Translations under genes and position numbers: made by a program
Assembly (NCBI RefSeq): GCF_000317045.1
Contig: NC_019703.1
Span: forward strand, 4,038,934 to 4,102,933
Origin: Geitlerinema sp. PCC 7407
GTDB taxonomy: Bacteria; Cyanobacteriota; Cyanobacteriia; PCC-7407
Reading direction: 5' to 3'
DNA length: 64,000 nt
The notes under the pieces: generated by a model
What the model was told of the DNA's origin: nothing
The model's database searches: none
Seen by the model: only the letters and a program-made list of their open reading frames with translations
In this document: in pieces, positions 1 through 64,000 of the stretch
Position numbering within the stretch: the stretch's first letter is position 1
How the letters are laid out: each line of letters starts with the position of its first letter

Positions 1-356
1 TGGACAAAGACTGCGCGGCTGTTGGGCAGCAGGAGGCTCTGGGCAGCGAGGGCATCCATCTGCGCCTCCCCGGCGCTAGCAAACACGTCAATGGGCGCCC
101 GCTGCTCGATTTGGCGCTGGAGCAGGCCGGAGGCAGCGACGGTGAAGCGCAGGGAGACCGTCGGCTCCTGAGCCTCGAAGACGGGCTGGATCGCCCGAAA
201 CAGATCGATCAAGGAGGCTGCGATCCCCACAGTTAGGGTGATACCAGCCGAGCGGACCGGGCGATCGCGGCAGCCACTGACCAGGGCGATCGCCCCCCAG
301 CCTGCCGCGCCCCAGAGCAATCGTCGTCGGCTGACCCTGCACAGCCCCTGACTCAT
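1..356 (-). CDS. modA: Molybdate ABC transporter substrate-binding protein (partial)
   Basis: This is the N-terminal part of a periplasmic binding protein; the rest lies beyond the left edge. The first 30 or so residues look like a Tat-type lipoprotein signal: an SRRRLL twin-arginine patch, a hydrophobic stretch and a lipobox ending LVSGC. The mature part reads TLTVGIAASLIDLF, then FTVAASGLLQRQIEQRAPID and VFASAGEAQMDALAAQSL. These match the ModA family, where the Ser after the first strand and the AASG segment bind the oxyanion. The start ATG at 356 overlaps the stop of the upstream rlmD gene as ATGA, so translation is probably coupled. A sulfate or tungstate binding role cannot be excluded from this part. 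Confidence 0.8.
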   Translation of the reverse strand, partial: MSQGLCRVSRRRLLWGAAGWGAIALVSGCRDRPVRSAGITLTVGIAASLIDLFRAIQPVFEAQEPTVSLRFTVAASGLLQRQIEQRAPIDVFASAGEAQMDALAAQSLLLPNSRAVFV

Positions 357-1753
357 GGGCGATCGCCCCGCTCCAAGAAGGCCACGCACTCCACATGGGA
401 CGTCTGGGGGAAAAAGTCCGCTGGCTGCACCCGCGTCAGCCGATAGCCCTGCTCCGCCAGCAGCTTGAGATCGCGGGCCAGGGTCGCAGGCTTGCAGCTC
501 ATGTACACAATCCGCGCCGGGGCGATCGCGATCAGCGCCTCAATCACCCGGCGATCGCAGCCTTTGCGCGGCGGATCCAGCAGCACCACATCCGGCGTCT
601 GCTCCAGGGACGGCAGCAGCGTCTCCACCGACCCCACCAAAAACGTCGCATTGGTGAGCCAGTTCAGCGCCGCATTCGCCCGCGCCTGCTCCACCGAGGC
701 CTCATGAACCTCCAGGCCCACCACCTGGCGCACTCGCTGGGCCAGCGGCAGCGTCAGCGTCCCCACGCCGCAGTAGGCGTCCACCAGCATCTCTTGGCCC
801 GTGAGCTGGAGCGTCGAGACAATCTGCTCCAGCATCGCCTCCGCCTGCTCCGTGTACACCTGGAAAAACGTCGTTGGTCCAATCTGGTATTGCAGCTCCG
901 CAAAGGTCTCCGTCAAGAAACCCTGACCAGCAATGCAGTCCGTCTTCGGCCCAAAAATCGCATTCGTGCGCTGGGAATTGACATTCAGGCAGACCCCCAC
1001 CATCTGGGGATAGCGCTCTAGCCACTGGGTCGCCTGCTCCGCCAGCCCCGGAATCGACTCCTCCCGGCTCACCAGCGTCAGCAAAATCTCTCCCGTCCGG
1101 CGCCCCACCCGAAACGACAAATGCCGCAGCTTGCCCCGGTGCTTCTCCTCGTCATAGATAGACCAGCCCTGGGTTTGCAGGTCTTCCTTGATTTCGCGCA
1201 GCAGCGGATCAAAGCGCTCATCCTGCACCGGACACTGATTGAGGTTGATCAAGCGGTGGCTGCCCTTGCGATAGTAGCCCGCCTGCACCTGACCAGTGGC
1301 CGAGCGATCGAGGGGATAGGTCACCTTGTTGCGGTAGTGGAGGTCAGTGGCAGGCGCGAGGATCGGCGCTACGGGCGGATTCTCGAAGCCGCCAATGCGC
1401 TCTAGGGCCTGGATCACTTGATTGCGCTTGGCCTCGAGCTGGTGAGGATAGGCAATGTGCTGCCACTGGCAGCCGCCGCACTTGTCCGCCACGATACAGG
1501 GCGGGCGCTGGCGCTGGGGTGAGGGCTCCAGAATCTGGTGGAGCTTGGCCTCGGCGTACTGGCGCTTGACGCGCACCAGCCGCACCTCGACGCGATCGCC
1601 CGGCGCCGTATCCGGCACAAACACGACGCGGCCCTCCACCCGGCCCACGCCAGCCCCATCGTCACTGAGGTCTGTGATCGTCAGCTCGACCAGTTGTCCT
1701 TGCTGCCAAGAATCAGCCTCAGGGGAAACAGACGGAAGCTCTTGAGAAGTCAT
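353..1753 (-). CDS. rlmD: 23S rRNA (uracil-C5)-methyltransferase RlmD
   Basis: The predicted enzyme uses SAM to methylate a uracil C5 in 23S rRNA. An N-terminal TRAM domain (about residues 17-76) is followed by Cys residues at 86, 92 and 95 (CGGCQWQH), the iron-sulfur ligands of the RlmD/RumA group. The SAM site shows as VDAYCGVGTLTLPLA, then LLDPPRKG, and the catalytic Cys lies in YMSCKPATLARDL near the C-terminus. Length is 466 residues, normal for the family. An in-frame start 16 codons upstream exists, but the ATG at 1753 opens exactly before the TRAM region. The gene overlaps modA by 4 bases. Assignment to RlmD rather than the related RlmCD rests on general likeness. Confidence 0.9.
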   Translation of the reverse strand: MTSQELPSVSPEADSWQQGQLVELTITDLSDDGAGVGRVEGRVVFVPDTAPGDRVEVRLVRVKRQYAEAKLHQILEPSPQRQRPPCIVADKCGGCQWQHIAYPHQLEAKRNQVIQALERIGGFENPPVAPILAPATDLHYRNKVTYPLDRSATGQVQAGYYRKGSHRLINLNQCPVQDERFDPLLREIKEDLQTQGWSIYDEEKHRGKLRHLSFRVGRRTGEILLTLVSREESIPGLAEQATQWLERYPQMVGVCLNVNSQRTNAIFGPKTDCIAGQGFLTETFAELQYQIGPTTFFQVYTEQAEAMLEQIVSTLQLTGQEMLVDAYCGVGTLTLPLAQRVRQVVGLEVHEASVEQARANAALNWLTNATFLVGSVETLLPSLEQTPDVVLLDPPRKGCDRRVIEALIAIAPARIVYMSCKPATLARDLKLLAEQGYRLTRVQPADFFPQTSHVECVAFLERGDRP

Positions 1754-2265
1754 AAAGCAGGAAATCCGAATAAAGAATGCTGGTGCTGGGACGCCCCGCA
1801 CGTCCCAGGGACCACCGAAATACCAAGGAGAGTTTATCTCTGGCCGACGTCAGCCCCGTCTTCCCTCTACAGTCTCCTGGGGGTTGCGCCAAGGCCCCCA
1901 CCTCCAGCCGATTCGGGGGCCATCAGGCAATGAGCATCCAGAGGGATCAATCCGGTATGATTGAAGGACTCGTAAGAGTCTTGATTACCCATGGGTACAG
2001 TTCGGAACACCGGAAGAACCTTGGCGGGGTAAAACGCCAGAATCAACGTAAATTGGTGTTGGCCAAGAGAATGTCAATTCTCGCCTCAAGTCTGCGGTGG
2101 GACGCATCGTGGACATTAAACGAAACAGCCTGTGGAGCCGTTCTGGCTGGGGATTGTTGGGCTTGCCTGACACCTGGGCGTGAGGCAATGAAGCAGGAAG
2201 CTCCGGCCAGTCTTCGGAATGGTTGGACGAGCGTCAAAGGATGATACCTGAGGCATCACAATATT
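1754..2265. other. Intergenic region between rlmD and apcD
   Basis: About 510 bases lie between the divergent rlmD and apcD genes, so it must hold both promoters. It contains open frames of up to 155 codons, but none has a recognisable protein or a convincing ribosome site. A short hairpin, GAGAAT-GTCA-ATTCTC, lies near 2070-2085. No clear promoter boxes were identified. Confidence 0.5.
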
Positions 2266-2766
2266 ATGACTGTAGTTAGCCAAGTAATTTTGCAAGCCGA
2301 CGACGAGCTGCGCTACCCGACCGCTGGCGAACTGAATAGCATCAAAGACTTTTTTCAAACCGGCAATCAGCGCGTGCGCATCGCCAGCATTCTTTCTGAG
2401 AACGAGAAAAAGATTGTCCAGGAAGCCAGCAAGCAACTGTGGCAAAAGCACCCCGACTACATCGCGCCTGGCGGCAACGCCTATGGTCAGCGGGAACGGG
2501 CGCTTTGTCTGCGGGACTACGGCTGGTATCTTCGCCTGATCACCTACGGGGTGCTCTCGGGCAGCAAAGATCCCATTGAAAAAATTGGTGTGATCGGCGC
2601 ACGGGAAATGTACAACTCTCTGGGCGTGCCGGTAACGGGCATGGCCGATGCGATCCGCAGCCTCAAGAAAGCAGCCCTGGGCTTGCTGACCGACGAGGAT
2701 GCCGCTGAAGCGAGCGCCTACTTCGATTTTCTGATCCAAGGCATGTCTCAACCCTACATGATGTAG
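2266..2766 (+). CDS. apcD: Allophycocyanin alpha-B chain
   Basis: ApcD is a terminal emitter subunit of the phycobilisome core, passing excitation energy to the photosystems, particularly photosystem I. The N-terminus [19 protein letters not shown] and the segment [20 protein letters not shown] are typical of ApcD rather than ApcA. Cys81 in [11 protein letters not shown] is the phycocyanobilin attachment site. The length of 166 residues is a few more than the usual 161, from a short tail ending QPYMM. The gene stands alone, as apcD usually does, apart from the apcABC operon. The nblA genes in this window encode proteins that would trigger degradation of the same complex. Confidence 0.93.
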
Positions 2767-2903
2767 GCTTCCCCCACCGGGAGACTACGTTGGCCATTAC
2801 GGCCTGGGTTCAAACATGACAATTGAGTTTTTGAGCTTCCCCGTCTTGGGTGAAGGTTTTGGCTCCTCAGGCAGTCAATTCCCACACCGAAGGCGGGGAA
2901 CTT
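2767..2903. repeat. Hairpin-bearing intergenic sequence, possible IS200/IS605 end remnant
   Basis: The gap between the convergent apcD and NACHT genes contains a GC-rich inverted repeat. GCTTCCCCGTC near 2837 faces GGCGGGGAACT near 2892, and a smaller hairpin TTCCCCGCC-TTCG lies within it on the minus strand. The layout resembles the ends of IS200/IS605-type elements or a convergent terminator. No transposase gene is present here. The element reading is tentative. Confidence 0.3.
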
Positions 2904-5105
2904 TTATGGGGCCGGGGGCCGGGTGGGGGGAACGTAGCGAATTAGGTGGGCGGCGATGAGCTGGCCGGTGCGGGGAGTGACGCGCACGGCGGCTTGTTGG
3001 CAGCGCGCGATGAGGCAGTGGCTGTAGAGGTAGGCGTCGAGAGCGGCGAGCTCGGCGGCGGTGAGGTTGACACAGTCCGGGTCGAGACAGAGGGCCTGGA
3101 GCCAGAGCTGCGAGAGGCGATCGCTGTAGGACTGCTGAGCTTCGTAGGGCTGGCTGCGGTGCGGTTCTTTGAGCTTGAGGGCTTCCAGGCGGGCGATCAG
3201 GGCTTTGAAGTTGACGTGGCGACAGAGATGGGCCTGCTCGAACTCGCGGGCCATGGCTCGGGTCAGGGCCTGGGCCAAAGAGCGGGGGGTGCGGGCGATC
3301 GGGCGATTGCGGGCGCGGGGTCGGTCGGGCACACAGGTGAGGTCTTGGGTGCGGGCCTGGTGCATGGCGCGGGCGAGCTCGACTTGGGCGATCGCAGCGG
3401 GCGATCGCAGCAGATCCAGAGACTGCACCAGATCCAGCACCCGCGCAAAGTCTTCATCCAGGGCCCGGACCACCTCCAGCGCGCGATCGCGCACCGTCAC
3501 CAAAAACAGCAGCGCCGCTCGCTTGGCCGCTGGCGGCATCGAGCCGCCCGTGCCCTGGGTCATGGCGTCTGCCCACATCAGCAGCTGCTGCAGGCGCGGC
3601 GTCTGCAAAAAGCGCCGACTGCGCCGCTCCATCCGCACCAGCAGGTCATCTGCCCCCGATCGCATCAGCCCCGCCACCAGCAAAAAAACTTCCTGCCAGC
3701 GCTCATCGGTCAGGTGTCGCTGCACCAGCGCTGCCCCTTGGTGATGGTCGTCTAGGTGCTGGGCCGTCAGATATTCCTGCAAAGTCAGGTGCGAGAACGA
3801 AAAGACATCCTCCGCCCGCTCCACCAAAATGCCCTGCTGAATGGCGATCGCGTCCAGGATGCGCTCCCCGTCCAGGTGGCGCGGCGCATTCAGGTTATTG
3901 GTCAAAAATTCCTTGATTTGGCTGACGATCTCTCGTTTTGAGAAAAACAGGCGATCGGCCTGAAATCCCTCGTAGGCAATCTCCGCCAGCAAAATCTCCT
4001 CTAGCTCCGTATTGAGGCCTTGGTAGATCTCCTCCCGCATGATGCGCTTTTCGGCCGCCCACTCCTCCAGCAAAATCCGCAGCGCCTTGCGGTAGAGATT
4101 GCTGCGATTGGTTGGGAAATTCTGGGAATGGTCATACACCAGGCACAGCAGCGTCAGCAGCAAAGGCGTATGGGCCAACTCCTTCGCCGCCGCATTTTCC
4201 GGCTTGTGGAGCAGCTCCCAGCACTTTTGGGCTGTGCCCGCGGCCCGGTCCATCTCCGAGTGAAACCAGTTGTTGATAAATTGCTGAATCTGGGCCAAGT
4301 CAAAATCCGCCATGGCCACATCGCTAAAGCGGCGGAAATTGTGGCGATAGGCCGCCACGCGGCAGGAAATGATGAAGCGGTTTTGGTCGTAGCGATCGAC
4401 AAAATCCTGGATTTGGCAGATGGCTTCGTCAGTGTTTTTGGTGGGCACCTCGTCGAGACCGTCAAACAGCAGCAGCAGCTTGCCCGCCTCTAGCAGCTTG
4501 CGCGTGGCCTCTTCGGAGGATGGGAAGCCGCAAATCTGGAACTCCTGGGCGATCGCCTCCTCCAGGTTCGCGCAGCCATTGGCAAAATTCTTCAGCTCCA
4601 GCAGCACCGGAATACACTCGTGCAGATAGGCTCCCTGGACCCCCTTGAGGGCCTCGAGGCCAATCTTGCGCAGAAACGTGGACTTGCCCGCACCAGGACC
4701 ACCGAGGACCATCAGGTACGGTTTCTCGTTGGCCACCGTAATGCCATCCAGGCGCGAGGCAGCCTTGGGCTGAAACCCTCGCCGCCCCGATCGCCGATAG
4801 GCCTGCTCCAGCGACTCGATGGAGTCGTACCAGCGCATACCTGCCCGATCGAGAAACTGCACCGTGGTGTAGATCGTTTCGAGGGGCACCGGTTCGCGCA
4901 TCCCCAAGACCTTGAGCTGGCCGTGGCGCCCTGCGTAGTTGTGCACATACTGCTCCGCAGCCAGCGCCAAGATGCGCTCGGGCGTCTCGTCGAGGCTGCG
5001 TACCCATTGCAGGAGCCGCCCGCCTCCCTCAAACACGGCCCGATTCATGATGCTCGCCAAGCCCATACTGGCCGCCTGAATCACAATGCGCTCAAATCCA
5101 GTCAT
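2904..5105 (-). CDS. NACHT-domain NTPase (STAND family)
   Basis: This 733-residue protein is a likely STAND-class switch ATPase. Residues 1-115 form a helical N-terminal region without an obvious enzymatic effector. The NACHT core follows, with Walker A LGGPGAGKSTFL near residue 137 and Walker B LLLLFDGLDEVP near 213. Next comes the usual winged-helix part (FSFSHLTLQEYLTAQHL) and a C-terminal helical region of about 270 residues with no visible LRR, WD40 or TPR repeats. The ATG at 5105 is preferred to an in-frame TTG at 5114. Related bacterial NACHT proteins include antiphage defence sensors, and others are general signalling proteins; the sequence does not decide. HIP1 sites inside it, as in its neighbours, argue against very recent acquisition. 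Confidence 0.85.
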   Translation of the reverse strand: MTGFERIVIQAASMGLASIMNRAVFEGGGRLLQWVRSLDETPERILALAAEQYVHNYAGRHGQLKVLGMREPVPLETIYTTVQFLDRAGMRWYDSIESLEQAYRRSGRRGFQPKAASRLDGITVANEKPYLMVLGGPGAGKSTFLRKIGLEALKGVQGAYLHECIPVLLELKNFANGCANLEEAIAQEFQICGFPSSEEATRKLLEAGKLLLLFDGLDEVPTKNTDEAICQIQDFVDRYDQNRFIISCRVAAYRHNFRRFSDVAMADFDLAQIQQFINNWFHSEMDRAAGTAQKCWELLHKPENAAAKELAHTPLLLTLLCLVYDHSQNFPTNRSNLYRKALRILLEEWAAEKRIMREEIYQGLNTELEEILLAEIAYEGFQADRLFFSKREIVSQIKEFLTNNLNAPRHLDGERILDAIAIQQGILVERAEDVFSFSHLTLQEYLTAQHLDDHHQGAALVQRHLTDERWQEVFLLVAGLMRSGADDLLVRMERRSRRFLQTPRLQQLLMWADAMTQGTGGSMPPAAKRAALLFLVTVRDRALEVVRALDEDFARVLDLVQSLDLLRSPAAIAQVELARAMHQARTQDLTCVPDRPRARNRPIARTPRSLAQALTRAMAREFEQAHLCRHVNFKALIARLEALKLKEPHRSQPYEAQQSYSDRLSQLWLQALCLDPDCVNLTAAELAALDAYLYSHCLIARCQQAAVRVTPRTGQLIAAHLIRYVPPTRPPAP

Positions 5106-5408
5106 TGGTTCCAAAGCTCAACAACAGCCGCCTCTAGGGCACGCGATCGCCCCTTCTAGGCCCTGCCCCATCCCGGTAGCAGGCCCCGGTCCCTGCCAAA
5201 AACTTTGCCTATCCTAGGAAAAAAGGCAACGGGATCCAATCACAGCGTTCCCAGGGGCGATCGCCCCTGGAGTTCCGTCTGGAAAGGGCGATCGCCGACA
5301 TGGTTTCTACCTTTAGCGCCTTTTGGCACCCTCTCCCCCAGTCAGACGTCTATTGCATCAGTCGTTCACCCCGTTGCCCACCCTCATTACGCCCTGAAAG
5401 TTTCAATC
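5106..5408. other. Intergenic region, divergent promoters
   Basis: Roughly 300 bases between the NACHT gene (minus) and a secreted-protein gene (plus). Three HIP1-type sites are present. No recognisable small gene, RNA or clear promoter box was found. Confidence 0.4.
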
Positions 5409-6206
5409 ATGTTGAACCCTTATCGGATTGCCTCCTTCCCCCTCCTTAGCTTGCTCGCCTGGGCCAGCCTCACCCTACCCGCTCCGGCCCAAGACAATCT
5501 GTCAGCGCCGAGCGACCCGGCCCCTGCCGCTACTGAAAGTGCCCCCTCCAGTCGCCCCTTGGCCCGCGCCTGCATCACCGAAGCCATCGTAGGCAGTGAC
5601 GGCCTCACCAGCATTAACCCCAACCTCAATCGCGCCAAAAACCTCGCTCGCCAAGCCGCCGAACGGACCAACGGCGGCCTCGGCAACTACCGGGCCGAAG
5701 CCGCCATGTACGGCCCCATCGAAGGAGTTTCCTGCGTTGACAACGGAGACGGCACCTGGAGCTTCCGGATTCTGGGCGGTGCTCCAGGCGCAGAACCGAC
5801 CCTCGAAACCGTCGTCGTTGTGAACCAAAACGACGGCACCTCCCGCATCGACTACAATGGCGAAATTCGCAACATCGAGGGCGATCGCCCCGTTGCAGAG
5901 CGCCCCAACCAGCTCACCCTGGTCAACCCCAACGCGCCCGGTCTTGCGCGCGCCCGCAACCTGGCTCGCCAAGCCGCTGAGCGCGCCAACGGCGGCCTCG
6001 GTAACTATCGGGCAGAGCCTGCTATGCACGGCATCAGCGGCGACATCCCGGTCCAAGACACCAGCGACGCCTGGATCTTTACCTTTCGGGGGGGACGCCC
6101 AGGCGAAACGGACTACTCCACCGAGAGCGAGGTGAGGGTGAGCAAAGATTTCGCCAGTATCACCGTTGACTACAACGGCCCGATTCGGTCAGCATCCGAC
6201 AGCTAG
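5409..6206 (+). CDS. Exported protein with two copies of a ~95-residue domain
   Basis: The function is unknown. A signal peptide is clear (hydrophobic core PLLSLLAWASLTLPAPAQ with cleavage likely after APAQ). The ATG at 5409 is chosen because the signal peptide begins there; a longer upstream extension in the same frame lacks one. The mature protein consists of two homologous units. Each begins with a block like NLARQAAERTNGGLGNYRAE (second copy NLARQAAERANGGLGNYRAE). Each then has a beta-rich stretch with a Trp-x-Phe (WSFRILGG, WIFTFRGG) and ends in IDYNGEIR or VDYNGPIR. It is a periplasmic or extracellular protein with a tandem internal duplication, with no enzyme motif visible. Confidence 0.8.
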   Translation: MLNPYRIASFPLLSLLAWASLTLPAPAQDNLSAPSDPAPAATESAPSSRPLARACITEAIVGSDGLTSINPNLNRAKNLARQAAERTNGGLGNYRAEAAMYGPIEGVSCVDNGDGTWSFRILGGAPGAEPTLETVVVVNQNDGTSRIDYNGEIRNIEGDRPVAERPNQLTLVNPNAPGLARARNLARQAAERANGGLGNYRAEPAMHGISGDIPVQDTSDAWIFTFRGGRPGETDYSTESEVRVSKDFASITVDYNGPIRSASDS

Positions 6207-6283
6207 TTTTTGGCGGGCAGCCCCACGATGCGGGCGATCGCCCGCCCCCTCTGCGCCCCGTCCTCTCCGCCCCACACATCCCC

Positions 6284-6886
6284 ATGCGCCTCGGCAAAGT
6301 TGTCAAATCCAACTCCCACTGCGATTACATCGTGCAGGTGGACGACCCCATGGCAGTCCTCCATCCGCCCGAGCCAGATGACTACGGCTTTGGCAGCTTT
6401 GTCCGGCTCGAAAGCCCCGAGCGCCACTGGGCCGTGGGCATCGTCTACAACTCCCAGCTCTTCAATCCGCTGTTTTTGAATACGGGGCCGCGCCTCTCCA
6501 GCGAACCAGACCCACTCTTTACTCCCGACTTGATTAATGAGACCCGGACCCTGCTGGGCACGGTGCTCATCGGTCGGCTAGAGCAAGAAGCGGGCCAGAT
6601 CTGCGGGTGGCAGGGTATCCCGCCCGCTGTCGTCCCCGTGGACACCCCGGTCCTCACGATGGACGCCGATGAAATTCACCGCTTTCATGTAAACGCCCAG
6701 GGTCAGCCGCAATTTCGCTACTACAGCCTTTTGTTGCGCTATGGCGGTAACTTTGCCGCTCACCTCGCCCAGCAGGTGCTGATGGACCTGGCCAACAGCG
6801 AGCTGTTTTCGGGAGCAGATCGGCGGGCGCTAGAGATCCTGTGCAAGGAGCTCACTTGGAAAAACACAATGGGGGCGATGCGCTAA
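6284..6886 (+). CDS. Conserved hypothetical protein with HAS-barrel-like N-terminus
   Basis: A 200-residue soluble protein of unknown function. The N-terminus (MRLGKVVKSNSHCDYIVQV, then FGSFVRLES and HWAVGIVYNS) has the beta pattern of the HAS-barrel found at the front of HerA-type ATPases, but no ATPase follows. The C-terminal half is helical (NFAAHLAQQVLMDLANSEL). It follows the secreted duplicated-domain gene by 77 bases on the same strand and may be cotranscribed. The barrel assignment is a pattern judgement only. Confidence 0.65.
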   Translation: MRLGKVVKSNSHCDYIVQVDDPMAVLHPPEPDDYGFGSFVRLESPERHWAVGIVYNSQLFNPLFLNTGPRLSSEPDPLFTPDLINETRTLLGTVLIGRLEQEAGQICGWQGIPPAVVPVDTPVLTMDADEIHRFHVNAQGQPQFRYYSLLLRYGGNFAAHLAQQVLMDLANSELFSGADRRALEILCKELTWKNTMGAMR

Positions 6887-7288
6887 TCTGACATTAGAAG
6901 ATTTTAAAGAACATTCACCATAACGCAAAAACTCGCGTTTAATGGTGAGATAAGCGCGCGATCGCCCCAAAGGTCGCGTTAGCTCTCTTTAAAAACGAAA
7001 AACCGACAGATTTCAGCTTGAAGCCTGCCGGTGCAATGTGTGTTCCCTGTTGATGACTCGGCTAAAGTTGAGTCAACTGTAGTATCCCAACTCACCTAGA
7101 CAAGGATTGCGATCCAGATCAGCGATGCTCGTGATCCTTGTCACCGTCAGTTGGCCAGAATTCAGCCATTTGGCGGAAGAAATTTCAGACAGAAACGTAT
7201 TTTTCGAAACATCTAACCGTAGGGTGGTTGTGTAACAATTGATCTACGGATTAAGTTAAGTATTGTTACGTGATTTCCTAAACCCGCG
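6887..7288. other. Intergenic region with two hairpins
   Basis: About 400 bases. An imperfect inverted repeat (TTCACCATAACGC facing GCGTTTAATGGTGA) lies at about 6912-6948 just after the upstream gene and could be its terminator, although no T-run follows. A second inverted repeat, ACAAGGAT at 7100-7107 facing ATCCTTGT at 7134-7141, lies upstream of the next gene. The last 90 bases are AT-rich and probably hold the promoter. Confidence 0.4.
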
Positions 7289-7594
7289 ATGTTTCCTCAA
7301 GTTGTGTCCGATAGCTCCGTTAATCATTTCAAGTTCTGGCATGACGGCATTCATGAGGGGATGCGGTTGGGCGGCCGCCTGTATGGCCATGTCCGCTCCT
7401 ACGGCATGACAGAGCGTTTGCAGGCCTACGAGCTAGCCTGCGATCTTTCTCAAAAAGCTTTGGATGTTTGCGTGACCTGCGCGGAGGTAGGTCCACGGAT
7501 GGGCTACGGCGTTTGGGTCAGCCTGCAATCTCTCCAGCAAGCAGGCGCCATGGGCCAAGAAGCCGTATCTGAGCAAGCAAGTTTGTATTCCTAA
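7289..7594 (+). CDS. Small conserved hypothetical protein
   Basis: A 101-residue protein with no recognised domain. It has no signal peptide or membrane segment and contains three Cys residues, two of them in DVCVTCAEVG. The middle is likely helical (TERLQAYELACDLSQKALD). It lies 24 bases before the endonuclease V gene on the same strand, so the two are probably cotranscribed. The coding case rests on length, a fitting ATG and the tight junction with nfi. No function is proposed. Confidence 0.6.
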   Translation: MFPQVVSDSSVNHFKFWHDGIHEGMRLGGRLYGHVRSYGMTERLQAYELACDLSQKALDVCVTCAEVGPRMGYGVWVSLQSLQQAGAMGQEAVSEQASLYS

Positions 7595-7618
7595 GCACAC
7601 AGGCGGCCTATTAACTCG

Positions 7619-8287
7619 GTGCTGACGCTTCACCACGCTCATCCTTGGGATCTGTCGCTTGCTGAGGCCAAGGCAGTTCAGGAGTCTCTGCGCGACAAGG
7701 TCATCGTGCAGGATCACTTGGAGGCGATCCGCTATGTTGCAGGGGTTGATGTTGGGTTTGAAGAGAATGGAGCGACTACGCGAGCTGCGATCGCGGTTCT
7801 ACAGTTTCCAGAGCTACGCCTAGTCGAAACGGCGATCGCCCGCCGTCCCACAAGTTTTCCTTACGTTCCTGGCTTTTTGTCTTTTCGGGAGATTCCGGCG
7901 GTTCTCGACGCTCTAGAGCAGGTGCGTCAGTGGCCGGATCTGCTGCTGTGCGATGGCCAGGGTCAAGCCCATCCTCGCCGGCTAGGCATCGCGTGCCACT
8001 TGGGAGTACTGACAGACCTGCCGGCGATCGGCGTGGGCAAATCCCGTCTGGTGGGCACCCATCCTGAGGTGCCGGACGAGCGGGGTGCTTGGGTTCCTCT
8101 GGTGGACAGGGGCGAGGTGATCGGCGCTGTGCTGCGATCGCGCGCCAAGACCAAGCCCCTCTACATTTCGGTGGGTCACCGGATCAGCCTGCCCACAGCC
8201 CTCGAGTACGTGATGGCCTGCACGCCCAAATATCGCCTACCAGAGACAACGCGCCAGGCTCACAAACACGCGTCTGGCTTGATTTAG
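7619..8287 (+). CDS. nfi: Endonuclease V
   Basis: Endonuclease V nicks DNA (or RNA) one base 3' of deaminated adenine (inosine), starting alternative repair. The metal-binding residues are visible: Asp44 in [12 protein letters not shown], the Glu in [10 protein letters not shown], and Asp in [19 protein letters not shown]. The segment IGVGKSRL is also typical. Length (222 residues) is normal. The likely start is a GTG at 7619, 24 bases after the small gene upstream; no ATG lies at a suitable place. This is housekeeping repair of deamination damage. Confidence 0.92.
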
Positions 8288-8324
8288 AGCCTTTAAACTT
8301 TCTGGGCTATGGGCTTCCTGGGCT

Positions 8325-8969
8325 TTAGGGAGCGAGGCGCGCCAGAGTCCAGGCCCCGGCCTTGTGGCGGTAGACGATGCGATCGTGCAAACGGTTGGGG
8401 CGTCCCTGCCAAAACTCAATTACTTCTGGCACCACCCGAAAGCCGCCCCAGTGGGGAGGACGGGGGATCGGCTGATCTTCGCCATACTGAGCCTCTAGCT
8501 CGGCCAGGCGCTGCTCAAGATCTGCGCGATCGTCCACGATCCGGCTCTGGTTGGAGGCCCAGGCTCCTAGCTGACTACTGCGGGGGCGGCTGTGAAAGTA
8601 GGCGTCCGACTCCGCGGCAGACACCTGCTCCACTCGGCCCTCGACGCGCACCTGACGCTCCAGCTCTGCCCACCAAAACACCAGCGACGCCCAGGGATTG
8701 GCCAAGAGCTCTTGGCCTTTGTGGCTCTCGTAGTTGGTGTAAAACACAAAGCCCTGGTCATCTAGGTTTTTTAGCAGGACCATGCGCGCCGAGGGGCGGC
8801 CATCGGGGGTGGCACTGGCGATGGTCATGGCGTTCGGTTCTGGCAGCTCCGCCGCGAGGGCTTGCTCAAACCAGCGGTGAAACTGGCGGAACGGGTCAGA
8901 GTCTACGTCTTGTTTGAGGAGTCCCTGACGGGTGTATTCTCGGCGCAAATCCGCGATCGCCGTATTCAT
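8325..8969 (-). CDS. pdxH: Pyridoxamine 5'-phosphate oxidase
   Basis: PdxH uses FMN and oxygen to convert pyridoxamine or pyridoxine phosphate into pyridoxal phosphate. Family signatures visible are [20 protein letters not shown] and [20 protein letters not shown] in the FMN-binding part. Others are [20 protein letters not shown] and the C-terminal [20 protein letters not shown]. Length is 214 residues, as usual. The ATG at 8969 is chosen because an AGGAGAG ribosome site lies seven bases upstream and the protein then begins [13 protein letters not shown], like homologues; the frame stays open further upstream. It is convergent with nfi. Confidence 0.95.
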
Positions 8970-9127
8970 AGCGCACTCTCCTAGGGAAAAACGAGGTTGG
9001 GCCATCAACACAGCCCATTTCCAGTATGTTCTTTTCCCAGACACCAAGAAACCCGGCGAAGCCCCAAGGTTCTGGGGTTGAGCGCCGGGCTTGCATCAAT
9101 CAGCACACCGGAAAAGCCAACAATTTT

Positions 9128-9823
9128 CTAGGGGAGGCCGATCGCAGAGCACTCAATGCGGCGGAAATTGCTCCCAACGCCGCCCGGTCCTGACTCAGCG
9201 AGCCAGCCGGTGACGCCGTAGCGATTGATCGGCGCCCACACCCGTCCACCTTCGGCTCCAGACTGAGTCTGGGTATTGCCGGTGATGCGGAAGCCTTGGC
9301 CACGGCTGATCAGCCCCTTCGCCGCCGAGGCTGCGGTGGGGTTGGTACGGATGGTCATGGCCTCCAGACTGGTCACAATCCCGCAGGCTTGGGACTGGGG
9401 CGGCTGCTCAGTCGGTGGATTTGCAGGCGGGTTCGCAGGCGGATTGGCGGGTGGATTCGCAGGTGGATTCGCAGGCGGCGTCGAGGTACAGGGTTTCAAG
9501 AAGGTTGCCAAGATGAAACCCGTGCTTGGATTGCTAATGCGAATCCAGCCAAACGACGGGTCATTCACAGGGCCCGCCAGGGTGACGCGCGTACCTGCAT
9601 TCAAGTCAGCAACGCGCTCGGATGCGAGGTCGGCACTGCCGTAAACCCGCTCGAGACGACTGAGTTGTCGACACTGGGCTGTGGTCTGAGCCAGTTCGAT
9701 AGGAGCAGAAGTGGAAGCCTGGGGACCGGCGGGAGCAGGTTGATTGGCGGTGGCGGGCAGGGCCGCGACCATGCTGGAAAATAGCCCGACGGTGGCAAGG
9801 GACCTGAATGCTTTGATCGTCAT
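9128..9823 (-). CDS. Exported protein with two SH3-like regions and a PPAN repeat linker
   Basis: A 231-residue secreted protein. The first 28 residues form a signal peptide (LATVGLFSSMVAALPATA). Two SH3-like modules follow: one around residues 50-105 (VADLNAGTRVTLAG, FGWIRISNPSTGFI) and one around 150-225 (MTIRTNPTAASAAKGLI, WAPINRYGVTGWLAE). They are joined by a Pro-rich linker of five PPAN units, encoded by a tandem 12-base repeat near 9420-9475. Pairs of Cys may form disulfides. Such bacterial SH3 domains usually bind peptidoglycan or metal sites in the periplasm. The ATG at 9823 is set by the signal peptide. Confidence 0.8.
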   Translation of the reverse strand: MTIKAFRSLATVGLFSSMVAALPATANQPAPAGPQASTSAPIELAQTTAQCRQLSRLERVYGSADLASERVADLNAGTRVTLAGPVNDPSFGWIRISNPSTGFILATFLKPCTSTPPANPPANPPANPPANPPANPPTEQPPQSQACGIVTSLEAMTIRTNPTAASAAKGLISRGQGFRITGNTQTQSGAEGGRVWAPINRYGVTGWLAESGPGGVGSNFRRIECSAIGLP

Positions 9824-10038
9824 TCTCACACCAAGAATGGGGGCATATGCCGGAAGATTAGCACGAGCCAGCGAAAATGGAATCTCCTGCAAGATTGTCT
9901 TTAAGTATCGGCTTAATATTCGTTCAAACGGCGGCGATCGCCCCCATTTGACATCTGAGATTTGCAGAGCAAAATCACCAAAAAAAGGGCGCGATCGCGC
10001 CCCCAGATCAGCTGAATTTTCGTTAAACCCACTTGGCG

Positions 10039-11781
10039 CTAGGGAGTGCGATCGTGCTTGAAAGAATTGAGCCACTCGCGGAGCTGCTCGGCAGCAACGT
10101 CGCGGCCTCCCAGACCAAAGGCCAGAGCAATGGCAACGGCGATCGCCCCCAAGAGCAGACCAAAGGCCAAGTTCACAATATTGGTCGCAATGCCCATCTG
10201 CTGGAGGGCCATGGCGCCCGTCAAAGCAATCACGGCAATGCGGGCCGTCTGGGCCAAAATGCGGGCCTGGGAGCTACCAGAGCTGGCGATCAGGCCAAAG
10301 GACAGGTTCGCCAGGTACAGGCCAATGGCGAACACCACAATCCCCGAAAGGACGCGGCCCGACACCACCACCAAGCCCGTGATCAACGTTGTGAGGGCTT
10401 CGATTTCCAGGACATTGACCGCAGCCACCGCCGCGAACAGCATGATGCCCACGAGAGCCACAAGTCCCACCACCTCAGAGGGAGTGCGCTGGGGCACGGA
10501 CGGCTGGATCGAGGTCACCGTCGGCGTAGACGTCGCGGCATCTGACGGCATGACGGGCGGCTCCACCGGCGTCCGGGCCATGGGCGATCGCAGGCCCAGC
10601 CAGTTAAAGACATTATTGAAGCCGAGGCTCGTCAGAATGCTAGACACCAGTTCTGAGACAAACTGACCAATCACGTAGGCCACCACCAAAATAATGGCCG
10701 CCGTGAAGATCTTGGGCAGAGAGCCGAGAATGTCGTCCAGCATGGCGATCGCCGGTGCCGAAATCGCCTCAATTCTCAGCGCATTCAAAGCCGCGATCGC
10801 CGTCGGAATCAGCACCAGCACATACACGATCGTGCCAATGATCCACGACAGCGACTGAGAACCCGCCGTCGATCGCAGCCCGACCCGATTGCCAATGCGA
10901 TCGGTCCCCGCCGCCGCCAGCAGATTGGTCACAATGCGGCGCACCACCTGGGCCACCAGCCAGCCTGAAAACCCAATCAGCACCGCCGCAAACACATTGG
11001 GCAAAATGCCCAAAATGCCATTGAGCATCTCCTGCACCGGGCGCAGCGTCCCCTGGAGCTCCAGAGTACTCAGCACCGACGGCAAAAACAGCAGGAAAAT
11101 GAACCAATACACCACATTGGCGATGGTCTCACTCAGCGAGTACGTATCAGCCGCCGGGGCCGTCGTCGCAGACGTCGGTGCTGCCCTCGCCATCGTGGGA
11201 TCCGCAGAATCCATCGGCATCGCCGGACTCTCCGGCGGAGACGTCACGTGAGTCCCCAGCTTTTCATCTAGACCAATGGTCATAAGAGCCCGCTCAATGA
11301 CCAGCTTGGCAATGGTCGCCAGAAACCAAGCCAAAGCCAGCAGTGCTGCCGCCCCCGCGACCTTGGGCGCATAGCCCAAAATCTGGCTGAGGAACACATT
11401 GAGCGGCTCCGAAACGCTTGTCAGCTGCAGCGACTGGAGCACTGCCACCACCGTAAAGGTGATGACCACCCAAAACACCGCTCCAGCAATCCAGTCTTCA
11501 ATCTTGGGGGCTGTCTGGGCTGCCGTCGAAGGTCCGCTCAGCCAGGAAGCCACCCGATTATCAACATTGGTGCGTCGGAGCAGGCTGCGAGTCACAGAGG
11601 CCATGAGGGCCGCCAAAATCCAGCCCACCAACAAAATGACAACGGCTGCAACGATTTGCAGCACAAATCGACTCGTCTGTGAGGTTGCCACTCCTTCCAT
11701 AAAGCCCGGAGCGTTTTGAGCTAAATGGATCGATAGGGGAAACCCCATAGTTAATGAAGTATCTGACCAAAGTTCATTCAT
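10039..11781 (-). CDS. Multi-pass membrane protein with conserved TM-helix repeats (mechanosensitive channel-like)
   Basis: A 580-residue integral membrane protein. It is built from repeated units of a long transmembrane helix followed by an amphipathic part, the layout of the conserved TM-helix family (CmpX-like, annotated as mechanosensitive ion channel). The units start near residues 40, 150, 245, 340 and 460. Examples are VAAVVILLVGWILAALMAS, FAAVLIGFSGWLVAQVVRRI and FTAAIILVVAYVIGQFVSEL. Between them lie Gly- and Asp-rich loops such as RTNVDNRVASWL. The typical MscS beta domain is not seen, so channel activity is inferred only. The C-terminal end VAIALAFGLGGRDVAAE is a shared signature of the group. 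Confidence 0.8.
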   Translation of the reverse strand: MNELWSDTSLTMGFPLSIHLAQNAPGFMEGVATSQTSRFVLQIVAAVVILLVGWILAALMASVTRSLLRRTNVDNRVASWLSGPSTAAQTAPKIEDWIAGAVFWVVITFTVVAVLQSLQLTSVSEPLNVFLSQILGYAPKVAGAAALLALAWFLATIAKLVIERALMTIGLDEKLGTHVTSPPESPAMPMDSADPTMARAAPTSATTAPAADTYSLSETIANVVYWFIFLLFLPSVLSTLELQGTLRPVQEMLNGILGILPNVFAAVLIGFSGWLVAQVVRRIVTNLLAAAGTDRIGNRVGLRSTAGSQSLSWIIGTIVYVLVLIPTAIAALNALRIEAISAPAIAMLDDILGSLPKIFTAAIILVVAYVIGQFVSELVSSILTSLGFNNVFNWLGLRSPMARTPVEPPVMPSDAATSTPTVTSIQPSVPQRTPSEVVGLVALVGIMLFAAVAAVNVLEIEALTTLITGLVVVSGRVLSGIVVFAIGLYLANLSFGLIASSGSSQARILAQTARIAVIALTGAMALQQMGIATNIVNLAFGLLLGAIAVAIALAFGLGGRDVAAEQLREWLNSFKHDRTP

Positions 11782-12327
11782 GGTCTTTTGAATGTCAATT
11801 TACTTATTGGCTAAACGCCAAAATTCCTTTCGTGGCGTGATCCCTGTGCTGGCCGACGATCGGCACAGCGTAGGCTTCTTCTCCCCGTGCGAGGAGTCGC
11901 ATTTTTGAGTGAGGCGACGCCTAACCCCACTATTTGGCGCAAGATCCCAGAATTTATGTTGACTGAAGGAGTGCAGCAAAGAATCTGAGATCGCCGTGGG
12001 TGGGTATAGTCTTAGCCCCACTCAAGCGCACCAGAAATTAACAGAAAGTCGTTTGTCTCTGGAGTGATTTGACACGCAAACAATACCTATCTTTCTGAAG
12101 ACGTGTCATCTATCTTTATAGAGAATCAAAGGCGATTAGCTGAGTATTTAGTGATTTTTTAACAATAAGTAGGATCTAATTGGGTCCAGCATCGTCAGAC
12201 GAAGTCTAGCGAGACTACAGTTTCTCTGGCACAGTTAGGCATTTATTCTTAAATTTATTCTTAAGAAAAGGTGATCTGGTGCCGCAGTTTTTGATGAGGC
12301 ATCTTCCGAGGGTAAATTTTAGGCATT
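11782..12327. other. Intergenic region, divergent promoters
   Basis: About 545 bases between a minus-strand membrane protein gene and a plus-strand SRPBCC gene. The right half is AT-rich, with a run near 12236-12270 containing a repeat of ATTTATTCTTAA. No gene, RNA or convincing promoter was recognised. Confidence 0.4.
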
Positions 12328-12786
12328 ATGGGCTATCAAGTTTTTGAGCAAAGTATTCAGATTCGCGCCAGCGCCACGGTGGTGGAGAAGTGCTTCACCG
12401 ATCGCGACTTGATGCACCGATGGCTCAATCCAGCGCTGCGCTGCGATCCCATCGGTCCCTGGAGCACCGATCTGGGCAGCCAAACCCGGTTTGTGATCCA
12501 GATTCCGCTGCTAGAGCCGTCCCTCAAAAGTACGGTCGCGGAGCGAGAAGCGGGGCTGGTGGTGTGGGAGTTTAGCGGTTTTTTTCGGGGGCGCGATCGC
12601 TGGGAGTGTCAGCCCCAGCCCCAGGGAACTCTCTTGCTCAATCGCTTCGAGTTCGAGATTCCCAATCCCCTGGTTCGGTTTGGGTTCAATGCTTTTGCAG
12701 CGAAGTGGACGCAGGCGGATATGCAGGCGCAACTGCGGCGACTCAAGCGAGTGGCCGAGGCCGAAAATCAGCGCTTTCAAGACTAG
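12328..12786 (+). CDS. SRPBCC family protein (cyclase/dehydrase-like)
   Basis: A 152-residue soluble protein with the START/SRPBCC pattern. It has an N-terminal strand (YQVFEQSIQIRASATVVEKC), a helix and loop (FTDRDLMHRWLNPALRC), then strands and a long C-terminal helix (ADMQAQLRRLKRVAEAE). Such proteins enclose a hydrophobic ligand. Cyanobacterial members of unknown ligand are common. No partner gene suggests a substrate here: it stands alone between a large gap and a convergent minus-strand gene. Confidence 0.8.
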   Translation: MGYQVFEQSIQIRASATVVEKCFTDRDLMHRWLNPALRCDPIGPWSTDLGSQTRFVIQIPLLEPSLKSTVAEREAGLVVWEFSGFFRGRDRWECQPQPQGTLLLNRFEFEIPNPLVRFGFNAFAAKWTQADMQAQLRRLKRVAEAENQRFQD

Positions 12787-12845
12787 GACGACGTTAAAAA
12801 GCGACTGAGAGAGTCTGACCCCTATAAACGAGATAATTCAGCCAA

Positions 12846-13676
12846 TTAAGGCGATCGCTCGGCGATTTTGGTGAGCAGGCGGCGCACCGCGTCGGCGTCT
12901 GAGGCGAAGGGCGATCGCGTCAGGTAAGCTTCCAAATCCGTCGCGGCCTGGGTCCACTGATGGAGCTGGTAGTACAGGACACCGCGATCGCGCAATTCGG
13001 CGTCGGCGTCCGGCATCACCAAGAGAATCCGATCGACCATGGACAGGGCAGATCGCAGATCGCCCCGCTGGTGGTGGATCAGCTTGAGGTTGGTGAGCAT
13101 GCGGGTGAGAAACTGTCGGGCGCTCACCGGCTGCAAAAACTCGGATTTCAGGACCGTTGGTCGGCCATAGACCTGGCTGAGGCGCTGCTGACAGTCTTCG
13201 CGAAACAGCACTTCGCCGTGATAGAAGGCGTCGACCCATACTTCCATGTCGTCCACGACGGGCCGCAGCAAAAAGTGCCCCGGCAGGCCGACGCCCACCA
13301 TGGGAAAGTCGAGGCGCTTGGCGATTTCGAGGTAGACCAGGGCGAGGGTGATGGGAATGCCGGTGCGGCGATCGAGGACTTCGTTGAGGAAGCTGTTGCG
13401 GGGGTCGTAGTAGTCCTGGGCGTTGCCGCTAAAGCCGCGATCGCCGTAGAGAAACTGGCTAATGGCGTTGAGGATGCGCAGGGGGTAGCGCTCGGCAGGC
13501 AGCTGGGGGGCGATCGCCGCCGCCATGGCGTCGAGCTGCCCCAGGTAGGCCTCCACGTCCAGGCCGGGGTAGGTTTCTTGGGCAATGTAGAGGGCGGCCC
13601 GGGCCAGATTGATGTCGGCCTCAGGCTGACTGATTTCGGCCAATAGGCATTGGCGCGATCGCTCATGCTCGACCAT
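12846..13676 (-). CDS. SirB1 family protein (transglutaminase-like with TPR-like tail)
   Basis: A 276-residue cytosolic protein of the SirB1/transglutaminase-like-2 family, biochemical role unknown. The core carries YDPRNSFLNEVLDRRTGIPI, LALVYLEIAKRLDFPMVGVG and LPGHFLLRP; the His in GHFLL matches the family's conserved position. The C-terminal third is helical with a TPR-like repeat (RGDLRSALSMVDRILLVMPD, GVLYYQLHQWTQAATDLEAY). The ATG at 13676 has AGGAGAG six bases upstream. The cyclic-nucleotide-binding gene lies just upstream on the same strand (29-base gap), so they may form an operon. Confidence 0.85.
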   Translation of the reverse strand: MVEHERSRQCLLAEISQPEADINLARAALYIAQETYPGLDVEAYLGQLDAMAAAIAPQLPAERYPLRILNAISQFLYGDRGFSGNAQDYYDPRNSFLNEVLDRRTGIPITLALVYLEIAKRLDFPMVGVGLPGHFLLRPVVDDMEVWVDAFYHGEVLFREDCQQRLSQVYGRPTVLKSEFLQPVSARQFLTRMLTNLKLIHHQRGDLRSALSMVDRILLVMPDADAELRDRGVLYYQLHQWTQAATDLEAYLTRSPFASDADAVRRLLTKIAERSP

Positions 13677-13705
13677 GGTGCTCTCCTGGTTCAGCGCTGT
13701 GGGGG

Positions 13706-14251
13706 CTACTCACTGGCCCGCAGCCGGCGCAGCAGCCAGTCAAAGCGAGCGCGGGCCGTCTCCAGGGAGTCCAAGAAATGGGGGTTGAGGCTCAGCTCCT
13801 CAAAGGGCACCTCCGGCAGCGGGTCTTTGCCATAGCCCAGCCGCGTGACGGTGCCCCGCAGCCGATCGGACAAGAACATGGCCAGGGCGCGATAGAAGCG
13901 GGACGCAAAGGCCAAGTCGAGGTCGAGCTTTTGCAGCAGGCGATCGCGGGGGATCGCCCATACCAAACAAGACTCCAGCGCCTTGACGGTCGCTGAGGGG
14001 GGCCGCGAATCGACAAAGGAAATTTCGCCGACGACCTCGCCGCTGGTCAGCACCGCAAGCTCGCGATCGCCCTCCGCCGTCTCCAGCACCACCGCCAGCC
14101 GACCTTCCAGCAAAATATACAGCGCGTTAATCGGCTGGCCCTTGTGAATCAGGCTCTCGCCCGCCGTCAGCTCTTCTCGGCGGCCCGTGGTCAGCATCCA
14201 GTCCACGTCTGCATCGTTTAGCTCCCCGAGGATAAACAGGGCTTTTTTCAT
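13706..14251 (-). CDS. Cyclic nucleotide-binding domain protein
   Basis: A 181-residue protein whose first 125 residues form a CRP-type cyclic nucleotide-binding beta barrel: ELTAGESLIHKGQPINALYI, LLEGRLAVVL, VLTSGEVVGEISFVDSRPPS and ATVKALESCLVWAIPRD. The phosphate-cassette-like GEISFVDSRPPSATV matches the GE...RxA/S pattern. There is no DNA-binding helix-turn-helix. The tail (about 140-181) is helical and charged, so this is a sensor or adaptor rather than a transcription factor. The ligand (cAMP or cGMP) cannot be told. It precedes the SirB1-like gene by 29 bases. Confidence 0.85.
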   Translation of the reverse strand: MKKALFILGELNDADVDWMLTTGRREELTAGESLIHKGQPINALYILLEGRLAVVLETAEGDRELAVLTSGEVVGEISFVDSRPPSATVKALESCLVWAIPRDRLLQKLDLDLAFASRFYRALAMFLSDRLRGTVTRLGYGKDPLPEVPFEELSLNPHFLDSLETARARFDWLLRRLRASE

Positions 14252-14416
14252 CGGTCTCTTGGACTTTTGTAGTTAAGCGTAATAGTCGATACACCCCAAT
14301 CCCAAAAACAGCCAGTTTCGGCCAAATCAGCGATCCCCAGCTATTCCCCCATCTCCAAGGTAACAGCCAAGCCCAGCGCTTTGAGAGCAGCAAAGTTGCG
14401 GAATCTCCCGCGCTCC

Positions 14417-15979
14417 CTAGGCCAGCGGGGAATAGTCGGCCCCCGAGCCGTACTGCCACGCCTGCAGCCAGCGATGGTAATAGTAGCGCTGCGCGGGCGA
14501 GAGCGATCGCGTCCAGGGCTCGATGGCGCGGCCCACCGGATAGAGGCCGGTGTACAGCGCCAAGCGGCTATAGTGGCTCATCCAGTCCAGCAGGGACGGC
14601 AGACCCACCTGAGGAATGACCTCCACGACCCGCGCTGGCGCCGTCAGGGAGGTGCGCATCAGGGCCAAAGACAGGGCCGGAAAGCGCACCACGTCTTGCA
14701 GAAACGGCTTGAGGACGGGGTCTCCCAGGGCCGCCATCGAGTCAAAAACGCTGACCAACAGCTGATTGATCTGGTTGGGGGCGATCTGCTGCTGCACGCC
14801 CACGCTCATGGTGCGCTGGAACAGCCAGGTCACCGACAGGTTGGGCTGGTAGGGCTGGAGCAGCGCCAAACCCCGGCGATCGAGGACGTCCGCTGTCAGG
14901 GCTTCGCCAATGCCGTCGGTGAGGCGCTGGAGATGGCGCAGCAGGGAGCCGAAGCCGCCAAAACTCAGAGGGGACTGGCTGCCGCTGCTGTCGCCGATCT
15001 GCAAGATGCGGTCCCAGGGCGATCGCAAGGGACTCTGGCGGTAGCAGGGAAAAAAGCCAAACAGCGATCGCTGAATCGACAGGGCCGCGAGGTCCACCTG
15101 CTGATACTCCGGCAAGAGGCGGAAATAGTCCTCAAACAGCGCCTCCAGGCTGGGCCGCTCCGGGTGGGCGTCCACATAGGTAAACAGGTAGGTCGTGCGG
15201 CCATCGCGCGCCGGAAACGCCTCCCAAAAGTATTGGCACTGGCCCGCAATGGGCGTGAAGGACACCAGCAAATCCCCCGTCTCATTCGCGGGATAGCCCT
15301 GGGCGCAGGTACCCACCACCAGGCACACCCCGTCCGGCTTCTGGCCCTGGCGCGCCTGCTGCACAATGGGCGAAAAGTGGCCCATGCCGTCGAGGAGCAG
15401 CCGCGCCGTCAGGACGCTACCGGATTCTCCGGTGGACACCGCCACGCCATTGGGATGGACCGTCACTCGCTGGAGAGGGGTCTGCTCCAGCAGGTGTCCC
15501 CCCGCCGCCAAAAAGCGCGCCTTGAGCGTCTCCAGCAAAAAGACCGGATCCACCCCCACATTCAGGACGTTCTCGACCCACAGGTCCGGCCCGCCCAGGA
15601 AACTGACTCGGGCCGGGTTGTATTCCGTGGCGATCGCCTGCTCTAGCTCCTCCGGCGTCAGCAGCTCCAGATCCAGCAAAACCTGCAGCTCGTGGCGCGA
15701 GATATTCCACTCCTGGTCTCGGCCCCGCAGGGTGCTGCGCTCGATCAGGGCCACCCGCCAGCCCCGCTGGGCCAGGGCCGCCCCCAGGAAAATGCCCAAG
15801 GTACCACCGGCCACGATGACGTCCCAGGCGGGCGCTTCTCCGGGCTGGGGGTCCACGGTCACCACCTCGGGCACCGGCAGCGTCCCTTCCCGCAGCGATC
15901 GCCAGCGCTGGTCAGCCTGGCGCAGGCCGCCCAGGGCATCACCCGGCAGTTGGGACAGCAGTTGTTCTGTTAGGGTCAT
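14417..15979 (-). CDS. cruP: FAD-dependent lycopene cyclase-like protein (CruA/CruP family)
   Basis: A 520-residue flavoprotein-like enzyme. It has a Rossmann start (WDVIVAGGTLGIFLGAALAQ), a glycine pattern and acidic end of strand two (VALIERSTLRGRDQEWNIS). DQEWNISRHEL and the long C-terminal helical domain are shared with CruA and CruP, carotenoid cyclase-family proteins of cyanobacteria and plants. Length favours CruP over the longer CruA. CruP has been linked to stress-related carotenoid changes, while CruA makes monocyclic or bicyclic carotenoids. The ATG at 15979 is chosen because the reading frame upstream overlaps the tldD gene. The gene follows tldD by 28 bases, so the two may be cotranscribed. 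Confidence 0.65.
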   Translation of the reverse strand: MTLTEQLLSQLPGDALGGLRQADQRWRSLREGTLPVPEVVTVDPQPGEAPAWDVIVAGGTLGIFLGAALAQRGWRVALIERSTLRGRDQEWNISRHELQVLLDLELLTPEELEQAIATEYNPARVSFLGGPDLWVENVLNVGVDPVFLLETLKARFLAAGGHLLEQTPLQRVTVHPNGVAVSTGESGSVLTARLLLDGMGHFSPIVQQARQGQKPDGVCLVVGTCAQGYPANETGDLLVSFTPIAGQCQYFWEAFPARDGRTTYLFTYVDAHPERPSLEALFEDYFRLLPEYQQVDLAALSIQRSLFGFFPCYRQSPLRSPWDRILQIGDSSGSQSPLSFGGFGSLLRHLQRLTDGIGEALTADVLDRRGLALLQPYQPNLSVTWLFQRTMSVGVQQQIAPNQINQLLVSVFDSMAALGDPVLKPFLQDVVRFPALSLALMRTSLTAPARVVEVIPQVGLPSLLDWMSHYSRLALYTGLYPVGRAIEPWTRSLSPAQRYYYHRWLQAWQYGSGADYSPLA

Positions 15980-16007
15980 GGTTCTAGATCTTCTAAGGGC
16001 GATCGCG

Positions 16008-17411
16008 CTACAGTTCCGGCGCTTCGCCGCCCACCACCACATTGCGGATGCGCAGGCTCGGGCCGCCGCAACCCACAGGCAGGCCGCTCTGGCTGCCTTT
16101 GCCGCAGCCGCCGGACTCATCCCAGAAGAAGTCGTCCCCGATCGCCTCGATATCCGCCAGCGTCCGAAACACATTCCCTGACAGCGTCACATCCCGCACC
16201 GGCTCCGCCACTTCGCCATTGCGGATCATCCAGGCCTCGCCCGCCGTAAAGGTGAACATTTCGCCGTTGGTCATGCCCCCGATCCAGTTGCGGGCGTAGA
16301 CTCCCTCGGTAATGTCGGTCATCAGGTCCGCAACCGGCGTTTTGCCCCGCTCGATCCAGGTGTTGGTCATGCGCACGATGGGCGGGTAGTGGTAGTTGAG
16401 GCAGCGAGCGTTGCCCGTGGGGGCTTCGCCCAGCTTGCCCGCCGTCTCGCGGGAGTGCAGCCGACCCACCAAAACGCCGTCCTGGATCAGCTGGGTGGTC
16501 GTCGCTGGGGTCCCCTCGTCGTCGTAGGCGTAGCTGCCGCGATGCCCTTCTGGGGCCGCCCCATCAAAAATCTGAAGCTCCGGCGGCCCAAAGCGCCGCC
16601 CCAGGGTCATCACTTCCAGCAAATCCGGGTTTTCGTAGGCCATGTCCGCTTCGGACAGGTGGCCAAAGGCTTCGTGAACGAACAGGCCCGACAGGATCGG
16701 GTCGATCACCACGGTGTAGGTGTTGCCCTGGACCGACGGCAGCGCTAGGGCGTCTACAGCCCGGCGGGCCGCGCTGCGGACCTGGTCATCGAGACCCAGC
16801 AAATCCTCGAAGGCGCGGCGCGATCCGATGGTTTCGCGCCCGGTTTGGACCGTTTCGCCGTTGCGGGCCGTGGCGGCGAAGCGCATTTCCAGATCGACCC
16901 AGGACTGCTCTAGCAGGGTGCCGTCGGAGGTGGCTAGGATCATGCGCTGGGCGCTGTCGCCGTAGCGCACCGAAATGGTGGTGATGCGCGGATCCACGGA
17001 GCGGAGGATCTCAGCGTAGCGATCGCACAGCGCCTTTTTCTGGGTCAGGGAGACTTCCCGGGGATTGGTGCCCGTCAGCGCCAAGCGGCAAATGTCCCGC
17101 ACCGGGTCAACGGGTGCCAGCAGGGTCTCTTCGTCGCCGACCATGCGGGCCGCCGAGATCGCGTCTTCCACCCGATCTTTGAGGCCGCCAAGCTCATTGA
17201 AGCTGGCAAACCCCCAGCCGCCTTTGTAGCAGGCGCGCACCTGACCGCCGATGGAAACGCCCTCGCTGAGGGTTTCGATCTTGTCGCCGCGCAGCAGAAT
17301 ATCGGTGCCGTCAGATTCTTCTAGACGGATCGCCAGATAGTCCACGCGATCGCGGTATTTGGCGATGAGGTCAGACAGGAGGTTTTGGGCATCAGCTAGG
17401 ACAATTGACAT
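16008..17411 (-). CDS. tldD: TldD metalloprotease
   Basis: TldD, with its partner TldE/PmbA, forms a zinc peptidase that trims modified peptides in other bacteria. The metal-binding helix appears as LFVHEAFGHLSEADM (HExxxH). Other family features are the LLRGDKIETLSEGVSIGGQV front region, GNARCLNYHYPPIVRMTNT, and the C-terminal GCGKGSQSGLPVGCGGPSLR. The protein is 467 residues, typical. The ATG at 17411 begins MSIVLADAQNLL; longer in-frame starts give an unlikely leader. A TldE partner is not in this window. The cruP-like gene follows directly on the same strand. Confidence 0.93.
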   Translation of the reverse strand: MSIVLADAQNLLSDLIAKYRDRVDYLAIRLEESDGTDILLRGDKIETLSEGVSIGGQVRACYKGGWGFASFNELGGLKDRVEDAISAARMVGDEETLLAPVDPVRDICRLALTGTNPREVSLTQKKALCDRYAEILRSVDPRITTISVRYGDSAQRMILATSDGTLLEQSWVDLEMRFAATARNGETVQTGRETIGSRRAFEDLLGLDDQVRSAARRAVDALALPSVQGNTYTVVIDPILSGLFVHEAFGHLSEADMAYENPDLLEVMTLGRRFGPPELQIFDGAAPEGHRGSYAYDDEGTPATTTQLIQDGVLVGRLHSRETAGKLGEAPTGNARCLNYHYPPIVRMTNTWIERGKTPVADLMTDITEGVYARNWIGGMTNGEMFTFTAGEAWMIRNGEVAEPVRDVTLSGNVFRTLADIEAIGDDFFWDESGGCGKGSQSGLPVGCGGPSLRIRNVVVGGEAPEL

Positions 17412-17665
17412 AGGACACGTATCGGGCACACTGTCTTCCATTGTGCTACCAATTTCGGGTGGACCCGTGTTTTTGGAGCAATGCAGCTTGGGGAGCTTCA
17501 ATCCCCCTGGCGTCTGGCAACGGCTATTGCGACTTGTTGGTTCGGTTCTACAGCTATTCACGCCCGACAAATCCCGCTACTTTCGTATATAGAACGTCGT
17601 CTTTCCCGATCGCACCCAGATGGGGAAGGTGAGGCGAGTCCGTTTTGACGCAGCTAGCAGGGTGA

Positions 17666-19186
17666 GTGCCTGTGTACAGATGGTTTTTGCCAACCCTCAG
17701 CGAAGTTTTGGCCCAGCGTGAACCCGAAGGCGTTGGGCTTCTCGAGTCGGTTGCTCCGGGAGCCGGGGCGGGTCCTGGTGGCCGCGATCGCCGGGATGGC
17801 CAGCGCCGCAAGGCCGAGCAGCAGTGGCGAAGCGCGATCGCCGCTCTCGAGCAGCTTTTGGCTCAGCAGATCACCCAGGCCGAGGACACAGCGGCCTCGG
17901 GGGTGGTGCTGTGCGGTCCGACGGCGGTGCTCCCGCCAGGGGCGATCGCTGGCAGGCTGCCCACCTACATCTTTTCGAGCGAGCCGCTCCATCTGTCTCG
18001 CTGGATGCGCCGTCAGCTGATGCCCAGCGAGGGCTGCTCCGCCGAGCACCTGCCCCAAACCCCGACCACGCTGCCGCTGCTGCCGGACGATCCGCTGCAC
18101 GAGGAGCAGTTTTGCCTGGTCCACACTCCCAGCTTTAGTCTGGTCATGCTCCTGGGCGAAACGCCCCTGGGAGAGCCAGGATTTTTGTTTTCGTTTAATC
18201 CCGAAACCGTCCAGTGGGCCTGGAATACGCTGCGGGCGCGCGCCCTGATGGTCAACCCAGAGCATGGCGCTCACCTAGACGCCCTGGGCCACGCTTTGCC
18301 CTGGGCCGAGCCCCACTACCACGTGGTGACGCGCTTTAGTCGCGAGCTGCTGCACCATCAGCGCAACCAGGCTGAGGAGGCCCCCGAGGTCGTCACCGCC
18401 AGTACCGCGACGAGCGAAAACGGCAGCAAGCCGTCCCTGGAGCAGCTCACCGAAGACTGCGTGAGCCCCGATGTGGAGCTGTTGCAGGCGATCGCCCACG
18501 AAGTGCGCACGCCCCTCGCCACCATTCGCACCTTCACGCGATCGCTCCTGCGCCGCCGCGACCTCCCGCCCGAGGTCCTCAAGCGCCTAGAAACCATCGA
18601 CCACGAGTGCACCGAGCAGATCGATCGCTTTAACTTGATCTTCCGAGCCGCCGAGCTAGAAGTCGCCGAAAACAAGCAGACGCCCCTGGGCCTCGCCCCA
18701 ACGCCATTGGCCGACGTCTTCCAGCAGGGCATTCCCCGCTGGCAAAAGCAGGCCAGTCGTCGCAACCTCACCCTCGACGTCCTGCTGCCCAACCAGATGC
18801 CCACCGTCGTGAGCGACCCCACCATGCTGGACCAGGCCCTCACCGGCCTGATCGAGCGCTTTACGCGCAACCTGCCCGCCGGTAGCCACATCAACGTCCA
18901 GGTCCGGCTGGCTGGCAGCCAGCTGAAGCTCCAGCTCCAGTCCCAGGAGTGCAGCGACGCCGAGCTCGACTCCCTCGAGTCCCACTCCGCCAATCTGCGG
19001 TCCCTGGGCCAGCTCCTGATGTTCCAGCCCGAAACCGGCAGCCTCAGCCTCAACCTGGCCGTCACCAAGAACCTCTTCCATGCCCTCGGCGGCAAGCTGA
19101 TCGTGCGGCAGCGGCCCCGACGGGGCGAAGTGCTGACCGTGTTCTTGCCCCTCGAGAAGCACAACCCGAGCGTCTACACCGTCTAG
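17666..19186 (+). CDS. Histidine kinase-like protein with His-box but degenerate ATPase domain
   Basis: A 506-residue cytosolic sensor-kinase-like protein. Residues 1-230 form a sensor region that ends in FCLVHTPSFSLVMLLGE and SFNPETVQWAWNTL. A dimerisation and phospho-acceptor domain follows, with His278 in LLQAIAHEVRTPL. The ATP-binding domain that should follow is eroded. The N-box position reads GLIERFTRNLPAGS with Arg where Asn should be, no DxGxG motif is seen, and the G2 box is GSLSLNLAVTKNL. Autophosphorylation is therefore unlikely. The gene opens at a GTG (17666). The next gene on the opposite strand is a kinase with the opposite defect. Confidence 0.85.
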   Translation: MPVYRWFLPTLSEVLAQREPEGVGLLESVAPGAGAGPGGRDRRDGQRRKAEQQWRSAIAALEQLLAQQITQAEDTAASGVVLCGPTAVLPPGAIAGRLPTYIFSSEPLHLSRWMRRQLMPSEGCSAEHLPQTPTTLPLLPDDPLHEEQFCLVHTPSFSLVMLLGETPLGEPGFLFSFNPETVQWAWNTLRARALMVNPEHGAHLDALGHALPWAEPHYHVVTRFSRELLHHQRNQAEEAPEVVTASTATSENGSKPSLEQLTEDCVSPDVELLQAIAHEVRTPLATIRTFTRSLLRRRDLPPEVLKRLETIDHECTEQIDRFNLIFRAAELEVAENKQTPLGLAPTPLADVFQQGIPRWQKQASRRNLTLDVLLPNQMPTVVSDPTMLDQALTGLIERFTRNLPAGSHINVQVRLAGSQLKLQLQSQECSDAELDSLESHSANLRSLGQLLMFQPETGSLSLNLAVTKNLFHALGGKLIVRQRPRRGEVLTVFLPLEKHNPSVYTV

Positions 19187-19208
19187 GGAGAACCCGGAGC
19201 GGGCCAGA

Positions 19209-20792
19209 CTAAACGAGGGGCTCCGGGCTCAGGTCCACGTCGGTTCCCCCGTGGTAGATCGGCAGCAGCACATTGAAGGTGGTTCCTTCGCCGGGTCGGC
19301 TCTTGACCGAAATCGAGCCGCCGCAGCGCAGCAGAAGCTGCTGCACGATCGTCAGGCCTAGGCCCGCTCCGCCGGTGCCTTCCTCTGTGGCCTGCCGCCC
19401 CCGATAAAAGCGATCGAAGATCTTGTGAATCTCGCTCGGGGGAATGCCAATGCCGCTATCGCGAAACTCCAGCTGGACATACTCGCCCTGGAGCTTGGCC
19501 TGTACCCAGACCTGGCCGCCCCGGGGCGTGAACTTGATGCCGTTGTGGAGCAGGTTGATCACGATCTGCTTCATCCAGGTGGCCAGGCAGGACACAGGGG
19601 GCAGGTTGTCGGGCACGGTGTAGGCCAGCATGACGCCTTTTTCTTGGGCCAGGGGCTGGTAGGTGCTGACCACTCCCGGCACGACGTCGCTCAGGCACAT
19701 GGGCTGGACGGTGGCGAGGGTCGCTGGCTGATCCAGGCGAATCAGGTCCAGTAGGCCGCTGATCAGGGAGCCCTGGTGATCGCATTCTTTGTTGAGCACC
19801 TGCATGTAGCGCTGGCGCTGGGAGGGCTTGAGGTTGGGAGAGTTGAGCAGGGTGAGGGCGGTTTTCATGTTGGTCAGGGGCGTGCGCAGCTCCTGACTGA
19901 CGTTGTTGAGAAACTCGTCCTTGAGGCGGATGGTGTTGAGGAGTTCTTCGTTTTGGCGCTGGAGGGCCTCGATGGCGTCGGTCTGACGCCGGTAGGCGAC
20001 GATGCGCCGCCACAGGTCTTCTTGGTGACGCACCTGTTTGGCGAAGAAGAGGTTGAGCAGGTTGGGATCGACGGCCGCAGGCACCGGGAAGACCTCATCC
20101 CAGTGGCTCAGGAGCGGCTCGGTGGCGATCGCCACGGGCGCAGACTGGCCGGTTTCGAGGGCGATCGCTGGGACCGCCGCAAAGGCCGCCTGACACCCCG
20201 CCAGGACCACTTTCACCAGGGCCGGGTCAAAGGAGCACAGGGCCAGCAGGGGCTGCTTACGCTGGCTCTGGGCGGCGTCGGCTTCATAGTCGCTAAAGTC
20301 GCCCAGGCCGCCCAGGGGATCAGCGATCGCCTGCATGGAGCGCGGACGATGGGCCAAGACGCAGCCGCAAAAGCGCTCTGCCAAGACGATCAAAAAGTAC
20401 TCGCGGCGCAGGGCGCTCTCGGCGGCGACAGGGACCGCTAGGCGGGGGGAGTGGTCCGGGCGCGGCGTCAGGAGCGTTAGGTCTGGATTGGGGGCGATCG
20501 CCGGCACGCCGACGACTTCTTCGCTCTCTAGCTCCTTTTCCAGGTAGTAGACCGCGTGGGGCACATCCAGCAGATGGGTGTACTGCTCGATTTCGCTGTG
20601 CCAGGCATCCTTGCGCGGGAGCTTGACCAGCACCGTCGCCGGAATCTGGTGCTCGATCAGGGTGTCCATGACCGAGGCGACCATGGACTTGAGGGTAGAA
20701 GGGCTAATTTGCAGCGGCGGAGCGGCTTCTTCTAGGCTGAAGGCCAGCTCGTACAGAGATTGATCGGGGGTAGGGGGCAACTCCATAGCCAT
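19209..20792 (-). CDS. Histidine kinase with DICT-like sensor, intact ATPase, phospho-acceptor His replaced by Gln
   Basis: A 527-residue protein with an N-terminal sensor region (residues 1-265, DICT-like; SFDPALVKVVLAGC), a coiled-coil, a HisKA-type domain and a complete HATPase_c domain. N-box IVINLLHNGIKFTPRGG, G1 FRDSGIGIPP, F-box IFDRFYRG and G2 GGAGLGLTIV are all present. The H-box reads NVSQELRTPL: residue 300 is Gln (CAG, minus strand, 19893-19895) where kinases have His. Its own phosphorylation on this domain is thus excluded, but its catalytic domain should work. The convergent neighbour, 22 bases away, keeps its His but lacks the ATPase motifs. Confidence 0.88.
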   Translation of the reverse strand: MAMELPPTPDQSLYELAFSLEEAAPPLQISPSTLKSMVASVMDTLIEHQIPATVLVKLPRKDAWHSEIEQYTHLLDVPHAVYYLEKELESEEVVGVPAIAPNPDLTLLTPRPDHSPRLAVPVAAESALRREYFLIVLAERFCGCVLAHRPRSMQAIADPLGGLGDFSDYEADAAQSQRKQPLLALCSFDPALVKVVLAGCQAAFAAVPAIALETGQSAPVAIATEPLLSHWDEVFPVPAAVDPNLLNLFFAKQVRHQEDLWRRIVAYRRQTDAIEALQRQNEELLNTIRLKDEFLNNVSQELRTPLTNMKTALTLLNSPNLKPSQRQRYMQVLNKECDHQGSLISGLLDLIRLDQPATLATVQPMCLSDVVPGVVSTYQPLAQEKGVMLAYTVPDNLPPVSCLATWMKQIVINLLHNGIKFTPRGGQVWVQAKLQGEYVQLEFRDSGIGIPPSEIHKIFDRFYRGRQATEEGTGGAGLGLTIVQQLLLRCGGSISVKSRPGEGTTFNVLLPIYHGGTDVDLSPEPLV

Positions 20793-20954
20793 AACCTTGG
20801 TCGATTAACGAAAATACTCCGGCTTTGCAGGCCAGATCACTAGCCCGCCGCAGCTAGCGCTAGGAGCGATGACCACGGAGAGGGCGGTTTTGCCTGAGAA
20901 AAATGAGACCCGCGATCGCAGGCCACGGCAAAAACAGGCAGTTCTGCATGAACT

Positions 20955-20978
20955 ACCCCACCCTAAGAGGCGTGGGGT
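20955..20978 (-). repeat. Terminal hairpin of IS200/IS605-type element
   Basis: ACCCCAC at 20955-20961 faces GTGGGGT at 20972-20978 with a 10-base loop. The stop codon of the tnpB remnant lies inside it. A hairpin at this place is typical of the right end of IS200/IS605 elements, where it also forms part of the guide (omega) RNA scaffold. Confidence 0.5.
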
Positions 20979-21590
20979 TTCTGTCGCTTCTTCGCCCCAA
21001 GTTGCCGCATACTTCCGCACGCGGTAGAGCTTGGCGGCTCTGCGACTGAAGAGGCAAGTTCCTTACCCCTTGCCCAAGCCAAATTAACTTGGGCGGCATT
21101 AACATCTCGGTCCTCAACATGATTGCAGTGAGGATTAGAGCAGACATGCACCCGGTCAGACAAGGTCTTGGGGGTCAGTTCCCAGCACTTCGCGCAGCGC
21201 TGAGAGGGCTTTAGCTGCTGAGTGGGAGACTCGACGTAGAATCTCCCAGCCTCAGCCAGCTTGTAGTCCAAGAACTGACCAATCATGCCAAAACCCACGG
21301 ACAAAATAGAGCGATTGAGCCCTGCTTTTTGGCAGGTCTTGGTTTTACCTTTGCGGGTCATGTTTTTGACGCTGAGCTTTTCACTGGCCACTAGCCTATT
21401 ACCGCTCACGATGTGGCTGGTTGGTGAATCCAGTTCTCGCGCTGTCGGGCGACTTTGCGCTGTAGCTTCAAGATCTTTTGGCGCTTACGCTTCCATCGGC
21501 GAGAGGCTTTGATGCGCTTCGCTTTGTTGGGGGCGCTTGCGTCTGTGTTTCTTCGAGGCTTGCTTGATTTCGCTCCAACAGTCGCGCTAT
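20963..21590 (-). pseudogene. tnpB remnant of an IS200/IS605-type element (frameshifted, 5' truncated)
   Basis: Only the C-terminal two-thirds of a TnpB-like nuclease is present. The upstream piece (KAKRIKASRRWKRKRQKILK, then VARQRENWIHQ) ends at a stop near 21405. The reading then continues one frame over as HIVSGNRLVASEKLSVKNM, so a single-base indel near 21415-21422 has broken the gene. The downstream piece keeps the RuvC Glu (VASEKL), the zinc-ribbon Cys residues (RCAKC, VCSNPHC) and the last RuvC Asp (EDRDVNAAQVNLA). The N-terminal third, with the first RuvC Asp, is missing. No tnpA is nearby. The element is dead. Confidence 0.85.
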
Positions 21591-21813
21591 CCTTGCCTGC
21601 CCTTTAAGAGGGTTGGGGACTGTCGCGGCTTAGTTCAATTTGTACTCTATTTAGGCAAAACCGCTGCAAATCCGTTGAGCAAGGATGGGTTCTTTTTCAC
21701 ACCGTCGATCCGGTGAAGCGGCCAGCGATCGACTGCCAAAGCGGCTTTAGCCGCCGTTGTGATCCGCTAGAGCCGAACCCCCGCTGGTCACAACGGCAAC
21801 CTGCCATAGCGCT

Positions 21814-23325
21814 CTACACGGAGGCCAGCTCGTCGGAGAGGCGACGCTCGAGGGCCGCGCGGGCCTGTTCGCGATCGTCAAAGTGGATTTTTTCGGTGCC
21901 CAAGATCTGGTAGTCCTCGTGGCCCTTGCCCGCGATCAGGACGCCATCGCCCGGCTGAGCCTGCAAAATGGCCACGCGAATCGCTTCAGCGCGATCGCCG
22001 ATCACCGTGGGATTGGCCTCAGCGGGGATGCCCGCCACCACGTCTTGCAAAATCCGCTCTGGGTCTTCGGTGCGCGGATTGTCGGAGGTGACGTACACCA
22101 CGTCCGCTAGCGCCGCCGCGATCTGGCCCATCAGGGGGCGCTTGGTGCGATCGCGATCGCCGCCGCAGCCAAACACGCAGATCATGCGGCCCGGAATGAA
22201 AGGCCGTGCCGCCCGCAGCATGTTCTCCAGGCTGTCGGGGGTGTGGGCATAGTCCACCACCACGCTGATGTCTTGGTCGGGCTGGATCTGCACCCGCTCC
22301 ATGCGGCCCGGCACGCCCGAAAACCCCGGCAGCGCCTGGGCGATCGCCGCCAAATCGAGGCCCAGGTGCAGCGCCGCTCCCGCCGCCGCCAGCCAGTTCT
22401 CCACATTAAACTGGCCCACCAGCGGCAGATGGAAAGCCACCTCGCCCGCGGGCGTGTGCAGAATTCCCTTGACGCCGTCGAGCTCGTAGGCAATGTCGCT
22501 GGTCCACAGATCCGCGCTTGCGTCCTGGGTGCTGTAGGTCCACACCTGCTCCCGGGGCAGACGCTCCACCAGGCGACGACCGTAGGGATCGTCCTGATTG
22601 ACGATCGCCCGTCCCCGCAGGTAGGTCGGACTAAACAGGCGCGCCTTCGCCTCGAAGTAGTCCTCCATATCTTTGTGGTAGTCCAGGTGGTCCTGGGTCA
22701 GGTTGGTAAACACCGCCACCTCAAAAGCGCAGGCCTGGACCCGGCCCTGGTCTAGGGCGTGGGAGCTCGTCTCCATCACCGCAAACTCACAGCCCGCCTG
22801 CTTCGCCAGACCCAGCTGCCGCTGCAAGTCCGCCGCAAAGGGGGTCGTGTGGGTGGCCGTCTGGACAAAGCCGGGCCAGCGGGCATAGAGGGTTCCCAGC
22901 AGGGCCGTGGGCCGCTCGGCCTGGGCTAGCAAAAATTCGATCAGGTGAGTGGTGGTGGTTTTGCCGTTGGTGCCGGTGACGCCGACCAGCTTGAGGGTCT
23001 GGCCGGGATAGCCGTAAAAGGCCGCCGCCAGCTGGGCGCAAGCATCTACGATGGAGTCCACCGAAATCACGCAGGCGTCGCCGATCTTGGCTGCGTGGCT
23101 CTGGGCGATCGCCGGTGAGACCAGGGCCGCCACGGCCCCCGCCGCCAGCGCCCCCGCCCAAAATTCTCCGCCATCCACGCGGGTTCCCGGCATGCCGATA
23201 AACAGGTCTCCCGGCTGGCAAGCCAAGGAATTGGTGCAGATTCCGGTGACATCAGCCTCTAGGGCGCTGTGCTCAGCGGGCAGGGAGAGACCCGGCAGCG
23301 CGGCTAATAGCGATCGCAACTTCAT
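21814..23325 (-). CDS. murE: UDP-N-acetylmuramoyl-tripeptide synthetase (meso-DAP-adding)
   Basis: MurE adds meso-diaminopimelate to UDP-MurNAc-L-Ala-D-Glu in cytoplasmic peptidoglycan synthesis. The ATP loop is VTGTNGKTTTTHL near residue 117. The C-terminal domain carries SDNPRTEDP, the motif that selects diaminopimelate rather than lysine. Other signs are HTTPFAADLQRQLG, VFTNLTQDHLDYHKDMEDYF and VVVDYAHTPDSLENML. Length is 503 residues, normal. It is the last gene of a minus-strand series that begins with ndbB; a glutaredoxin-like gene precedes it with an 82-base gap. Confidence 0.96.
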   Translation of the reverse strand: MKLRSLLAALPGLSLPAEHSALEADVTGICTNSLACQPGDLFIGMPGTRVDGGEFWAGALAAGAVAALVSPAIAQSHAAKIGDACVISVDSIVDACAQLAAAFYGYPGQTLKLVGVTGTNGKTTTTHLIEFLLAQAERPTALLGTLYARWPGFVQTATHTTPFAADLQRQLGLAKQAGCEFAVMETSSHALDQGRVQACAFEVAVFTNLTQDHLDYHKDMEDYFEAKARLFSPTYLRGRAIVNQDDPYGRRLVERLPREQVWTYSTQDASADLWTSDIAYELDGVKGILHTPAGEVAFHLPLVGQFNVENWLAAAGAALHLGLDLAAIAQALPGFSGVPGRMERVQIQPDQDISVVVDYAHTPDSLENMLRAARPFIPGRMICVFGCGGDRDRTKRPLMGQIAAALADVVYVTSDNPRTEDPERILQDVVAGIPAEANPTVIGDRAEAIRVAILQAQPGDGVLIAGKGHEDYQILGTEKIHFDDREQARAALERRLSDELASV

Positions 23326-23407
23326 AGCAGTGGCTCCTCACCTAGGCTTTTTGATCTGCCAGTCTAGCCTCGCCCCTGCGCAAAACGCTAGCTGGCAGAC
23401 TTGAGGC

Positions 23408-23677
23408 CTATTGTGCCGGAGGAGGGGTGAGCACTTTCTGTAGCATTTGCGCCAGCTGCGCCACCGTCGCCCGCGGTGACGGCCGGGGGATCGGCGTTTC
23501 GGCCCCGTCAGCCCAGTACAAAACGGGCACCTCGTACTGGTATTGCTGAAACCAGTCCTCGCGGGTGGTGATGTCTCGAATTTCTAGCTCCAGGGCGGGG
23601 GTCTCGACTTGCTCCAGCTTTTCCTGGAGTCCTTCGCACAGGTGACAGCCCGGTTTGCTATACAAAATCAGTCGCAT
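23408..23677 (-). CDS. Glutaredoxin-like thiol protein
   Basis: An 89-residue thioredoxin-fold protein of the glutaredoxin/DUF836 group. It starts MRLILYSKPGCHLCEGLQEK, with a CHLC dithiol at residues 11-14. It continues through an EIRDIT strand and the cis-Pro segment YEVPVLYWADG. Such proteins reduce disulfides or bind glutathione; the partner is unknown. The ATG at 23677 is preferred to an upstream in-frame start because the fold begins there. It sits between the duplicated-domain gene and murE on the same strand. Confidence 0.85.
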   Translation of the reverse strand: MRLILYSKPGCHLCEGLQEKLEQVETPALELEIRDITTREDWFQQYQYEVPVLYWADGAETPIPRPSPRATVAQLAQMLQKVLTPPPAQ

Positions 23678-23731
23678 GGTGGCTTCTCTTCTTCCCAGGG
23701 ATGGCCTCAAAGGTGTCCTCAGAACAGGCGG

Positions 23732-24313
23732 CTAGGGCGTGGGGGCAGGGTAGGCCTCCGGCTCCAGCACCCACACCGAGTAGCCTTTTTTGGTTTTGGC
23801 AATGACCGTTTCGTCGCCGCGCCGCCCAAAGCGAGCCGTGATTTCCATGGCCTTGTCGACGGTGGGCACGACCTTGAAGAGGGCGTAGTACTTGCCGTCG
23901 ACCCACAGAGCCGCCAGACGCTGCTGCAGGTCCGGGACGCGAATGTGGCAGGTGCGGTACTGGCTCTTGGAGTCGAGGATTTTGCAGGGGGTTGAGGTTT
24001 GGGTCGGCTGGGCAGGGGTCTCGGCTTGGGGGGCGATCGCCTCTGCGCCGTCTAGGTAGGCGTCCGGCTCCAGCACCCACAGCACATAGCCTTTGGCGGT
24101 TTTGGTGATCACGGTTTCGTCCCCCCGCCGCCCCAGTTTGGCCGCGACTTCAAGGGCCTTGGAGCCGTCGGCTACGGTCCGAAAAAAGCTGTAGTAGCGA
24201 TCGTCTAAGCAGATAGCCGCCAGCCGACCCTCCAGGTCGGGGACACAGACGTGGCAGGGCTTGTATTGGCTCCGGTGTTCAAGCAGGCGATAGGAAGCAA
24301 GGTTAGGGCTCAT
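23732..24313 (-). CDS. Conserved protein with two copies of a ~80-residue domain
   Basis: Function unknown. The 193-residue protein has two homologous halves joined by a Pro/Thr-rich linker of about 30 residues. Each half has a block SQYKPCHVCVPDLEGRLAA (or SQYRTCHIRVPDLQQRLAA), then a beta hairpin (YYSFFRTV, YYALFKVV). It continues through KLGRRGDETVITKTAKGY or FGRRGDETVIAKTKKGY to VWVLEPEAY. The high identity of the C-terminal ends of both copies indicates a fairly recent duplication or strong constraint. There is no signal peptide. The ATG at 24313 gives the short form; a GTG at 24364 is possible. It lies in the minus-strand series between the VOC and glutaredoxin-like genes. Confidence 0.75.
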   Translation of the reverse strand: MSPNLASYRLLEHRSQYKPCHVCVPDLEGRLAAICLDDRYYSFFRTVADGSKALEVAAKLGRRGDETVITKTAKGYVLWVLEPDAYLDGAEAIAPQAETPAQPTQTSTPCKILDSKSQYRTCHIRVPDLQQRLAALWVDGKYYALFKVVPTVDKAMEITARFGRRGDETVIAKTKKGYSVWVLEPEAYPAPTP

Positions 24314-24356
24314 GGCGGCAGATTCAGGGTGGGAAGTGAAGGGGAGGAGCACACTC

Positions 24357-24740
24357 TCAGGCACCGGCCCGGGTTCCCTGGTGCAGGATCAGGCGGTTTC
24401 CCTCGGGGTCATAAGCGTAGACTTCGCGCCCGTGGGAAGCGGCCACAATGGGCTGGGTCGGTGGATGGCCCAGCTGGGTGAGATGGGCGATCGCCCTTTC
24501 GAGGTCCATCACCTCCAGGCACAGGCTAAAAGCGCTCTGGGCCGGCTGGGCAAACTCGGCGCGGTGCTGAGCTCCTGGTTTAAAGATGCCCAGCCGCAGG
24601 CCCGGAAGGTGAAACTCGGCGTAAACATTCTCCAGGCAGGGCCGGGGCGGCTGATCCAGGAGCGCTTGGTAAAAGGCGATCGCCCTCGGCCAGTCCTGAG
24701 CCGCGATCGCCACGAAAGCTTCGCTACAGCCCAGACTCAT
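24357..24740 (-). CDS. VOC-superfamily protein (glyoxalase/bleomycin-resistance-like)
   Basis: A 127-residue single-domain VOC protein: FVAIAAQDWPRAIAFYQALL, then YAEFHLPGLRLGIFKP, FSLCLEVMDLERAIAHLTQL and REVYAYDPEGNRLILHQ. The family includes metalloenzymes and ligand-binding proteins. The final Glu of the usual metal site (here GNRLILHQ) is not obvious, so metal activity is uncertain. The start ATG at 24740 overlaps the stop of the preceding gene as ATGA, indicating translational coupling with the 149-residue gene. Confidence 0.82.
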   Translation of the reverse strand: MSLGCSEAFVAIAAQDWPRAIAFYQALLDQPPRPCLENVYAEFHLPGLRLGIFKPGAQHRAEFAQPAQSAFSLCLEVMDLERAIAHLTQLGHPPTQPIVAASHGREVYAYDPEGNRLILHQGTRAGA

Positions 24741-25186
24741 CCGGCGTCAGAGGGCGCAAATTCGGCCTGGAGCTGCTGCTCTAGCATCGTCAGCAGCTGC
24801 TCGACCGACTGATCAAGCTCCTCAAAACACTGGGGCGGCGGCGTTTGCGGCTTGAACTGCACCAGCTTGAGGGCGTAGGTCGGTGCCCCGCCAATCCCCA
24901 AAAACATCACTTCCTCAGCCGGATTGTGGCCATCCACAAAGCCCAAGATTTCCTGAATTTGGTTGTCGACCTTGCGGTTGAGGTCTTCTAGAGCCGCTTT
25001 GGGACAAAACATAAAGTGCGCGGGGGGCTGCAGATCGATTCCCAGGGTCCCCTGGGAATCAGCGTCCCGCGTCTGAGCCAAACCCCACGCTAGCGCTGCC
25101 AGCTCTGTTTCGTAGCGACGCACAAAGGCGTCAAGCTGGCTTTGCCAACCGTCGCTATCGCGGTTGGAGGTCATGAGGTTAAACAT
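24737..25186 (-). CDS. Conserved cyanobacterial protein, possibly the carboxysome chaperone CcmS
   Basis: A 149-residue soluble protein found in cyanobacteria. Visible parts are LDAFVRRYETELAALAWGLA, GTLGIDLQPPAHFMFCPKAA, LNRKVDNQIQEILGFVDGHN and a helical end (QSVEQLLTMLEQQLQ). This pattern (AWGL, GIDL, HF) recalls the beta-carboxysome assembly factor CcmS, but this is from memory of the family and cannot be checked here. It is translationally coupled (ATGA) to the VOC gene. Confidence 0.6.
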   Translation of the reverse strand: MFNLMTSNRDSDGWQSQLDAFVRRYETELAALAWGLAQTRDADSQGTLGIDLQPPAHFMFCPKAALEDLNRKVDNQIQEILGFVDGHNPAEEVMFLGIGGAPTYALKLVQFKPQTPPPQCFEELDQSVEQLLTMLEQQLQAEFAPSDAG

Positions 25187-25337
25187 TGCCTAGCATCTCC
25201 CGAGAACCCAAATACATACCCCACCACAGAGAGGCCGCTGCCCTAGCCAGAGGCAACCCATCAGGGGCGATCGCCAGCTAGAAACGCAGTCACTCTTTGG
25301 TTAGTTTAGCGGAGCACTCGGACGCTTTTGGCATCCC

Positions 25338-26627
25338 CTAGGGGTCGCGGCGGGAAGAAGCGTAGGGGGCAGAGCGGGTCTGGGCGGCCTTGGGTGGCAA
25401 GGGACCCGGGCGCTGGCCTGAAGGGTGTCGCCGACGCCCAGGCCGCTGGCGGCGGGCCAGAGGAGCGCTCAGCCAGCTCCAGGCCACCTGCCCGCGATGG
25501 CGCGCCGTGGGCAGCCGCAGCAGGTAGGCCCACTGCCGCACCACCGCCGCCAATCGGCCGGTCAGGGTCAGCCCAAAGCTATGGACCACGGCGCTTTGGT
25601 AGCCGACGGTCATCATGTCTCCCAGGGGCCGGAAGCGAAAGGCCCGCAGCGATCGCCCCTGGATTTGCGATCGCAGGTTGTGGGCCGCCACCGGGGCTTG
25701 CTGGTAGGCAGCCTGGGCCGTGTCGGGCACCCGCTCTCGAGGCGACACGCCAATGTCAGCCACATCCCCCAGGGCAAAGACCTCGGGATAGTCGAGGAGC
25801 TGGAGCGTCGGGCGCGTGCGCACCTGGCCCTGGTCGTTTTTCGCGCAGGGCAGGGCCTGCACCCAGTCGTGGCTGGCCTTGCCGCCGGTCCACACCACCA
25901 GGTCCACCGGAATGTCGTGGGTTTGGCCGTGGCGCTCAACGATCACCGCATCGGGCCGCACTTCGCAAATGCTAGTTTGCAGGCTCACCCGCACCCGGCG
26001 CTGGGCCAGGGCCAGGGCCGCCGCCCGCTGGAGAGCCCCCGGAAAGTCTTTGAGCAGGCGATCGCCCCGATCAAACAGCAAAATCTGGCCGCGATCGCCC
26101 AGACGATCGGCCAGCTTGCCCGCCAGCTCGACGCCGCTCGGCCCGGCCCCGGCGATCGCCACCCGCACAGGCGATCGCCCCGCCGCCTCCAGCTCCAGCA
26201 GCCGCTGATGCAGGCGATCGCACTCCTCCAGGCGCCGAAATCCGTAGGCGTACTCTGCCGCTCCCGGCACCCCCGCGCTAGCCGTCCCCTGGCCCACCGC
26301 CAGCACCAGCTGGTCATAGGTGATGCCCCGGCCATCCTCCAGCCACACCTGCCGGTAGGGCAAATCCACCCCCTGCACCCGTCCCTGCCAGAAGGTCACG
26401 GGAGTCTCGCCGAGAAGGGCCTGAAACGACGGCGCAATCTGCCAGGGCTCTAGCTCCCCCGTGAGCAGCTCATAGAGCAGCGGCGAAAACAGAAACTGCG
26501 TCCCTGGCTCCACCAGCACAATCTGGGGACGGGGGCCGGGCCAGCGCTGCTGCGCCAAGGCGAGGGCCGTATACAGACCGCCAAAACCCGCACCCAAAAT
26601 GCAAATCGTGTGAGGAGCTTGAGTCAT
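25338..26627 (-). CDS. ndbB: Type II NAD(P)H dehydrogenase / demethylphylloquinone reductase-like protein
   Basis: A 429-residue flavoprotein of the NDH-2 class. It starts TICILGAGFGGLYTALALAQ (FAD Rossmann), then FLFSPLLYELLTGELEPWQI, and a second NAD(P)-binding Rossmann (VRVAIAGAGPSGVELAGKLA). The FAD C-terminal motif is VFALGDVADIG. Likeness to Synechocystis NdbB is high across the length. NdbB has been reported as the reductase that prepares demethylphylloquinone for methylation in phylloquinone (vitamin K1) synthesis. Other roles such as NADH:quinone oxidation remain possible. The ATG at 26627 fits the family start. Confidence 0.85.
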   Translation of the reverse strand: MTQAPHTICILGAGFGGLYTALALAQQRWPGPRPQIVLVEPGTQFLFSPLLYELLTGELEPWQIAPSFQALLGETPVTFWQGRVQGVDLPYRQVWLEDGRGITYDQLVLAVGQGTASAGVPGAAEYAYGFRRLEECDRLHQRLLELEAAGRSPVRVAIAGAGPSGVELAGKLADRLGDRGQILLFDRGDRLLKDFPGALQRAAALALAQRRVRVSLQTSICEVRPDAVIVERHGQTHDIPVDLVVWTGGKASHDWVQALPCAKNDQGQVRTRPTLQLLDYPEVFALGDVADIGVSPRERVPDTAQAAYQQAPVAAHNLRSQIQGRSLRAFRFRPLGDMMTVGYQSAVVHSFGLTLTGRLAAVVRQWAYLLRLPTARHRGQVAWSWLSAPLARRQRPGRRRHPSGQRPGPLPPKAAQTRSAPYASSRRDP

Positions 26628-26953
26628 GGTAGGTGGAGGATAAAAGGGCAGCGATCGCGGGGAGCAGGCCAATCAGCTGTCAGCCGAGACCGTCAGCCAT
26701 TGTCCCGCTCGCAATTGTCTAACATTAACTATTGTGAAGATCTTCGAGGCGGTTGATCCAGTCCAAAGGACAGACTTTGGTCTCCGGAGGCGCGCCAAAA
26801 CCGCGATCGCCCTTTCCCCCATGGGTCCCATCCATACTTCGGCCTTGGTCTTCGAGGCACTGCCTTGGTTCTCGCAACTGCGATCGCTCAGCTCGTTTCC
26901 CGAACCGAAGACTCGACGCCCCTCAAATGCAAAAGCCATAGTAGGAAAAGATC
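26628..26953. other. Divergent promoter region of ndbB and the DoxX gene
   Basis: About 325 bases with HIP1 sites. An AT-rich stretch at 26711-26740 may hold a promoter. No gene or RNA was recognised. Confidence 0.4.
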
Positions 26954-27370
26954 ATGCCAGAGAGCACCCTGCGAAACCTTATCACCCTCCTCGGTCGGCT
27001 ACTGCTGTCGGCCATCTTCTTGCGATCCGCCATTGGCAAGATGTCTGACCCCGGCGGCACCATCGAAGCCATGGCCAGCGTTGGGATTCCTTTACCCAAT
27101 TTGCTGCTGATTCCCACCATTCTTCTGCTGATTGGCGGCGGTTTATCGGTGTTGCTTGGTTACAAGGCCCAGTGGGGCGCGATCGCCCTCATCTTGTTTT
27201 TGATTCCCGCCACCCTGCTCTTTCACACCGATTTTTCCCAAGCTGGCCAAGACATCCAGTTCATGAAAAACCTGGCCATCCTGGGCGGCCTGCTCATCAT
27301 GACCCAGTATGGCTCCGGTCCCCTCAGCCTCGATACCAGCCTCAAAAAGGCCCAGGCTGAGCATCCCTAG
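26954..27370 (+). CDS. DoxX family membrane protein
   Basis: A 138-residue four-helix membrane protein of the DoxX/YphA group: LLGRLLLSAIFLRSAIGKM, LLIPTILLLIGGGLSVLLGY, AIALILFLIPATLLFHTDF and NLAILGGLLIMTQYG. DoxX relatives are linked to quinone or thiol redox steps and to responses to oxidative stress, but no activity can be read here. It precedes the rhomboid gene by 34 bases on the same strand, so the two are probably cotranscribed. Confidence 0.88.
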   Translation: MPESTLRNLITLLGRLLLSAIFLRSAIGKMSDPGGTIEAMASVGIPLPNLLLIPTILLLIGGGLSVLLGYKAQWGAIALILFLIPATLLFHTDFSQAGQDIQFMKNLAILGGLLIMTQYGSGPLSLDTSLKKAQAEHP

Positions 27371-27404
27371 CCGCTCTCTCAGTCCCCTCCCGCGAGGCAC
27401 CGCC

Positions 27405-27989
27405 ATGCGCAACAACAACTCATCTATCCAGGGTGAACTCAAAAGCCACGCCCAGATCCTGCTGACGCTGGTCGCGATCGCCTGGGCGCTGGAGATTGCC
27501 GATATCGTAGTCTTCCGGCGAGCCCTCGACGCCTACGGGATTCGCCCCCGCACCTTGGTCGGACTGCGCGGCATTTTGTTTGCGCCCTTTCTCCATGGCG
27601 GTCTGCCTCACCTGATCAGCAACACCGTTCCTTTCCTGGTGCTGGGCTGGTTCGTGATGCTCCGGGAAACCAGCGACTTCTTTATCGTGTCTGTCGTCGC
27701 CGCCCTGATCAGCGGCCTCGGCACCTGGCTGATCGGCGCTCCCTTTTCGATACACATCGGCGCTAGCGGCGTCGTTTTTGGCTATTTGGGCTATCTGCTG
27801 GGCCGAGGCTACTTCGAGCGCAGCTTTACGGCCATTTTCTTATCGGTTATTACAGGCTTCCTGTACGGCGGGATTTTGTGGGGCGTGCTGCCTACCCGCG
27901 TCGGCATCTCCTGGGAAGGCCACCTCTTCGGCTTTCTGGGCGGCGTTGTCGCCGCCAAGCTCCTCTCCCAGCCAAAGTCCAGTTCTTAA
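27405..27989 (+). CDS. Rhomboid family intramembrane serine protease
   Basis: A 194-residue membrane protein. It has the HxxxN element (HGGLPHLISN), the active-site Ser in IHIGASGVVFGYLGYLLGR (GASG), and the His partner in WEGHLFGFLGG. About six transmembrane helices are visible. Rhomboids cleave transmembrane substrates within the bilayer. The short N-terminus (MRNNNSSIQGELKSH) faces the cytosol. The Ser and His are all present, so activity is expected. The DoxX gene lies just upstream. Confidence 0.93.
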   Translation: MRNNNSSIQGELKSHAQILLTLVAIAWALEIADIVVFRRALDAYGIRPRTLVGLRGILFAPFLHGGLPHLISNTVPFLVLGWFVMLRETSDFFIVSVVAALISGLGTWLIGAPFSIHIGASGVVFGYLGYLLGRGYFERSFTAIFLSVITGFLYGGILWGVLPTRVGISWEGHLFGFLGGVVAAKLLSQPKSSS

Positions 27990-28495
27990 AAATCTTGGGC
28001 GTTTCTCGCTGATTTTTGGCTTCGGGTTGTAGAGCTGCGATCGCCAGAACCTTCCCGAGCTTTCCCCTAGCCAGCGCTTGCCTGCCAAGCTCGCTGGCTT
28101 TTTCGCTAGGGCCGCTTTTTCCGCTCCAAGTTTCACCAAAAATTGACTAGCAGTTTATCTGGCCTTTGCGGTCTTTCTAGAAAAATAGAGAGGCCGACTG
28201 AAACGTGCGCCCCTAGGTCACAGGCAGTGGTTTCTTCGGAGAGGCTTCTCAACTTTTCTTAAGGATTCCGTATTCTCCCCCTATATTCAGCCTCTGAAGT
28301 TAGGCATCTTACAGTAAGAAGTTTTGCAAAGAGCCTTGATTTTCGCTTCAATCTCTCTCTTAATTTTCGCTCTTGCAAGCCCTAGATTTAAGAAATTCAA
28401 ATTCGCCCTCTTGAAGAATACAGCGTAGTCCTCCGAGACCGCCCCCCGCTACCGCCCCGCTTGTGTCTACCGATCGCCCCACCGAGACTCAAATT

Positions 28496-28684
28496 ATGAA
28501 TACGCTAGTTAAAAAGTTTTGGTTTAAAGCAGCGACTTGGATGGTTGCAGAGATCGTCCTAAACTGCATGGGTCTTGATAATTTGGCAGACTATAGCGAA
28601 TACCTTTTTGATTGCAACGTCTCGCTTTCAGGCCGTCATACCTCCATCGGTGTTGTCGTTATGATGCCCTCTTTCGGCCTGTAA
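28496..28684 (+). CDS. Small conserved cyanobacterial protein
   Basis: A 62-residue protein starting MNTLVKKFWFKAATWMVAEI, then VLNCMGLDNLADYSEYLFDC. The first half is amphipathic or weakly hydrophobic. Short proteins of this pattern occur in other cyanobacteria, role unknown. The ATG at 28496 is preferred to an in-frame upstream GTG because the conserved region starts there. An intrinsic terminator follows about 90 bases downstream. Confidence 0.6.
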   Translation: MNTLVKKFWFKAATWMVAEIVLNCMGLDNLADYSEYLFDCNVSLSGRHTSIGVVVMMPSFGL

Positions 28685-29007
28685 GACTTCACCTAGGTCT
28701 CATAAAAAGGCGATCGCACTTCATCTCAAACTTTATATCCAAGCTTTAGTTTAATTCCATTGAACCTCGACCCTCAATCCTGCCAAATTGGCAGGATTTT
28801 TTTTGCTTTTCTTTCGGCAAGTCACTGTATTTTGGTGACAAGGCTCACACTTGCTCAGGCATCTTTTGACAAAGGCCAATTTTTAGCTGAAAAACTCCCA
28901 GGGAGTCACCCGATCTGGTCATCTAGGAGGCAGTTTGACGGAAATTGATCGGCATTGCCTGAAGGATCTTGAGTATCAAGCAATCGTGGTAAATCGCGTT
29001 AAATCCA
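28685..29007. other. Intergenic region with terminator
   Basis: About 320 bases. It holds the terminator at 28776-28804, then AT-rich DNA leading to the next gene. No further gene is supported. Confidence 0.5.
28776..28804 (+). terminator. Intrinsic terminator
   Basis: AATCCTGCC and GGCAGGATT form a nine-base stem with a five-base loop, followed by an eight-T run. It would end transcripts from the small gene at 28496. Confidence 0.9.
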
Positions 29008-29943
29008 ATGAGACAGTCTCTTTTATATGGTCTGCTGGGGCTGAGCATGGGCTTAGGTTTTGCCAGTGCTCTGCATGCCCAGTCCGCTAGCCCCGAGCCT
29101 TCTCGCGCCCAGCCTCCTTATAATTGCCGCACGCGAGAGGTCTGGAGCCCAGAAAAGCGGGCCTGGTGCGATCGCGCCCAGGCACTGCAAAATGCCACCT
29201 ACGTACTGCCCGAGGTCGGTCCTGTGCAGCTCACTGCGGGGCAGCACGTCACGCCTGCGGGCTGGGTGACGAGCCTTGGTGATGCGATCGCCTTTGGCGA
29301 TGTAGACGGCGATCGCGCGGAAGAAGCCGTGGTCGTGCTCAAGCAGACCCGCAGCGGCGTCGCCCAGGACTACCTGGCCCTGATGCGCTGGGCTGACGGC
29401 ACCTGGCAAAACATTGATATCCAGGCCATCGATCCGGCCAGCCAGGTCCGCACTGTGGCGATCGCCGATCGCCAGGTCCAGATCACCCTCAACCAGCCCA
29501 AGCAGGCAACGCAGTTTTTTGCGGTCACCGAAGACAAACTCGTCGCCCAAAATGCGGCGGTGGACCCCATCGACGCGCCGTTTTCCCGCGAGCGGATCGA
29601 CTACGCGGCCGTCGACCTCGACGAGCTAGCAGAGCGCGCCACTCTGACCGGCAGCGACCCGCGAGCGATCGCCCTAGCAGCGCTGGGGATGCCCATCGAG
29701 GAGGCAGAGGGGCGCTTTGAGCAAATCGCCCGTTTCCGGGCCGAGAGCAGCGGGCGCTTTGTGGTCTATCTGACCCAGCTTTACCTGCTCGACGACTCGG
29801 TGCGCCACGCCCGCTATCGGATCGAGTTCGAGCCGGTGGACACGGCCCGCGAGTCTCGCTGGCGCTTGACCTGGGCCGGTCGCCAGCAGATCTGCCAGCC
29901 CGGACGCGGCTCCCAAACCTGGACCGTCGATTTTTGCCAATAG
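29008..29943 (+). CDS. Exported protein with FG-GAP-like motif
   Basis: A 311-residue secreted protein. A signal peptide with core LLYGLLGLSMGLGFASA ends at ALHAQ. The mature part has YNCRTREVWSPEKRAWCDRA with two Cys. A segment FGDVDGDRAEEAVVVLKQ resembles an FG-GAP/VCBS repeat (Ca-binding loop DVDGD), while the rest of the protein has no clear domain. The C-terminal part has a Cys pair (QQICQ, VDFC). No neighbour suggests a function. The ATG at 29008 is set by the signal peptide. Confidence 0.7.
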   Translation: MRQSLLYGLLGLSMGLGFASALHAQSASPEPSRAQPPYNCRTREVWSPEKRAWCDRAQALQNATYVLPEVGPVQLTAGQHVTPAGWVTSLGDAIAFGDVDGDRAEEAVVVLKQTRSGVAQDYLALMRWADGTWQNIDIQAIDPASQVRTVAIADRQVQITLNQPKQATQFFAVTEDKLVAQNAAVDPIDAPFSRERIDYAAVDLDELAERATLTGSDPRAIALAALGMPIEEAEGRFEQIARFRAESSGRFVVYLTQLYLLDDSVRHARYRIEFEPVDTARESRWRLTWAGRQQICQPGRGSQTWTVDFCQ

Positions 29944-30562
29944 ATTTTTGCCAATAGAAGTCGATGGGCGATCGCCCTTGATCACAACAGTCCCTCCCAG
30001 CGGCGATCGCCTGATTAATGTCAGATTTCTCTGACCATTGCTTTGCTTCGAAATTCTCAATTGGCGCAATCTTGCTTGCTTCGCCGTCTGTCATTTTCTG
30101 AGGATTACAGACTAGAAATAGGAAATTCCTATCTATTTTTTTATTTGAAATCGCCCAAATGGGTCATGCAATTTTTAGGATTTACTTTATTTCTTTATTT
30201 GAACTCTTTGAATTCCCGGACTGCCTTGAAGTTTGGCCAAGACTTTCTCGTGCTGAAATAACGGTACTGAGGGCGCGATCGCCCTTTAGCAGGCGATCGC
30301 CAAGTATTTTTTAACGATTTTATTGTTTTTTGTTAACTCGTATTCCTCCACACCTTTTGCGTTTTAATTCTTAATTTTTATCCGTTTCTCTTTAATTTTT
30401 CGCTTTCAGCTCAGAAAATAAGAACTAAGTGCTCAGATTGTGACTTAGATTCCGAATTTTTACGGAAAACCTGATCGCTTTCCTGAATCCATCCCTAAGT
30501 TATCCCAACACCGCTTAGGTCCGAGATTCAGTCCCCCCACGTGAATGGAGAAATAGATTTCC
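29944..30562. other. AT-rich intergenic region with a HIP1-pair hairpin
   Basis: About 620 bases. The first part has HIP1 sites; at 30275-30300 the HIP1 copies GCGATCGCC and GGCGATCGC form a nine-base stem, followed at some distance by a T-run, possibly a terminator. The rest is AT-rich and probably carries the promoter of the peptidoglycan-binding gene. An open frame of 72 codons at 30043 is not convincing. Confidence 0.45.
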
Positions 30563-31390
30563 ATGGAAAACCTCGCTTTGATGCACGCTGCAATCGGCCA
30601 CGAGTATCCCCTCACCGATGAGCAGCTTAAGGCCCTCGAATCCCTTCAGATCAGCATTCCCAGCTCTGCCTGGCTGGGCGTTGCCGGCCTCGCCGTCAGC
30701 CTATCCATCCTGGGCAGCGGGTCCGAGGCCCAAGCCGCCGTTCGTCGGGGCGACGCTTGCAGCGCCGTCAGCTCCGTCCAGTCCGCCCTAGCCAGCGCTG
30801 GCTACAGCCCTGGCGCCGTTGATGGCGTCTTTGGCGGCGGCACCGAGTACGCCGTGATCCGCTTCCAGCAGCGCAAAGGCCTCAGCGTCGATGGCGTCGT
30901 CGGTCCGGCGACCGCTGGTGCTCTCGGCTTGAGCCCCTCCATTGCCTGCAGTGGCAGCGGCAGCGGCACCGGCGGCGGCGGCGCAGTCACCGTCAGCACC
31001 AACGGCGGCGCGCTGAGTATCCGCTCGGGTCCGGGCACCGGCTACGGCACCATCGGCTATCTCAGCAATGGCTCCCGCGTCGGCATCACCGGACGCGTCT
31101 CCAACGGCTGGTACGAGCTCTCGAGCGGCGGCTGGATCGCAGGCTGGTGGACCTCCAGCGGCGGCGGTAGCGGTACCGGCGGCGGCAGCGGCACCGGTGG
31201 CGGCAGCCCCAGCGGCATCACCGTCAGCACCAACGGCAGCGCCCTCACCATTCGCTCTGGCCCGGGCACCGGCTACGCCGCTATCGGCGCTCTGAGCAAT
31301 GGCTCCCGCGTCGGGATCACGAGCCGCACCTCCAATGGCTGGTACGAGCTGAGCCAGGGCGGCTGGGTTTCCGGCGCCTGGGTGTACTAG
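30563..31390 (+). CDS. Peptidoglycan-binding protein with two SH3 domains
   Basis: A 275-residue exported protein. The N-terminal region has a hydrophobic stretch (SSAWLGVAGLAVSLSILGSG, residues 34-53), so it is a late signal or anchor. Next comes a peptidoglycan-binding domain (VQSALASAGYSPGAVDGVFG, GLSVDGVVGPATAGAL). Two SH3 domains follow with the shared core ALSIRSGPGTGYGTIGYLSN and ALTIRSGPGTGYAAIGALSN, each ending in a WYELS...GW pattern. Gly/Ser-rich linkers separate them. The protein probably binds the cell wall. It begins a group of similar envelope proteins that extends to 36437. Confidence 0.85.
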   Translation: MENLALMHAAIGHEYPLTDEQLKALESLQISIPSSAWLGVAGLAVSLSILGSGSEAQAAVRRGDACSAVSSVQSALASAGYSPGAVDGVFGGGTEYAVIRFQQRKGLSVDGVVGPATAGALGLSPSIACSGSGSGTGGGGAVTVSTNGGALSIRSGPGTGYGTIGYLSNGSRVGITGRVSNGWYELSSGGWIAGWWTSSGGGSGTGGGSGTGGGSPSGITVSTNGSALTIRSGPGTGYAAIGALSNGSRVGITSRTSNGWYELSQGGWVSGAWVY

Positions 31391-31406
31391 TGGCGGGCCA
31401 TAAAAA

Positions 31407-31436
31407 AGGAATCAAGAACGGTCATTCCTGATTCCT
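31407..31436 (-). terminator. Intrinsic terminator for the minus-strand gene
   Basis: AGGAATCA at 31407-31414 pairs with TGATTCCT at 31429-31436. On the minus strand a six-base T-run follows, ending transcripts of the DUF2927 gene beyond the end of its neighbour. It lies on the far side of the plus-strand terminator. Confidence 0.75.
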
Positions 31437-31483
31437 CACGAGAGAGAAAATATTCTGTGAAATTTGCAGAATGATATCTGCCG

Positions 31484-31522
31484 AAGATGGATTTGTGTTG
31501 GCGCACAAATCCATCTTTTTTT
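31484..31522 (+). terminator. Intrinsic terminator of the peptidoglycan-binding gene
   Basis: AAGATGGATTTGTG and CACAAATCCATCTT form a perfect 14-base stem with a six-base loop, followed by a T-run. This is one of the clearest terminators in the window. Confidence 0.93.
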
Positions 31523-31613
31523 AGCGCCTTCGGCCAGCCTTGACTACGGTGAATGCCGCACGCCGAATTCCGTTTTGCTACTGTCCCTGGGATCTTGGCT
31601 GCGGCCTAGGTCC

Positions 31614-32744
31614 CTAGCGTGGGCAGACCGCTGCGCCCAGCGAGGCGTTTAGCGGGGCTGGGGCTCCGCTGCCCCCGCAGGCAGTAGCGCTGGGAGCGGG
31701 CAGAGCCTGATTAAAGACGCTCAATACGTCTGTTTTCGACATGCCCGGCAGGACGTCCGGACGATACAGCATTTGGATCAGTTGGCGATCGAGGGCCGAA
31801 AACTGGGTGGTGTCGGTCCAGTTTTGGTAGAAGATGCTGTCGCTGTAGCGGAAGGAGTCGCGCAGCAGCCCCAAGGACTGGGTCAGCTCTTCGCGGATCA
31901 GGTGCGATCGCTCTTGCTGATTGATGTCGACGGTGGAAATCAGGATGCGGGCGCGATCGATGGTGTCGTTGTTCCACCAGGTCCAGGCGTAGCCGTAGTT
32001 GAGGGGGCGGTAGTTTGGTTCGTAGCGGCTAAACTCCGCTTCCGGTACAAAGTAAATGTCGACGTTGGGGCTGGCGTCATCCAGGCGCATCTGGGTCGTG
32101 CCCAGGAGAGTGTTGATCTCGCCCATCACGCTGCTGAGGGTGCGCAGATCTTCTTGGGTGGGGGAGCCGTGCACCTTGATGCGCATGGGCTCTCGCCACT
32201 TGCGGACGATGCCGCTGGCGTCGCCATACTCGGAGCCGAGGGCGATCTCGGTGAAGTAGCGAACGGCGTCTGAGCTGTAGGGCTGGGCCGCAGGCGGGAG
32301 CGTGACGGCGGCGATCGCCTGGGTCGAGGGAGCAGCCACCGGAGCAGCCACCGGAGCAGCCACCGTTGAAGCAGGCGGGGTCACGGCGGGACCGCGCGAC
32401 ACCGAGGCGATCGCCCGATTCGCCGTCCCCGGCCCAAAGGTCACAAAGTCACCGCGAATCCAGCCCTGATAGCGCTTCTGGGCGGACTTTACCAAGTACC
32501 AGGTGTAGCCGTCCCGCCCGCGCGTCTGGTCGAGGACCTCGACGCGATCGCCCACTCGCCCGACCCGCGGCGCGGCGGCCTGGGTGGTCGGCGCTGAGCG
32601 CACATTGATTTCGGAGTTGGCGTAGCGAGCGGTGAGGGCCGCCGGACGCGCCCACCCCGGGAGGGCACTGCCTGCGATCGCCGCGATCGCTGCCACGCTG
32701 GCCAACCGAAGAACCGCTTTTGTAACCGGAAACTGCATAGGCAT
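31614..32744 (-). CDS. Exported SH3-domain protein with DUF2927 domain
   Basis: A 376-residue secreted protein. A signal peptide (LASVAAIAAIAGSALPGWA) is followed by an SH3 domain (ANSEINVRSAPTTQAAAPRV, YQGWIRGDFV). A Val/Ala/Pro linker, partly made of three VAAP units from a 12-base repeat, leads to a domain of the DUF2927 type. In that domain, HLIREELTQSLGLLRDSFRY resembles a metal-binding helix, with His followed by Glu residues, but it is not a standard HExxH. Such domains are thought to be putative proteases. The gene belongs to an envelope cluster and shares its SH3 front (RPAALTARYANSEINVRSAP) with the protein at 35568. Confidence 0.83.
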   Translation of the reverse strand: MPMQFPVTKAVLRLASVAAIAAIAGSALPGWARPAALTARYANSEINVRSAPTTQAAAPRVGRVGDRVEVLDQTRGRDGYTWYLVKSAQKRYQGWIRGDFVTFGPGTANRAIASVSRGPAVTPPASTVAAPVAAPVAAPSTQAIAAVTLPPAAQPYSSDAVRYFTEIALGSEYGDASGIVRKWREPMRIKVHGSPTQEDLRTLSSVMGEINTLLGTTQMRLDDASPNVDIYFVPEAEFSRYEPNYRPLNYGYAWTWWNNDTIDRARILISTVDINQQERSHLIREELTQSLGLLRDSFRYSDSIFYQNWTDTTQFSALDRQLIQMLYRPDVLPGMSKTDVLSVFNQALPAPSATACGGSGAPAPLNASLGAAVCPR

Positions 32745-33177
32745 TTTTCTTGGCGCTCCTAAAACCGTGAGGGGGCAAAAACCATCGCGGAGTGCTCAGC
32801 TCAGCAATGTCTTACGCTAGCAACATCGACAAAACCGACTCGTTCTACCAGAAATTAGGTCAGGACAGGCTGTAGTTTTTTATAACTGCCTGCGCCCTCA
32901 TTCTTTAAACAAAAAATATTTTAGATTTCAATTAACTGAATAGTACATCTGAATTATCAAGCCAATGACCTGGCTGGCAAAATGGTCTCGCCCCAAACCC
33001 ATCAACAAACCTTTAAAAAACCTCATTCATCCAGCATTCCCATCAGCTAACCCCTGGGAGCATCACATCGGCAGAGAGCAGCCCCCGTCCCGACGCCAGC
33101 AAAAGCGGCAGCTTTGCGGTGTGTGAGAGCGAAGCAAAGCTGCCGGGGATTATGCAAATTTTTCAGAGAGGTCTCTC
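32745..33177. other. Intergenic region with minus-strand terminator
   Basis: About 430 bases. The middle is AT-rich and probably carries the promoter of the DUF2927 gene. The right part has the hairpin at 33106-33145. No further gene is supported. Confidence 0.45.
33106..33145 (-). terminator. Putative terminator of the amidase gene
   Basis: CGGCAGCTTTGC at 33106-33117 pairs perfectly with GCAAAGCTGCCG at 33134-33145. On the minus strand it is followed by only a four-T run, so it may terminate the amidase transcript with modest efficiency. Confidence 0.6.
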
Positions 33178-34923
33178 CTAGGGGTTTTGCTTGACATACT
33201 GCAAGATTCCACGGGCGATCGCTGCTGCCATCTGCTTCCGAGAGTTGGCATCCGAGAGACGTACACTGTCCTCTTTGCCTGTCACAAACCCGACCTCCAC
33301 CAGCACTGCTGGCATGGACGTGTTTTTGATCACGTAGAAGTTGGCGGTGCGCACGCCGCGATCGCGAGCGTTGGTGCTCTGGAGCAAGCTGCTGTGGATG
33401 GACTCCGCCAGCTTCTTACCGGAGTCGTAGTAGTAGGTCTCGATGCCATTCACATCGGGGCGGCTCATGCTCAGCGAGTTGGAGTGAATGCTCACAAAGA
33501 CATCTGCCCGCGCCCGCTCTGCCGCAGAGACCCGAGGCGCTAGGTCAATTTCCCGATCGTCGCGCCGCGTCATCACCACCTGCACGCCCTGCTGCTCCAG
33601 CAGTCGCGCCACCTCCTGAGAAATCGACAGGTTGATTTCCTTTTCCATCAGGCCACCGATGCCCACCGCGCCGGGGTCACCGCCGCCATGACCTGCATCA
33701 ATCACTGCCACGATGCGGCCATTGGGCACTGAGGGTAAATTCGGTGTGGGGCTCGGGCTAGAAGGCGCTTGAGCCGTGTTGGTGGGAGTCGTAGCCGCCA
33801 CGGACACGACCGAGGCTTGGAGACTTTGGCGAGCCAGGGACTGCTTGAAGGATTCTGCCTCAGGCTGAGTCCGGAACAGGCCCGTTTGCATATAAACCTG
33901 GCCGTTGATCACCGTCCGGAAGGCACCCGGAACCAGGGTTTTGATCCGTCGCTGCTGGGCCGTAGAGCTAGCGGGCACGATGACGCGGTAGTTGAAGCCA
34001 AGAGACGATGCGCGATCGGTGGGCGAGGGAGGCGTGCCTTGATACACCGGGGGTGGCGTGGTGGGTCGGGTCACCGGAGCGGGCGTCGTGATGGGAGGCC
34101 GACCAGTGCTGGGGCTGTCGGGCTCAACGGTCGGTACAGTGTAGCCGCCTGTGCCAGAGGAAGAGGACGAGCCAGGCCGCGTGGTCACTACGCTCGGGGG
34201 AGTCGGCAAGGGGCGTCCAGAAGTGCTACCTGAGCCGGTGGAGGAACCAACTGGCACCACGATCGCGGGGGGCTGCTGCACAGGCTGGCTCGGCGTCACG
34301 GGCCGGGTGACTGGGGCCGGAGCTGGCTGAGCTTGGGAGCCACCCGCAGCAGCGATCAGGGTGGGCAGGTCTTGATTGTTGGTGAGGTAAATGTGGCCGA
34401 GGGCACGACCGTTGTAGGTGCGCTTGGTGAGGCGCCAGCCCGGGTTGAGCTCGATCTTGGTAAAGCCGTTGGCGATCGGCTGGGTGCGGCCAATCTCGAT
34501 GGGAGGTGTGCTGCGATCGCGGTTGGACACCGCCATCAGCTTGAGGTCATTGGCCTGCTTCACCAGGCGCAGGCTGTACTGCACACCGAGATCTTGGTCG
34601 GCGACTCGGATCGAGTAGCCGTTGCTGTCGGTGCTGCGACCGCAGATACCGGTGAAGTCAAATTTGAGCAAAAGCGGATCTACCACCGTAGGAGCGCTGC
34701 CGCTCTCGCTCCAGCAGGCTCGACTGCGGCTGATTTGCTCTAGGATGAGCAGCTGGTGAGAAGTGGCACCAGCGGGAGCAGCGATCGCGATGAACTTGTT
34801 TTGGTCCACCTCTTGCTGACCAAACTGAGCGGCAGCAGCAGGAGGCACGGGAGCAAGGGTATTCACTGCGGCGGAGGTAGCGGTGGCGGCAATGAGAGCT
34901 AGGCGACGAATGACGGATTTCAT
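33178..34923 (-). CDS. N-acetylmuramoyl-L-alanine amidase (DUF3747 and SPOR-like regions)
   Basis: A 581-residue secreted enzyme that cuts the bond between N-acetylmuramic acid and L-Ala of peptidoglycan. A signal peptide is followed by a DUF3747-like domain (residues about 30-195), a long Pro/Ser/Thr-rich linker and a short SPOR-like region (VYMQTGLFRTQPEAESFKQ). The zinc amidase_3 domain lies at the C-terminus. It has AVIDAGHGGGDPGAVGIGG, MEKEINLSISQEV, VFVSIHSNSLSMS and the catalytic Glu in VLVEVGFVTG. All metal and catalytic residues are present, so it should be active. It acts in the periplasm, in cell-wall remodelling or separation. Confidence 0.92.
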   Translation of the reverse strand: MKSVIRRLALIAATATSAAVNTLAPVPPAAAAQFGQQEVDQNKFIAIAAPAGATSHQLLILEQISRSRACWSESGSAPTVVDPLLLKFDFTGICGRSTDSNGYSIRVADQDLGVQYSLRLVKQANDLKLMAVSNRDRSTPPIEIGRTQPIANGFTKIELNPGWRLTKRTYNGRALGHIYLTNNQDLPTLIAAAGGSQAQPAPAPVTRPVTPSQPVQQPPAIVVPVGSSTGSGSTSGRPLPTPPSVVTTRPGSSSSSGTGGYTVPTVEPDSPSTGRPPITTPAPVTRPTTPPPVYQGTPPSPTDRASSLGFNYRVIVPASSTAQQRRIKTLVPGAFRTVINGQVYMQTGLFRTQPEAESFKQSLARQSLQASVVSVAATTPTNTAQAPSSPSPTPNLPSVPNGRIVAVIDAGHGGGDPGAVGIGGLMEKEINLSISQEVARLLEQQGVQVVMTRRDDREIDLAPRVSAAERARADVFVSIHSNSLSMSRPDVNGIETYYYDSGKKLAESIHSSLLQSTNARDRGVRTANFYVIKNTSMPAVLVEVGFVTGKEDSVRLSDANSRKQMAAAIARGILQYVKQNP

Positions 34924-35567
34924 CTTCGGTTTTGCAAAAGCTTGGTGGTAGATGGTGTCGAAGAGGAGGGATGAATAGTTCCGACTCCCAGTGACCTCTT
35001 TAACTGTATTGAAGCAGCCCTAAGAAACCATTAAAAGCACACTTATTCAGCTTTGGAAACTGTGACAGATCGGAGAGTTGATGCCTCGCGGCGATCGCCC
35101 TCCAAAAGCCCCATTTCAGGCAGATTGACGCTTTTGGCGATCGCCTCGGAGAGGGTCTCAGCCCTCACCACCCCCTAGTCCAATTTTTCATCTGGCACCT
35201 TATTCCGCATTTTATAGAGCTATTTTTCGTCTTTCCAGGAACAATTTTATGAGCTATTTTTAGTTACTTTCTTTGATGTTTTAGCCTTTCTTAAAGCCGA
35301 TTGGCAGCAGAAAAAATTTGTTTTTTAGTTATCCGGATCGGAGATTTGACTAGGCGAATGATGTAGGTTTATCCCAAACTACTGAGTCAGATCGCAATCA
35401 TTTGTGGACAGGCCGATCAGCCTGCGCGTTTTCACGCTTGCGCAGCGGAAACATCGGTGGCAGGACTTGCCAAGGAGAGGATCCAGGGGAAAATGGCGAT
35501 AGCTTGCGGGTAGCCCCCCACAGAAGACTGCCCGGTGGATGGTTTGCTGTCAGCCTCGCTTTTTTCT
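34924..35567. other. Intergenic region, divergent promoters
   Basis: About 640 bases between the divergent amidase and SH3 genes. The middle (35170-35400) is AT-rich and likely to hold promoters. No gene, RNA or operator was recognised. Confidence 0.4.
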
Positions 35568-36437
35568 ATGAAACTTCGTTTTGTTTCGAGCTCTGTCTCT
35601 GCTCTGATTGTGGCCCTCAGTTTTCCCCTCTCGGTGCTGGCGCGACCGGCTGCCCTCACCACCCAGGACCCCGGCAGCCAGATCAACGTGCGCAGCGGGC
35701 CTTCCGTTTCGGCGAGCACTCCCCACTACGGGTTGGCGGGCGATCGCATCGAGACCCTCGACGAAATCCGCGATGCCAACGGCGATCGCTGGTACTACGT
35801 CCGCTTCAGCAGCAGCAACGCCGAAGGCTGGGTCCGGGCGGATTTTGTGCGCTTTCTAGACGGCAGCGACAGCCGTGCAGAAAGCCGCAATGAGCCCAGC
35901 AGCCGCGACAACGGCGATCGCCCCCGAGACGGGGTCCCCGAGCAAGCCCTCGAGATCTGCCGCGATCGCGTCCGCAACGCCTATCCGCGCCTCAGCGCCC
36001 GAGACATCACGGTGCGGGCCAGCAGTCAGCGCGGCGACGGCAGCTACAGCATGACTTGGCGGACGGTAGAAGACGCAGAGGGCTTCTGCCGCCTCAGCCG
36101 CAACGGCGGGGTGCTGGAGTTTTACACCGTTCTCGAACCGAGCAGTCGCCCTGCCAGCGATCGCTCCGCCAGCGAAGCCACCGTCGTTTCCTTCGAGACG
36201 GACGGCCACGCCGTGCGGATCTTCCGGCGCGATGGCGGCCTCCAGCTCAACCTCTACAACAAGCGCAGCAACCGCACCGTCCTGCAAGGGGTCCCGGTCG
36301 AGCAAACCAGCAACGACCAGGTCACACGCTACATCTACCGGGCCGATCGGCCGGTCACCGTGGAGGTCGAGCGCGGCGGCCAGCGGTGGCTGAACGTGCC
36401 CCAGGGACAGCGAATCCAGCGAGAGCGCGGGTACTAG
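35568..36437 (+). CDS. Exported SH3-domain protein
   Basis: A 289-residue secreted protein. A signal peptide (SVSALIVALSFPLSVLA) is followed by an SH3 domain (GSQINVRSGPSVSASTPHYG, RWYYVRFSSSNAEGWVRADF). The rest is a charged linker and a domain with no clear family (RVRNAYPRLSARDITVRASS, VVSFETDGHAVRIFRRDG). The front RPAALTTQDPGSQINVRSGP is shared with the protein at 31614, so they are paralogous at their N-termini. Its stop overlaps the stop of the convergent GTPase gene by three bases. Confidence 0.8.
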   Translation: MKLRFVSSSVSALIVALSFPLSVLARPAALTTQDPGSQINVRSGPSVSASTPHYGLAGDRIETLDEIRDANGDRWYYVRFSSSNAEGWVRADFVRFLDGSDSRAESRNEPSSRDNGDRPRDGVPEQALEICRDRVRNAYPRLSARDITVRASSQRGDGSYSMTWRTVEDAEGFCRLSRNGGVLEFYTVLEPSSRPASDRSASEATVVSFETDGHAVRIFRRDGGLQLNLYNKRSNRTVLQGVPVEQTSNDQVTRYIYRADRPVTVEVERGGQRWLNVPQGQRIQRERGY

Positions 36438-37948
36438 GGCGTGGGCGATCGCTGGGTGATCCGGGCCTGGAGCTCCTCGCGAATCCGGGCCATGATGGAG
36501 CGCTCATCCAGCGAGTTCAAAATCCGCTCCACGACGGCCTTGGGGCCATCCGGCCCCCAGGACGCGCCGTTGATCAAATAGGTCTTGGCCACTTGGCCGA
36601 TGCCGTAGGAGGAAACCCCCGCCACGCTGGCCTGGGTCAGGGCCACCGACAGGTAAGGGGCGATCGCCATGCCGCCCGTCGCCGGGACCGATAGGCCCAG
36701 CACCCCCTTGAGGGAGCTCAGGCCCAGGTTGGCCAGCAGCTCGCTGGCCGTGATGCCGCCCATGCTCAGCGCAATTCGCTGCAACAGGGCGATCGCCCCC
36801 TGCTCCGTCATCGAAATGCCGTACAGGCGCGACAGCGTCAAAATCATCGCCACATCGATGGCCACGCCGCTCAGCATGTCCACCACCGTCACCGGGTTGA
36901 GCGCCACCGCCAGGGCCTTGGCCATCACCCCATTCCAGATGATCCGGTTGGCGCTGCGATCGCGAATGGCCCGCTTGCGCGCCAGCAGCTGCTCATTCAC
37001 CGTGTCGGCGTAGAGCATCGTGTTGAGGGCCACCAAGGACTTGCCTTCGCGATGCAAAATCTCCAAGATCCGCAGCTTGAGGTCATCCACCTGGGGCGGC
37101 CCCAAGCGCAGCTGCACCGTCAGCCCCCCATCCGGTCGCCGCACCGCCTCCGGCACCAGCGGCGACGCCGCCGCCATCACGATCTCGTCGGGCGACAGCA
37201 GCTCCTTGACCCGCTCATCGCGAATCTTTTGGTAGATCGCCAGGCGATCGGCGTCGGGATACTGGTCGATCTTGTTAAAGACCAGCAGGATCGGTTTGTT
37301 GGCTTTGCGCAGCTCCGACAGCGCCGCGTACTCGACCTTGGTAATGTCCCCGGCCACGATAAACAGCAGCAGGTCGGCTTGGTGAGCCACCTGGCGAGCC
37401 AGGGCTTCGCGCTCCTCCCCGTGGACCTCGTCGATGCCGGGGGTGTCCGTGAGCTCAATGCGAGAGTTGCCCAATCCTTGCAGCGCCACCCGCACCAAAT
37501 TGCGATCGCCATTTTCCAGCAGCGACTCCTGGCTCAGGGTCCAGCGCGATCGCCGAATGTCCTGGGTCACCCCGTGGATCGGCCCCGTCTCAAACAGCGC
37601 CTCGCCCAGCAGCGCATTCAAAATCGACGACTTGCCGCGGCCCACCATCCCAAACGCCGCGATGTGAATCACCGAATTCTCCAGCTTGTCGAGCATGGCG
37701 GCCAAGTTCTCAATCTCGGCCTCTAGGCCCGCCCGCTCCTCCGGCGACAAATCCAGGCGGCTCACCAGATCTCGCAGCGCCTCCTGGGCCTCGCGATAGT
37801 TCAGCTCCTCCTGGATATCGTCAAATCCCGTGAGGATCTGCTCCAGGCCTGCGTCGAGATCCTCCGGCAGTCCCGCTGCATTGAGGCGATCGCCTCCCGT
37901 TTCCGAGCCTCTTGACCCTGGCAATGCCACAACCTCCTTCCTCGCCAT
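36434..37948 (-). CDS. GTPase with DUF697-like C-terminal domain
   Basis: A 504-residue protein with an Era-like GTPase domain. The motifs are G1 GMVGRGKSSILNALLGE, G3 in ELTDTPGIDEVHGEE and G4 in LLVFNKIDQYPDADR. After it come hydrophobic segments of the DUF697 type (MAKALAVALNPVTVVDMLSG, AIDVAMILTLSRLYG), suggesting membrane association. Such cyanobacterial GTPases are widespread and of unknown role. It shares stop-codon overlap with the SH3 gene on the other strand. Confidence 0.85.
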   Translation of the reverse strand: MARKEVVALPGSRGSETGGDRLNAAGLPEDLDAGLEQILTGFDDIQEELNYREAQEALRDLVSRLDLSPEERAGLEAEIENLAAMLDKLENSVIHIAAFGMVGRGKSSILNALLGEALFETGPIHGVTQDIRRSRWTLSQESLLENGDRNLVRVALQGLGNSRIELTDTPGIDEVHGEEREALARQVAHQADLLLFIVAGDITKVEYAALSELRKANKPILLVFNKIDQYPDADRLAIYQKIRDERVKELLSPDEIVMAAASPLVPEAVRRPDGGLTVQLRLGPPQVDDLKLRILEILHREGKSLVALNTMLYADTVNEQLLARKRAIRDRSANRIIWNGVMAKALAVALNPVTVVDMLSGVAIDVAMILTLSRLYGISMTEQGAIALLQRIALSMGGITASELLANLGLSSLKGVLGLSVPATGGMAIAPYLSVALTQASVAGVSSYGIGQVAKTYLINGASWGPDGPKAVVERILNSLDERSIMARIREELQARITQRSPTP

Positions 37949-38002
37949 CGCTGAGCCATCTCGATCCTAGGACACCCAGGCGATCGCCGCAGGCCCCAAC
38001 GC

Positions 38003-38034
38003 AAAAAGCAGGCCCCAGCAAGGACCTGCTTTCT
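38003..38034 (-). terminator. Intrinsic terminator of rpsU
   Basis: AAAGCAGG pairs with CCTGCTTT, with inner base pairs, to form a hairpin. On the minus strand it is followed by a short T-run (CTGCTTTTTG). It lies about 90 bases past the rpsU stop. Confidence 0.75.
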
Positions 38035-38122
38035 ACCGTATTTCTTCTTGAGGAGCCAACGAATCCTTTCATTGGCAACGCCGACCCAGTGCACGAGCGG
38101 CTTCCAGCCAAAGGCCAGAGAT

Positions 38123-38302
38123 TTAACGGAACCGTCTCTTGCGACGTGCAGCCACAGCCTTACGCTTGCGCTTCTCGTGGGGAGTTTCGAAGTGACGACG
38201 ACATTTCACGTCAGCCAAGATTCCTGCCCGAGAAACTTGGCGCTTGAATCGACGCAATGCGGACTCAATACCTTCGTTTTCTCCGAGAACCACTTGGGTC
38301 AT
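38123..38302 (-). CDS. rpsU: 30S ribosomal protein S21
   Basis: A 59-residue protein. Translation of the minus strand gives [20 protein letters not shown], then [20 protein letters not shown] and a basic end ([18 protein letters not shown]). This is the S21 pattern: an acidic N-terminus, a central helix and a Lys/Arg-rich C-terminus that contacts the 16S rRNA platform. A strong AAGGAGGATGG ribosome site lies upstream of the ATG at 38302. It is divergent from rpsP across a 435-base gap. The gene is short but certain. Confidence 0.95.
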
Positions 38303-38737
38303 ACGTAACCATCCTCCTTGATAGATGTGAGTGAACTAAAGCAGTTTAGATGCAAAATGTCCGAGACTCTAGCACGCAGTTCTCAACCGAACGGCTCGTC
38401 TCAAGTGCCAGACCCTAAATAATTCCGAGGCGTTGCTATCGCCTGTTTCGCTCTTCAACGTCTCGGGCAAAAGCTGACTTGCACCGGGAAAAGCCCTAGG
38501 GATTTCTGAGGGAAGCTGCCCTCAGTACGTGCAGCGGGTTCTGCATCTCACCTTATCTAGGCTATCACAAAGACCTGGGGCGTTTCACCTGAGCGCGCGC
38601 TCCTCCCCCAGGGCCTGCACATTTTTGGTCGCGATCGGTGATAAGATTATTAATTCAGCGCCATCCGCCAGGTAGACGCCCCGGCGTCCTGGCAAATTCT
38701 TAAGTTTTTCAGTGCCAACTCAACACGCAAACGAAGC
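38303..38737. other. Divergent promoter region of rpsU and rpsP
   Basis: About 435 bases between the two ribosomal-protein genes. No other gene is supported. Long leaders suggest regulation of both, but no riboswitch or protein-binding structure was recognised. Confidence 0.4.
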
Positions 38738-38986
38738 ATGATTAAACTGCGCCTAAAGCGATTTGGAAAGAAGCGGGAAGCGAGCTACCGGATTGTGGCT
38801 ACCCAAAGCACCTCTCGCCGCGACGGTCGTCCCCTAGAAGAGCTGGGCTTCTACAATCCCCGCACCGACGAAACCCAACTGGATGTTGAGGCGATCGTCA
38901 AGCGACTGCAAACCGGCGCACAGCCGACTCCCACCGTGCGTCGCATCCTCGAGAAAGCAAATGTCCTCGAACAGGTCAAGGCCTGA
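38738..38986 (+). CDS. rpsP: 30S ribosomal protein S16
   Basis: An 82-residue protein starting [20 protein letters not shown], with [17 protein letters not shown] in the middle, the S16 signature. It binds 16S rRNA early in 30S assembly. It is followed after 13 bases by the KH-domain gene, the usual cyanobacterial order. Length is typical. Confidence 0.97.
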
Positions 38987-38999
38987 AACTGAATCTGCC

Positions 39000-39392
39000 A
39001 TGGCGAACCAGTCCTCTCCAAAACATCCGGATTATGCAGGCCTGGTTCGTTTTTTGATGGAGCCTCTCCTCGATAGCGCTGACTCGCTGCGGGTGGACTG
39101 CGAAGTCTCTTCGAATCAGACACGAGCGCTGGTTCGCCTTGCCGTTGATGGGCCAGAAAAGGGGCGTGCTTTTGGGCGCGGTGGCCGAAACATTTATGCG
39201 ATTCGCACGGTTTTGTCAGCGGCTGCTCAGGCAGTGGGCCAAACGGTGCATCTAGATGTGTTCGGCGGCATTCCCCACGGCCCCGAGGGTGAGCGGGAGC
39301 ATTCGCCTCGGTCTGCTTCGCATGGACGCCCGGAGCGTCGCGACGGCGATCGCCCGCCTCGGCCAACCCGGCGATCGGTCGATTCTCAGTGA
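39000..39392 (+). CDS. khpA: KH-domain RNA-binding protein KhpA
   Basis: A 130-residue protein with a single KH domain (RALVRLAVDGPEKGRAFGRG, NIYAIRTVLSAAAQAVGQ). The GRGG loop (FGRGGRNI) is the RNA-binding GxxG element. The last 30 residues are Arg/Pro-rich and disordered. In other bacteria KhpA pairs with KhpB to bind RNA and influence cell size. The gene lies 13 bases after rpsP and is probably cotranscribed. A hairpin terminator follows. Confidence 0.92.
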   Translation: MANQSSPKHPDYAGLVRFLMEPLLDSADSLRVDCEVSSNQTRALVRLAVDGPEKGRAFGRGGRNIYAIRTVLSAAAQAVGQTVHLDVFGGIPHGPEGEREHSPRSASHGRPERRDGDRPPRPTRRSVDSQ

Positions 39393-39424
39393 CGCGTTGG
39401 CCGCTTTTTAGGGCATTGTATTTG

Positions 39425-39462
39425 AGCAGCAGCTCCTGATTAGGGGGCTGCTGCTTGTTTTT
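39425..39462 (+). terminator. Intrinsic terminator of rpsP-khpA
   Basis: AGCAGCAGCTCC pairs with GGGGCTGCTGCT (one wobble or mismatch), followed by TTG and a five-T run. It lies partly inside the 3' end of the convergent methyltransferase gene, whose stop codon falls in the loop. Confidence 0.85.
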
Positions 39463-40189
39463 GGAAGATCATCAGGTGCTGCTGGGGCAGAGCGTCCTGG
39501 GTCTCCAGCCAGGTCAGGCCCACAGCGGCCAGCTCCTTTTTCGCCTGACGCTGGGTCATTTTGTGGAGGCGCTTGATCGAGATCAGGGGATTCTCGCCCC
39601 GGTACTCGATGAGGGCGACTCGTCCGCCGGGCTTGAGGGCGGCGGCGATCGCCGTCATCATCTCGCGGGGATATTCAAACTCGTGGTACGCGTCCACCAT
39701 CAGGGCCAGATCCACGCTCTCCGGCGGCAGGTTGGGGTTGGTTTCGGTGCCCAGCACGGTTTCGACATTGGTCACGCCTTGAGCTTGCTTTCCCGCTTCG
39801 AGCAGGTCCAGCATCTCTGGCTGAATGTCCACTGCCCAGACTTTGCCCTGGGGGACTTGGGGCGCGATGCGCAGACTGAAGTAGCCGGTCCCCGCGCCAA
39901 TATCCGCCACGACGTCCGAGGGCCGCAGGTTGAGGCTCTGGATCGCTAGGGCCGGACGCTCTTCGAGGGAGCGGCTGGGGCGCTCAAGCCAGTAGGCGCC
40001 GGGGTGGCCCATCACCTGGGCGATTTCTCGGCCCAGATAGACTTTGCCGATGCCGTCGGGGCTGGGCGATCGCTGCTGGTAGGGGGAGGCGGCGTCTGCA
40101 AGGGCTCCGGTGGCAGCCCCCAGCACTACGCTCCCGATCAGCAGCAGCCCCAGGGCGATCGCCCGCAGGTTTAGTCGACGCTGACTCAT
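39440..40189 (-). CDS. Exported class I SAM-dependent methyltransferase
   Basis: A 249-residue protein. An N-terminal signal (LRAIALGLLLIGSVVLGAAT, ending GALADA) is followed by a methyltransferase fold. The SAM loop is VVADIGAGTGYFSLRIAPQV, with the acidic strand VWAVDIQPEMLDLLEAGKQA and the segment LALMVDAYHEFEYPREMM. It is unusual for a SAM enzyme to carry an export signal, since SAM is cytosolic; the hydrophobic stretch could instead be a membrane anchor. The substrate is unknown. The start overlaps the stop of the S4-domain gene as ATGA. Confidence 0.85.
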   Translation of the reverse strand: MSQRRLNLRAIALGLLLIGSVVLGAATGALADAASPYQQRSPSPDGIGKVYLGREIAQVMGHPGAYWLERPSRSLEERPALAIQSLNLRPSDVVADIGAGTGYFSLRIAPQVPQGKVWAVDIQPEMLDLLEAGKQAQGVTNVETVLGTETNPNLPPESVDLALMVDAYHEFEYPREMMTAIAAALKPGGRVALIEYRGENPLISIKRLHKMTQRQAKKELAAVGLTWLETQDALPQQHLMIFQKQAAAP

Positions 40190-40398
40190 GGGTTTAGCAC
40201 ATCAAAATCGACAACAAACGTTTCGCCCATCACCGTGACGCGATCGCCCGCAGCCAGCTTGCGGCCTCGCCGCGTTTCAAGCTGGCCATTCACTTTGACA
40301 TCTCCGGACTGAATCAGCAGCTTGGCTTGACCACCGGTCTCAACGCCCATGCACTTAAGGAACTGATCGAGCTTGATGGTTTGAGGTTCGGTGGTCAT
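40186..40398 (-). CDS. S4-domain RNA-binding protein (YbcJ-like)
   Basis: A 70-residue protein with a single S4 domain: IKLDQFLKCMGVETGGQAKL, LIQSGDVKVNGQLETRRGRK, LAAGDRVTV. Such small S4 proteins bind structured RNA; the target is unknown. It is translationally coupled to the exported methyltransferase gene by an ATGA overlap and lies 57 bases downstream of the UspA-like gene on the same strand. Confidence 0.92.
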   Translation of the reverse strand: MTTEPQTIKLDQFLKCMGVETGGQAKLLIQSGDVKVNGQLETRRGRKLAAGDRVTVMGETFVVDFDVLNP

Positions 40399-40455
40399 GG
40401 AGAAAGAAGTTTTGGCGGAAGGGAACAGCGGGCGATCGCGCCCAGGCTCCTCATT

Positions 40456-41334
40456 CTAGCGGGCTGGCGAGAAGATGAGTACTGGGTGCCAGCAGCGACG
40501 CAGCACTTCGCAGCCCAAGCTAGGTCCCGACAGATCCACCAGCCAGTTGGAGCGCCGCGAGGAAACGGCGATCGCGCTAATGTCTTGGACCTGGGCCGTT
40601 TCCATGATGGCGAGAATGGGTTCGCCTTGGCGCACCTCCGTTTCGACAATCACGTCTAGCCCCTCAAGGTCCGCCTTGACCTGATTCAGCTTGTCTTGGG
40701 CAGCCTTTAGCTGGCTGTCGAGGGCAAAGTCAGTCCGGCGGCCCGTCTCGACGATCCACAGCAGTCGGCAACGCTCGATCGAGCCCGCGGGCCGCTGCTG
40801 CAAGTAGTGCTTGAAGCGATCGATCAGGTAGTCGGCGGTCTTGGTGCCGTTGTAGGGCAGCAGGAGATAGCGGAACAGGTGGCGGCAGCGCAGGGCCAGC
40901 TCTTCGCAGGTGTAGGTCGAAATGAGCTGGGGCCGCAGGCTCAAGATAGGCACCTCGGTCCGCTGGGATAGCTCAATGGTGGTGCTGCCAAACAGGCGCT
41001 CGTTGAGCAGGGTGCGGGTCGGCGTCCCCAAAATCAGCACGTCCGGCTTGTAAGCCTCGACCATCCGCAAGATCGTCTCTGGCGCGGAGCCGCTTTCGAC
41101 CTCGATGTGGACCTCAACCCCATCTGGCACGTTTTGGAGGGCGCGGGAGAGGCGATCGCGAGCTTTTTCGATCCGGCTCGTGTCTACGCGGGGAATTTCA
41201 CCCTCGGTGCGCAGCGGCACGCAGTGCAAAAACACAATGCGCTGTAGGCCACTGTGGACCAGATCCGGGACAAACTCCACCAGGCGGTGCAGTCCATCAG
41301 AAAAATCCGTGCAGATGAGGGACGTTTTGAACAT
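40456..41334 (-). CDS. Universal stress protein (UspA) family protein, two domains
   Basis: A 292-residue cytosolic protein of two UspA-like domains. The first starts FKTSLICTDFSDGLHRLVEF and holds the nucleotide loop region LILGTPTRTLLNERLFGSTT. The second starts FRYLLLPYNGTKTADYLIDR and has IAVSSRRSNWLVDLSGPSL. The canonical G-x2-G-x9-G-S/T loop is recognisable only in the first domain. The ATG at 41334 opens at the fold; an earlier in-frame start exists. No clear link to neighbours is seen. Confidence 0.83.
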   Translation of the reverse strand: MFKTSLICTDFSDGLHRLVEFVPDLVHSGLQRIVFLHCVPLRTEGEIPRVDTSRIEKARDRLSRALQNVPDGVEVHIEVESGSAPETILRMVEAYKPDVLILGTPTRTLLNERLFGSTTIELSQRTEVPILSLRPQLISTYTCEELALRCRHLFRYLLLPYNGTKTADYLIDRFKHYLQQRPAGSIERCRLLWIVETGRRTDFALDSQLKAAQDKLNQVKADLEGLDVIVETEVRQGEPILAIMETAQVQDISAIAVSSRRSNWLVDLSGPSLGCEVLRRCWHPVLIFSPAR

Positions 41335-41794
41335 GGTTCTCGTGACTGACGAGGTGGACATCCTCACCCGTTCTGAAAACGGCAAGGCTCAGGGGGGACG
41401 GGTCCGGCCTAGGAGATGGCCAGAGGCCCAAGACCGCAATCGGACCAGAGAGTATCCATATTTTTGGGTCTCCCAAGCAAATTCTACTGACTCCTAGCCA
41501 AAGAGGCTGGTTTGGGGGCCGGATCGGCATTAGGTGCGGCGCGTTCCCATTGAGCAACGCAAAGGCTTTGAGGGCGATCGCACAGTTCGCCGGACTAGAA
41601 GCACCGAGCAGCGAATAGCATAGACGGGAAGTGCGTTTCCATCCTGCCATCGGCTAGACAAAGTCGATAATCTGGAAAAGCAGAGCGTTTTGCCAAAGCA
41701 CCGCTTGCCATCTTCCGGGCTGAGCTCGCTGCGGGGAGAGGGGAAAACGGCGCGATCGCCCCTTGCATCTTCCGCTGTCTCGCGTTGAGGTCCC
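41335..41794. other. Intergenic region, divergent promoters
   Basis: About 460 bases between the UspA-like (minus) and kinase (plus) genes. It holds a few HIP1 sites. No gene or RNA was recognised. Confidence 0.4.
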
Positions 41795-43861
41795 ATGTCG
41801 GTCTACTGCAGTCAAAATCACGACAATCCTCCTGGCAGCCGCTTTTGTCGGCTCTGCGGCGAGGTGCTGACTCCCAACAATGGCAGCGGCGGGGAGGTCT
41901 TGGGCGATCGCTACCAAATCTTGCGAGAAATCGGCCACGGCGGCTTCGGCCGGACCTACTTATCCGAAGACATTCATCGGTTTCGCGAACTCTGCGTGCT
42001 CAAGGAGTTCGCGCCCCAAGTCCAGGGCTCCCAGGCCCTCCAAAAAGCCGAGTCGCTGTTTGAGCGCGAGGCGGGCGTCCTCTACCAGCTTCAGCATCCC
42101 CAGATTCCCCGATTTCGCGAGTCCTTTCGGGCCGAGCTCCACGGCCAAAAGCGGCTGTTTTTGGTGCAGGACTACATCGAGGGCCTGACCTATCAGGCGC
42201 TCTTGAGCGATCGCCGTCTCCAGGGCCGCTCCTTCAGTGAAGCCGAGATCACCCAGCTCCTGATTCAGGTCCTGCCGGTCCTCGACTACATTCATCAGCG
42301 GGGCGTGATTCACCGAGACATCGCCCCCGACAACTTGATCCAGCGGGCCAGCGATGGCCTACCAGTGCTGATCGACTTTGGCGGCGTCAAGCAGATCGCG
42401 GCCACGGTTGCCTCTGAGTTTGCGCCGGGTCCGGCCTACACCGCCACGCGCCTGGGGAAGGTTGGCTACGCGCCCCCCGAGCAGATGCAGCAGGGCATCG
42501 TGTCTCCCAGTAGTGACCTGTATGCTCTCGCCGTGACCGTGCTGGTTCTGCTGACGGGCAAAGAGCCTCAGATGCTGGTCGATCTGCGGACCCTGGAGTG
42601 GACCTGGCGCCGAGAGGTCCAGCTGAGCTACAGCCTGGGCGCGATTCTCGATCGGATGCTGGCCGCGCGGCCGGGCGATCGCTTCCCGTCCGCAATGGCA
42701 GTGCTCCAAGGGCTCAAGGGGACAGATCCCGACGCCGTGCCGCCGCTGTCTCTGGCCGCACCCCCGCCTACCGTCACGCCGACCAGCGCGACCCTCCCCC
42801 TGACTCCCGTTCCTCCCCAGCCAGCCAGCACCGAAGTTCTGGTCACAGCGCCCCCACCTGAAAGGCCGAGGCCTTGGTGGGGATGTTTACCCTGGCTAGG
42901 GTTGATGGTTGTGGCAGGGCTGCTGGGCTGGTGGGGGACGCTGTACTGGCTCGGCAACATCAACACGCCTGAAAATCCCTCGCCCACGGTGGTGTCGCCC
43001 ACGCCGACTCCGGACGAAGAGCCCGATCCCGCCAGCCAATACTCACCGGAGGAGCAGGCCCGCAAGGAGGCGCTGCGGGAGCGTCGCCAAGCTTTGGGGG
43101 TGGACTTCAACTGGTATGTGCGGCTGGTCAATCAGACCTTTTATGAGCGCTATCCCGATCGGCGCGATCGCCCCCTGACGGCGAAGCCCGAGGACGAAGG
43201 GCTGCGGGAGGAGTGGGACGCGATCGCCACAGAGTGGCTGGACTGGCTAGCCAACAATCTAGACGCCCAAACCCGCCGCAATCTCGGACGCTATACCGAT
43301 GCCGACCTCCAGCGCTGGAAGGCGGCGGTGAATGCTCGCTATCTCAGTAGCCGGGCTCTGTACGACCTTACCGACGCTGCTTTTTTCCGTCTCTTGCCGG
43401 ATCAGGAAGGAGAGCCGTTTTTGCAGCAGCCGGTGGGGCAGATCTGGCGGGCGATCGCCGAGGAGCAGGTGGCCGCCATCGAAAGCGGGCAGGCCCTCGA
43501 AAAGATCCAGTTTGACGCTGGCGCCGTCAACGGCTACGCCCGCGATACCCTACAGCCCGGCGAAGGCAAGGCCTACATCGCCAATTTAAGCAAAGGCCAG
43601 CTCATGCGCGTCACTCTAGAGGCGCCGGAGTCGGGCCTGCTGTTCTCGATCTACACGCCCACCGGCACGGCTACTCCCCTGCTGGCAGACAGCCGCGATC
43701 GCACTTGGTCCGGGAGCTTGCCTGAGTCAGGCTATTACGAATTTGTGGTGGTGGGCACCGGCCCAGATCCGGTGGACTACCAGCTCAACTTGATCGTGGA
43801 GGACGCTGTCCCGACGCTGGAGCCCACGCCGCCCCCCGCGCCGCGCGAGAAAACTTCCTAG
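41795..43861 (+). CDS. Ser/Thr protein kinase with zinc-ribbon-like N-terminus and transmembrane segment
   Basis: A 688-residue Hanks-type kinase. The N-terminus has a Cys/His cluster (YCSQNHDNPPGSRFCRLCG) typical of cyanobacterial kinases of this group. The kinase domain runs about 36-300, with glycine loop IGHGGFGRTY, Lys70 in CVLKEF, the catalytic loop HRDIAPDN (Ala in place of the usual Lys) and DFGG. A Pro-rich linker, a transmembrane helix (WLGLMVVAGLLGWWGTLYWL, about residues 369-388) and an extracytoplasmic part of about 300 residues follow. That part ends in a beta-rich PPC-like domain. It probably transmits an external signal. The next gene encodes a helical triple-repeat protein. 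Confidence 0.9.
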   Translation: MSVYCSQNHDNPPGSRFCRLCGEVLTPNNGSGGEVLGDRYQILREIGHGGFGRTYLSEDIHRFRELCVLKEFAPQVQGSQALQKAESLFEREAGVLYQLQHPQIPRFRESFRAELHGQKRLFLVQDYIEGLTYQALLSDRRLQGRSFSEAEITQLLIQVLPVLDYIHQRGVIHRDIAPDNLIQRASDGLPVLIDFGGVKQIAATVASEFAPGPAYTATRLGKVGYAPPEQMQQGIVSPSSDLYALAVTVLVLLTGKEPQMLVDLRTLEWTWRREVQLSYSLGAILDRMLAARPGDRFPSAMAVLQGLKGTDPDAVPPLSLAAPPPTVTPTSATLPLTPVPPQPASTEVLVTAPPPERPRPWWGCLPWLGLMVVAGLLGWWGTLYWLGNINTPENPSPTVVSPTPTPDEEPDPASQYSPEEQARKEALRERRQALGVDFNWYVRLVNQTFYERYPDRRDRPLTAKPEDEGLREEWDAIATEWLDWLANNLDAQTRRNLGRYTDADLQRWKAAVNARYLSSRALYDLTDAAFFRLLPDQEGEPFLQQPVGQIWRAIAEEQVAAIESGQALEKIQFDAGAVNGYARDTLQPGEGKAYIANLSKGQLMRVTLEAPESGLLFSIYTPTGTATPLLADSRDRTWSGSLPESGYYEFVVVGTGPDPVDYQLNLIVEDAVPTLEPTPPPAPREKTS

Positions 43862-43991
43862 CTTCCCCCAAAATCTGTCTGTTGAGGGAAGCGCTCTGGT
43901 GGGCACTCTAGAAAAGTACACCGCCAATCTGGTTTGTCCGCTGGCCGGTGTCTCATGAACTGTCAGTGCCTCCCTCGACCAAAGGCTCATC

Positions 43992-45353
43992 ATGGGTGAT
44001 GTCGATTTGCGATCGGCGATCGGGCGCGATCTAGAAGCCCTCGAGTATGCTCTCCGAATCAAGAAGCTGCTGTTTTGTACAGTGCGACAGGTGTGGCCGG
44101 CCGATGGACGAGTACTAGAGTCTCTGAGCCTAGAGACCTTGCTTGGCGAGCTCTTGGAGCGCTATTCCACCCTAGATCAGGTCGAGACGGAGCTGACCGC
44201 CGTCGTCAGCACCCTCAACAAACCCGCGGAATACACGCTGATCGCCAATCTGGTCCTGAGCCAGATTCACCCGCTCTATCAGAGATCTGAGACGGCCTTT
44301 TGGGAAACGCGGCCCCTGCCTCCCGACGCGCTATATGGGGCGATCGCCCAGCAGCTCGACCAAAGCACCTACCGCGATCGCTTCAAAAAATTGCTGCTGT
44401 GTGCCACCACCAACCGCTGGGAAAGTGACTCAACCCTGCTCGCAGCGCTGCATCTACCCACGCTGCTGCGCACGCTGCGCCGTCTGGCCACTCGCCTCAG
44501 CGACCTGAACGCGATCTTGACCAGCATCGTCGCCACCCTCAACAAGCCTGAGGAGTACGCCATCATTGCCACCGTCTTGGTGGACTATCTCAAGCCGCTG
44601 TACCCCGAGCCAGCAACCGTCGCGGCCAGCCCCATTCTGGAGACCCCAGAAGCAGAGCACACGCTGGATTTGACCGCTGATTGCCCAGCCCCCGGTCCGC
44701 CGGCCCAGTCTGCCGCCGAGGCAGAGTACACGATGGACTTGACGGCTGATTGCCCGGCACCTGCTCCAGCAGCCCAATTTGCTTCAGAAACCACGGGAGA
44801 ATTGGCGATCGACGGTCCCAGTCTTCCCGGCGTTGCTCTCTCAGCGATCGCCCCGTCAGCGATCACACCCACCCCGCCCAAGGCCCCCAAAGCGCCGCCG
44901 CTGGAGTACAACTTATTTGATGTCAAGCAAGATGTCATGCAGTATACAAATGCGCTGCAAGCCAAGCTGCTCCTGACAGCGCTCCTCCAGGGACGCGCGA
45001 TCGCCGCTGATGCCGAAAACTTCCATACCCTGCGGCAAATGCTCTTGGACCAGCTCCTAGAGCAGATGCTGACGCGGTTTTCGACCTTTAGCGCCCTAGA
45101 AGAGAGGCTGCGAGCGATCGCCCCCACCCTGCCCCCCGCCCTCGAGGGACCGCAAACCGCCAACGCCCTGCTCCAAGCCGTGCGTAGAATCTATTCCAGC
45201 GGCGATCGCCCCTCGATTCAGCTTGATCCCGAGCAGCTCAGCGCCCTGGCAGCGCAGCCAGCTCCCGCTGATGACATCACCCACCTGCGCTCAGGAGCGA
45301 TCGCCGCCAGCGACGACAACGAAGCCACCTGCCAGTTTTTTCCCCACACCTGA
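43992..45353 (+). CDS. Triple-repeat helical protein of unknown function
   Basis: A 453-residue protein with no recognised family. Three related helical units of about 75-110 residues are visible. The first starts KKLLFCTVRQVWPADGRVLE and includes AVVSTLNKPAEYTLIANLVL. The second starts KKLLLCATTNRWESDSTLLA and has SIVATLNKPEEYAIIATVLV. A more divergent third starts AKLLLTALLQGRAIAADAEN. A Pro/Ala-rich spacer between units two and three contains a repeated DLTADCPAPGP / DLTADCPAPAP element. There is no signal or membrane segment. It lies between the kinase and pentapeptide-repeat genes, in the same direction. Confidence 0.75.
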   Translation: MGDVDLRSAIGRDLEALEYALRIKKLLFCTVRQVWPADGRVLESLSLETLLGELLERYSTLDQVETELTAVVSTLNKPAEYTLIANLVLSQIHPLYQRSETAFWETRPLPPDALYGAIAQQLDQSTYRDRFKKLLLCATTNRWESDSTLLAALHLPTLLRTLRRLATRLSDLNAILTSIVATLNKPEEYAIIATVLVDYLKPLYPEPATVAASPILETPEAEHTLDLTADCPAPGPPAQSAAEAEYTMDLTADCPAPAPAAQFASETTGELAIDGPSLPGVALSAIAPSAITPTPPKAPKAPPLEYNLFDVKQDVMQYTNALQAKLLLTALLQGRAIAADAENFHTLRQMLLDQLLEQMLTRFSTFSALEERLRAIAPTLPPALEGPQTANALLQAVRRIYSSGDRPSIQLDPEQLSALAAQPAPADDITHLRSGAIAASDDNEATCQFFPHT

Positions 45354-45387
45354 CCCTTTATTCACTCTGTCCCTCACTGATACCTAG

Positions 45388-46380
45388 ATGAAAGTCGAGG
45401 AGCTTCTTCAGCAATATCGAGCCGGTCAAATCAACTTCAGCGGCCGCAACCTCAGCAACGCGGACCTGACCAACGTCGACCTGATCGGCATCAACCTCTC
45501 CCAGGCTGATTTGCGCAGCAGCGATCTCTTCTTCGCCTACCTCAACCGCGCCAATCTCCGCCAGGCCAACCTCCTGGGCGCTCGTCTCAGCGGCGCCAAC
45601 CTCTCCCAAGCAACCCTGGTCGACGCCAACCTCCATGACGCCGACCTCCACGGCGCCAGCCTGCGCGGTGCGGATCTGCGAGGCGCGGACCTGTCCCTGG
45701 CGGTCCTCCTCGACGCTAACCTGATGGACGCTGACCTCCGCAACGCCAACCTCAGCGGCGCCGACCTCACTGGCGCCTGTCTGCGGGGCGCAAACCTGCG
45801 GCAAGAAATGCGCAGCCAGCACACCAATTTACGCGGCAGCATCCTCTACAAAGCAGACCTGCGAGGCGTCAACCTCAGCGGCGCCGACCTCACCCGCGTG
45901 GACCTGCGCGAAGCCAACCTGACCGAAGCCAGCCTCCGAGAAACGGACCTCAGCGGCGCCGACCTTAGCGGCGCCAACCTCACCGGCGCGCTTCTCAGCG
46001 ATGCCTGCCTAGAGGGAGCAATTTTGGAAGGCGCGTGTTTGCGCAATGCCAAGCTAGAGCGGGCCAACCTTTCCCAGGCCAATCTGTTTCGCGCGAACCT
46101 CCAGAACGCTCTGCTGCCCCAGGCTCGGCTCACCGGTGCCGGCCTTCAGCAAACCATTTTTGCCCAGGCCAAGCTCACGGATGTAGACCTGAGCCGCGCC
46201 GACCTCTTCGAGGCCGATCTACGAGAGGCCAATCTCACCGGCGCCTATTTGGCCCGCACGAACTTGACCCGCGCCAATCTCTCAGATGCCCTCTTGGTCC
46301 GGGCAGAACTGAGCAGCGCCAACCTGATGGACGCCAATCTTCAGCGGGCAGTCCTACCCGACGGCAAGGTCCACGCCTAG
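45388..46380 (+). CDS. Pentapeptide-repeat protein
   Basis: A 330-residue protein made almost entirely of A(D/N)LXX repeats, for example NLSNADLTNVDLIGINLSQA and DLRGADLSLAVLLDANLMDA. Such repeats fold into a right-handed square beta helix. There is one interruption around residues 140-150 (RQEMRSQHTNLRGS), where the helix may be broken. No enzyme domain is attached. Roles in cyanobacteria are mostly unknown. A terminator follows about 80 bases after the stop. Confidence 0.95.
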   Translation: MKVEELLQQYRAGQINFSGRNLSNADLTNVDLIGINLSQADLRSSDLFFAYLNRANLRQANLLGARLSGANLSQATLVDANLHDADLHGASLRGADLRGADLSLAVLLDANLMDADLRNANLSGADLTGACLRGANLRQEMRSQHTNLRGSILYKADLRGVNLSGADLTRVDLREANLTEASLRETDLSGADLSGANLTGALLSDACLEGAILEGACLRNAKLERANLSQANLFRANLQNALLPQARLTGAGLQQTIFAQAKLTDVDLSRADLFEADLREANLTGAYLARTNLTRANLSDALLVRAELSSANLMDANLQRAVLPDGKVHA

Positions 46381-46460
46381 ACTGCAAAACCAACCCAACT
46401 GAGCGATCGCGGCTCTCCGCAGTGACCGCCCTACCGCAAAGCGTGGGGGGCGACAAAACT

Positions 46461-46507
46461 TGTGCTGCTCCTCTATAAGGGGAATGTAAGCAGCACACAG
46501 TTTTTTT
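46461..46507 (+). terminator. Intrinsic terminator of the pentapeptide-repeat gene
   Basis: TGTGCTGCT at 46461-46469 pairs with AGCAGCACA at 46489-46497, with a further small stem inside, followed by CAG and a seven-T run. Confidence 0.85.
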
Positions 46508-46671
46508 GAACCAAACATCAACCATTTGTGCAGTTCAAATCATACAACTGGGTGATGTTTTTAGATGTTTCTGTTTTCTCTTGAAAATAACCCAAAAAGG
46601 TGATGGTTGATGCTTTTCAAAGGCAATAGATTGGGTACATCAATCACTCATTCACTCACCGAGTTAGACCC

Positions 46672-47151
46672 ATGACCAACACTTCTAACCGCCAATCTTC
46701 CGCTACTTCTGCTATCAACAAACCCATTCTAAAGCGTGGCTCCCGTGGCGAGCTCGTGACCGAGCTTCAGCGTCTCCTCAGCCACTGGAACCTGTACCCT
46801 CAAAACAATCAAGACGGCATCTTTGATGCAGATGTCGAGGTTGCGGTCAAAGCTTTCCAGCATCGCGTATTCCTGATTGAAGACGGCGTCGTTGGCAGCA
46901 AAACCTGGCAAGCGCTGTTCTCGGGTGCTCCTGTCGGGATGCCCGTCCTGCGCAACGGCAGCCAAGGCCAGTCCGTCTTGATGGTGCAGCGGATCTTGAG
47001 CACCACTGGCGACTATCGCAGCGCTCTGGACGGTGACTTTGGCCCCCGCACCGAAGCGGCGGTCAAGGCTTTCCAAAAGCGCTCCAAGCTGACGGCTGAT
47101 GGCGTGGTGGGCGATCGCACCTGGCACGCTCTGAGCAAAATCCCCCACTAA
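46672..47151 (+). CDS. Protein with two peptidoglycan-binding domains
   Basis: A 159-residue protein of two PG_binding_1 domains. One is LKRGSRGELVTELQRLLSHW with DGIFDADVEVAVKAFQHR; the other is LRNGSQGQSVLMVQRILSTT with LDGDFGPRTEAAVKAFQKRS. There is no signal peptide, so it is either exported by a different path or cytoplasmic. It does not carry an enzymatic domain. A strong terminator follows. The upstream region of about 290 bases holds an inverted repeat. Confidence 0.92.
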   Translation: MTNTSNRQSSATSAINKPILKRGSRGELVTELQRLLSHWNLYPQNNQDGIFDADVEVAVKAFQHRVFLIEDGVVGSKTWQALFSGAPVGMPVLRNGSQGQSVLMVQRILSTTGDYRSALDGDFGPRTEAAVKAFQKRSKLTADGVVGDRTWHALSKIPH

Positions 47152-47672
47152 TCCCTGACACACGGCGTACCCATTGTCCTGACTTCAAGGCCCCTTCTCC
47201 TCCACAGGAAGGGGCCTTTTTCATAGGAAATTCTTCAGAAAAAAACAGCCTCTAGGGCTGTTCTATGGAGAAGTGTGTTCTAATCAACAATTAGACTTAA
47301 GCCTGAATTTTGCTTGTGTAAAAATTCAGGTCTCGAATTTATTCAAATCGGATAAATTTCGTTGATAATTCTTGTGGATTGAATTTCAATTCAACGCTCA
47401 ATCAATTACTTAGAGATTCTTTAGAATTTCAAATTTAATTTAGAGCCTTCAAGCACTCGAATTATTTAACTTCTTAGGTTTAATTTTTAGGATATTTTTT
47501 CGGGAAAATCGATTTTTCTAAAGTGCCTGCTGTTAATTTTCTGCTTTCGGGCGATCGCCTCTTGCGGGCATCGCTTCTCATGAGGTTTTTGGACAGCGCT
47601 CTATACTGCTTCACAGGGGAATTGGGCGATTCCTGACTCCGTCCCCTTCGGTGCGCCCCTTCGAGATCTTCC
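47152..47672. other. Intergenic region with terminator and AT-rich stretch
   Basis: About 520 bases. After the terminator at 47187-47221 the region is AT-rich up to about 47520, which is likely to be the promoter region of ubiA. No gene or RNA was recognised. Confidence 0.45.
47187..47221 (+). terminator. Intrinsic terminator of the peptidoglycan-binding gene
   Basis: AAGGCCCCTT and AAGGGGCCTT form a perfect ten-base stem followed by a T-run of five. Confidence 0.93.
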
Positions 47673-48560
47673 ATGCTGACAGAGCCGCAACAAAAACCTG
47701 AACCCCTTTGGCTGACTGTGTTTCGCCTGCTGCGGTGGGACAAGCCTGCTGGCCGCTTGATTTTGATGATCCCGGCCCTGTGGGCCGTGGTGCTGGCCAC
47801 GCGAAACAATCCACCGGCGATTTTGATTGGCGTGATTGTGCTGGGGACCCTCGCCACCAGCGGCGCGGGCTGCGTGATCAACGACCTGTGGGATCGCGAC
47901 ATTGACCCGCGGGTCCAGCGCACTCGCAATCGTCCTTTGGCTTCGCGAGCGCTGTCGATTCGCACGGGCATCGTCATTGCCTTCGTTTCGATGCTGTGCG
48001 CCTGGGGCCTAGCGCAGTACCTCAATCCACTGAGTTTCTGGCTGTGCGTGGCCGCGGTGCCGGTGATCGTGCTTTATCCCCTGGCCAAGCGGGTGTTTCC
48101 GGTGCCCCAGCTGGTGCTGTCCATTGCCTGGGGCTTTGCAGTGCTGATCAGCTGGAGCGCGGCGATCGCCCGACTCGAGCCCGCTGCTTGGCTGCTCTGG
48201 GGTGCCACCATTCTTTGGACCCTGGGCTTTGACACCGTTTATGCCCTAGCCGATCGCGAAGACGACCTGCGCATTGGGGTTCGCTCCAGCGCCATCTTTT
48301 TTGGCGATCGCGCCCCAGACGCCATTGGCGCCTTCTACGCTGGCACGGTGGTTTGCTTGGCAGCCCTTGGCCTAGTCATGGATCTCAATCCTCTCTTTTG
48401 GCTCACCTTGGCCGCCGCTACCTACGGCTGGCTCAAGCACTTCTTTCAGCTGCGGCGACGCAATCTGCCGGCGATCGCCTACGGCAAGATGTTCCGCCAA
48501 AACGTTTGGATCGGATTTATCCTCCTGGGCGGCATGATCGGCGGCCTGATCCAACTCTAG
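47673..48560 (+). CDS. ubiA: 4-hydroxybenzoate polyprenyltransferase (plastoquinone pathway)
   Basis: A 295-residue integral membrane prenyltransferase. It attaches a polyprenyl chain to 4-hydroxybenzoate, the committed step of plastoquinone synthesis in cyanobacteria. The prenyl-diphosphate/Mg sites are VINDLWDRDIDPRVQRTRN (NDxxDxxxD) and VYALADREDDLRIGVRSSA (DxxxD). Eight or nine transmembrane helices are visible. Length is typical. It lies upstream of a small coiled-coil protein gene, and the AT-rich upstream DNA is likely its promoter. Confidence 0.92.
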   Translation: MLTEPQQKPEPLWLTVFRLLRWDKPAGRLILMIPALWAVVLATRNNPPAILIGVIVLGTLATSGAGCVINDLWDRDIDPRVQRTRNRPLASRALSIRTGIVIAFVSMLCAWGLAQYLNPLSFWLCVAAVPVIVLYPLAKRVFPVPQLVLSIAWGFAVLISWSAAIARLEPAAWLLWGATILWTLGFDTVYALADREDDLRIGVRSSAIFFGDRAPDAIGAFYAGTVVCLAALGLVMDLNPLFWLTLAAATYGWLKHFFQLRRRNLPAIAYGKMFRQNVWIGFILLGGMIGGLIQL

Positions 48561-48650
48561 AAAGCCCTAGTTCTTCTGCCCTTTCGCGGACGCAGGGTTT
48601 CTGAGGAGCAAGTTATAATTCTTGACGGATGCGCGCGAAGACTTTCCCCC

Positions 48651-48977
48651 ATGAGTAATTCTCTAGTTCATGCCTTTTTCGTTGGTCGAGCTCTAGCGGA
48701 AGCTGTTGGTGAGCAGCTCGAAGCAGGCGTCAGCGAAGCGCTGAGCGAGCTGGGAAAATTTGATGCTGAGCAGCGCGAGCGCCTGCGTCAGTTCACCGAG
48801 TCCGTCCTCGAGCGGGCTAGCCACGCCGAGGAAGCCGCAATGCAGGGCCGCACGACGACCACCATCGTCCCCTACGGCTCCCAGCCGACGGATCTGCAAG
48901 CGACCATTGACGATCTGCGAGCCGAGGTCGCCCATCTGCGGGCCGAGCTTCAGCGCTATCGCAGCCGCTCAGTCTAG
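48651..48977 (+). CDS. Small conserved cyanobacterial coiled-coil protein
   Basis: A 108-residue protein with a helical N-terminus (HAFFVGRALAEAVGEQLEAG) and a C-terminal coiled coil (LQATIDDLRAEVAHLRAELQ). No signal peptide is present. It matches the DUF6825-like class, which is restricted to cyanobacteria and plastids; the role is unknown. A TATAAT box at 48614-48619 lies 30 bases upstream of the start. Its neighbours are ubiA and the ABC1 kinase, both on the same strand. Confidence 0.75.
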   Translation: MSNSLVHAFFVGRALAEAVGEQLEAGVSEALSELGKFDAEQRERLRQFTESVLERASHAEEAAMQGRTTTTIVPYGSQPTDLQATIDDLRAEVAHLRAELQRYRSRSV

Positions 48978-49045
48978 CCAGCCGCTACCGGGGCGCGATC
49001 GCCCTGCCTTTTCACCCTCTCGAACCGCCGTTATCAGAGCCCTGC

Positions 49046-50791
49046 GTGTCTGTTCTCTCCGCCGATTCGACGAACTCTCCCCAGCCATCCACCCACCGTA
49101 AGGCCAAAGTCCATACGGACAAATCCTATCGATGGAATCGGGAACGCTACTCGCGCCCGCGACGTTTCATCGATATCTGGACTTTTGTCTGGCTCTTTCT
49201 GGGCTCTCTGTGGCTCAACAACAAAGCCTGGAGCTATCGCGGCGGCATGACCGATGCCAAAAAAGCCGCTCGACGACGCGCCCAAGCCATTTGGGTTCGA
49301 GAAACCTTTTTGGATCTAGGCCCCACCTTTATTAAGGTGGGCCAGCTTTTTTCGACCCGCGCCGACATCTTCCCCATCGAGTATGTGGAAGAGCTCTCCA
49401 AGCTCCAGGACCGAGTACCGGCCTTCAGCTTTGAGCAGGTCCAGCGGATCATCGAGGAAGACCTGGGCAAGCCCGTTAGCAACTTGTTCCAGAACTTTGA
49501 GCAGATTCCCATCGCTGCCGCCAGCCTGGGCCAGGTGCACAAAGCTCAGCTTCACTCGGGCGAAACGGTGGTGGTCAAGGTCCAGCGTCCGGGCCTCAAA
49601 AAGCTCTTTAGCATCGACCTCGACATCCTGCGCGGAATCGCGCGGTATTTCCAGAATCACCCTGACTGGGGCCGAGGCCGCGACTGGACGGGGATCTATG
49701 AGGAGTGCTGCCGCATTCTCTGGCTGGAGATCGACTATCTCAACGAGGGGCGCAACGCCGATCATTTCCGGCGCAACTTTCGCAATGAGTCTTGGGTGAA
49801 GGTGCCGCGGGTTTACTGGCGCTACTCGTCACCCCGCACTCTGACGCTGGAGTACCTCCCCGGCATCAAGATCAGTCACTACGAAGCCCTCGAAGCAGCC
49901 GGACTCGATCGCAAGCTGCTGGCTCAGCTGGGCGCTCGGGCCTACTTGCAGCAGCTGCTCAATGACGGCTTTTTCCATGCAGACCCTCACCCGGGCAATA
50001 TTGCGGTCAGCCCGGAGGAAGGGTCGCTGATTTTTTATGACTTTGGCATGATGGGCCAAGTGCGGACTGATATCCGCGAGAAGCTGATGGACACGTTCTT
50101 TGGCATTGCCCAAAAGGACGCTGCCCGGGTTGTAGATTCGCTGATCGCGCTGGAGGCGATCGCCCCCACGGACGACATCGGTCCAGTGCGCCGATCGGTG
50201 CAGTACATGCTGGACAACTTCATGGACCAGCCCTTTGAAAACCAGTCCGTCAGCGCCATCAGCGAGGATCTCTACGAGATCGCCTACAACAATCCCTTTC
50301 GCTTTCCAGCAACTTTCACCTTCGTGATGCGGGCTTTCTCCACCCTAGAAGGGGTTGGCAAGGGCCTTGATCCCGAATTCAACTTTATGGAGGTTGCAAA
50401 ACCTTTTGCAATGCAGCTTATGGCAGGCGGAAATCAGCAAGAGACCACGAGTCTATTTAATGAGCTCGGGCGTCAGGCAGCCCAGGTGAGCAGCACGGCG
50501 CTAAACCTCCCTCGGCGCATCGAGGACACCCTCGGTAAGCTGGAGCAAGGAGACATTCGGGTGCGGGTGCGGTCCACGGAGACGGATCGGGCGCTGCGCC
50601 GCCTATCGAGTGTGACGATGGGCATCAACTACATGCTGTTGATTTGCACCTTTATCCTGTCGGCGACGATTTTGTTTGTCCATGGCAAGGGATGGCTGGC
50701 CGGGGCGGCTCTGGTGGCCGCAGGGGCGATCGCCTTCTTTTTGATCCGAATGTTTAAGAGAATCGATCGCTACGATCGCATGTTCCAGTAA
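49046..50791 (+). CDS. ABC1/UbiB family protein kinase-like protein
   Basis: A 581-residue protein of the AarF/ABC1/UbiB family. It carries the KxGQ motif in LGPTFIKVGQLFSTRADIFP, the Ala-rich loop IAAASLGQVHKA, and the catalytic segment GFFHADPHPGNIAV with the DFG-like FYDFGMMGQV. Two C-terminal membrane helices (YMLLICTFILSATILFVHG, AALVAAGAIAFFLIRM) anchor it. Members are linked to quinone metabolism, which fits a neighbouring ubiA, although the link is only positional. The start is a GTG at 49046. The PP2C phosphatase gene follows 35 bases downstream. Confidence 0.93.
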   Translation: MSVLSADSTNSPQPSTHRKAKVHTDKSYRWNRERYSRPRRFIDIWTFVWLFLGSLWLNNKAWSYRGGMTDAKKAARRRAQAIWVRETFLDLGPTFIKVGQLFSTRADIFPIEYVEELSKLQDRVPAFSFEQVQRIIEEDLGKPVSNLFQNFEQIPIAAASLGQVHKAQLHSGETVVVKVQRPGLKKLFSIDLDILRGIARYFQNHPDWGRGRDWTGIYEECCRILWLEIDYLNEGRNADHFRRNFRNESWVKVPRVYWRYSSPRTLTLEYLPGIKISHYEALEAAGLDRKLLAQLGARAYLQQLLNDGFFHADPHPGNIAVSPEEGSLIFYDFGMMGQVRTDIREKLMDTFFGIAQKDAARVVDSLIALEAIAPTDDIGPVRRSVQYMLDNFMDQPFENQSVSAISEDLYEIAYNNPFRFPATFTFVMRAFSTLEGVGKGLDPEFNFMEVAKPFAMQLMAGGNQQETTSLFNELGRQAAQVSSTALNLPRRIEDTLGKLEQGDIRVRVRSTETDRALRRLSSVTMGINYMLLICTFILSATILFVHGKGWLAGAALVAAGAIAFFLIRMFKRIDRYDRMFQ

Positions 50792-50826
50792 GATTTTCCT
50801 GCTGATGTGCCTTGGAATCGCCTGAT

Positions 50827-51561
50827 ATGAAACGCCAATACACGGGTCTCACGGACGTGGGGCTCCTTCGGTCGGTCAATCAAGATGCATATTATGTTGA
50901 CCCCGAAGGCCGCTTTTTTATCGTGGCGGACGGCATGGGGGGGCATGCAGGGGGCCAAGAGGCCAGTCAGCTGGCCACGGACACGATCAGAGAGTATCTG
51001 ATCGATCGCTGGACCTCCGAGGACTCCACGCCTGTTCTGCTAGAGCAGGCATTTCTCAAGGCAAATCAGGCCATTTTGCAGGATCAGCAAGCCCATCCTG
51101 AGCGGGCCGACATGGGGACAACCGCCGTGGTCGTGGCCCTGCGAGAAGAGCCGTTTTGCGCTCACATCGGCGACTCGCGGCTCTACCGACTGCGGGGGGC
51201 CAAGCTCGAGCAGCTCACCGAAGATCACACTTGGGTCGCCCGCGCTCTGCGCCTCGGCTCCATTTCGGCCGACCAGGCCCGCACCCACCCCATGCGCCAC
51301 GTCCTCTCCCAGTGCCTGGGCCGAGAAGACATGGAGCACATCGATATCCATGCCTTTGACTGTCAGCCGAGCGATCGCCTCCTGCTGTGCAGCGACGGCC
51401 TGACAGAGGAGCTGTCGGATCACATGATCGCCTCCAACCTCAAGTCCATTCGCGCGAGCGAGATGGCCGCTGACGCCCTCGTGAAGGCAGCCAAGGAGCG
51501 CGGTGGCCGGGATAACATCACCGTCATCGTGATTATGTTTGATCCCGCGTACACGGATTGA
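50827..51561 (+). CDS. PP2C-type Ser/Thr protein phosphatase
   Basis: A 244-residue protein with all metal sites of the PPM family: [58 protein letters not shown] and [13 protein letters not shown]. It should dephosphorylate Ser or Thr residues. A kinase partner could be any Hanks-type kinase such as that at 41795, but nothing shows this. An in-frame TTG five codons earlier is possible; the ATG at 50827 fits better with the conserved start. Confidence 0.93.
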
Positions 51562-51882
51562 CGCTTCGCCAAGTCTTTGAATTTTATTCAGCATCGGCGC
51601 AATCACGTTTTGTGCCTAGGTCCGGCCAAACGGAGGGCGATCTGCCCCTGAGCGATCGCGGCGATTTCGTTCAGACTGAGCATTTTCACTTAGTACAACT
51701 TGCTAAAAAGGGTCCAAGCTGAAGCTGCTCTAAGGCCCAAAGTTGCTGATTTCCAGACATGGCTCTCTCACAAGAGAGAGGACAGCAAAGCCAAACTCTG
51801 CCTCCGGGAACGCTGTGATCCCCTCCCAGGACCGGGGCCGCGATCGCCTCTCAGTGGCTACCATAGCTAGCAAGTCCCAAAA

Positions 51883-51901
51883 ATGTAGTCTAGAGCTACA
51901 T
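51883..51901. promoter_or_regulatory. Palindrome upstream of the nblA promoter
   Basis: ATGTAG and CTACAT flank seven bases. The 17 bases TGTA-N9-TACA inside it resemble an NtcA/CRP-type site but with one extra base in the spacer. It lies about 60 bases upstream of the -35 box. Whether it binds a regulator is not known. Confidence 0.4.
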
Positions 51902-51942
51902 ATTTATTTTTTCTTTAGTCTCTAGAACATTTTTGGTGAACT

Positions 51943-51972
51943 TTGTCAAACTTTTGTTATTATTTGTAATAC
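51943..51972 (+). promoter_or_regulatory. Sigma-70-type promoter of nblA
   Basis: TTGTCA at 51943-51948 and TAATAC at 51967-51972 are separated by 18 bases. This gives a leader of about 185 bases before the first nblA start, a long untranslated region. Confidence 0.65.
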
Positions 51973-52070
51973 TGGACACCGAAAGATTGGTGATCCCGTC
52001 ATACAAAGGGTACGTAAGGGGGAATTTCAGGCCCTTTTTTGGGAAATCTGAAGTCTATTAGTTGAAATCA

Positions 52071-52122
52071 GCTAGTACAAGCCCCTTCGTCCTAGCAAAG
52101 CCCCTTCAGGCCTGCTAGTACA
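52071..52122 (+). repeat. Direct repeats in the nblA leader
   Basis: GCTAGTACA occurs at 52071-52079 and 52114-52122, and the sequence between repeats AAGCCCCTTC (the first copy overlaps). The related CCTAGCAA lies in the middle (52091). The repeats lie in the predicted untranslated leader, 40-90 bases before the nblA start. Confidence 0.6.
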
Positions 52123-52163
52123 GCCGGACCCTACTATTTCTGAATCCCTTGTGGGAGGTTTCT

Positions 52164-52361
52164 ATGGACCCCAACACCTTTGAACTCACGCTCGAGCAGC
52201 AGTTCCAAATGCGACTCATGGAAGAGTCGGCCCAGCGTATGAGCTACGAGCAAGCCCAAGAGCTTCTAGTTCAAGCAACCCGTCTTCTGATGATGAAAGA
52301 AAACATCATCAAAAGCTTGATTCGCAAAGCGCCTCCTAGCATCGAGGAATTTGCGGCTTAG
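52164..52361 (+). CDS. nblA: Phycobilisome degradation protein NblA (first copy)
   Basis: A 65-residue protein beginning MDPNTFELTLEQQFQMRLME. The core FELTLEQQFQMRLMEES and the helical region ending LLMMKENIIKSLIRKA are the NblA signature. NblA directs the Clp protease to phycobilisomes during nutrient starvation. The ATG at 52164 has a GGGAGG site six bases upstream; an earlier in-frame TTG is less likely. A second copy follows after a 44-base gap on the same strand. Confidence 0.95.
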   Translation: MDPNTFELTLEQQFQMRLMEESAQRMSYEQAQELLVQATRLLMMKENIIKSLIRKAPPSIEEFAA

Positions 52362-52405
52362 CGAGATTTGCCCATATCCCAGTGACTCTACAGGAGCCAA
52401 ACGTC

Positions 52406-52582
52406 ATGGATAACAACACTTTCGACCTCAGCCTCGAACAACAGTTTGAAATGCAGCGCGTCCGCACTGATGCCCAAAGCATGAGCCACGATCAGGTGTT
52501 AGAAAACTTGCTAGAAGTTTCTCGACTCATCATGCTCAAGGACAATTTAATCCGCGATTTGATGCGTCGCTCTGCCAGCTAA
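52406..52582 (+). CDS. nblA: Phycobilisome degradation protein NblA (second copy)
   Basis: A 58-residue NblA beginning MDNNTFDLSLEQQFEMQRVR. It shares FDLSLEQQFEMQRV and the helix LIMLKDNLIRDLM with the first copy but is shorter at its C-terminus and differs at many positions, so it is a diverged paralogue, not a recent copy. A CAGGAG site lies 11 bases upstream of the ATG at 52406. It is probably cotranscribed with the first copy. Confidence 0.95.
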   Translation: MDNNTFDLSLEQQFEMQRVRTDAQSMSHDQVLENLLEVSRLIMLKDNLIRDLMRRSAS

Positions 52583-53049
52583 TGGCGCGGTTCGAGTCGG
52601 CGATCTCTATCTCTTGCTTTGTTCCCAACGGGGAAAGAAGCTGGGGGTACAGGGACGTCCACTCCGCGACCTCTAGTCTGCTTGATAAGCCCTTGGTGAC
52701 TGAGTTTCACCTTCTCAAGACGTCTCTATTTCTAACGACAAGCTTTAACTTTTTGATTGATCGCTGGGTCAATGTTCCTTGCAAGTTTGGCTGATGATCA
52801 GCTCGTTGACGCGATCGCCCTCAAGTTTTTCCCAAAATCTATTGCTCCGGACTCCAGCAGCCCATGAGTCCCCAGCATCGGTCTAAATTCTAGACCCACT
52901 AAGATATTTCTGATTTTTTGGATTCCTTCGATCTTCCTTGCTACGTTCTGCCGGGACAGCGGTGCCTCCACTGTTCAGCAAGCGATCCCATAAGTCCCTC
53001 GACCCCGTTAGACTGCAAGACGACGCTACTCGTGGCTTAGGAAATAGCG
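52583..53049. other. Intergenic region
   Basis: About 465 bases. No gene is supported. A clear terminator for nblA was not found. Confidence 0.4.
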
Positions 53050-53424
53050 ATGGACATTGTTGCTTGTTTGCATACGGCTTTGCTGGTGCGCGACCTTGCC
53101 CAGGCTGAGCGCTTCTACGGCGAAGTACTCGGCCTGCAAAAAGTCGATCGCGGCCTGAAGTATCCCGGCGCTTGGTACCAGGTCGGTCCGCACCAAATTC
53201 ACCTAATTCAGGACACCACCGCGCCGCCAGCCCTCCACAATCGCGACCAGTGGGGTCGCAATCCTCATGTTGCATTTGGGGTGCGCGACCTAGCGGCAAT
53301 CCAGGCAGAGCTGACAGATCAGGGCTACCCTTGCCAGCGCAGTGCCTCCGGGCGATCGGCTCTTTTCACGCAGGATCCCGATGGCAACGTGATCGAAATT
53401 AGCGAGATTCCGGGGACGCTTTGA
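53050..53424 (+). CDS. VOC-superfamily protein (glyoxalase I-like)
   Basis: A 124-residue single-domain VOC protein: DIVACLHTALLVRDLAQAER, FYGEVLGLQK, WYQVGPHQIHLIQD, HVAFGVRDLAAIQAELTDQG and FTQDPDGNVIEISEI. The His, Gln/His and final Glu (GNVIEI) that usually bind metal are at their expected places, so it may be an active metalloenzyme. The substrate cannot be read. It stands between two intergenic gaps. Confidence 0.88.
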   Translation: MDIVACLHTALLVRDLAQAERFYGEVLGLQKVDRGLKYPGAWYQVGPHQIHLIQDTTAPPALHNRDQWGRNPHVAFGVRDLAAIQAELTDQGYPCQRSASGRSALFTQDPDGNVIEISEIPGTL

Positions 53425-53527
53425 GGGCGATCGCCCGGTTTCGCGGAGCTGGCCGGGGTTCCAGCACGTCCAAACAGGTTTGCGATCCCAAAGTTTTTAT
53501 CAAAGCCTTTGCAAATCGGGTCATTTT

Positions 53528-53559
53528 GTAACTTTTAATACAGAAATTTTTGGTATATT
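53528..53559 (+). promoter_or_regulatory. Candidate NtcA site and -10 box
   Basis: GTAACTTTTAATAC at 53528-53541 matches the NtcA consensus GTA-N8-TAC exactly. A -10-like TATATT at 53554-53559 lies 12 bases downstream, closer than the about 22 bases expected for NtcA activation, so repression or a different arrangement is possible. Confidence 0.5.
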
Positions 53560-53615
53560 AGCCATAGGAAACGAATTCCTCACATCACCCTTCAGCTTCC
53601 GCAAGGAGCACCACT

Positions 53616-53819
53616 ATGTCTGCCCAAGACCAAGCACGCGCCCTCATGATGCGTCATCATCAAATGATCAAGAATCGTCAGCAATGCCTGCTGGGTCGGA
53701 GCGCTGTTGAAGTGGGGATCCCGATTGATGAGGCGGCTCAGCACTGGACCCATATTCAGGGCAAGCCCAGCGCTAGCTTTGGCGCTACCTACGATCGCAG
53801 CCACGCCAGCTTCAGCTAG
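53616..53819 (+). CDS. Small conserved hypothetical protein
   Basis: A 67-residue soluble protein starting MSAQDQARALMMRHHQMIKN, then RQQCLLGRSAVEVGIPIDEA and a Ser-rich tail. A good AAGGAG ribosome site lies eight bases upstream of the ATG. A hairpin terminator follows about 135 bases downstream. It has no recognised domain. The upstream DNA holds an NtcA-type sequence, so expression may respond to nitrogen status. Confidence 0.65.
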   Translation: MSAQDQARALMMRHHQMIKNRQQCLLGRSAVEVGIPIDEAAQHWTHIQGKPSASFGATYDRSHASFS

Positions 53820-53954
53820 GCTCTTTGGCTTCTGCGAAAGGCGCGAAACTCGCTTTTGCGATACTATTCTGCGATTTCTTGATTCCTGAGCCATCTTTCT
53901 CTTCATGCCGATGGCTCGACTGTGCGTTTTTCCATTCGTGTTGTTGGCTTATGC

Positions 53955-53988
53955 AAAAGGGCATCTCCTAGCAGGAGATGCCCTTTTA
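53955..53988. terminator. Bidirectional intrinsic terminator
   Basis: AAAAGGGCATCTCCT and AGGAGATGCCCTTTT form a near-perfect 15-base stem with a three-base loop. A and T runs flank it on both sides, so it can end transcripts from both convergent genes (53616 plus, 54039 minus). Confidence 0.93.
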
Positions 53989-54038
53989 TTTGTGGGCAAT
54001 CTGCGTCAAGACTAATTGCCTGATCCGGGGGGCGATCG

Positions 54039-54605
54039 CTAGTTGGATACTTCTGCCAACTCGATCACGCGGTTGTCGATGTCTTTGACCAAGAAGTTTA
54101 GGGGCTGCTCCCGGCGAATTTTGTGCTTGATGCCGCGGGTTTGAACCCGCATCAGAACTAGTTCCAGACAGTCGCGATCGAAGCAAACGTGGCGCTGGCG
54201 GCTCTTTTGGCCCATGCTCGCCCCGGAGATGACGTGAAGCTGCGTGTTTTTCTTGATCTGGTACCACAGGCCGTCGGTGCTGGTGTTGAGGCCGGTCGCG
54301 ACGGGCGCTCCGAGGGAGGGCGAAATGTAGAGCGGGTCCATGGCCGAAGCGCTGAGGGTCTGCTCGTAGTTGTAGTAGTAGTGCAGGGGGACGTCAGCGA
54401 CGGGCAGGTTCAGCAGGCCTTCATAAAATTGTCGCGCGACCTCGAGGTCCGACACCATGACCGTGTGGACTTTGGGGGCGCTGGTCAAAAACATCCACAT
54501 GGCACCGGCATAGGCCACCAGCAGCAAAATCATGATGCCCTGGGTGGACAGCAGGCTGTCGAGGGGAAGAGACGGTAAAAATGCGCCGATAAATAACGAG
54601 TTCAT
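54039..54605 (-). CDS. Membrane-anchored VOC-superfamily protein
   Basis: A 188-residue protein. The N-terminus has a hydrophobic segment (GIMILLLVAYAGAMWMF, about residues 24-40) likely to be a membrane anchor. The VOC fold follows (VHTVMVSDLEVARQFYEGLL, NLPVADVPLHYYYNYEQ). VOC proteins are normally soluble, so the anchor is unusual. The final strand (DNRVIELAEVSN) retains an expected Glu. The ATG at 54605 is chosen; an in-frame start 11 codons earlier exists. It is convergent with the small gene at 53616. Confidence 0.8.
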   Translation of the reverse strand: MNSLFIGAFLPSLPLDSLLSTQGIMILLLVAYAGAMWMFLTSAPKVHTVMVSDLEVARQFYEGLLNLPVADVPLHYYYNYEQTLSASAMDPLYISPSLGAPVATGLNTSTDGLWYQIKKNTQLHVISGASMGQKSRQRHVCFDRDCLELVLMRVQTRGIKHKIRREQPLNFLVKDIDNRVIELAEVSN

Positions 54606-55140
54606 CGATGACACAACAGATGGAACGACTAGGGCCATGGGGGCTCTGAGGGGTCTGCACGCGACTGGAATGCATCACCGGGGTGAGGCAGACGGTAACT
54701 TCATTGTATCCAATCGGGTTCGGTCCTTTGGACGGGGGCGATCGCTCTCAAGTTTCGGGGGCGATCGCCTAGGTGGGGGCTACTTCTGTATAGAGCAATA
54801 CAATCTAGCCCCAAGGGTGATGACGCGGGCTAGGGAATCTCGATAATAGAGATAGGGAAAATTATGCTTTGCCTTTCAGATAGCCCAGGAGGCTAGAAAG
54901 CCTAGCCTCCTGGGCAGGGAATGTGTCAAAAAGAGTAGTCTTCAACACATTGGAATCAGAATTTTGTAGGCTGGAGTTTGGAATGGTACCGATTTTTTTC
55001 GGGATCATCACAGAACCCAGGCAAGGGCTGCTAATGACTAGTGGTCAGAGCCGATCACTCCTGCGTCTGATGCCCTGTCCTTGCAATGTCATTTTCTCTA
55101 TCTCTCTCGTCTCCATTTAGATGTTGGGGTTCGTGGGCGG
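54606..55140. other. Divergent intergenic region with strong hairpin
   Basis: About 535 bases. It contains the stable hairpin at 54883-54915. The remainder has no recognised gene. HIP1 sites lie near 54740-54770. Confidence 0.5.
54883..54915. other. Very stable hairpin of unknown role
   Basis: GCCCAGGAGGCTAG and CTAGCCTCCTGGGC form a perfect 14-base stem with a five-base loop. No T-run follows on either strand, so it is not an obvious terminator. It lies between divergent gene starts. Confidence 0.85.
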
Positions 55141-56712
55141 ATGCAAGGTTTATTTACCAACCCCGATCGCGAGCGTCGTGCCTTGGATTTAGTCCATTCT
55201 TCGCGCGTGACTCAGCGGCGAGATCAGGCTCCCTTCGAACCCCTGACTCGTTTGGCAACTCAGCTATGTCAAGCAGCGATCGCAACCATTGAGTTTCCAC
55301 CTGCTGCCGACGGACGGTCGGCGGCAGTTCCCGCAGCGCCGACTGATGCAGGGGGGGCGATCGCACCGATGGCGGCCCGCCCGATCCAGGCTGCTGATAC
55401 AGCGGGCTACTCTTTGCCAGAGGAGGCGCTCAACCAGCCGTGGTTTGTGGCTGAGGTGCCGCTGGTGAGTCCTGAGGGGGACTTGCTCGGGCAGCTCTGT
55501 CTGTTCAATGCCCATCCCTACACGCTCACGATCGAGCAAGTTCAGGCTCTAGAGCTCGTAGCAGCTCAGATTGTCTTACAGCTGCGGCTTCAGCACCAGG
55601 TTGCGTCCCTAGAGGCCAATCTCGATCAGCGCCAGCAGCAGATTTATCATCTCCAAGAGGCGCATCAGCAGCTCCAAACCGCGATGAATTTGCTGGAGCG
55701 GCGCAACCGCCAAGGGCAGCTACTGAGCCGGTTGAGCCAGGTGCTGCACGATTTTCTGTCGTTGCAGGAGGCTCAGGAGACCTTGGCGCGCTTTATTGCG
55801 CCGCTGTTTCCGGAGGAGTCAGGAGCGATCGCCATCGTCAATCTCGATGGCAGTCTCCACTGGATCGCTCAGTGGGGCGATCCACCTATCTTCACGGAGT
55901 CGGGGGCGATCGCAGACTACTGGCAGTGGCTCCAGAGCCGGACCCGAGCCCAAGAGTCGGTGCGCGAAACATTGGTGTGCGAGGGAGATCACGCTCACCA
56001 GCAGCCAGCCCAGTACGGCTGCTTTCCCCTGCTCCATCGCGGCGAAATGGTTGGCCTGCTATGCGTAACTTTTTCTACCTGGGATAAAGCCAGCATACGC
56101 AACCAGAAGCGTCTGGCGTTCACGACGTCGGGCTACCTGGCTACGGGGCTGGCCAATCTGCAGCAGCGCGAGCAGCTGCACCAGCAGAGCATCCAGGATC
56201 CGCTGACGGGGCTTTTTAACCGTCGCTATATGACCAAGGCGCTGCACCAAACGCTCCAGCGCGCCTGCCAGAGCAATACGTCCGTGGCCCTAGTGATGCT
56301 GGACATCGACCACTTCAAGCGCTTCAACGACTCCTTTGGGCATCCCGCTGGGGATATGGTGCTGCGGGACTTTAGTCTGTTTGTCAAAGGGGCTGTGCGG
56401 GGGTCGGACTTGGCCTGTCGCTACGGCGGCGAAGAGTTTACGCTGATCTTGCCGGGGGTGACCCTGGAGGTGGCGCGGCAGCGGGCAGACAAGCTGCGGC
56501 GGGGCATCAAATATCTGAATATGCAGTACCAAGGGCAATCTTTGGGCGTGGTGACGCTGTCGGCAGGGGTGGCGGTTTTTCCGCTCCACGGCATGACGGC
56601 GGAGGCGCTGATCTGTGCGGCGGACCAGGCCCTCTACCAGGCCAAGGCCAACGGGCGCGATCGCGTGGAGGTGGCGATCGCCTTGCCTGAGCAGTGGTCC
56701 CCGAGCCCTTAG
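55141..56712 (+). CDS. GGDEF-domain diguanylate cyclase with GAF-like sensor
   Basis: A 523-residue protein. The N-terminal 180 or so residues and the region 215-330 are GAF-like (QGLFTNPDRERRALDLVHSS, LARFIAPLFPEESGAIAIVN). Between them lies a coiled-coil (LDQRQQQIYHLQEAHQQLQT). The GGDEF domain at 350-510 has LTGLFNRRYMTKAL and RYGGEEFTLILPG, an active GGEEF site. The inhibitory RxxD (RGSD) lies exactly five residues before it, so product inhibition is likely. No EAL domain. The ATG at 55141 starts the GAF-like region. It would make c-di-GMP in response to a cytosolic signal. Confidence 0.9.
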   Translation: MQGLFTNPDRERRALDLVHSSRVTQRRDQAPFEPLTRLATQLCQAAIATIEFPPAADGRSAAVPAAPTDAGGAIAPMAARPIQAADTAGYSLPEEALNQPWFVAEVPLVSPEGDLLGQLCLFNAHPYTLTIEQVQALELVAAQIVLQLRLQHQVASLEANLDQRQQQIYHLQEAHQQLQTAMNLLERRNRQGQLLSRLSQVLHDFLSLQEAQETLARFIAPLFPEESGAIAIVNLDGSLHWIAQWGDPPIFTESGAIADYWQWLQSRTRAQESVRETLVCEGDHAHQQPAQYGCFPLLHRGEMVGLLCVTFSTWDKASIRNQKRLAFTTSGYLATGLANLQQREQLHQQSIQDPLTGLFNRRYMTKALHQTLQRACQSNTSVALVMLDIDHFKRFNDSFGHPAGDMVLRDFSLFVKGAVRGSDLACRYGGEEFTLILPGVTLEVARQRADKLRRGIKYLNMQYQGQSLGVVTLSAGVAVFPLHGMTAEALICAADQALYQAKANGRDRVEVAIALPEQWSPSP

Positions 56713-56865
56713 GCGATCGCCCTCCCGCGCCAGAAGAGTTGGCGGGTTCCCCATTGATCCAAATTGATCCAATATATTCATTCACGGGGAGAGCGGATAT
56801 AGTGGGCTAAAGATTGCTGACATGCCTGTCTGCGCTTCCCTGTCCTGGGTAGTACCAGAAATCCT

Positions 56866-57540
56866 GTGCACATTCCCAAGTTTCCCGAATGCAACCATCC
56901 CTTGATCCAGTCGCTGTTTCGCCACAGCGACCAGGATCTCGTGACGTTGTTTCAGCGTCATCCCGAAGAGGGCAAGTACTTCACGGGGATTTTTTGTCGC
57001 TACAGCCCGGTGGTGTACTCCCTGATTTCCCACACGGCGCGATCGCCTGCCCAAGCCGACTATCTCTTCGCGACGACTTGGCGGCACATCTACTATGAGC
57101 TGCGAGGGCTAGATTTTGTGGCCCTGGGCGTGCGGCCAGAGGATTTTAATTTGCAAAACTGGCTGATCAATCTGACGGCCATCTGCATTAATCGGGCCGA
57201 GCTGCCGCCGGTGGAGTCGATTCACTATTCCCTAGAGGCAACGCCGCCGCCCCTGTGGTGCTATGTGGAGCAGGCCCTCGATCAGCTGCCTGCGGTGATG
57301 CGGCTGATGATCGTGATGGCCCAGACCTTCCGCTGGAGCGAAACGCGGATTTCTGCCTACCTGCAAGCGGAGGGTGAGCACATTTCCCCGGCTGAGGTGC
57401 GGGGACGGCTCCAGGAAGGCTACCAGCAGCTGGAAGCGGCGCTGCCGCCGGATATTCGCGAGATTTATTTGCACGAGACGGGCGATCGCTTGCAGGGCTC
57501 GTCTTGGGAATTTTCGACGGCTGCACCGCCCCAGGAATAA
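56866..57540 (+). CDS. Sigma-70-like protein (divergent ECF type)
   Basis: A 224-residue protein that resembles a small sigma factor. A region-2-like helix bundle appears as FTGIFCRYSPVVYSLISHTA with ADYLFATTWRHIYYELRGLD. A region-4-like helix-turn-helix follows (QLPAVMRLMIVMAQTFRWSE, SPAEVRGRLQEGYQQLE). The match is divergent, and no recognition of a specific promoter can be read. The gene starts with GTG at 56866. Cyanobacterial group proteins of this form are poorly characterised. The TPR gene follows 90 bases downstream. Confidence 0.7.
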   Translation: MHIPKFPECNHPLIQSLFRHSDQDLVTLFQRHPEEGKYFTGIFCRYSPVVYSLISHTARSPAQADYLFATTWRHIYYELRGLDFVALGVRPEDFNLQNWLINLTAICINRAELPPVESIHYSLEATPPPLWCYVEQALDQLPAVMRLMIVMAQTFRWSETRISAYLQAEGEHISPAEVRGRLQEGYQQLEAALPPDIREIYLHETGDRLQGSSWEFSTAAPPQE

Positions 57541-57630
57541 TTACCCCTGGCGATCGCAGCACCCGCAGGACAGATGTAGCCCCATTGCGGGAATATTGGG
57601 TGTGGAGGGGTTGGCCCAGGAGGAAACAGG

Positions 57631-58677
57631 ATGAACCAATGGAGTCGATACGCAGCGTGGCTGGCCGTGGTGCCGCTGGTGGTAGGTGGCGGGAGTCCCA
57701 GAGCGATCGCCGCTGACTTGACCAATCAGCTCAATGTGCCTGCCTACAATAACGGCACCAGCGGCGAGGTGCGAGACACCGCCGACAGTCTGGTGCGGAT
57801 CGGAGTCCTGCAAGCAGACAAGGGCTCCCTCGACAAGGCCATCGAAGTGTGGCAGCAGGCTGTGGAGCTGTATCACGCCATTGGCGACGGCCAGGCGCTG
57901 GGGCGGACCTACGATCGCATTGGTCTGGCCTACGGCGAGCTGCGCAAGTACCAAGAAGCCGAAGACGCGCTGCGACGCCGACTGGCGATCGCCCGCGACA
58001 ACCAAGACTTTCGGGGCCAAGTGTACGGCCTGAACAACGTCGGCACGATCATGCTCCAGCGGGGCAACCTGCGCGAAGCGCGGCCAGCCTTCCAAGAAGC
58101 CATGGAGATCGCCCAGAGCATTCGCCACCTGGAAGGCGAGGGGCTCTCCCTGAGCAATCTGGGTCTGGTGGAGGCGGGGCTGGGCAACCACGCCCAAGCG
58201 GTGAAGCTCTACGAAGAGGCGCTGACCCTGCGTCGCCAAGCCGCCGATCCCTCGGGCGAAGCGACGACTTATAACAATCTAGGCGACGCCTACCGGGCTC
58301 TCGGCCAGTATCGGGACACCATCCGGTCCTACGGGGTGGGCCTGCGCCTGGCGCGGGTCAGCCGCGATCGCCGCAACCAGTACCACGCCATCGATGGCCT
58401 TGTGGAAACCTACCGCCGCTTTGGGCCGACCAGTCGCGCTGTTGACCTACTCGAGGAGCGCCTAGAGCTTTCGCGAGCCCTCGAAAACTCGCGCCAAGAG
58501 TTTCGCACCCTCAAAACCTTTGCGGAGTTCTATCAAGAGCAGGGCAACACGGCCGCCGCGATTAGCTTTTATCAGCGGGCCATTCCCCTGGCGCGGACTC
58601 TCGGCTTTAGCCAAGAAGAAGCCCTGATGGCCAGCGAGCTGAACCTGCTCACGGTGAATGCAGGCGCTCGCCGGTAG
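57631..58677 (+). CDS. Exported TPR protein
   Basis: A 348-residue protein. A signal peptide (YAAWLAVVPLVVGGGSPRA) is followed by about seven TPR units (KGSLDKAIEVWQQAVELYHA, RKYQEAEDALRRRLAIARDN, GNHAQAVKLYEEALTLRRQA and similar). It probably mediates protein-protein contacts in the periplasm. An AGGAGG site lies nine bases before the ATG. No partner can be named. A palindromic hairpin follows downstream. Confidence 0.87.
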   Translation: MNQWSRYAAWLAVVPLVVGGGSPRAIAADLTNQLNVPAYNNGTSGEVRDTADSLVRIGVLQADKGSLDKAIEVWQQAVELYHAIGDGQALGRTYDRIGLAYGELRKYQEAEDALRRRLAIARDNQDFRGQVYGLNNVGTIMLQRGNLREARPAFQEAMEIAQSIRHLEGEGLSLSNLGLVEAGLGNHAQAVKLYEEALTLRRQAADPSGEATTYNNLGDAYRALGQYRDTIRSYGVGLRLARVSRDRRNQYHAIDGLVETYRRFGPTSRAVDLLEERLELSRALENSRQEFRTLKTFAEFYQEQGNTAAAISFYQRAIPLARTLGFSQEEALMASELNLLTVNAGARR

Positions 58678-58988
58678 ACCCAGATCGCGCTTCGCACCCT
58701 GGGAAAAATGCCCCCCAAAGCTAAACGAGGGAGCGATCGCGCGATCGCTCCCTCGTTAAGAATGGTTCGGTTTCCCGAGGCCCATTCCAGCGCTGTAGTG
58801 ACAGTGGGCCAAAAAATAGTTTCAGTTCTTTGCTCCTAGGTCCGACCTAGGGCCGTCGAGAGTTGCAAGACAAGTCTCAGTTGGTAGGAAGCATCAAAGC
58901 GAAACCCAAGCAGCCCAGTCCCTAGAGCAAATCTGGTAACCGGGACAGAGATCGCCGGAGTGGACTGAAGGCGCTCCAGAGGGCTGCG
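58678..58988. other. Intergenic region with palindromic hairpin
   Basis: About 310 bases between two convergent genes (57631 plus and 58989 minus). It holds the 34-base palindrome at 58724-58757. No gene was recognised. Confidence 0.6.
58724..58757. repeat. Perfect 34-base palindrome with back-to-back HIP1 sites
   Basis: AACGAGGGAGCGATCGC is followed directly by its exact reverse complement. The centre contains two adjoining HIP1 octamers. As RNA it forms a long stem; it probably terminates transcripts between the convergent genes, although no T-run follows the stem. Confidence 0.9.
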
Positions 58989-59462
58989 CTAGTTGAGGTA
59001 GACTTGCCCTGCCTCATTCACAGTCAAAACATTTTTGTCGCGATCGAGGTCCGTCGTCTCATCGAAGGTCACCTCGAGCTGGGACCGGGTTTCTGCTGGT
59101 ACGAGGGTCACGCTCAACAAACCGCTGTCCTGGCGCTGGAAGGTCAGGGTTGTCGGCACGTCCAGGCCCCGCAGAGTCACCGATGATTCACCGGCCAGCA
59201 GCCGGGTATCTGTCTCGCCCACCGCCTGGTAGACCACGGTGGCGCCGGTTTCATTAATCAAGACGAGGTTCACCTGCTCGTCTGTCGGGGCGATCGCCGC
59301 GCTGGAGGCCTGCCGAGTTTCGGGCAGCGGTATCGAGGCTTGGCCCGGGCTGGGGGTCAAGGCGTGGGCTACCGCGATGACAGGCACTGCGGCGATCGCC
59401 ACCAAAAGGCCGCTGGCAAAGGCCGTCGTGGACCGTTGACGAAAAAGGGGTTGTAGGCGCAT
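58989..59462 (-). CDS. Exported beta-rich hypothetical protein
   Basis: A 157-residue secreted protein. The signal peptide core is GLLVAIAAVPVIAVAHA. The mature part is beta-rich, with LVLINETGATVVYQAVGETD, SSVTLRGLDVPTTLTFQRQD and VTFDETTDLDRDKNVLTVNE. No family is recognised, although the pattern is Ig-like. No partner suggests a function. Confidence 0.7.
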   Translation of the reverse strand: MRLQPLFRQRSTTAFASGLLVAIAAVPVIAVAHALTPSPGQASIPLPETRQASSAAIAPTDEQVNLVLINETGATVVYQAVGETDTRLLAGESSVTLRGLDVPTTLTFQRQDSGLLSVTLVPAETRSQLEVTFDETTDLDRDKNVLTVNEAGQVYLN

Positions 59463-59810
59463 ATTCTTTACCTCCTACCAAGACCTGCCGTCGAGGATGA
59501 TTCCTCGACTCAGGCCAGAGTTACTAAGCTTCAGCCAAACTGGGTAAATCCCAAGGCCGTATTATCCAGATTTTGGATAAAAGTTTTGAAATTTTTGGAA
59601 AAACCGACGGTTTTATCTTTTTCCGTCGTTACTACCCACCTTAGCGCTGCTTATCACCCTGGGGCATCTGCAAAGAGAGGCATTTCGCCAGCGATCGCCT
59701 CCTATCTGCGAGGTATCTCTCGCGAAGGAGCGATCGCCTTGCGCCGGCCTGCCGCTTCAGCCGCCCGTCCCATCCACAGCCCAGCGGAACCCGCGTTTCG
59801 CCGTGCTTGA
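59463..59810. other. Intergenic region
   Basis: About 350 bases. Its first 180 bases are moderately AT-rich and probably hold the promoter of the beta-rich gene. An open frame of 74 codons near 59586 has no supporting feature. Confidence 0.4.
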
Positions 59811-61076
59811 TCAGGCCACTGGCAAGGGCGCAAACACTTTTAGGCCGTCGGGGATGCATTCGATCTCGACCGGCGTCGTGCCAATAATTTCGCCATCTAC
59901 CACCACCTTTTGGGGCGGCGTCGTGGTCACCGTCAGCCGAGGCGCCCGCAGGTGAACCACGTCGGGCCGGTTGGGGGCTGCCTTCACCAGTCCCGCCCCC
60001 AGCAGGCTAAACATCGCCTGCACCGCCTGAATTCGGGTATTGGAGGTGCTAATGGTGACATCCAGCAAGCCGTCGTGGGCCAAGACTTCTCCCGAGCCCT
60101 GGGCCAAAATCGACGTCGGCGGCGCCGCGTTGGCAATGGTGACCGCCCCCGCCTCGAACTCGTTCACGACGCCCTCCACCTCGATATAGGTCGTAAATAG
60201 CTCGTGTTCGTTGAGCTGCTGAATGCCCGCCAGGATGTAGGCGAGGGTGCCCAGGCGGTTTTTGACCTCGCGATTGGCGCGATCGACTGTTTCTGCTTCA
60301 AAGCCAATGCCCGCCAGCAAAATCATCGGCAACCCGTTGCAGCGAGCCGCGTCCACGATCCGCGTGGTGCCCGAGAGAATCAGCTCGCAGGCGGCCTGAA
60401 CATTGGTGGGAATATTCAGCGCCACCGAAAAGGCGTTGGCGGTGCCGCGGGGAATGATGCCCAGGGGAATGCCGGTGTTGATCAGCGCTCCGGCCACCGC
60501 CGAGACCGTGCCGTCACCTCCCGAAGCGATGACCAAGTCAGCCTGAGCGGCGATCGCCTGCTGCGCATAGTCCGCCGGATCGACCTCCGGCTCAGTGATG
60601 CAGACCTCTAGCTGGATCTGGGGCTCCAGGAGCTTCTGGATTTGCATCAGCTCCTGATTGGGGTTGCCCTGGCCCGCCACCGGATTGAAGATGAGGTAGC
60701 CGATCTTGACCTTGATCAGGGAGAACAACACAGCTTCGGCAGTGGCCAAGTTGGTGGCGAGGGGAACGTTGTGGACTTCGCAAATGCGCAGCAGCGCCCG
60801 AATGTCCGGCTCGTGGGGCTGGGCGTAGAGCGGATCGAGGAAGAAAACCACGGCGACGACATTGCGCGTGGCCACCAAGGCAGCAATTTGCGCATCGCCT
60901 CCCATGGGCCCCGATAGCAGACAGTCTACGGCTAGGCCCGTGCCTTCCTGGATGCGCTGGCCGGTGGTGCCGGTGGCAACGACTTTGTAGCGAGCCAGCA
61001 GCGGAGCATGGCGCTTAGCGAAGGCAACCATGTCATCTTTCTTGCGATCGTGGGCAATCAGGGCAATGGTAGGCAT
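59811..61076 (-). CDS. Methylglyoxal synthase fused to diacylglycerol kinase-like domain
   Basis: A 421-residue fusion protein. Residues 1-125 match methylglyoxal synthase, which turns dihydroxyacetone phosphate into methylglyoxal. His9-Asp10 in IALIAHDRKKDD, GPMGGD with Asp61, and PHEPDIRALL with His88 and Asp91 line up with its active-site residues. The remaining 295 residues are a YegS/DagK lipid kinase. It begins IGYLIFNPVAGQGNPNQEL and has the ATP loop VIASGGDGTVSAVAG and GIIPRGTANAFSVA. One chain may thus join two phosphate or lipid reactions; whether both halves are active is unknown. The ATG at 61076 starts the first fold. Confidence 0.88.
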   Translation of the reverse strand: MPTIALIAHDRKKDDMVAFAKRHAPLLARYKVVATGTTGQRIQEGTGLAVDCLLSGPMGGDAQIAALVATRNVVAVVFFLDPLYAQPHEPDIRALLRICEVHNVPLATNLATAEAVLFSLIKVKIGYLIFNPVAGQGNPNQELMQIQKLLEPQIQLEVCITEPEVDPADYAQQAIAAQADLVIASGGDGTVSAVAGALINTGIPLGIIPRGTANAFSVALNIPTNVQAACELILSGTTRIVDAARCNGLPMILLAGIGFEAETVDRANREVKNRLGTLAYILAGIQQLNEHELFTTYIEVEGVVNEFEAGAVTIANAAPPTSILAQGSGEVLAHDGLLDVTISTSNTRIQAVQAMFSLLGAGLVKAAPNRPDVVHLRAPRLTVTTTPPQKVVVDGEIIGTTPVEIECIPDGLKVFAPLPVA

Positions 61077-61292
61077 GGCGATACCGCAGCGTGGAGGGCC
61101 GAGAGGTTTGCGAGTCAAGAATTCTCGTTGTTTAAAAGTTTAGACGCGAGGGGTAGGGCCGTTACCAGTCAGCATCCCCAGAGGGCGATCGCCCTGGCAC
61201 AATGGCCTTAACCCTCGGTGTGGCCCTTCCTCTGTGTCTTGTCAGGAAGGGTCCAGCGTGAGCGAGCAAAAGTGCACCTGCGGAGACGCCCC

Positions 61293-62909
61293 ATGACCCT
61301 AGAAGCGCCCACCTCGTCGACCAGCGATCGCCTGCCGGGAGCCGCCGCCGTCGCCCAGTGGCGATCGCGCTCCGGTCCCTGGCTAGACGTCCTGGCCCAG
61401 CGCGTTGTCACCGCCGATCCGCGCAGTGAAATAGCGGTTTGCGCGCCCTGGACCGGGGAGCACCTGGGCAGCGTCCCGGCCTGCACCTCGGAGGATGTGG
61501 CCCTGGCCGTGGGCCAAGCGCGTCTGGCTCAGCAGGCGTGGGCAGACCGGCCCGTGGGCGATCGCCGCCGCGTCCTGCTGAACTATCACCGCCTGACCCT
61601 CGATCGCCAAGACACTCTGCTGGATCTGGTCCAAGTCGAGAGCGGCAAGGCCCGCCTGAGCGCCTTTGAAGAAGTGCTGGATGTGGCCGTCAACAGCCGC
61701 TATTACGGGATTCACGGGCCGAAATTTTTGCGCGATCGCTCCCATTTGGGCGCGCTGCCTTTTTTCACGGCCACCCGCGAAGTGCGCCAGCCCGTGGGCG
61801 TGGTGGGCATCATCGCGCCCTGGAACTATCCGCTGACTATGGCTATTTCGGACGCGCTGCCAGCCCTGATGGCCGGGAACGCGGTGATTCTCAAGCCCGC
61901 CACCGAGACGCCCTTTAGCGCGATCGCCGCCGTCGCCCTGCTGGAAGAAGCAGGCCTGCCGCCCCATGTGTGCCAGATCGTTACGGGGCGCGGCAGCGAG
62001 CTGGGGACACCGATCCTAGACAGCGTTGACTCTGTTTGCTTCACGGGCAGCTCCGAGACCGGGCGGGCGATCGCGCAGCAGGCAGGCGATCGCCTGCTGC
62101 CGTGCTCCCTGGAGCTCGGCGGCAAAAATCCCATGATTGTCCTGGCCGATGCCGACCTCGATCGCGCCGTCGAGGGAGCGGCCCGCGCCTGCTTTGGCAA
62201 CGCTGGCCAGCTCTGCATGTCCATCGAGCGCATCTACATTCAGCGTCCCCTCTACGATCGCTTTGTCGAGGCCCTGGTGGCCCACACCCAGCAGCTCACT
62301 TTGGGCGCGGCTCTGGACTACGGCCCCGCCATCGGCTCGCTGATTTCCCCAGCCCACCAGGCCAAGGTCCATCGCCTAGTCGAAGCGGCGATCGCCCAAG
62401 GTGCCCAGTGTCTGAGCGGCGGTCGCCCCCGACCCGATCTCGGGCCTTGTTTCTACGAGCCCACCCTGCTGAGCCAGGTCACCCCTGCCATGGCCCTCAG
62501 CGACACCGAAGTCTTTGGTCCCGTGGTCGCCCTCTATCCCTTCGACGATCCGGCAGAGGCGATTCGGGCCGCCAACGCCTCGCCCTACGGCCTCAACGCC
62601 AGCCTGTGGACTCGCAACCTCCGCCTGGGTCGCCAGCTAGCCAGCCAGATTCAGTGCGGCTCCGTCAATCTCAACGAGGGCTACATCGCGACCTGGGGCT
62701 CCGTTGCGGCCCCCCTGGGCGGCCACAAAGCGTCGGGGCTGGGGGTCCGCCACGGCCAAACGGGCCTGCTGCGCTACACCCGCAGCCAGACCGTCGCCAC
62801 TCAGCGCGGCGTCGCGATCGCCCCTAGCTTCGGCCTCTCGCCCCAGCAGTACGCCCACCTGATGACCCTGGCTCTGCGCCTGCTGCGCCATCTCCCCGGC
62901 CTGCGCTAG
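61293..62909 (+). CDS. NAD(P)-dependent aldehyde dehydrogenase
   Basis: A 538-residue enzyme of the ALDH superfamily, near the succinate-semialdehyde dehydrogenase group. Motifs are VVGIIAPWNYPLTMAISDAL, VILKPATETPFSA, SVCFTGSSETGRAIA, the catalytic Glu in LELGGKNPMIVLADAD, and the catalytic Cys in FGNAGQLCMSIERIYIQRPL. The C-terminus is longer than in most homologues (SPQQYAHLMTLALRLLRHLP), perhaps a helical tail or membrane-associated part. The ATG at 61293 is likely; an in-frame start 25 codons earlier exists. The substrate cannot be fixed. Confidence 0.9.
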   Translation: MTLEAPTSSTSDRLPGAAAVAQWRSRSGPWLDVLAQRVVTADPRSEIAVCAPWTGEHLGSVPACTSEDVALAVGQARLAQQAWADRPVGDRRRVLLNYHRLTLDRQDTLLDLVQVESGKARLSAFEEVLDVAVNSRYYGIHGPKFLRDRSHLGALPFFTATREVRQPVGVVGIIAPWNYPLTMAISDALPALMAGNAVILKPATETPFSAIAAVALLEEAGLPPHVCQIVTGRGSELGTPILDSVDSVCFTGSSETGRAIAQQAGDRLLPCSLELGGKNPMIVLADADLDRAVEGAARACFGNAGQLCMSIERIYIQRPLYDRFVEALVAHTQQLTLGAALDYGPAIGSLISPAHQAKVHRLVEAAIAQGAQCLSGGRPRPDLGPCFYEPTLLSQVTPAMALSDTEVFGPVVALYPFDDPAEAIRAANASPYGLNASLWTRNLRLGRQLASQIQCGSVNLNEGYIATWGSVAAPLGGHKASGLGVRHGQTGLLRYTRSQTVATQRGVAIAPSFGLSPQQYAHLMTLALRLLRHLPGLR

Positions 62910-63006
62910 TCGGGGCGATCGAATCGCAACTCGGACTTCTACACTGGAGACAGGGTGGGCGATCGCTCACCCTTGTTGTTTTCCAAGGCAAACGCTCTAA
63001 ACCGCT

Positions 63007-63390
63007 ATGAATCCAGTCGCCGAGGCGGCCGCCGCGCTCGATAACGAACTCTCCAAACGCTTCATTGCCCTCGATCCCGGTGGCTACCTCCTCATCTACC
63101 TCGATCGCGAGGCCGGCCAGATTTGCGCCAAGCACTTCACCAACGTCATCGACGACAAAGGCCTCGCCCTCGACCCCGAAACCGGCAAGCCCATCCCGGT
63201 GCGCGGCAAAGTCGAGCGCACCCACACCACCATCTATCGCGGCAGGACCGCCAAAGAGCTCTGCATCGAGCTGTTTGAAAAAAACTCAGACTGCCCCATC
63301 ACGCGTCTTGATCACGCCGCCTACCTCGGGCGCGAATTTCTCCGGGCCGAAATTGCCCTGCTCAGCGGCGCTGAATATATTCAAGATTGA
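63007..63390 (+). CDS. DUF4346-like conserved protein
   Basis: A 127-residue cytosolic protein that resembles the DUF4346 group, restricted to cyanobacteria and related lineages. Its core has GYLLIYLDREAGQICAKHF, TTIYRGRTAKELCIELF and DHAAYLGREFLRAEIAL. The domain is also found at the end of dihydropteroate synthase-related proteins. No activity is known. It lies upstream of ppk1 with a 145-base gap, which holds two HIP1 sites. Confidence 0.75.
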   Translation: MNPVAEAAAALDNELSKRFIALDPGGYLLIYLDREAGQICAKHFTNVIDDKGLALDPETGKPIPVRGKVERTHTTIYRGRTAKELCIELFEKNSDCPITRLDHAAYLGREFLRAEIALLSGAEYIQD

Positions 63391-63535
63391 GCACTCATTG
63401 GGCATCATCTGCCTTAACCAGCCCTTTGCCTGACGCTGCTAGGGTCTGAAAACGGCGATCGCCCCTTGCCCCCGCCGCTCCAGCCCCCGGAGCGCGATCG
63501 CCCCTAGGACGCTTTTCCCCGGTACTCTCCCTGCT

Positions 63536-64000
63536 ATGGCCTCCAAAAAAACCTCGACTCCCCCCGCCAAAAACCCAGATCTCGACCTGCGCAGCCCCGA
63601 ATACTACTTCAATCGCGAGCTGAGCTGGCTCCAATTCAACAACCGCGTCTTGCACGAGGCCATCGATCCCCGGACTCCCCTGCTGGAGCGGCTCAAGTTC
63701 ATGGCCATCTTCAGCTCCAACCTCGACGAAGTCTTCATGGTGCGGGTCGCCGGCCTCAAGCAGCAGGTCGAGGCCAAGGTCGAAAAGCGTACCCCCGACG
63801 GCCGCAGTCCCCAGCAGCAGCTCAACGACATCTGCGCCACCTTGAGGCCCATGGTCACCCAGCAGCACCGCCATTTTGAGCAGGCGCTGCGCCTCCAGCT
63901 CGCCTCCAAAGGCATTCACCTGCTCGAGTACGTCGACCTCAACCAAGAGCAGCGAGTCTACCTGCAAAAGTACTTCGAAGAGCAAATCTTCCCAGTCCTC
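63536..64000 (+). CDS. ppk1: Polyphosphate kinase 1 (N-terminal part)
   Basis: The first 155 codons of polyphosphate kinase, cut by the right window edge. After a disordered Lys/Pro-rich start comes SPEYYFNRELSWLQFNNRVL, the Ppk1 N-terminal signature. It continues through LLERLKFMAIFSSNLDEVFM and VRVAGLKQQVEAKVEKRTPD. The enzyme makes polyphosphate from ATP. The catalytic His lies outside the window. The ATG at 63536 is the clear start. Confidence 0.95.
   Translation, partial: MASKKTSTPPAKNPDLDLRSPEYYFNRELSWLQFNNRVLHEAIDPRTPLLERLKFMAIFSSNLDEVFMVRVAGLKQQVEAKVEKRTPDGRSPQQQLNDICATLRPMVTQQHRHFEQALRLQLASKGIHLLEYVDLNQEQRVYLQKYFEEQIFPVL

Follow-up and report, generated by a model that had tools for sequence, protein, structure and literature searches.

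Two convergent kinase-like genes with complementary losses

The stretch of DNA analysed here, which we call the window, spans 64,000 nucleotides of the Geitlerinema sp. PCC 7407 genome (contig NC_019703.1, positions 4,038,934 to 4,102,933). It contains two kinase-like genes, referred to below as P1 and P2, that run towards one another (Table 1). An earlier note made from the letters of the window alone had described both reading frames, and their positions, convergence and separation by 22 bases are all as it gave them.

Table 1. Features of the P1-P2 locus, in window coordinates
Feature	Position	Strand	Details
P1: DICT-like sensor, HisKA with intact His, degenerate HATPase	17666..19186	+	506 aa; GTG start at 17666, stop at 19186
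P1 N-terminal divergent DICT-type sensory region, approximately residues 46-240	17801..18385	+	hhalign to P2 N-terminus E=6e-10; Pfam DICT weak, E=0.046
P1 phospho-acceptor His278 codon CAC, within HEVRTPL	18497..18499	+	invariant, 131/131
P1 degenerate ATPase-like domain, no G1/G2 boxes	18695..19156	+	alignment of homologues; HK-like CA fold in AlphaFold model
Gap between convergent stop codons	19187..19208	.	22 bases; ORF coordinates
P2: DICT, HisKA with Gln for His, complete HATPase	19209..20792	-	527 aa
P2 HATPase_c domain, N, G1, F and G2 boxes intact	19257..19580	-	Pfam E=4.2e-29
P2 Gln300 codon CAG at phospho-acceptor position, QELRTPL	19893..19895	-	Gln in 73/78 homologues
P2 DICT sensory domain, residues 11-149	20346..20762	-	Pfam PF10069 E=1.3e-31
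murE	21814-23325	-	

P1 scores below the Pfam cut-offs for both of its flanking domains, with 14.1 bits against a required 23.8 for DICT (PF10069) and E=0.042 for HATPase_c. Neither D-x-G-x-G nor G-x-G-L-G is found in any of 131 aligned P1 homologues, and on this basis P1 does not belong among the orthodox HisKA histidine kinases. The acceptor His, by comparison, is present in every one of the 131, as is Thr282, and Glu279 is present in 129. The earlier note had P1 losing the N, G1 and G2 motifs alike. The N-box Asn is indeed lost in this protein, yet it is kept in 59 of the 131 homologues, so the losses that characterize the family are those of G1 and G2. The AlphaFold model of P1 (mean pLDDT 83.7) has a core resembling the DHp-CA structures of histidine kinases, and the top matches, with Z 16.6 for DivL and Z 16.5 for RetS in RetS-GacS, are tied with ordinary kinases; such matches of a model are informative about fold, and not about function. 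A kept His, a degenerate ATPase domain and a kinase-like DHp-CA fold together make P1 a candidate for the PhyT, ChpT and Spo0B type of protein.

P2 is a clear member of the DICT-domain family (PF10069, 109.7 bits against the same cut-off of 23.8). Its ATP site comprises N-box Asn417, a G1 box DSGIG at residues 445-449, an F-box and a G2 box GGAGLG, and N417, D445, G447, F459 and F462 are each conserved in all 78 aligned homologues. It is the acceptor position that sets P2 apart from orthodox HisKA histidine kinases: Gln occupies it in 73 of the 78, His in 2, Arg in 2 and Glu in 1, while E-x-x-T/N is retained in 65. In retaining its ATP boxes with a conserved residue other than His at the acceptor site, P2 resembles DivL. 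CAG and CAA are used about equally for this Gln, and as either is a single base change from a His codon, the Gln is evidently being retained. The earlier note had held that His in close homologues of P2 would count against its interpretation, and we find such homologues in just two cases, L040 (genome G024) and L183 (an uncultured Nostoc MAG). The two other sampled members of the L040 genus with P2 loci have Gln, so the His of L040 looks like a recent reversion, and the same seems to be true of L183. The AlphaFold model of P2 has a mean pLDDT of 85.4. The complementary defects of the two proteins are therefore real, and in both families they are conserved across cyanobacteria.

Relationship between the N-termini and kinase cores

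Profile-profile comparison indicates a distant relationship between the N-terminal regions of P1 and P2, including the SFxP stretch that the earlier note had taken as a sign of paralogy. The relatedness of these DICT-type regions is upheld, but the stretch has counterparts in other proteins of the same genome (WTFEP in L257, WTFDR in L258). It thus belongs to a DICT-type module shared by several proteins, and we rejected it as proof of a sister relationship between P1 and P2. A sister origin through the kinase core was likewise rejected, as a FastTree tree gives the P1 family a long branch apart from P2. Among the kinases of the Geitlerinema genome, P2 is the best match to the P1 core, though a weak one (73 versus 70 bits).

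Distribution and linkage of P1 and P2

Across 291 sampled cyanobacterial genomes, and with presence thresholds of 1e-30 for P1 and 1e-55 for P2, homologues of P1 occur in 274 and homologues of P2 in 131. Of the 17 genomes in which P1 had no match, eight come from a single family, f17 (G016, G034, G048, G062, G073, G084, G095 and G105). When only the 260 genomes of good quality are considered, P1 is present in 247 and P2 in 118, which is not the co-occurrence expected of a split kinase of the CheA3/CheA4 type. The earlier note had named loss of one partner where the other is kept as grounds for rejecting its pairing, and such loss is what we observe: at least 129 of these genomes keep P1 without P2. 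They include small genomes of marine type that have some five kinase-like genes each. In two loci from such genomes (L206 and L208), P1 adjoins psaD-, trpE-, rodA-, mrp- and hemF-like genes, named by eye. P2 without P1 is rare and confined to fragmented assemblies, a scarcity that tells us little given how common P1 is.

The two genes lie within 10 kb of each other in approximately 20 of the 112 genomes that have both, mostly in convergent orientation and in about nine families, at least seven of them with adjacent genes. This is far above random placement and points to an old linkage between P1 and P2, and a weaker functional link between them may exist. The commonest neighbor of P2, however, is murE. 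Of 55 P2 loci (L040-L068, L099-L124), 25 have murE just upstream of P2 in the same orientation, whereas only 9 have P1 within an equal distance of 1.5 kb. The linkage between P1 and P2 may therefore reflect one conserved block around murE. In one genome with P2 (G056), P1 lies in the operon described below while P2 is some 278 kb away, beside murE.

Between P2 and murE in the window lies an apparently truncated open reading frame (20963-21409, minus strand) that resembles the C-terminal end of a TnpB-type transposase protein and has a CxxC-CxxxxC pattern, NAAQVNLAWARG.

P1 is encoded with a Hik2 core and Rre1 in three families

In six genomes from three families (G013, G032 and G082 of f14; G004 and G042 of f5; G056 of f29), P1 stands first in a same-strand operon whose second and third genes encode a Hik2 core and Rre1 (Ycf29), an arrangement that links P1 genetically to both. 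We take G013 to be Gloeobacter violaceus PCC 7421, and G004 is presumably the Thermostichus-type strain JA-2-3B'a; Gloeobacter and Thermostichus-type strains are early cyanobacterial branches. P1 and the kinase gene overlap by one base in G082, are separated by one base in G013 and G032, and stand at most just under 100 bases apart, in G042. The operon kinase is short, with a HisKA domain, a complete HATPase domain and no sensor. In all six genomes it is the best match to the Synechococcus elongatus-type GAF-Hik2 (L309), the alignment covering the core only, with the GAF domain absent. The regulator has a LuxR-type DNA-binding domain, is the Rre1 homologue by being the top match within each genome, and is 65% identical to the Rre1 homologue of Geitlerinema (G000:C1:3936141-3936833). 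In Geitlerinema itself Hik2, Rre1 and P1 are unlinked, all lying far from one another, and P1 is kept alongside a Hik2 equipped with a GAF domain. A paper on thermophiles has reported that Thermostichus is without Hik2 (PMC9953108), and this reported absence fits a GAF-less core having been overlooked.

The acceptor helix of P1 offers a second connection. The region from H+7 to H+21 sets regulator specificity in other kinases, and for this short segment, in a comparison limited to the kinases of Geitlerinema and eight Hik2-type sequences as the only foreign kinases, the P1 family scores best against Hik2-type kinases and operon cores, which fill ranks 1-7 and 10 of 57, with P2 at rank 32. The Hik2 of Geitlerinema was missed by the helix pattern, and its sequence, HQFRNPLTALRTFGKLLLRRLG, is of the same type.

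Discussion

Our results argue, with moderate confidence, that P1 and P2 represent two separate conserved families of crippled kinases, in which P1 acts within the Hik2-Rre1 system while P2 is a separate, DivL-like pseudokinase in which His has given way to Gln. Both Hik2-Rre1 and Hik34-Rre1 are described modules (PMC3264485, PMC13421787, PMC9321951), and a 2026 review considers the direction of the Hik2-Rre1 redox response to be unresolved, suggesting that in vivo modulators are missing from reconstituted systems (PMC13421787). Hik2-Rre1 is among the most conserved of cyanobacterial signaling systems, and Hik2 has a chloroplast relative. As a nearly universal pseudokinase whose gene adjoins those of a Hik2 core and Rre1 in three families, P1 offers a concrete candidate for such a suspected modulator.

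In such a system, the DICT-type domain of P1 would sense a signal. The loss of G1 and G2 predicts that P1 makes no use of ATP, ATP binding presumably having been lost with the degeneration of the domain, and the invariant His with its HExxT context predicts chemistry at that residue. Phosphoryl exchange with Rre1, or phosphoryl removal, would be the most likely form of this chemistry, as in PhyT, ChpT and Spo0B, and P1 might also, or instead, pair with Hik2 as its sensory subunit. The residue losses and their conservation, the operon and the occurrence of P1 without P2 are observations, whereas the lack of ATP binding by P1, its contact with either Rre1 or Hik2 and the way in which any phosphate would flow are inferred. 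The closest parallel is PhyT, a kinase with a degenerate ATPase domain that is encoded at the locus of its regulator and relays phosphate through its His (PMC5898713). PhyT/PhyP of alphaproteobacteria, like ChpT and Spo0B, share with P1 a derivation from kinases, a kept His, a degenerate ATPase domain and a place at a response-regulator locus, which for P1 is the Hik2-Rre1 operon. PhyT is reported to be anchored in the membrane and to carry an HRxxN motif (PMC5898713), whereas P1 has HExxT and a DICT-type domain. With Hik2 and the chloroplast sensor kinase, P1 shares a similar acceptor helix, and a Hik2-type core accompanies it in the operons with Rre1; Hik2 differs from P1 in possessing a GAF domain and a full set of catalytic motifs.

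Several observations weigh against placing P1 in the Hik2-Rre1 system. The operon is limited to three families, and the three genes are dispersed in Geitlerinema. Because the Hik2 core of the operon carries both a His and an ATP site, it does not depend on P1 for an acceptor. The recurrence of P1-P2 adjacency in at least seven families also counts against treating the two as separate.

A bolder extension is that the ancestral cyanobacterial Hik2 was sensorless and formed, together with P1 as the bearer of a DICT-type sensor and an acceptor His, a split sensor kinase over Rre1, and that P1 still acts in this way nearly everywhere. We offer this only tentatively, as less likely than not. If true, the Hik2-Rre1 stress pathway would have in nearly all cyanobacteria a third component, P1, that has escaped notice.

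It is also conceivable that the His of P1 is never an acceptor, and that P1 is instead a non-catalytic heterodimer partner that relays a DICT signal to Hik2, as RetS, a kinase-like protein, acts on another kinase, GacS. The close spacing of P1 with an adjoining sensorless kinase core is what this would predict, and the P1 core model aligns to RetS as it appears in complex with GacS (7n0e; Z 16.5, rmsd 3.7, 190 aligned), a score tied with those of ordinary kinases. The likeness is one of core fold, with sequence identity of about 24% over the matched core. Invariance of both His and Thr282 in all 131 homologues goes beyond the need of a purely structural role, and genomes with a GAF-equipped Hik2, Geitlerinema included, retain P1. 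We therefore consider this arrangement unlikely.

Still less probable is that P1 is Hik34 (slr1285) and at the same time an unusual yet active kinase for Rre1. The literature does put Hik34 and Hik2 both upstream of Rre1 (PMC3264485, PMC9321951), and autophosphorylation of recombinant Hik34 has been reported (PMC3264485), but activity of this kind is hard to reconcile with a family in which no homologue has G1 or G2. The same report bears on our favored reading as well: were P1 to be Hik34, as it may be, autophosphorylation would conflict with the predicted lack of ATP binding.

We assign a similarly low likelihood to the model of the earlier note, in which P2, with ATP bound, would act in trans as the kinase for His278 of P1. 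The model was drawn from CheA3 and CheA4 of Rhodobacter, chemotaxis-type proteins that carry kinase and acceptor functions separately and are mutually dependent partners. Conserved complementary defects, the recurrent convergent adjacency and the weak best match of the P1 core to P2 are all what such a pair would be expected to display. P1 is, however, common without P2, persisting alone in about half or more of genomes, and its partners in the operons are a Hik2-type kinase and Rre1. In addition, murE rather than P1 is most often found next to P2, the acceptor helix of P1 is like that of Hik2 and unlike that of P2, and the tree keeps the two cores apart. Overall, the interpretation in the earlier note is partly supported: the defects stand, while the trans-acting pair does not. 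Lastly, although each protein is without motifs thought essential in an orthodox kinase, the idea that either is a decaying pseudogene or a sequencing error is refuted by identical losses in scores of genomes where the rest of each protein is open and conserved.

Under our favored reading of two separate families, P2 would have a DICT sensor and an intact ATP site but would not phosphorylate itself. Most likely it reads or regulates a response regulator without catalysis, as DivL does, or else is a pure phosphatase, a possibility raised by the E-x-x-T/N retained in most homologues. DivL of Caulobacter keeps every ATP box, has Tyr in place of His, and reads a phosphorylated regulator (PMC4211667). 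The family-wide replacement of the acceptor beside kept ATP-site boxes is common to both, while DivL has Tyr and PAS domains where P2 has Gln and a DICT domain. In the laboratory, the H-box of Hik2 has been mutated by changing His185 to Gln (PMC4751278), and P2 is naturally in the state that this substitution gave Hik2. With P2 comes a second natural family of kinases, one held in the His-to-Gln condition that laboratories produce on purpose. A keyword-based literature search, limited in coverage, found no earlier description of a Gln-type DICT kinase.

Gln at the acceptor position is uncommon in Geitlerinema, occurring in only 2 of roughly 50 kinase-like cores, P2 and one other. The same genome encodes a third crippled kinase (G000:C1, L256:1169-2641, plus strand), which has a GAF domain and a HisKA domain with Gln (TQELRTPL). 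Its HATPase match is weak (19 bits, under the cut-off), and this protein seems to be without both halves of a working kinase.
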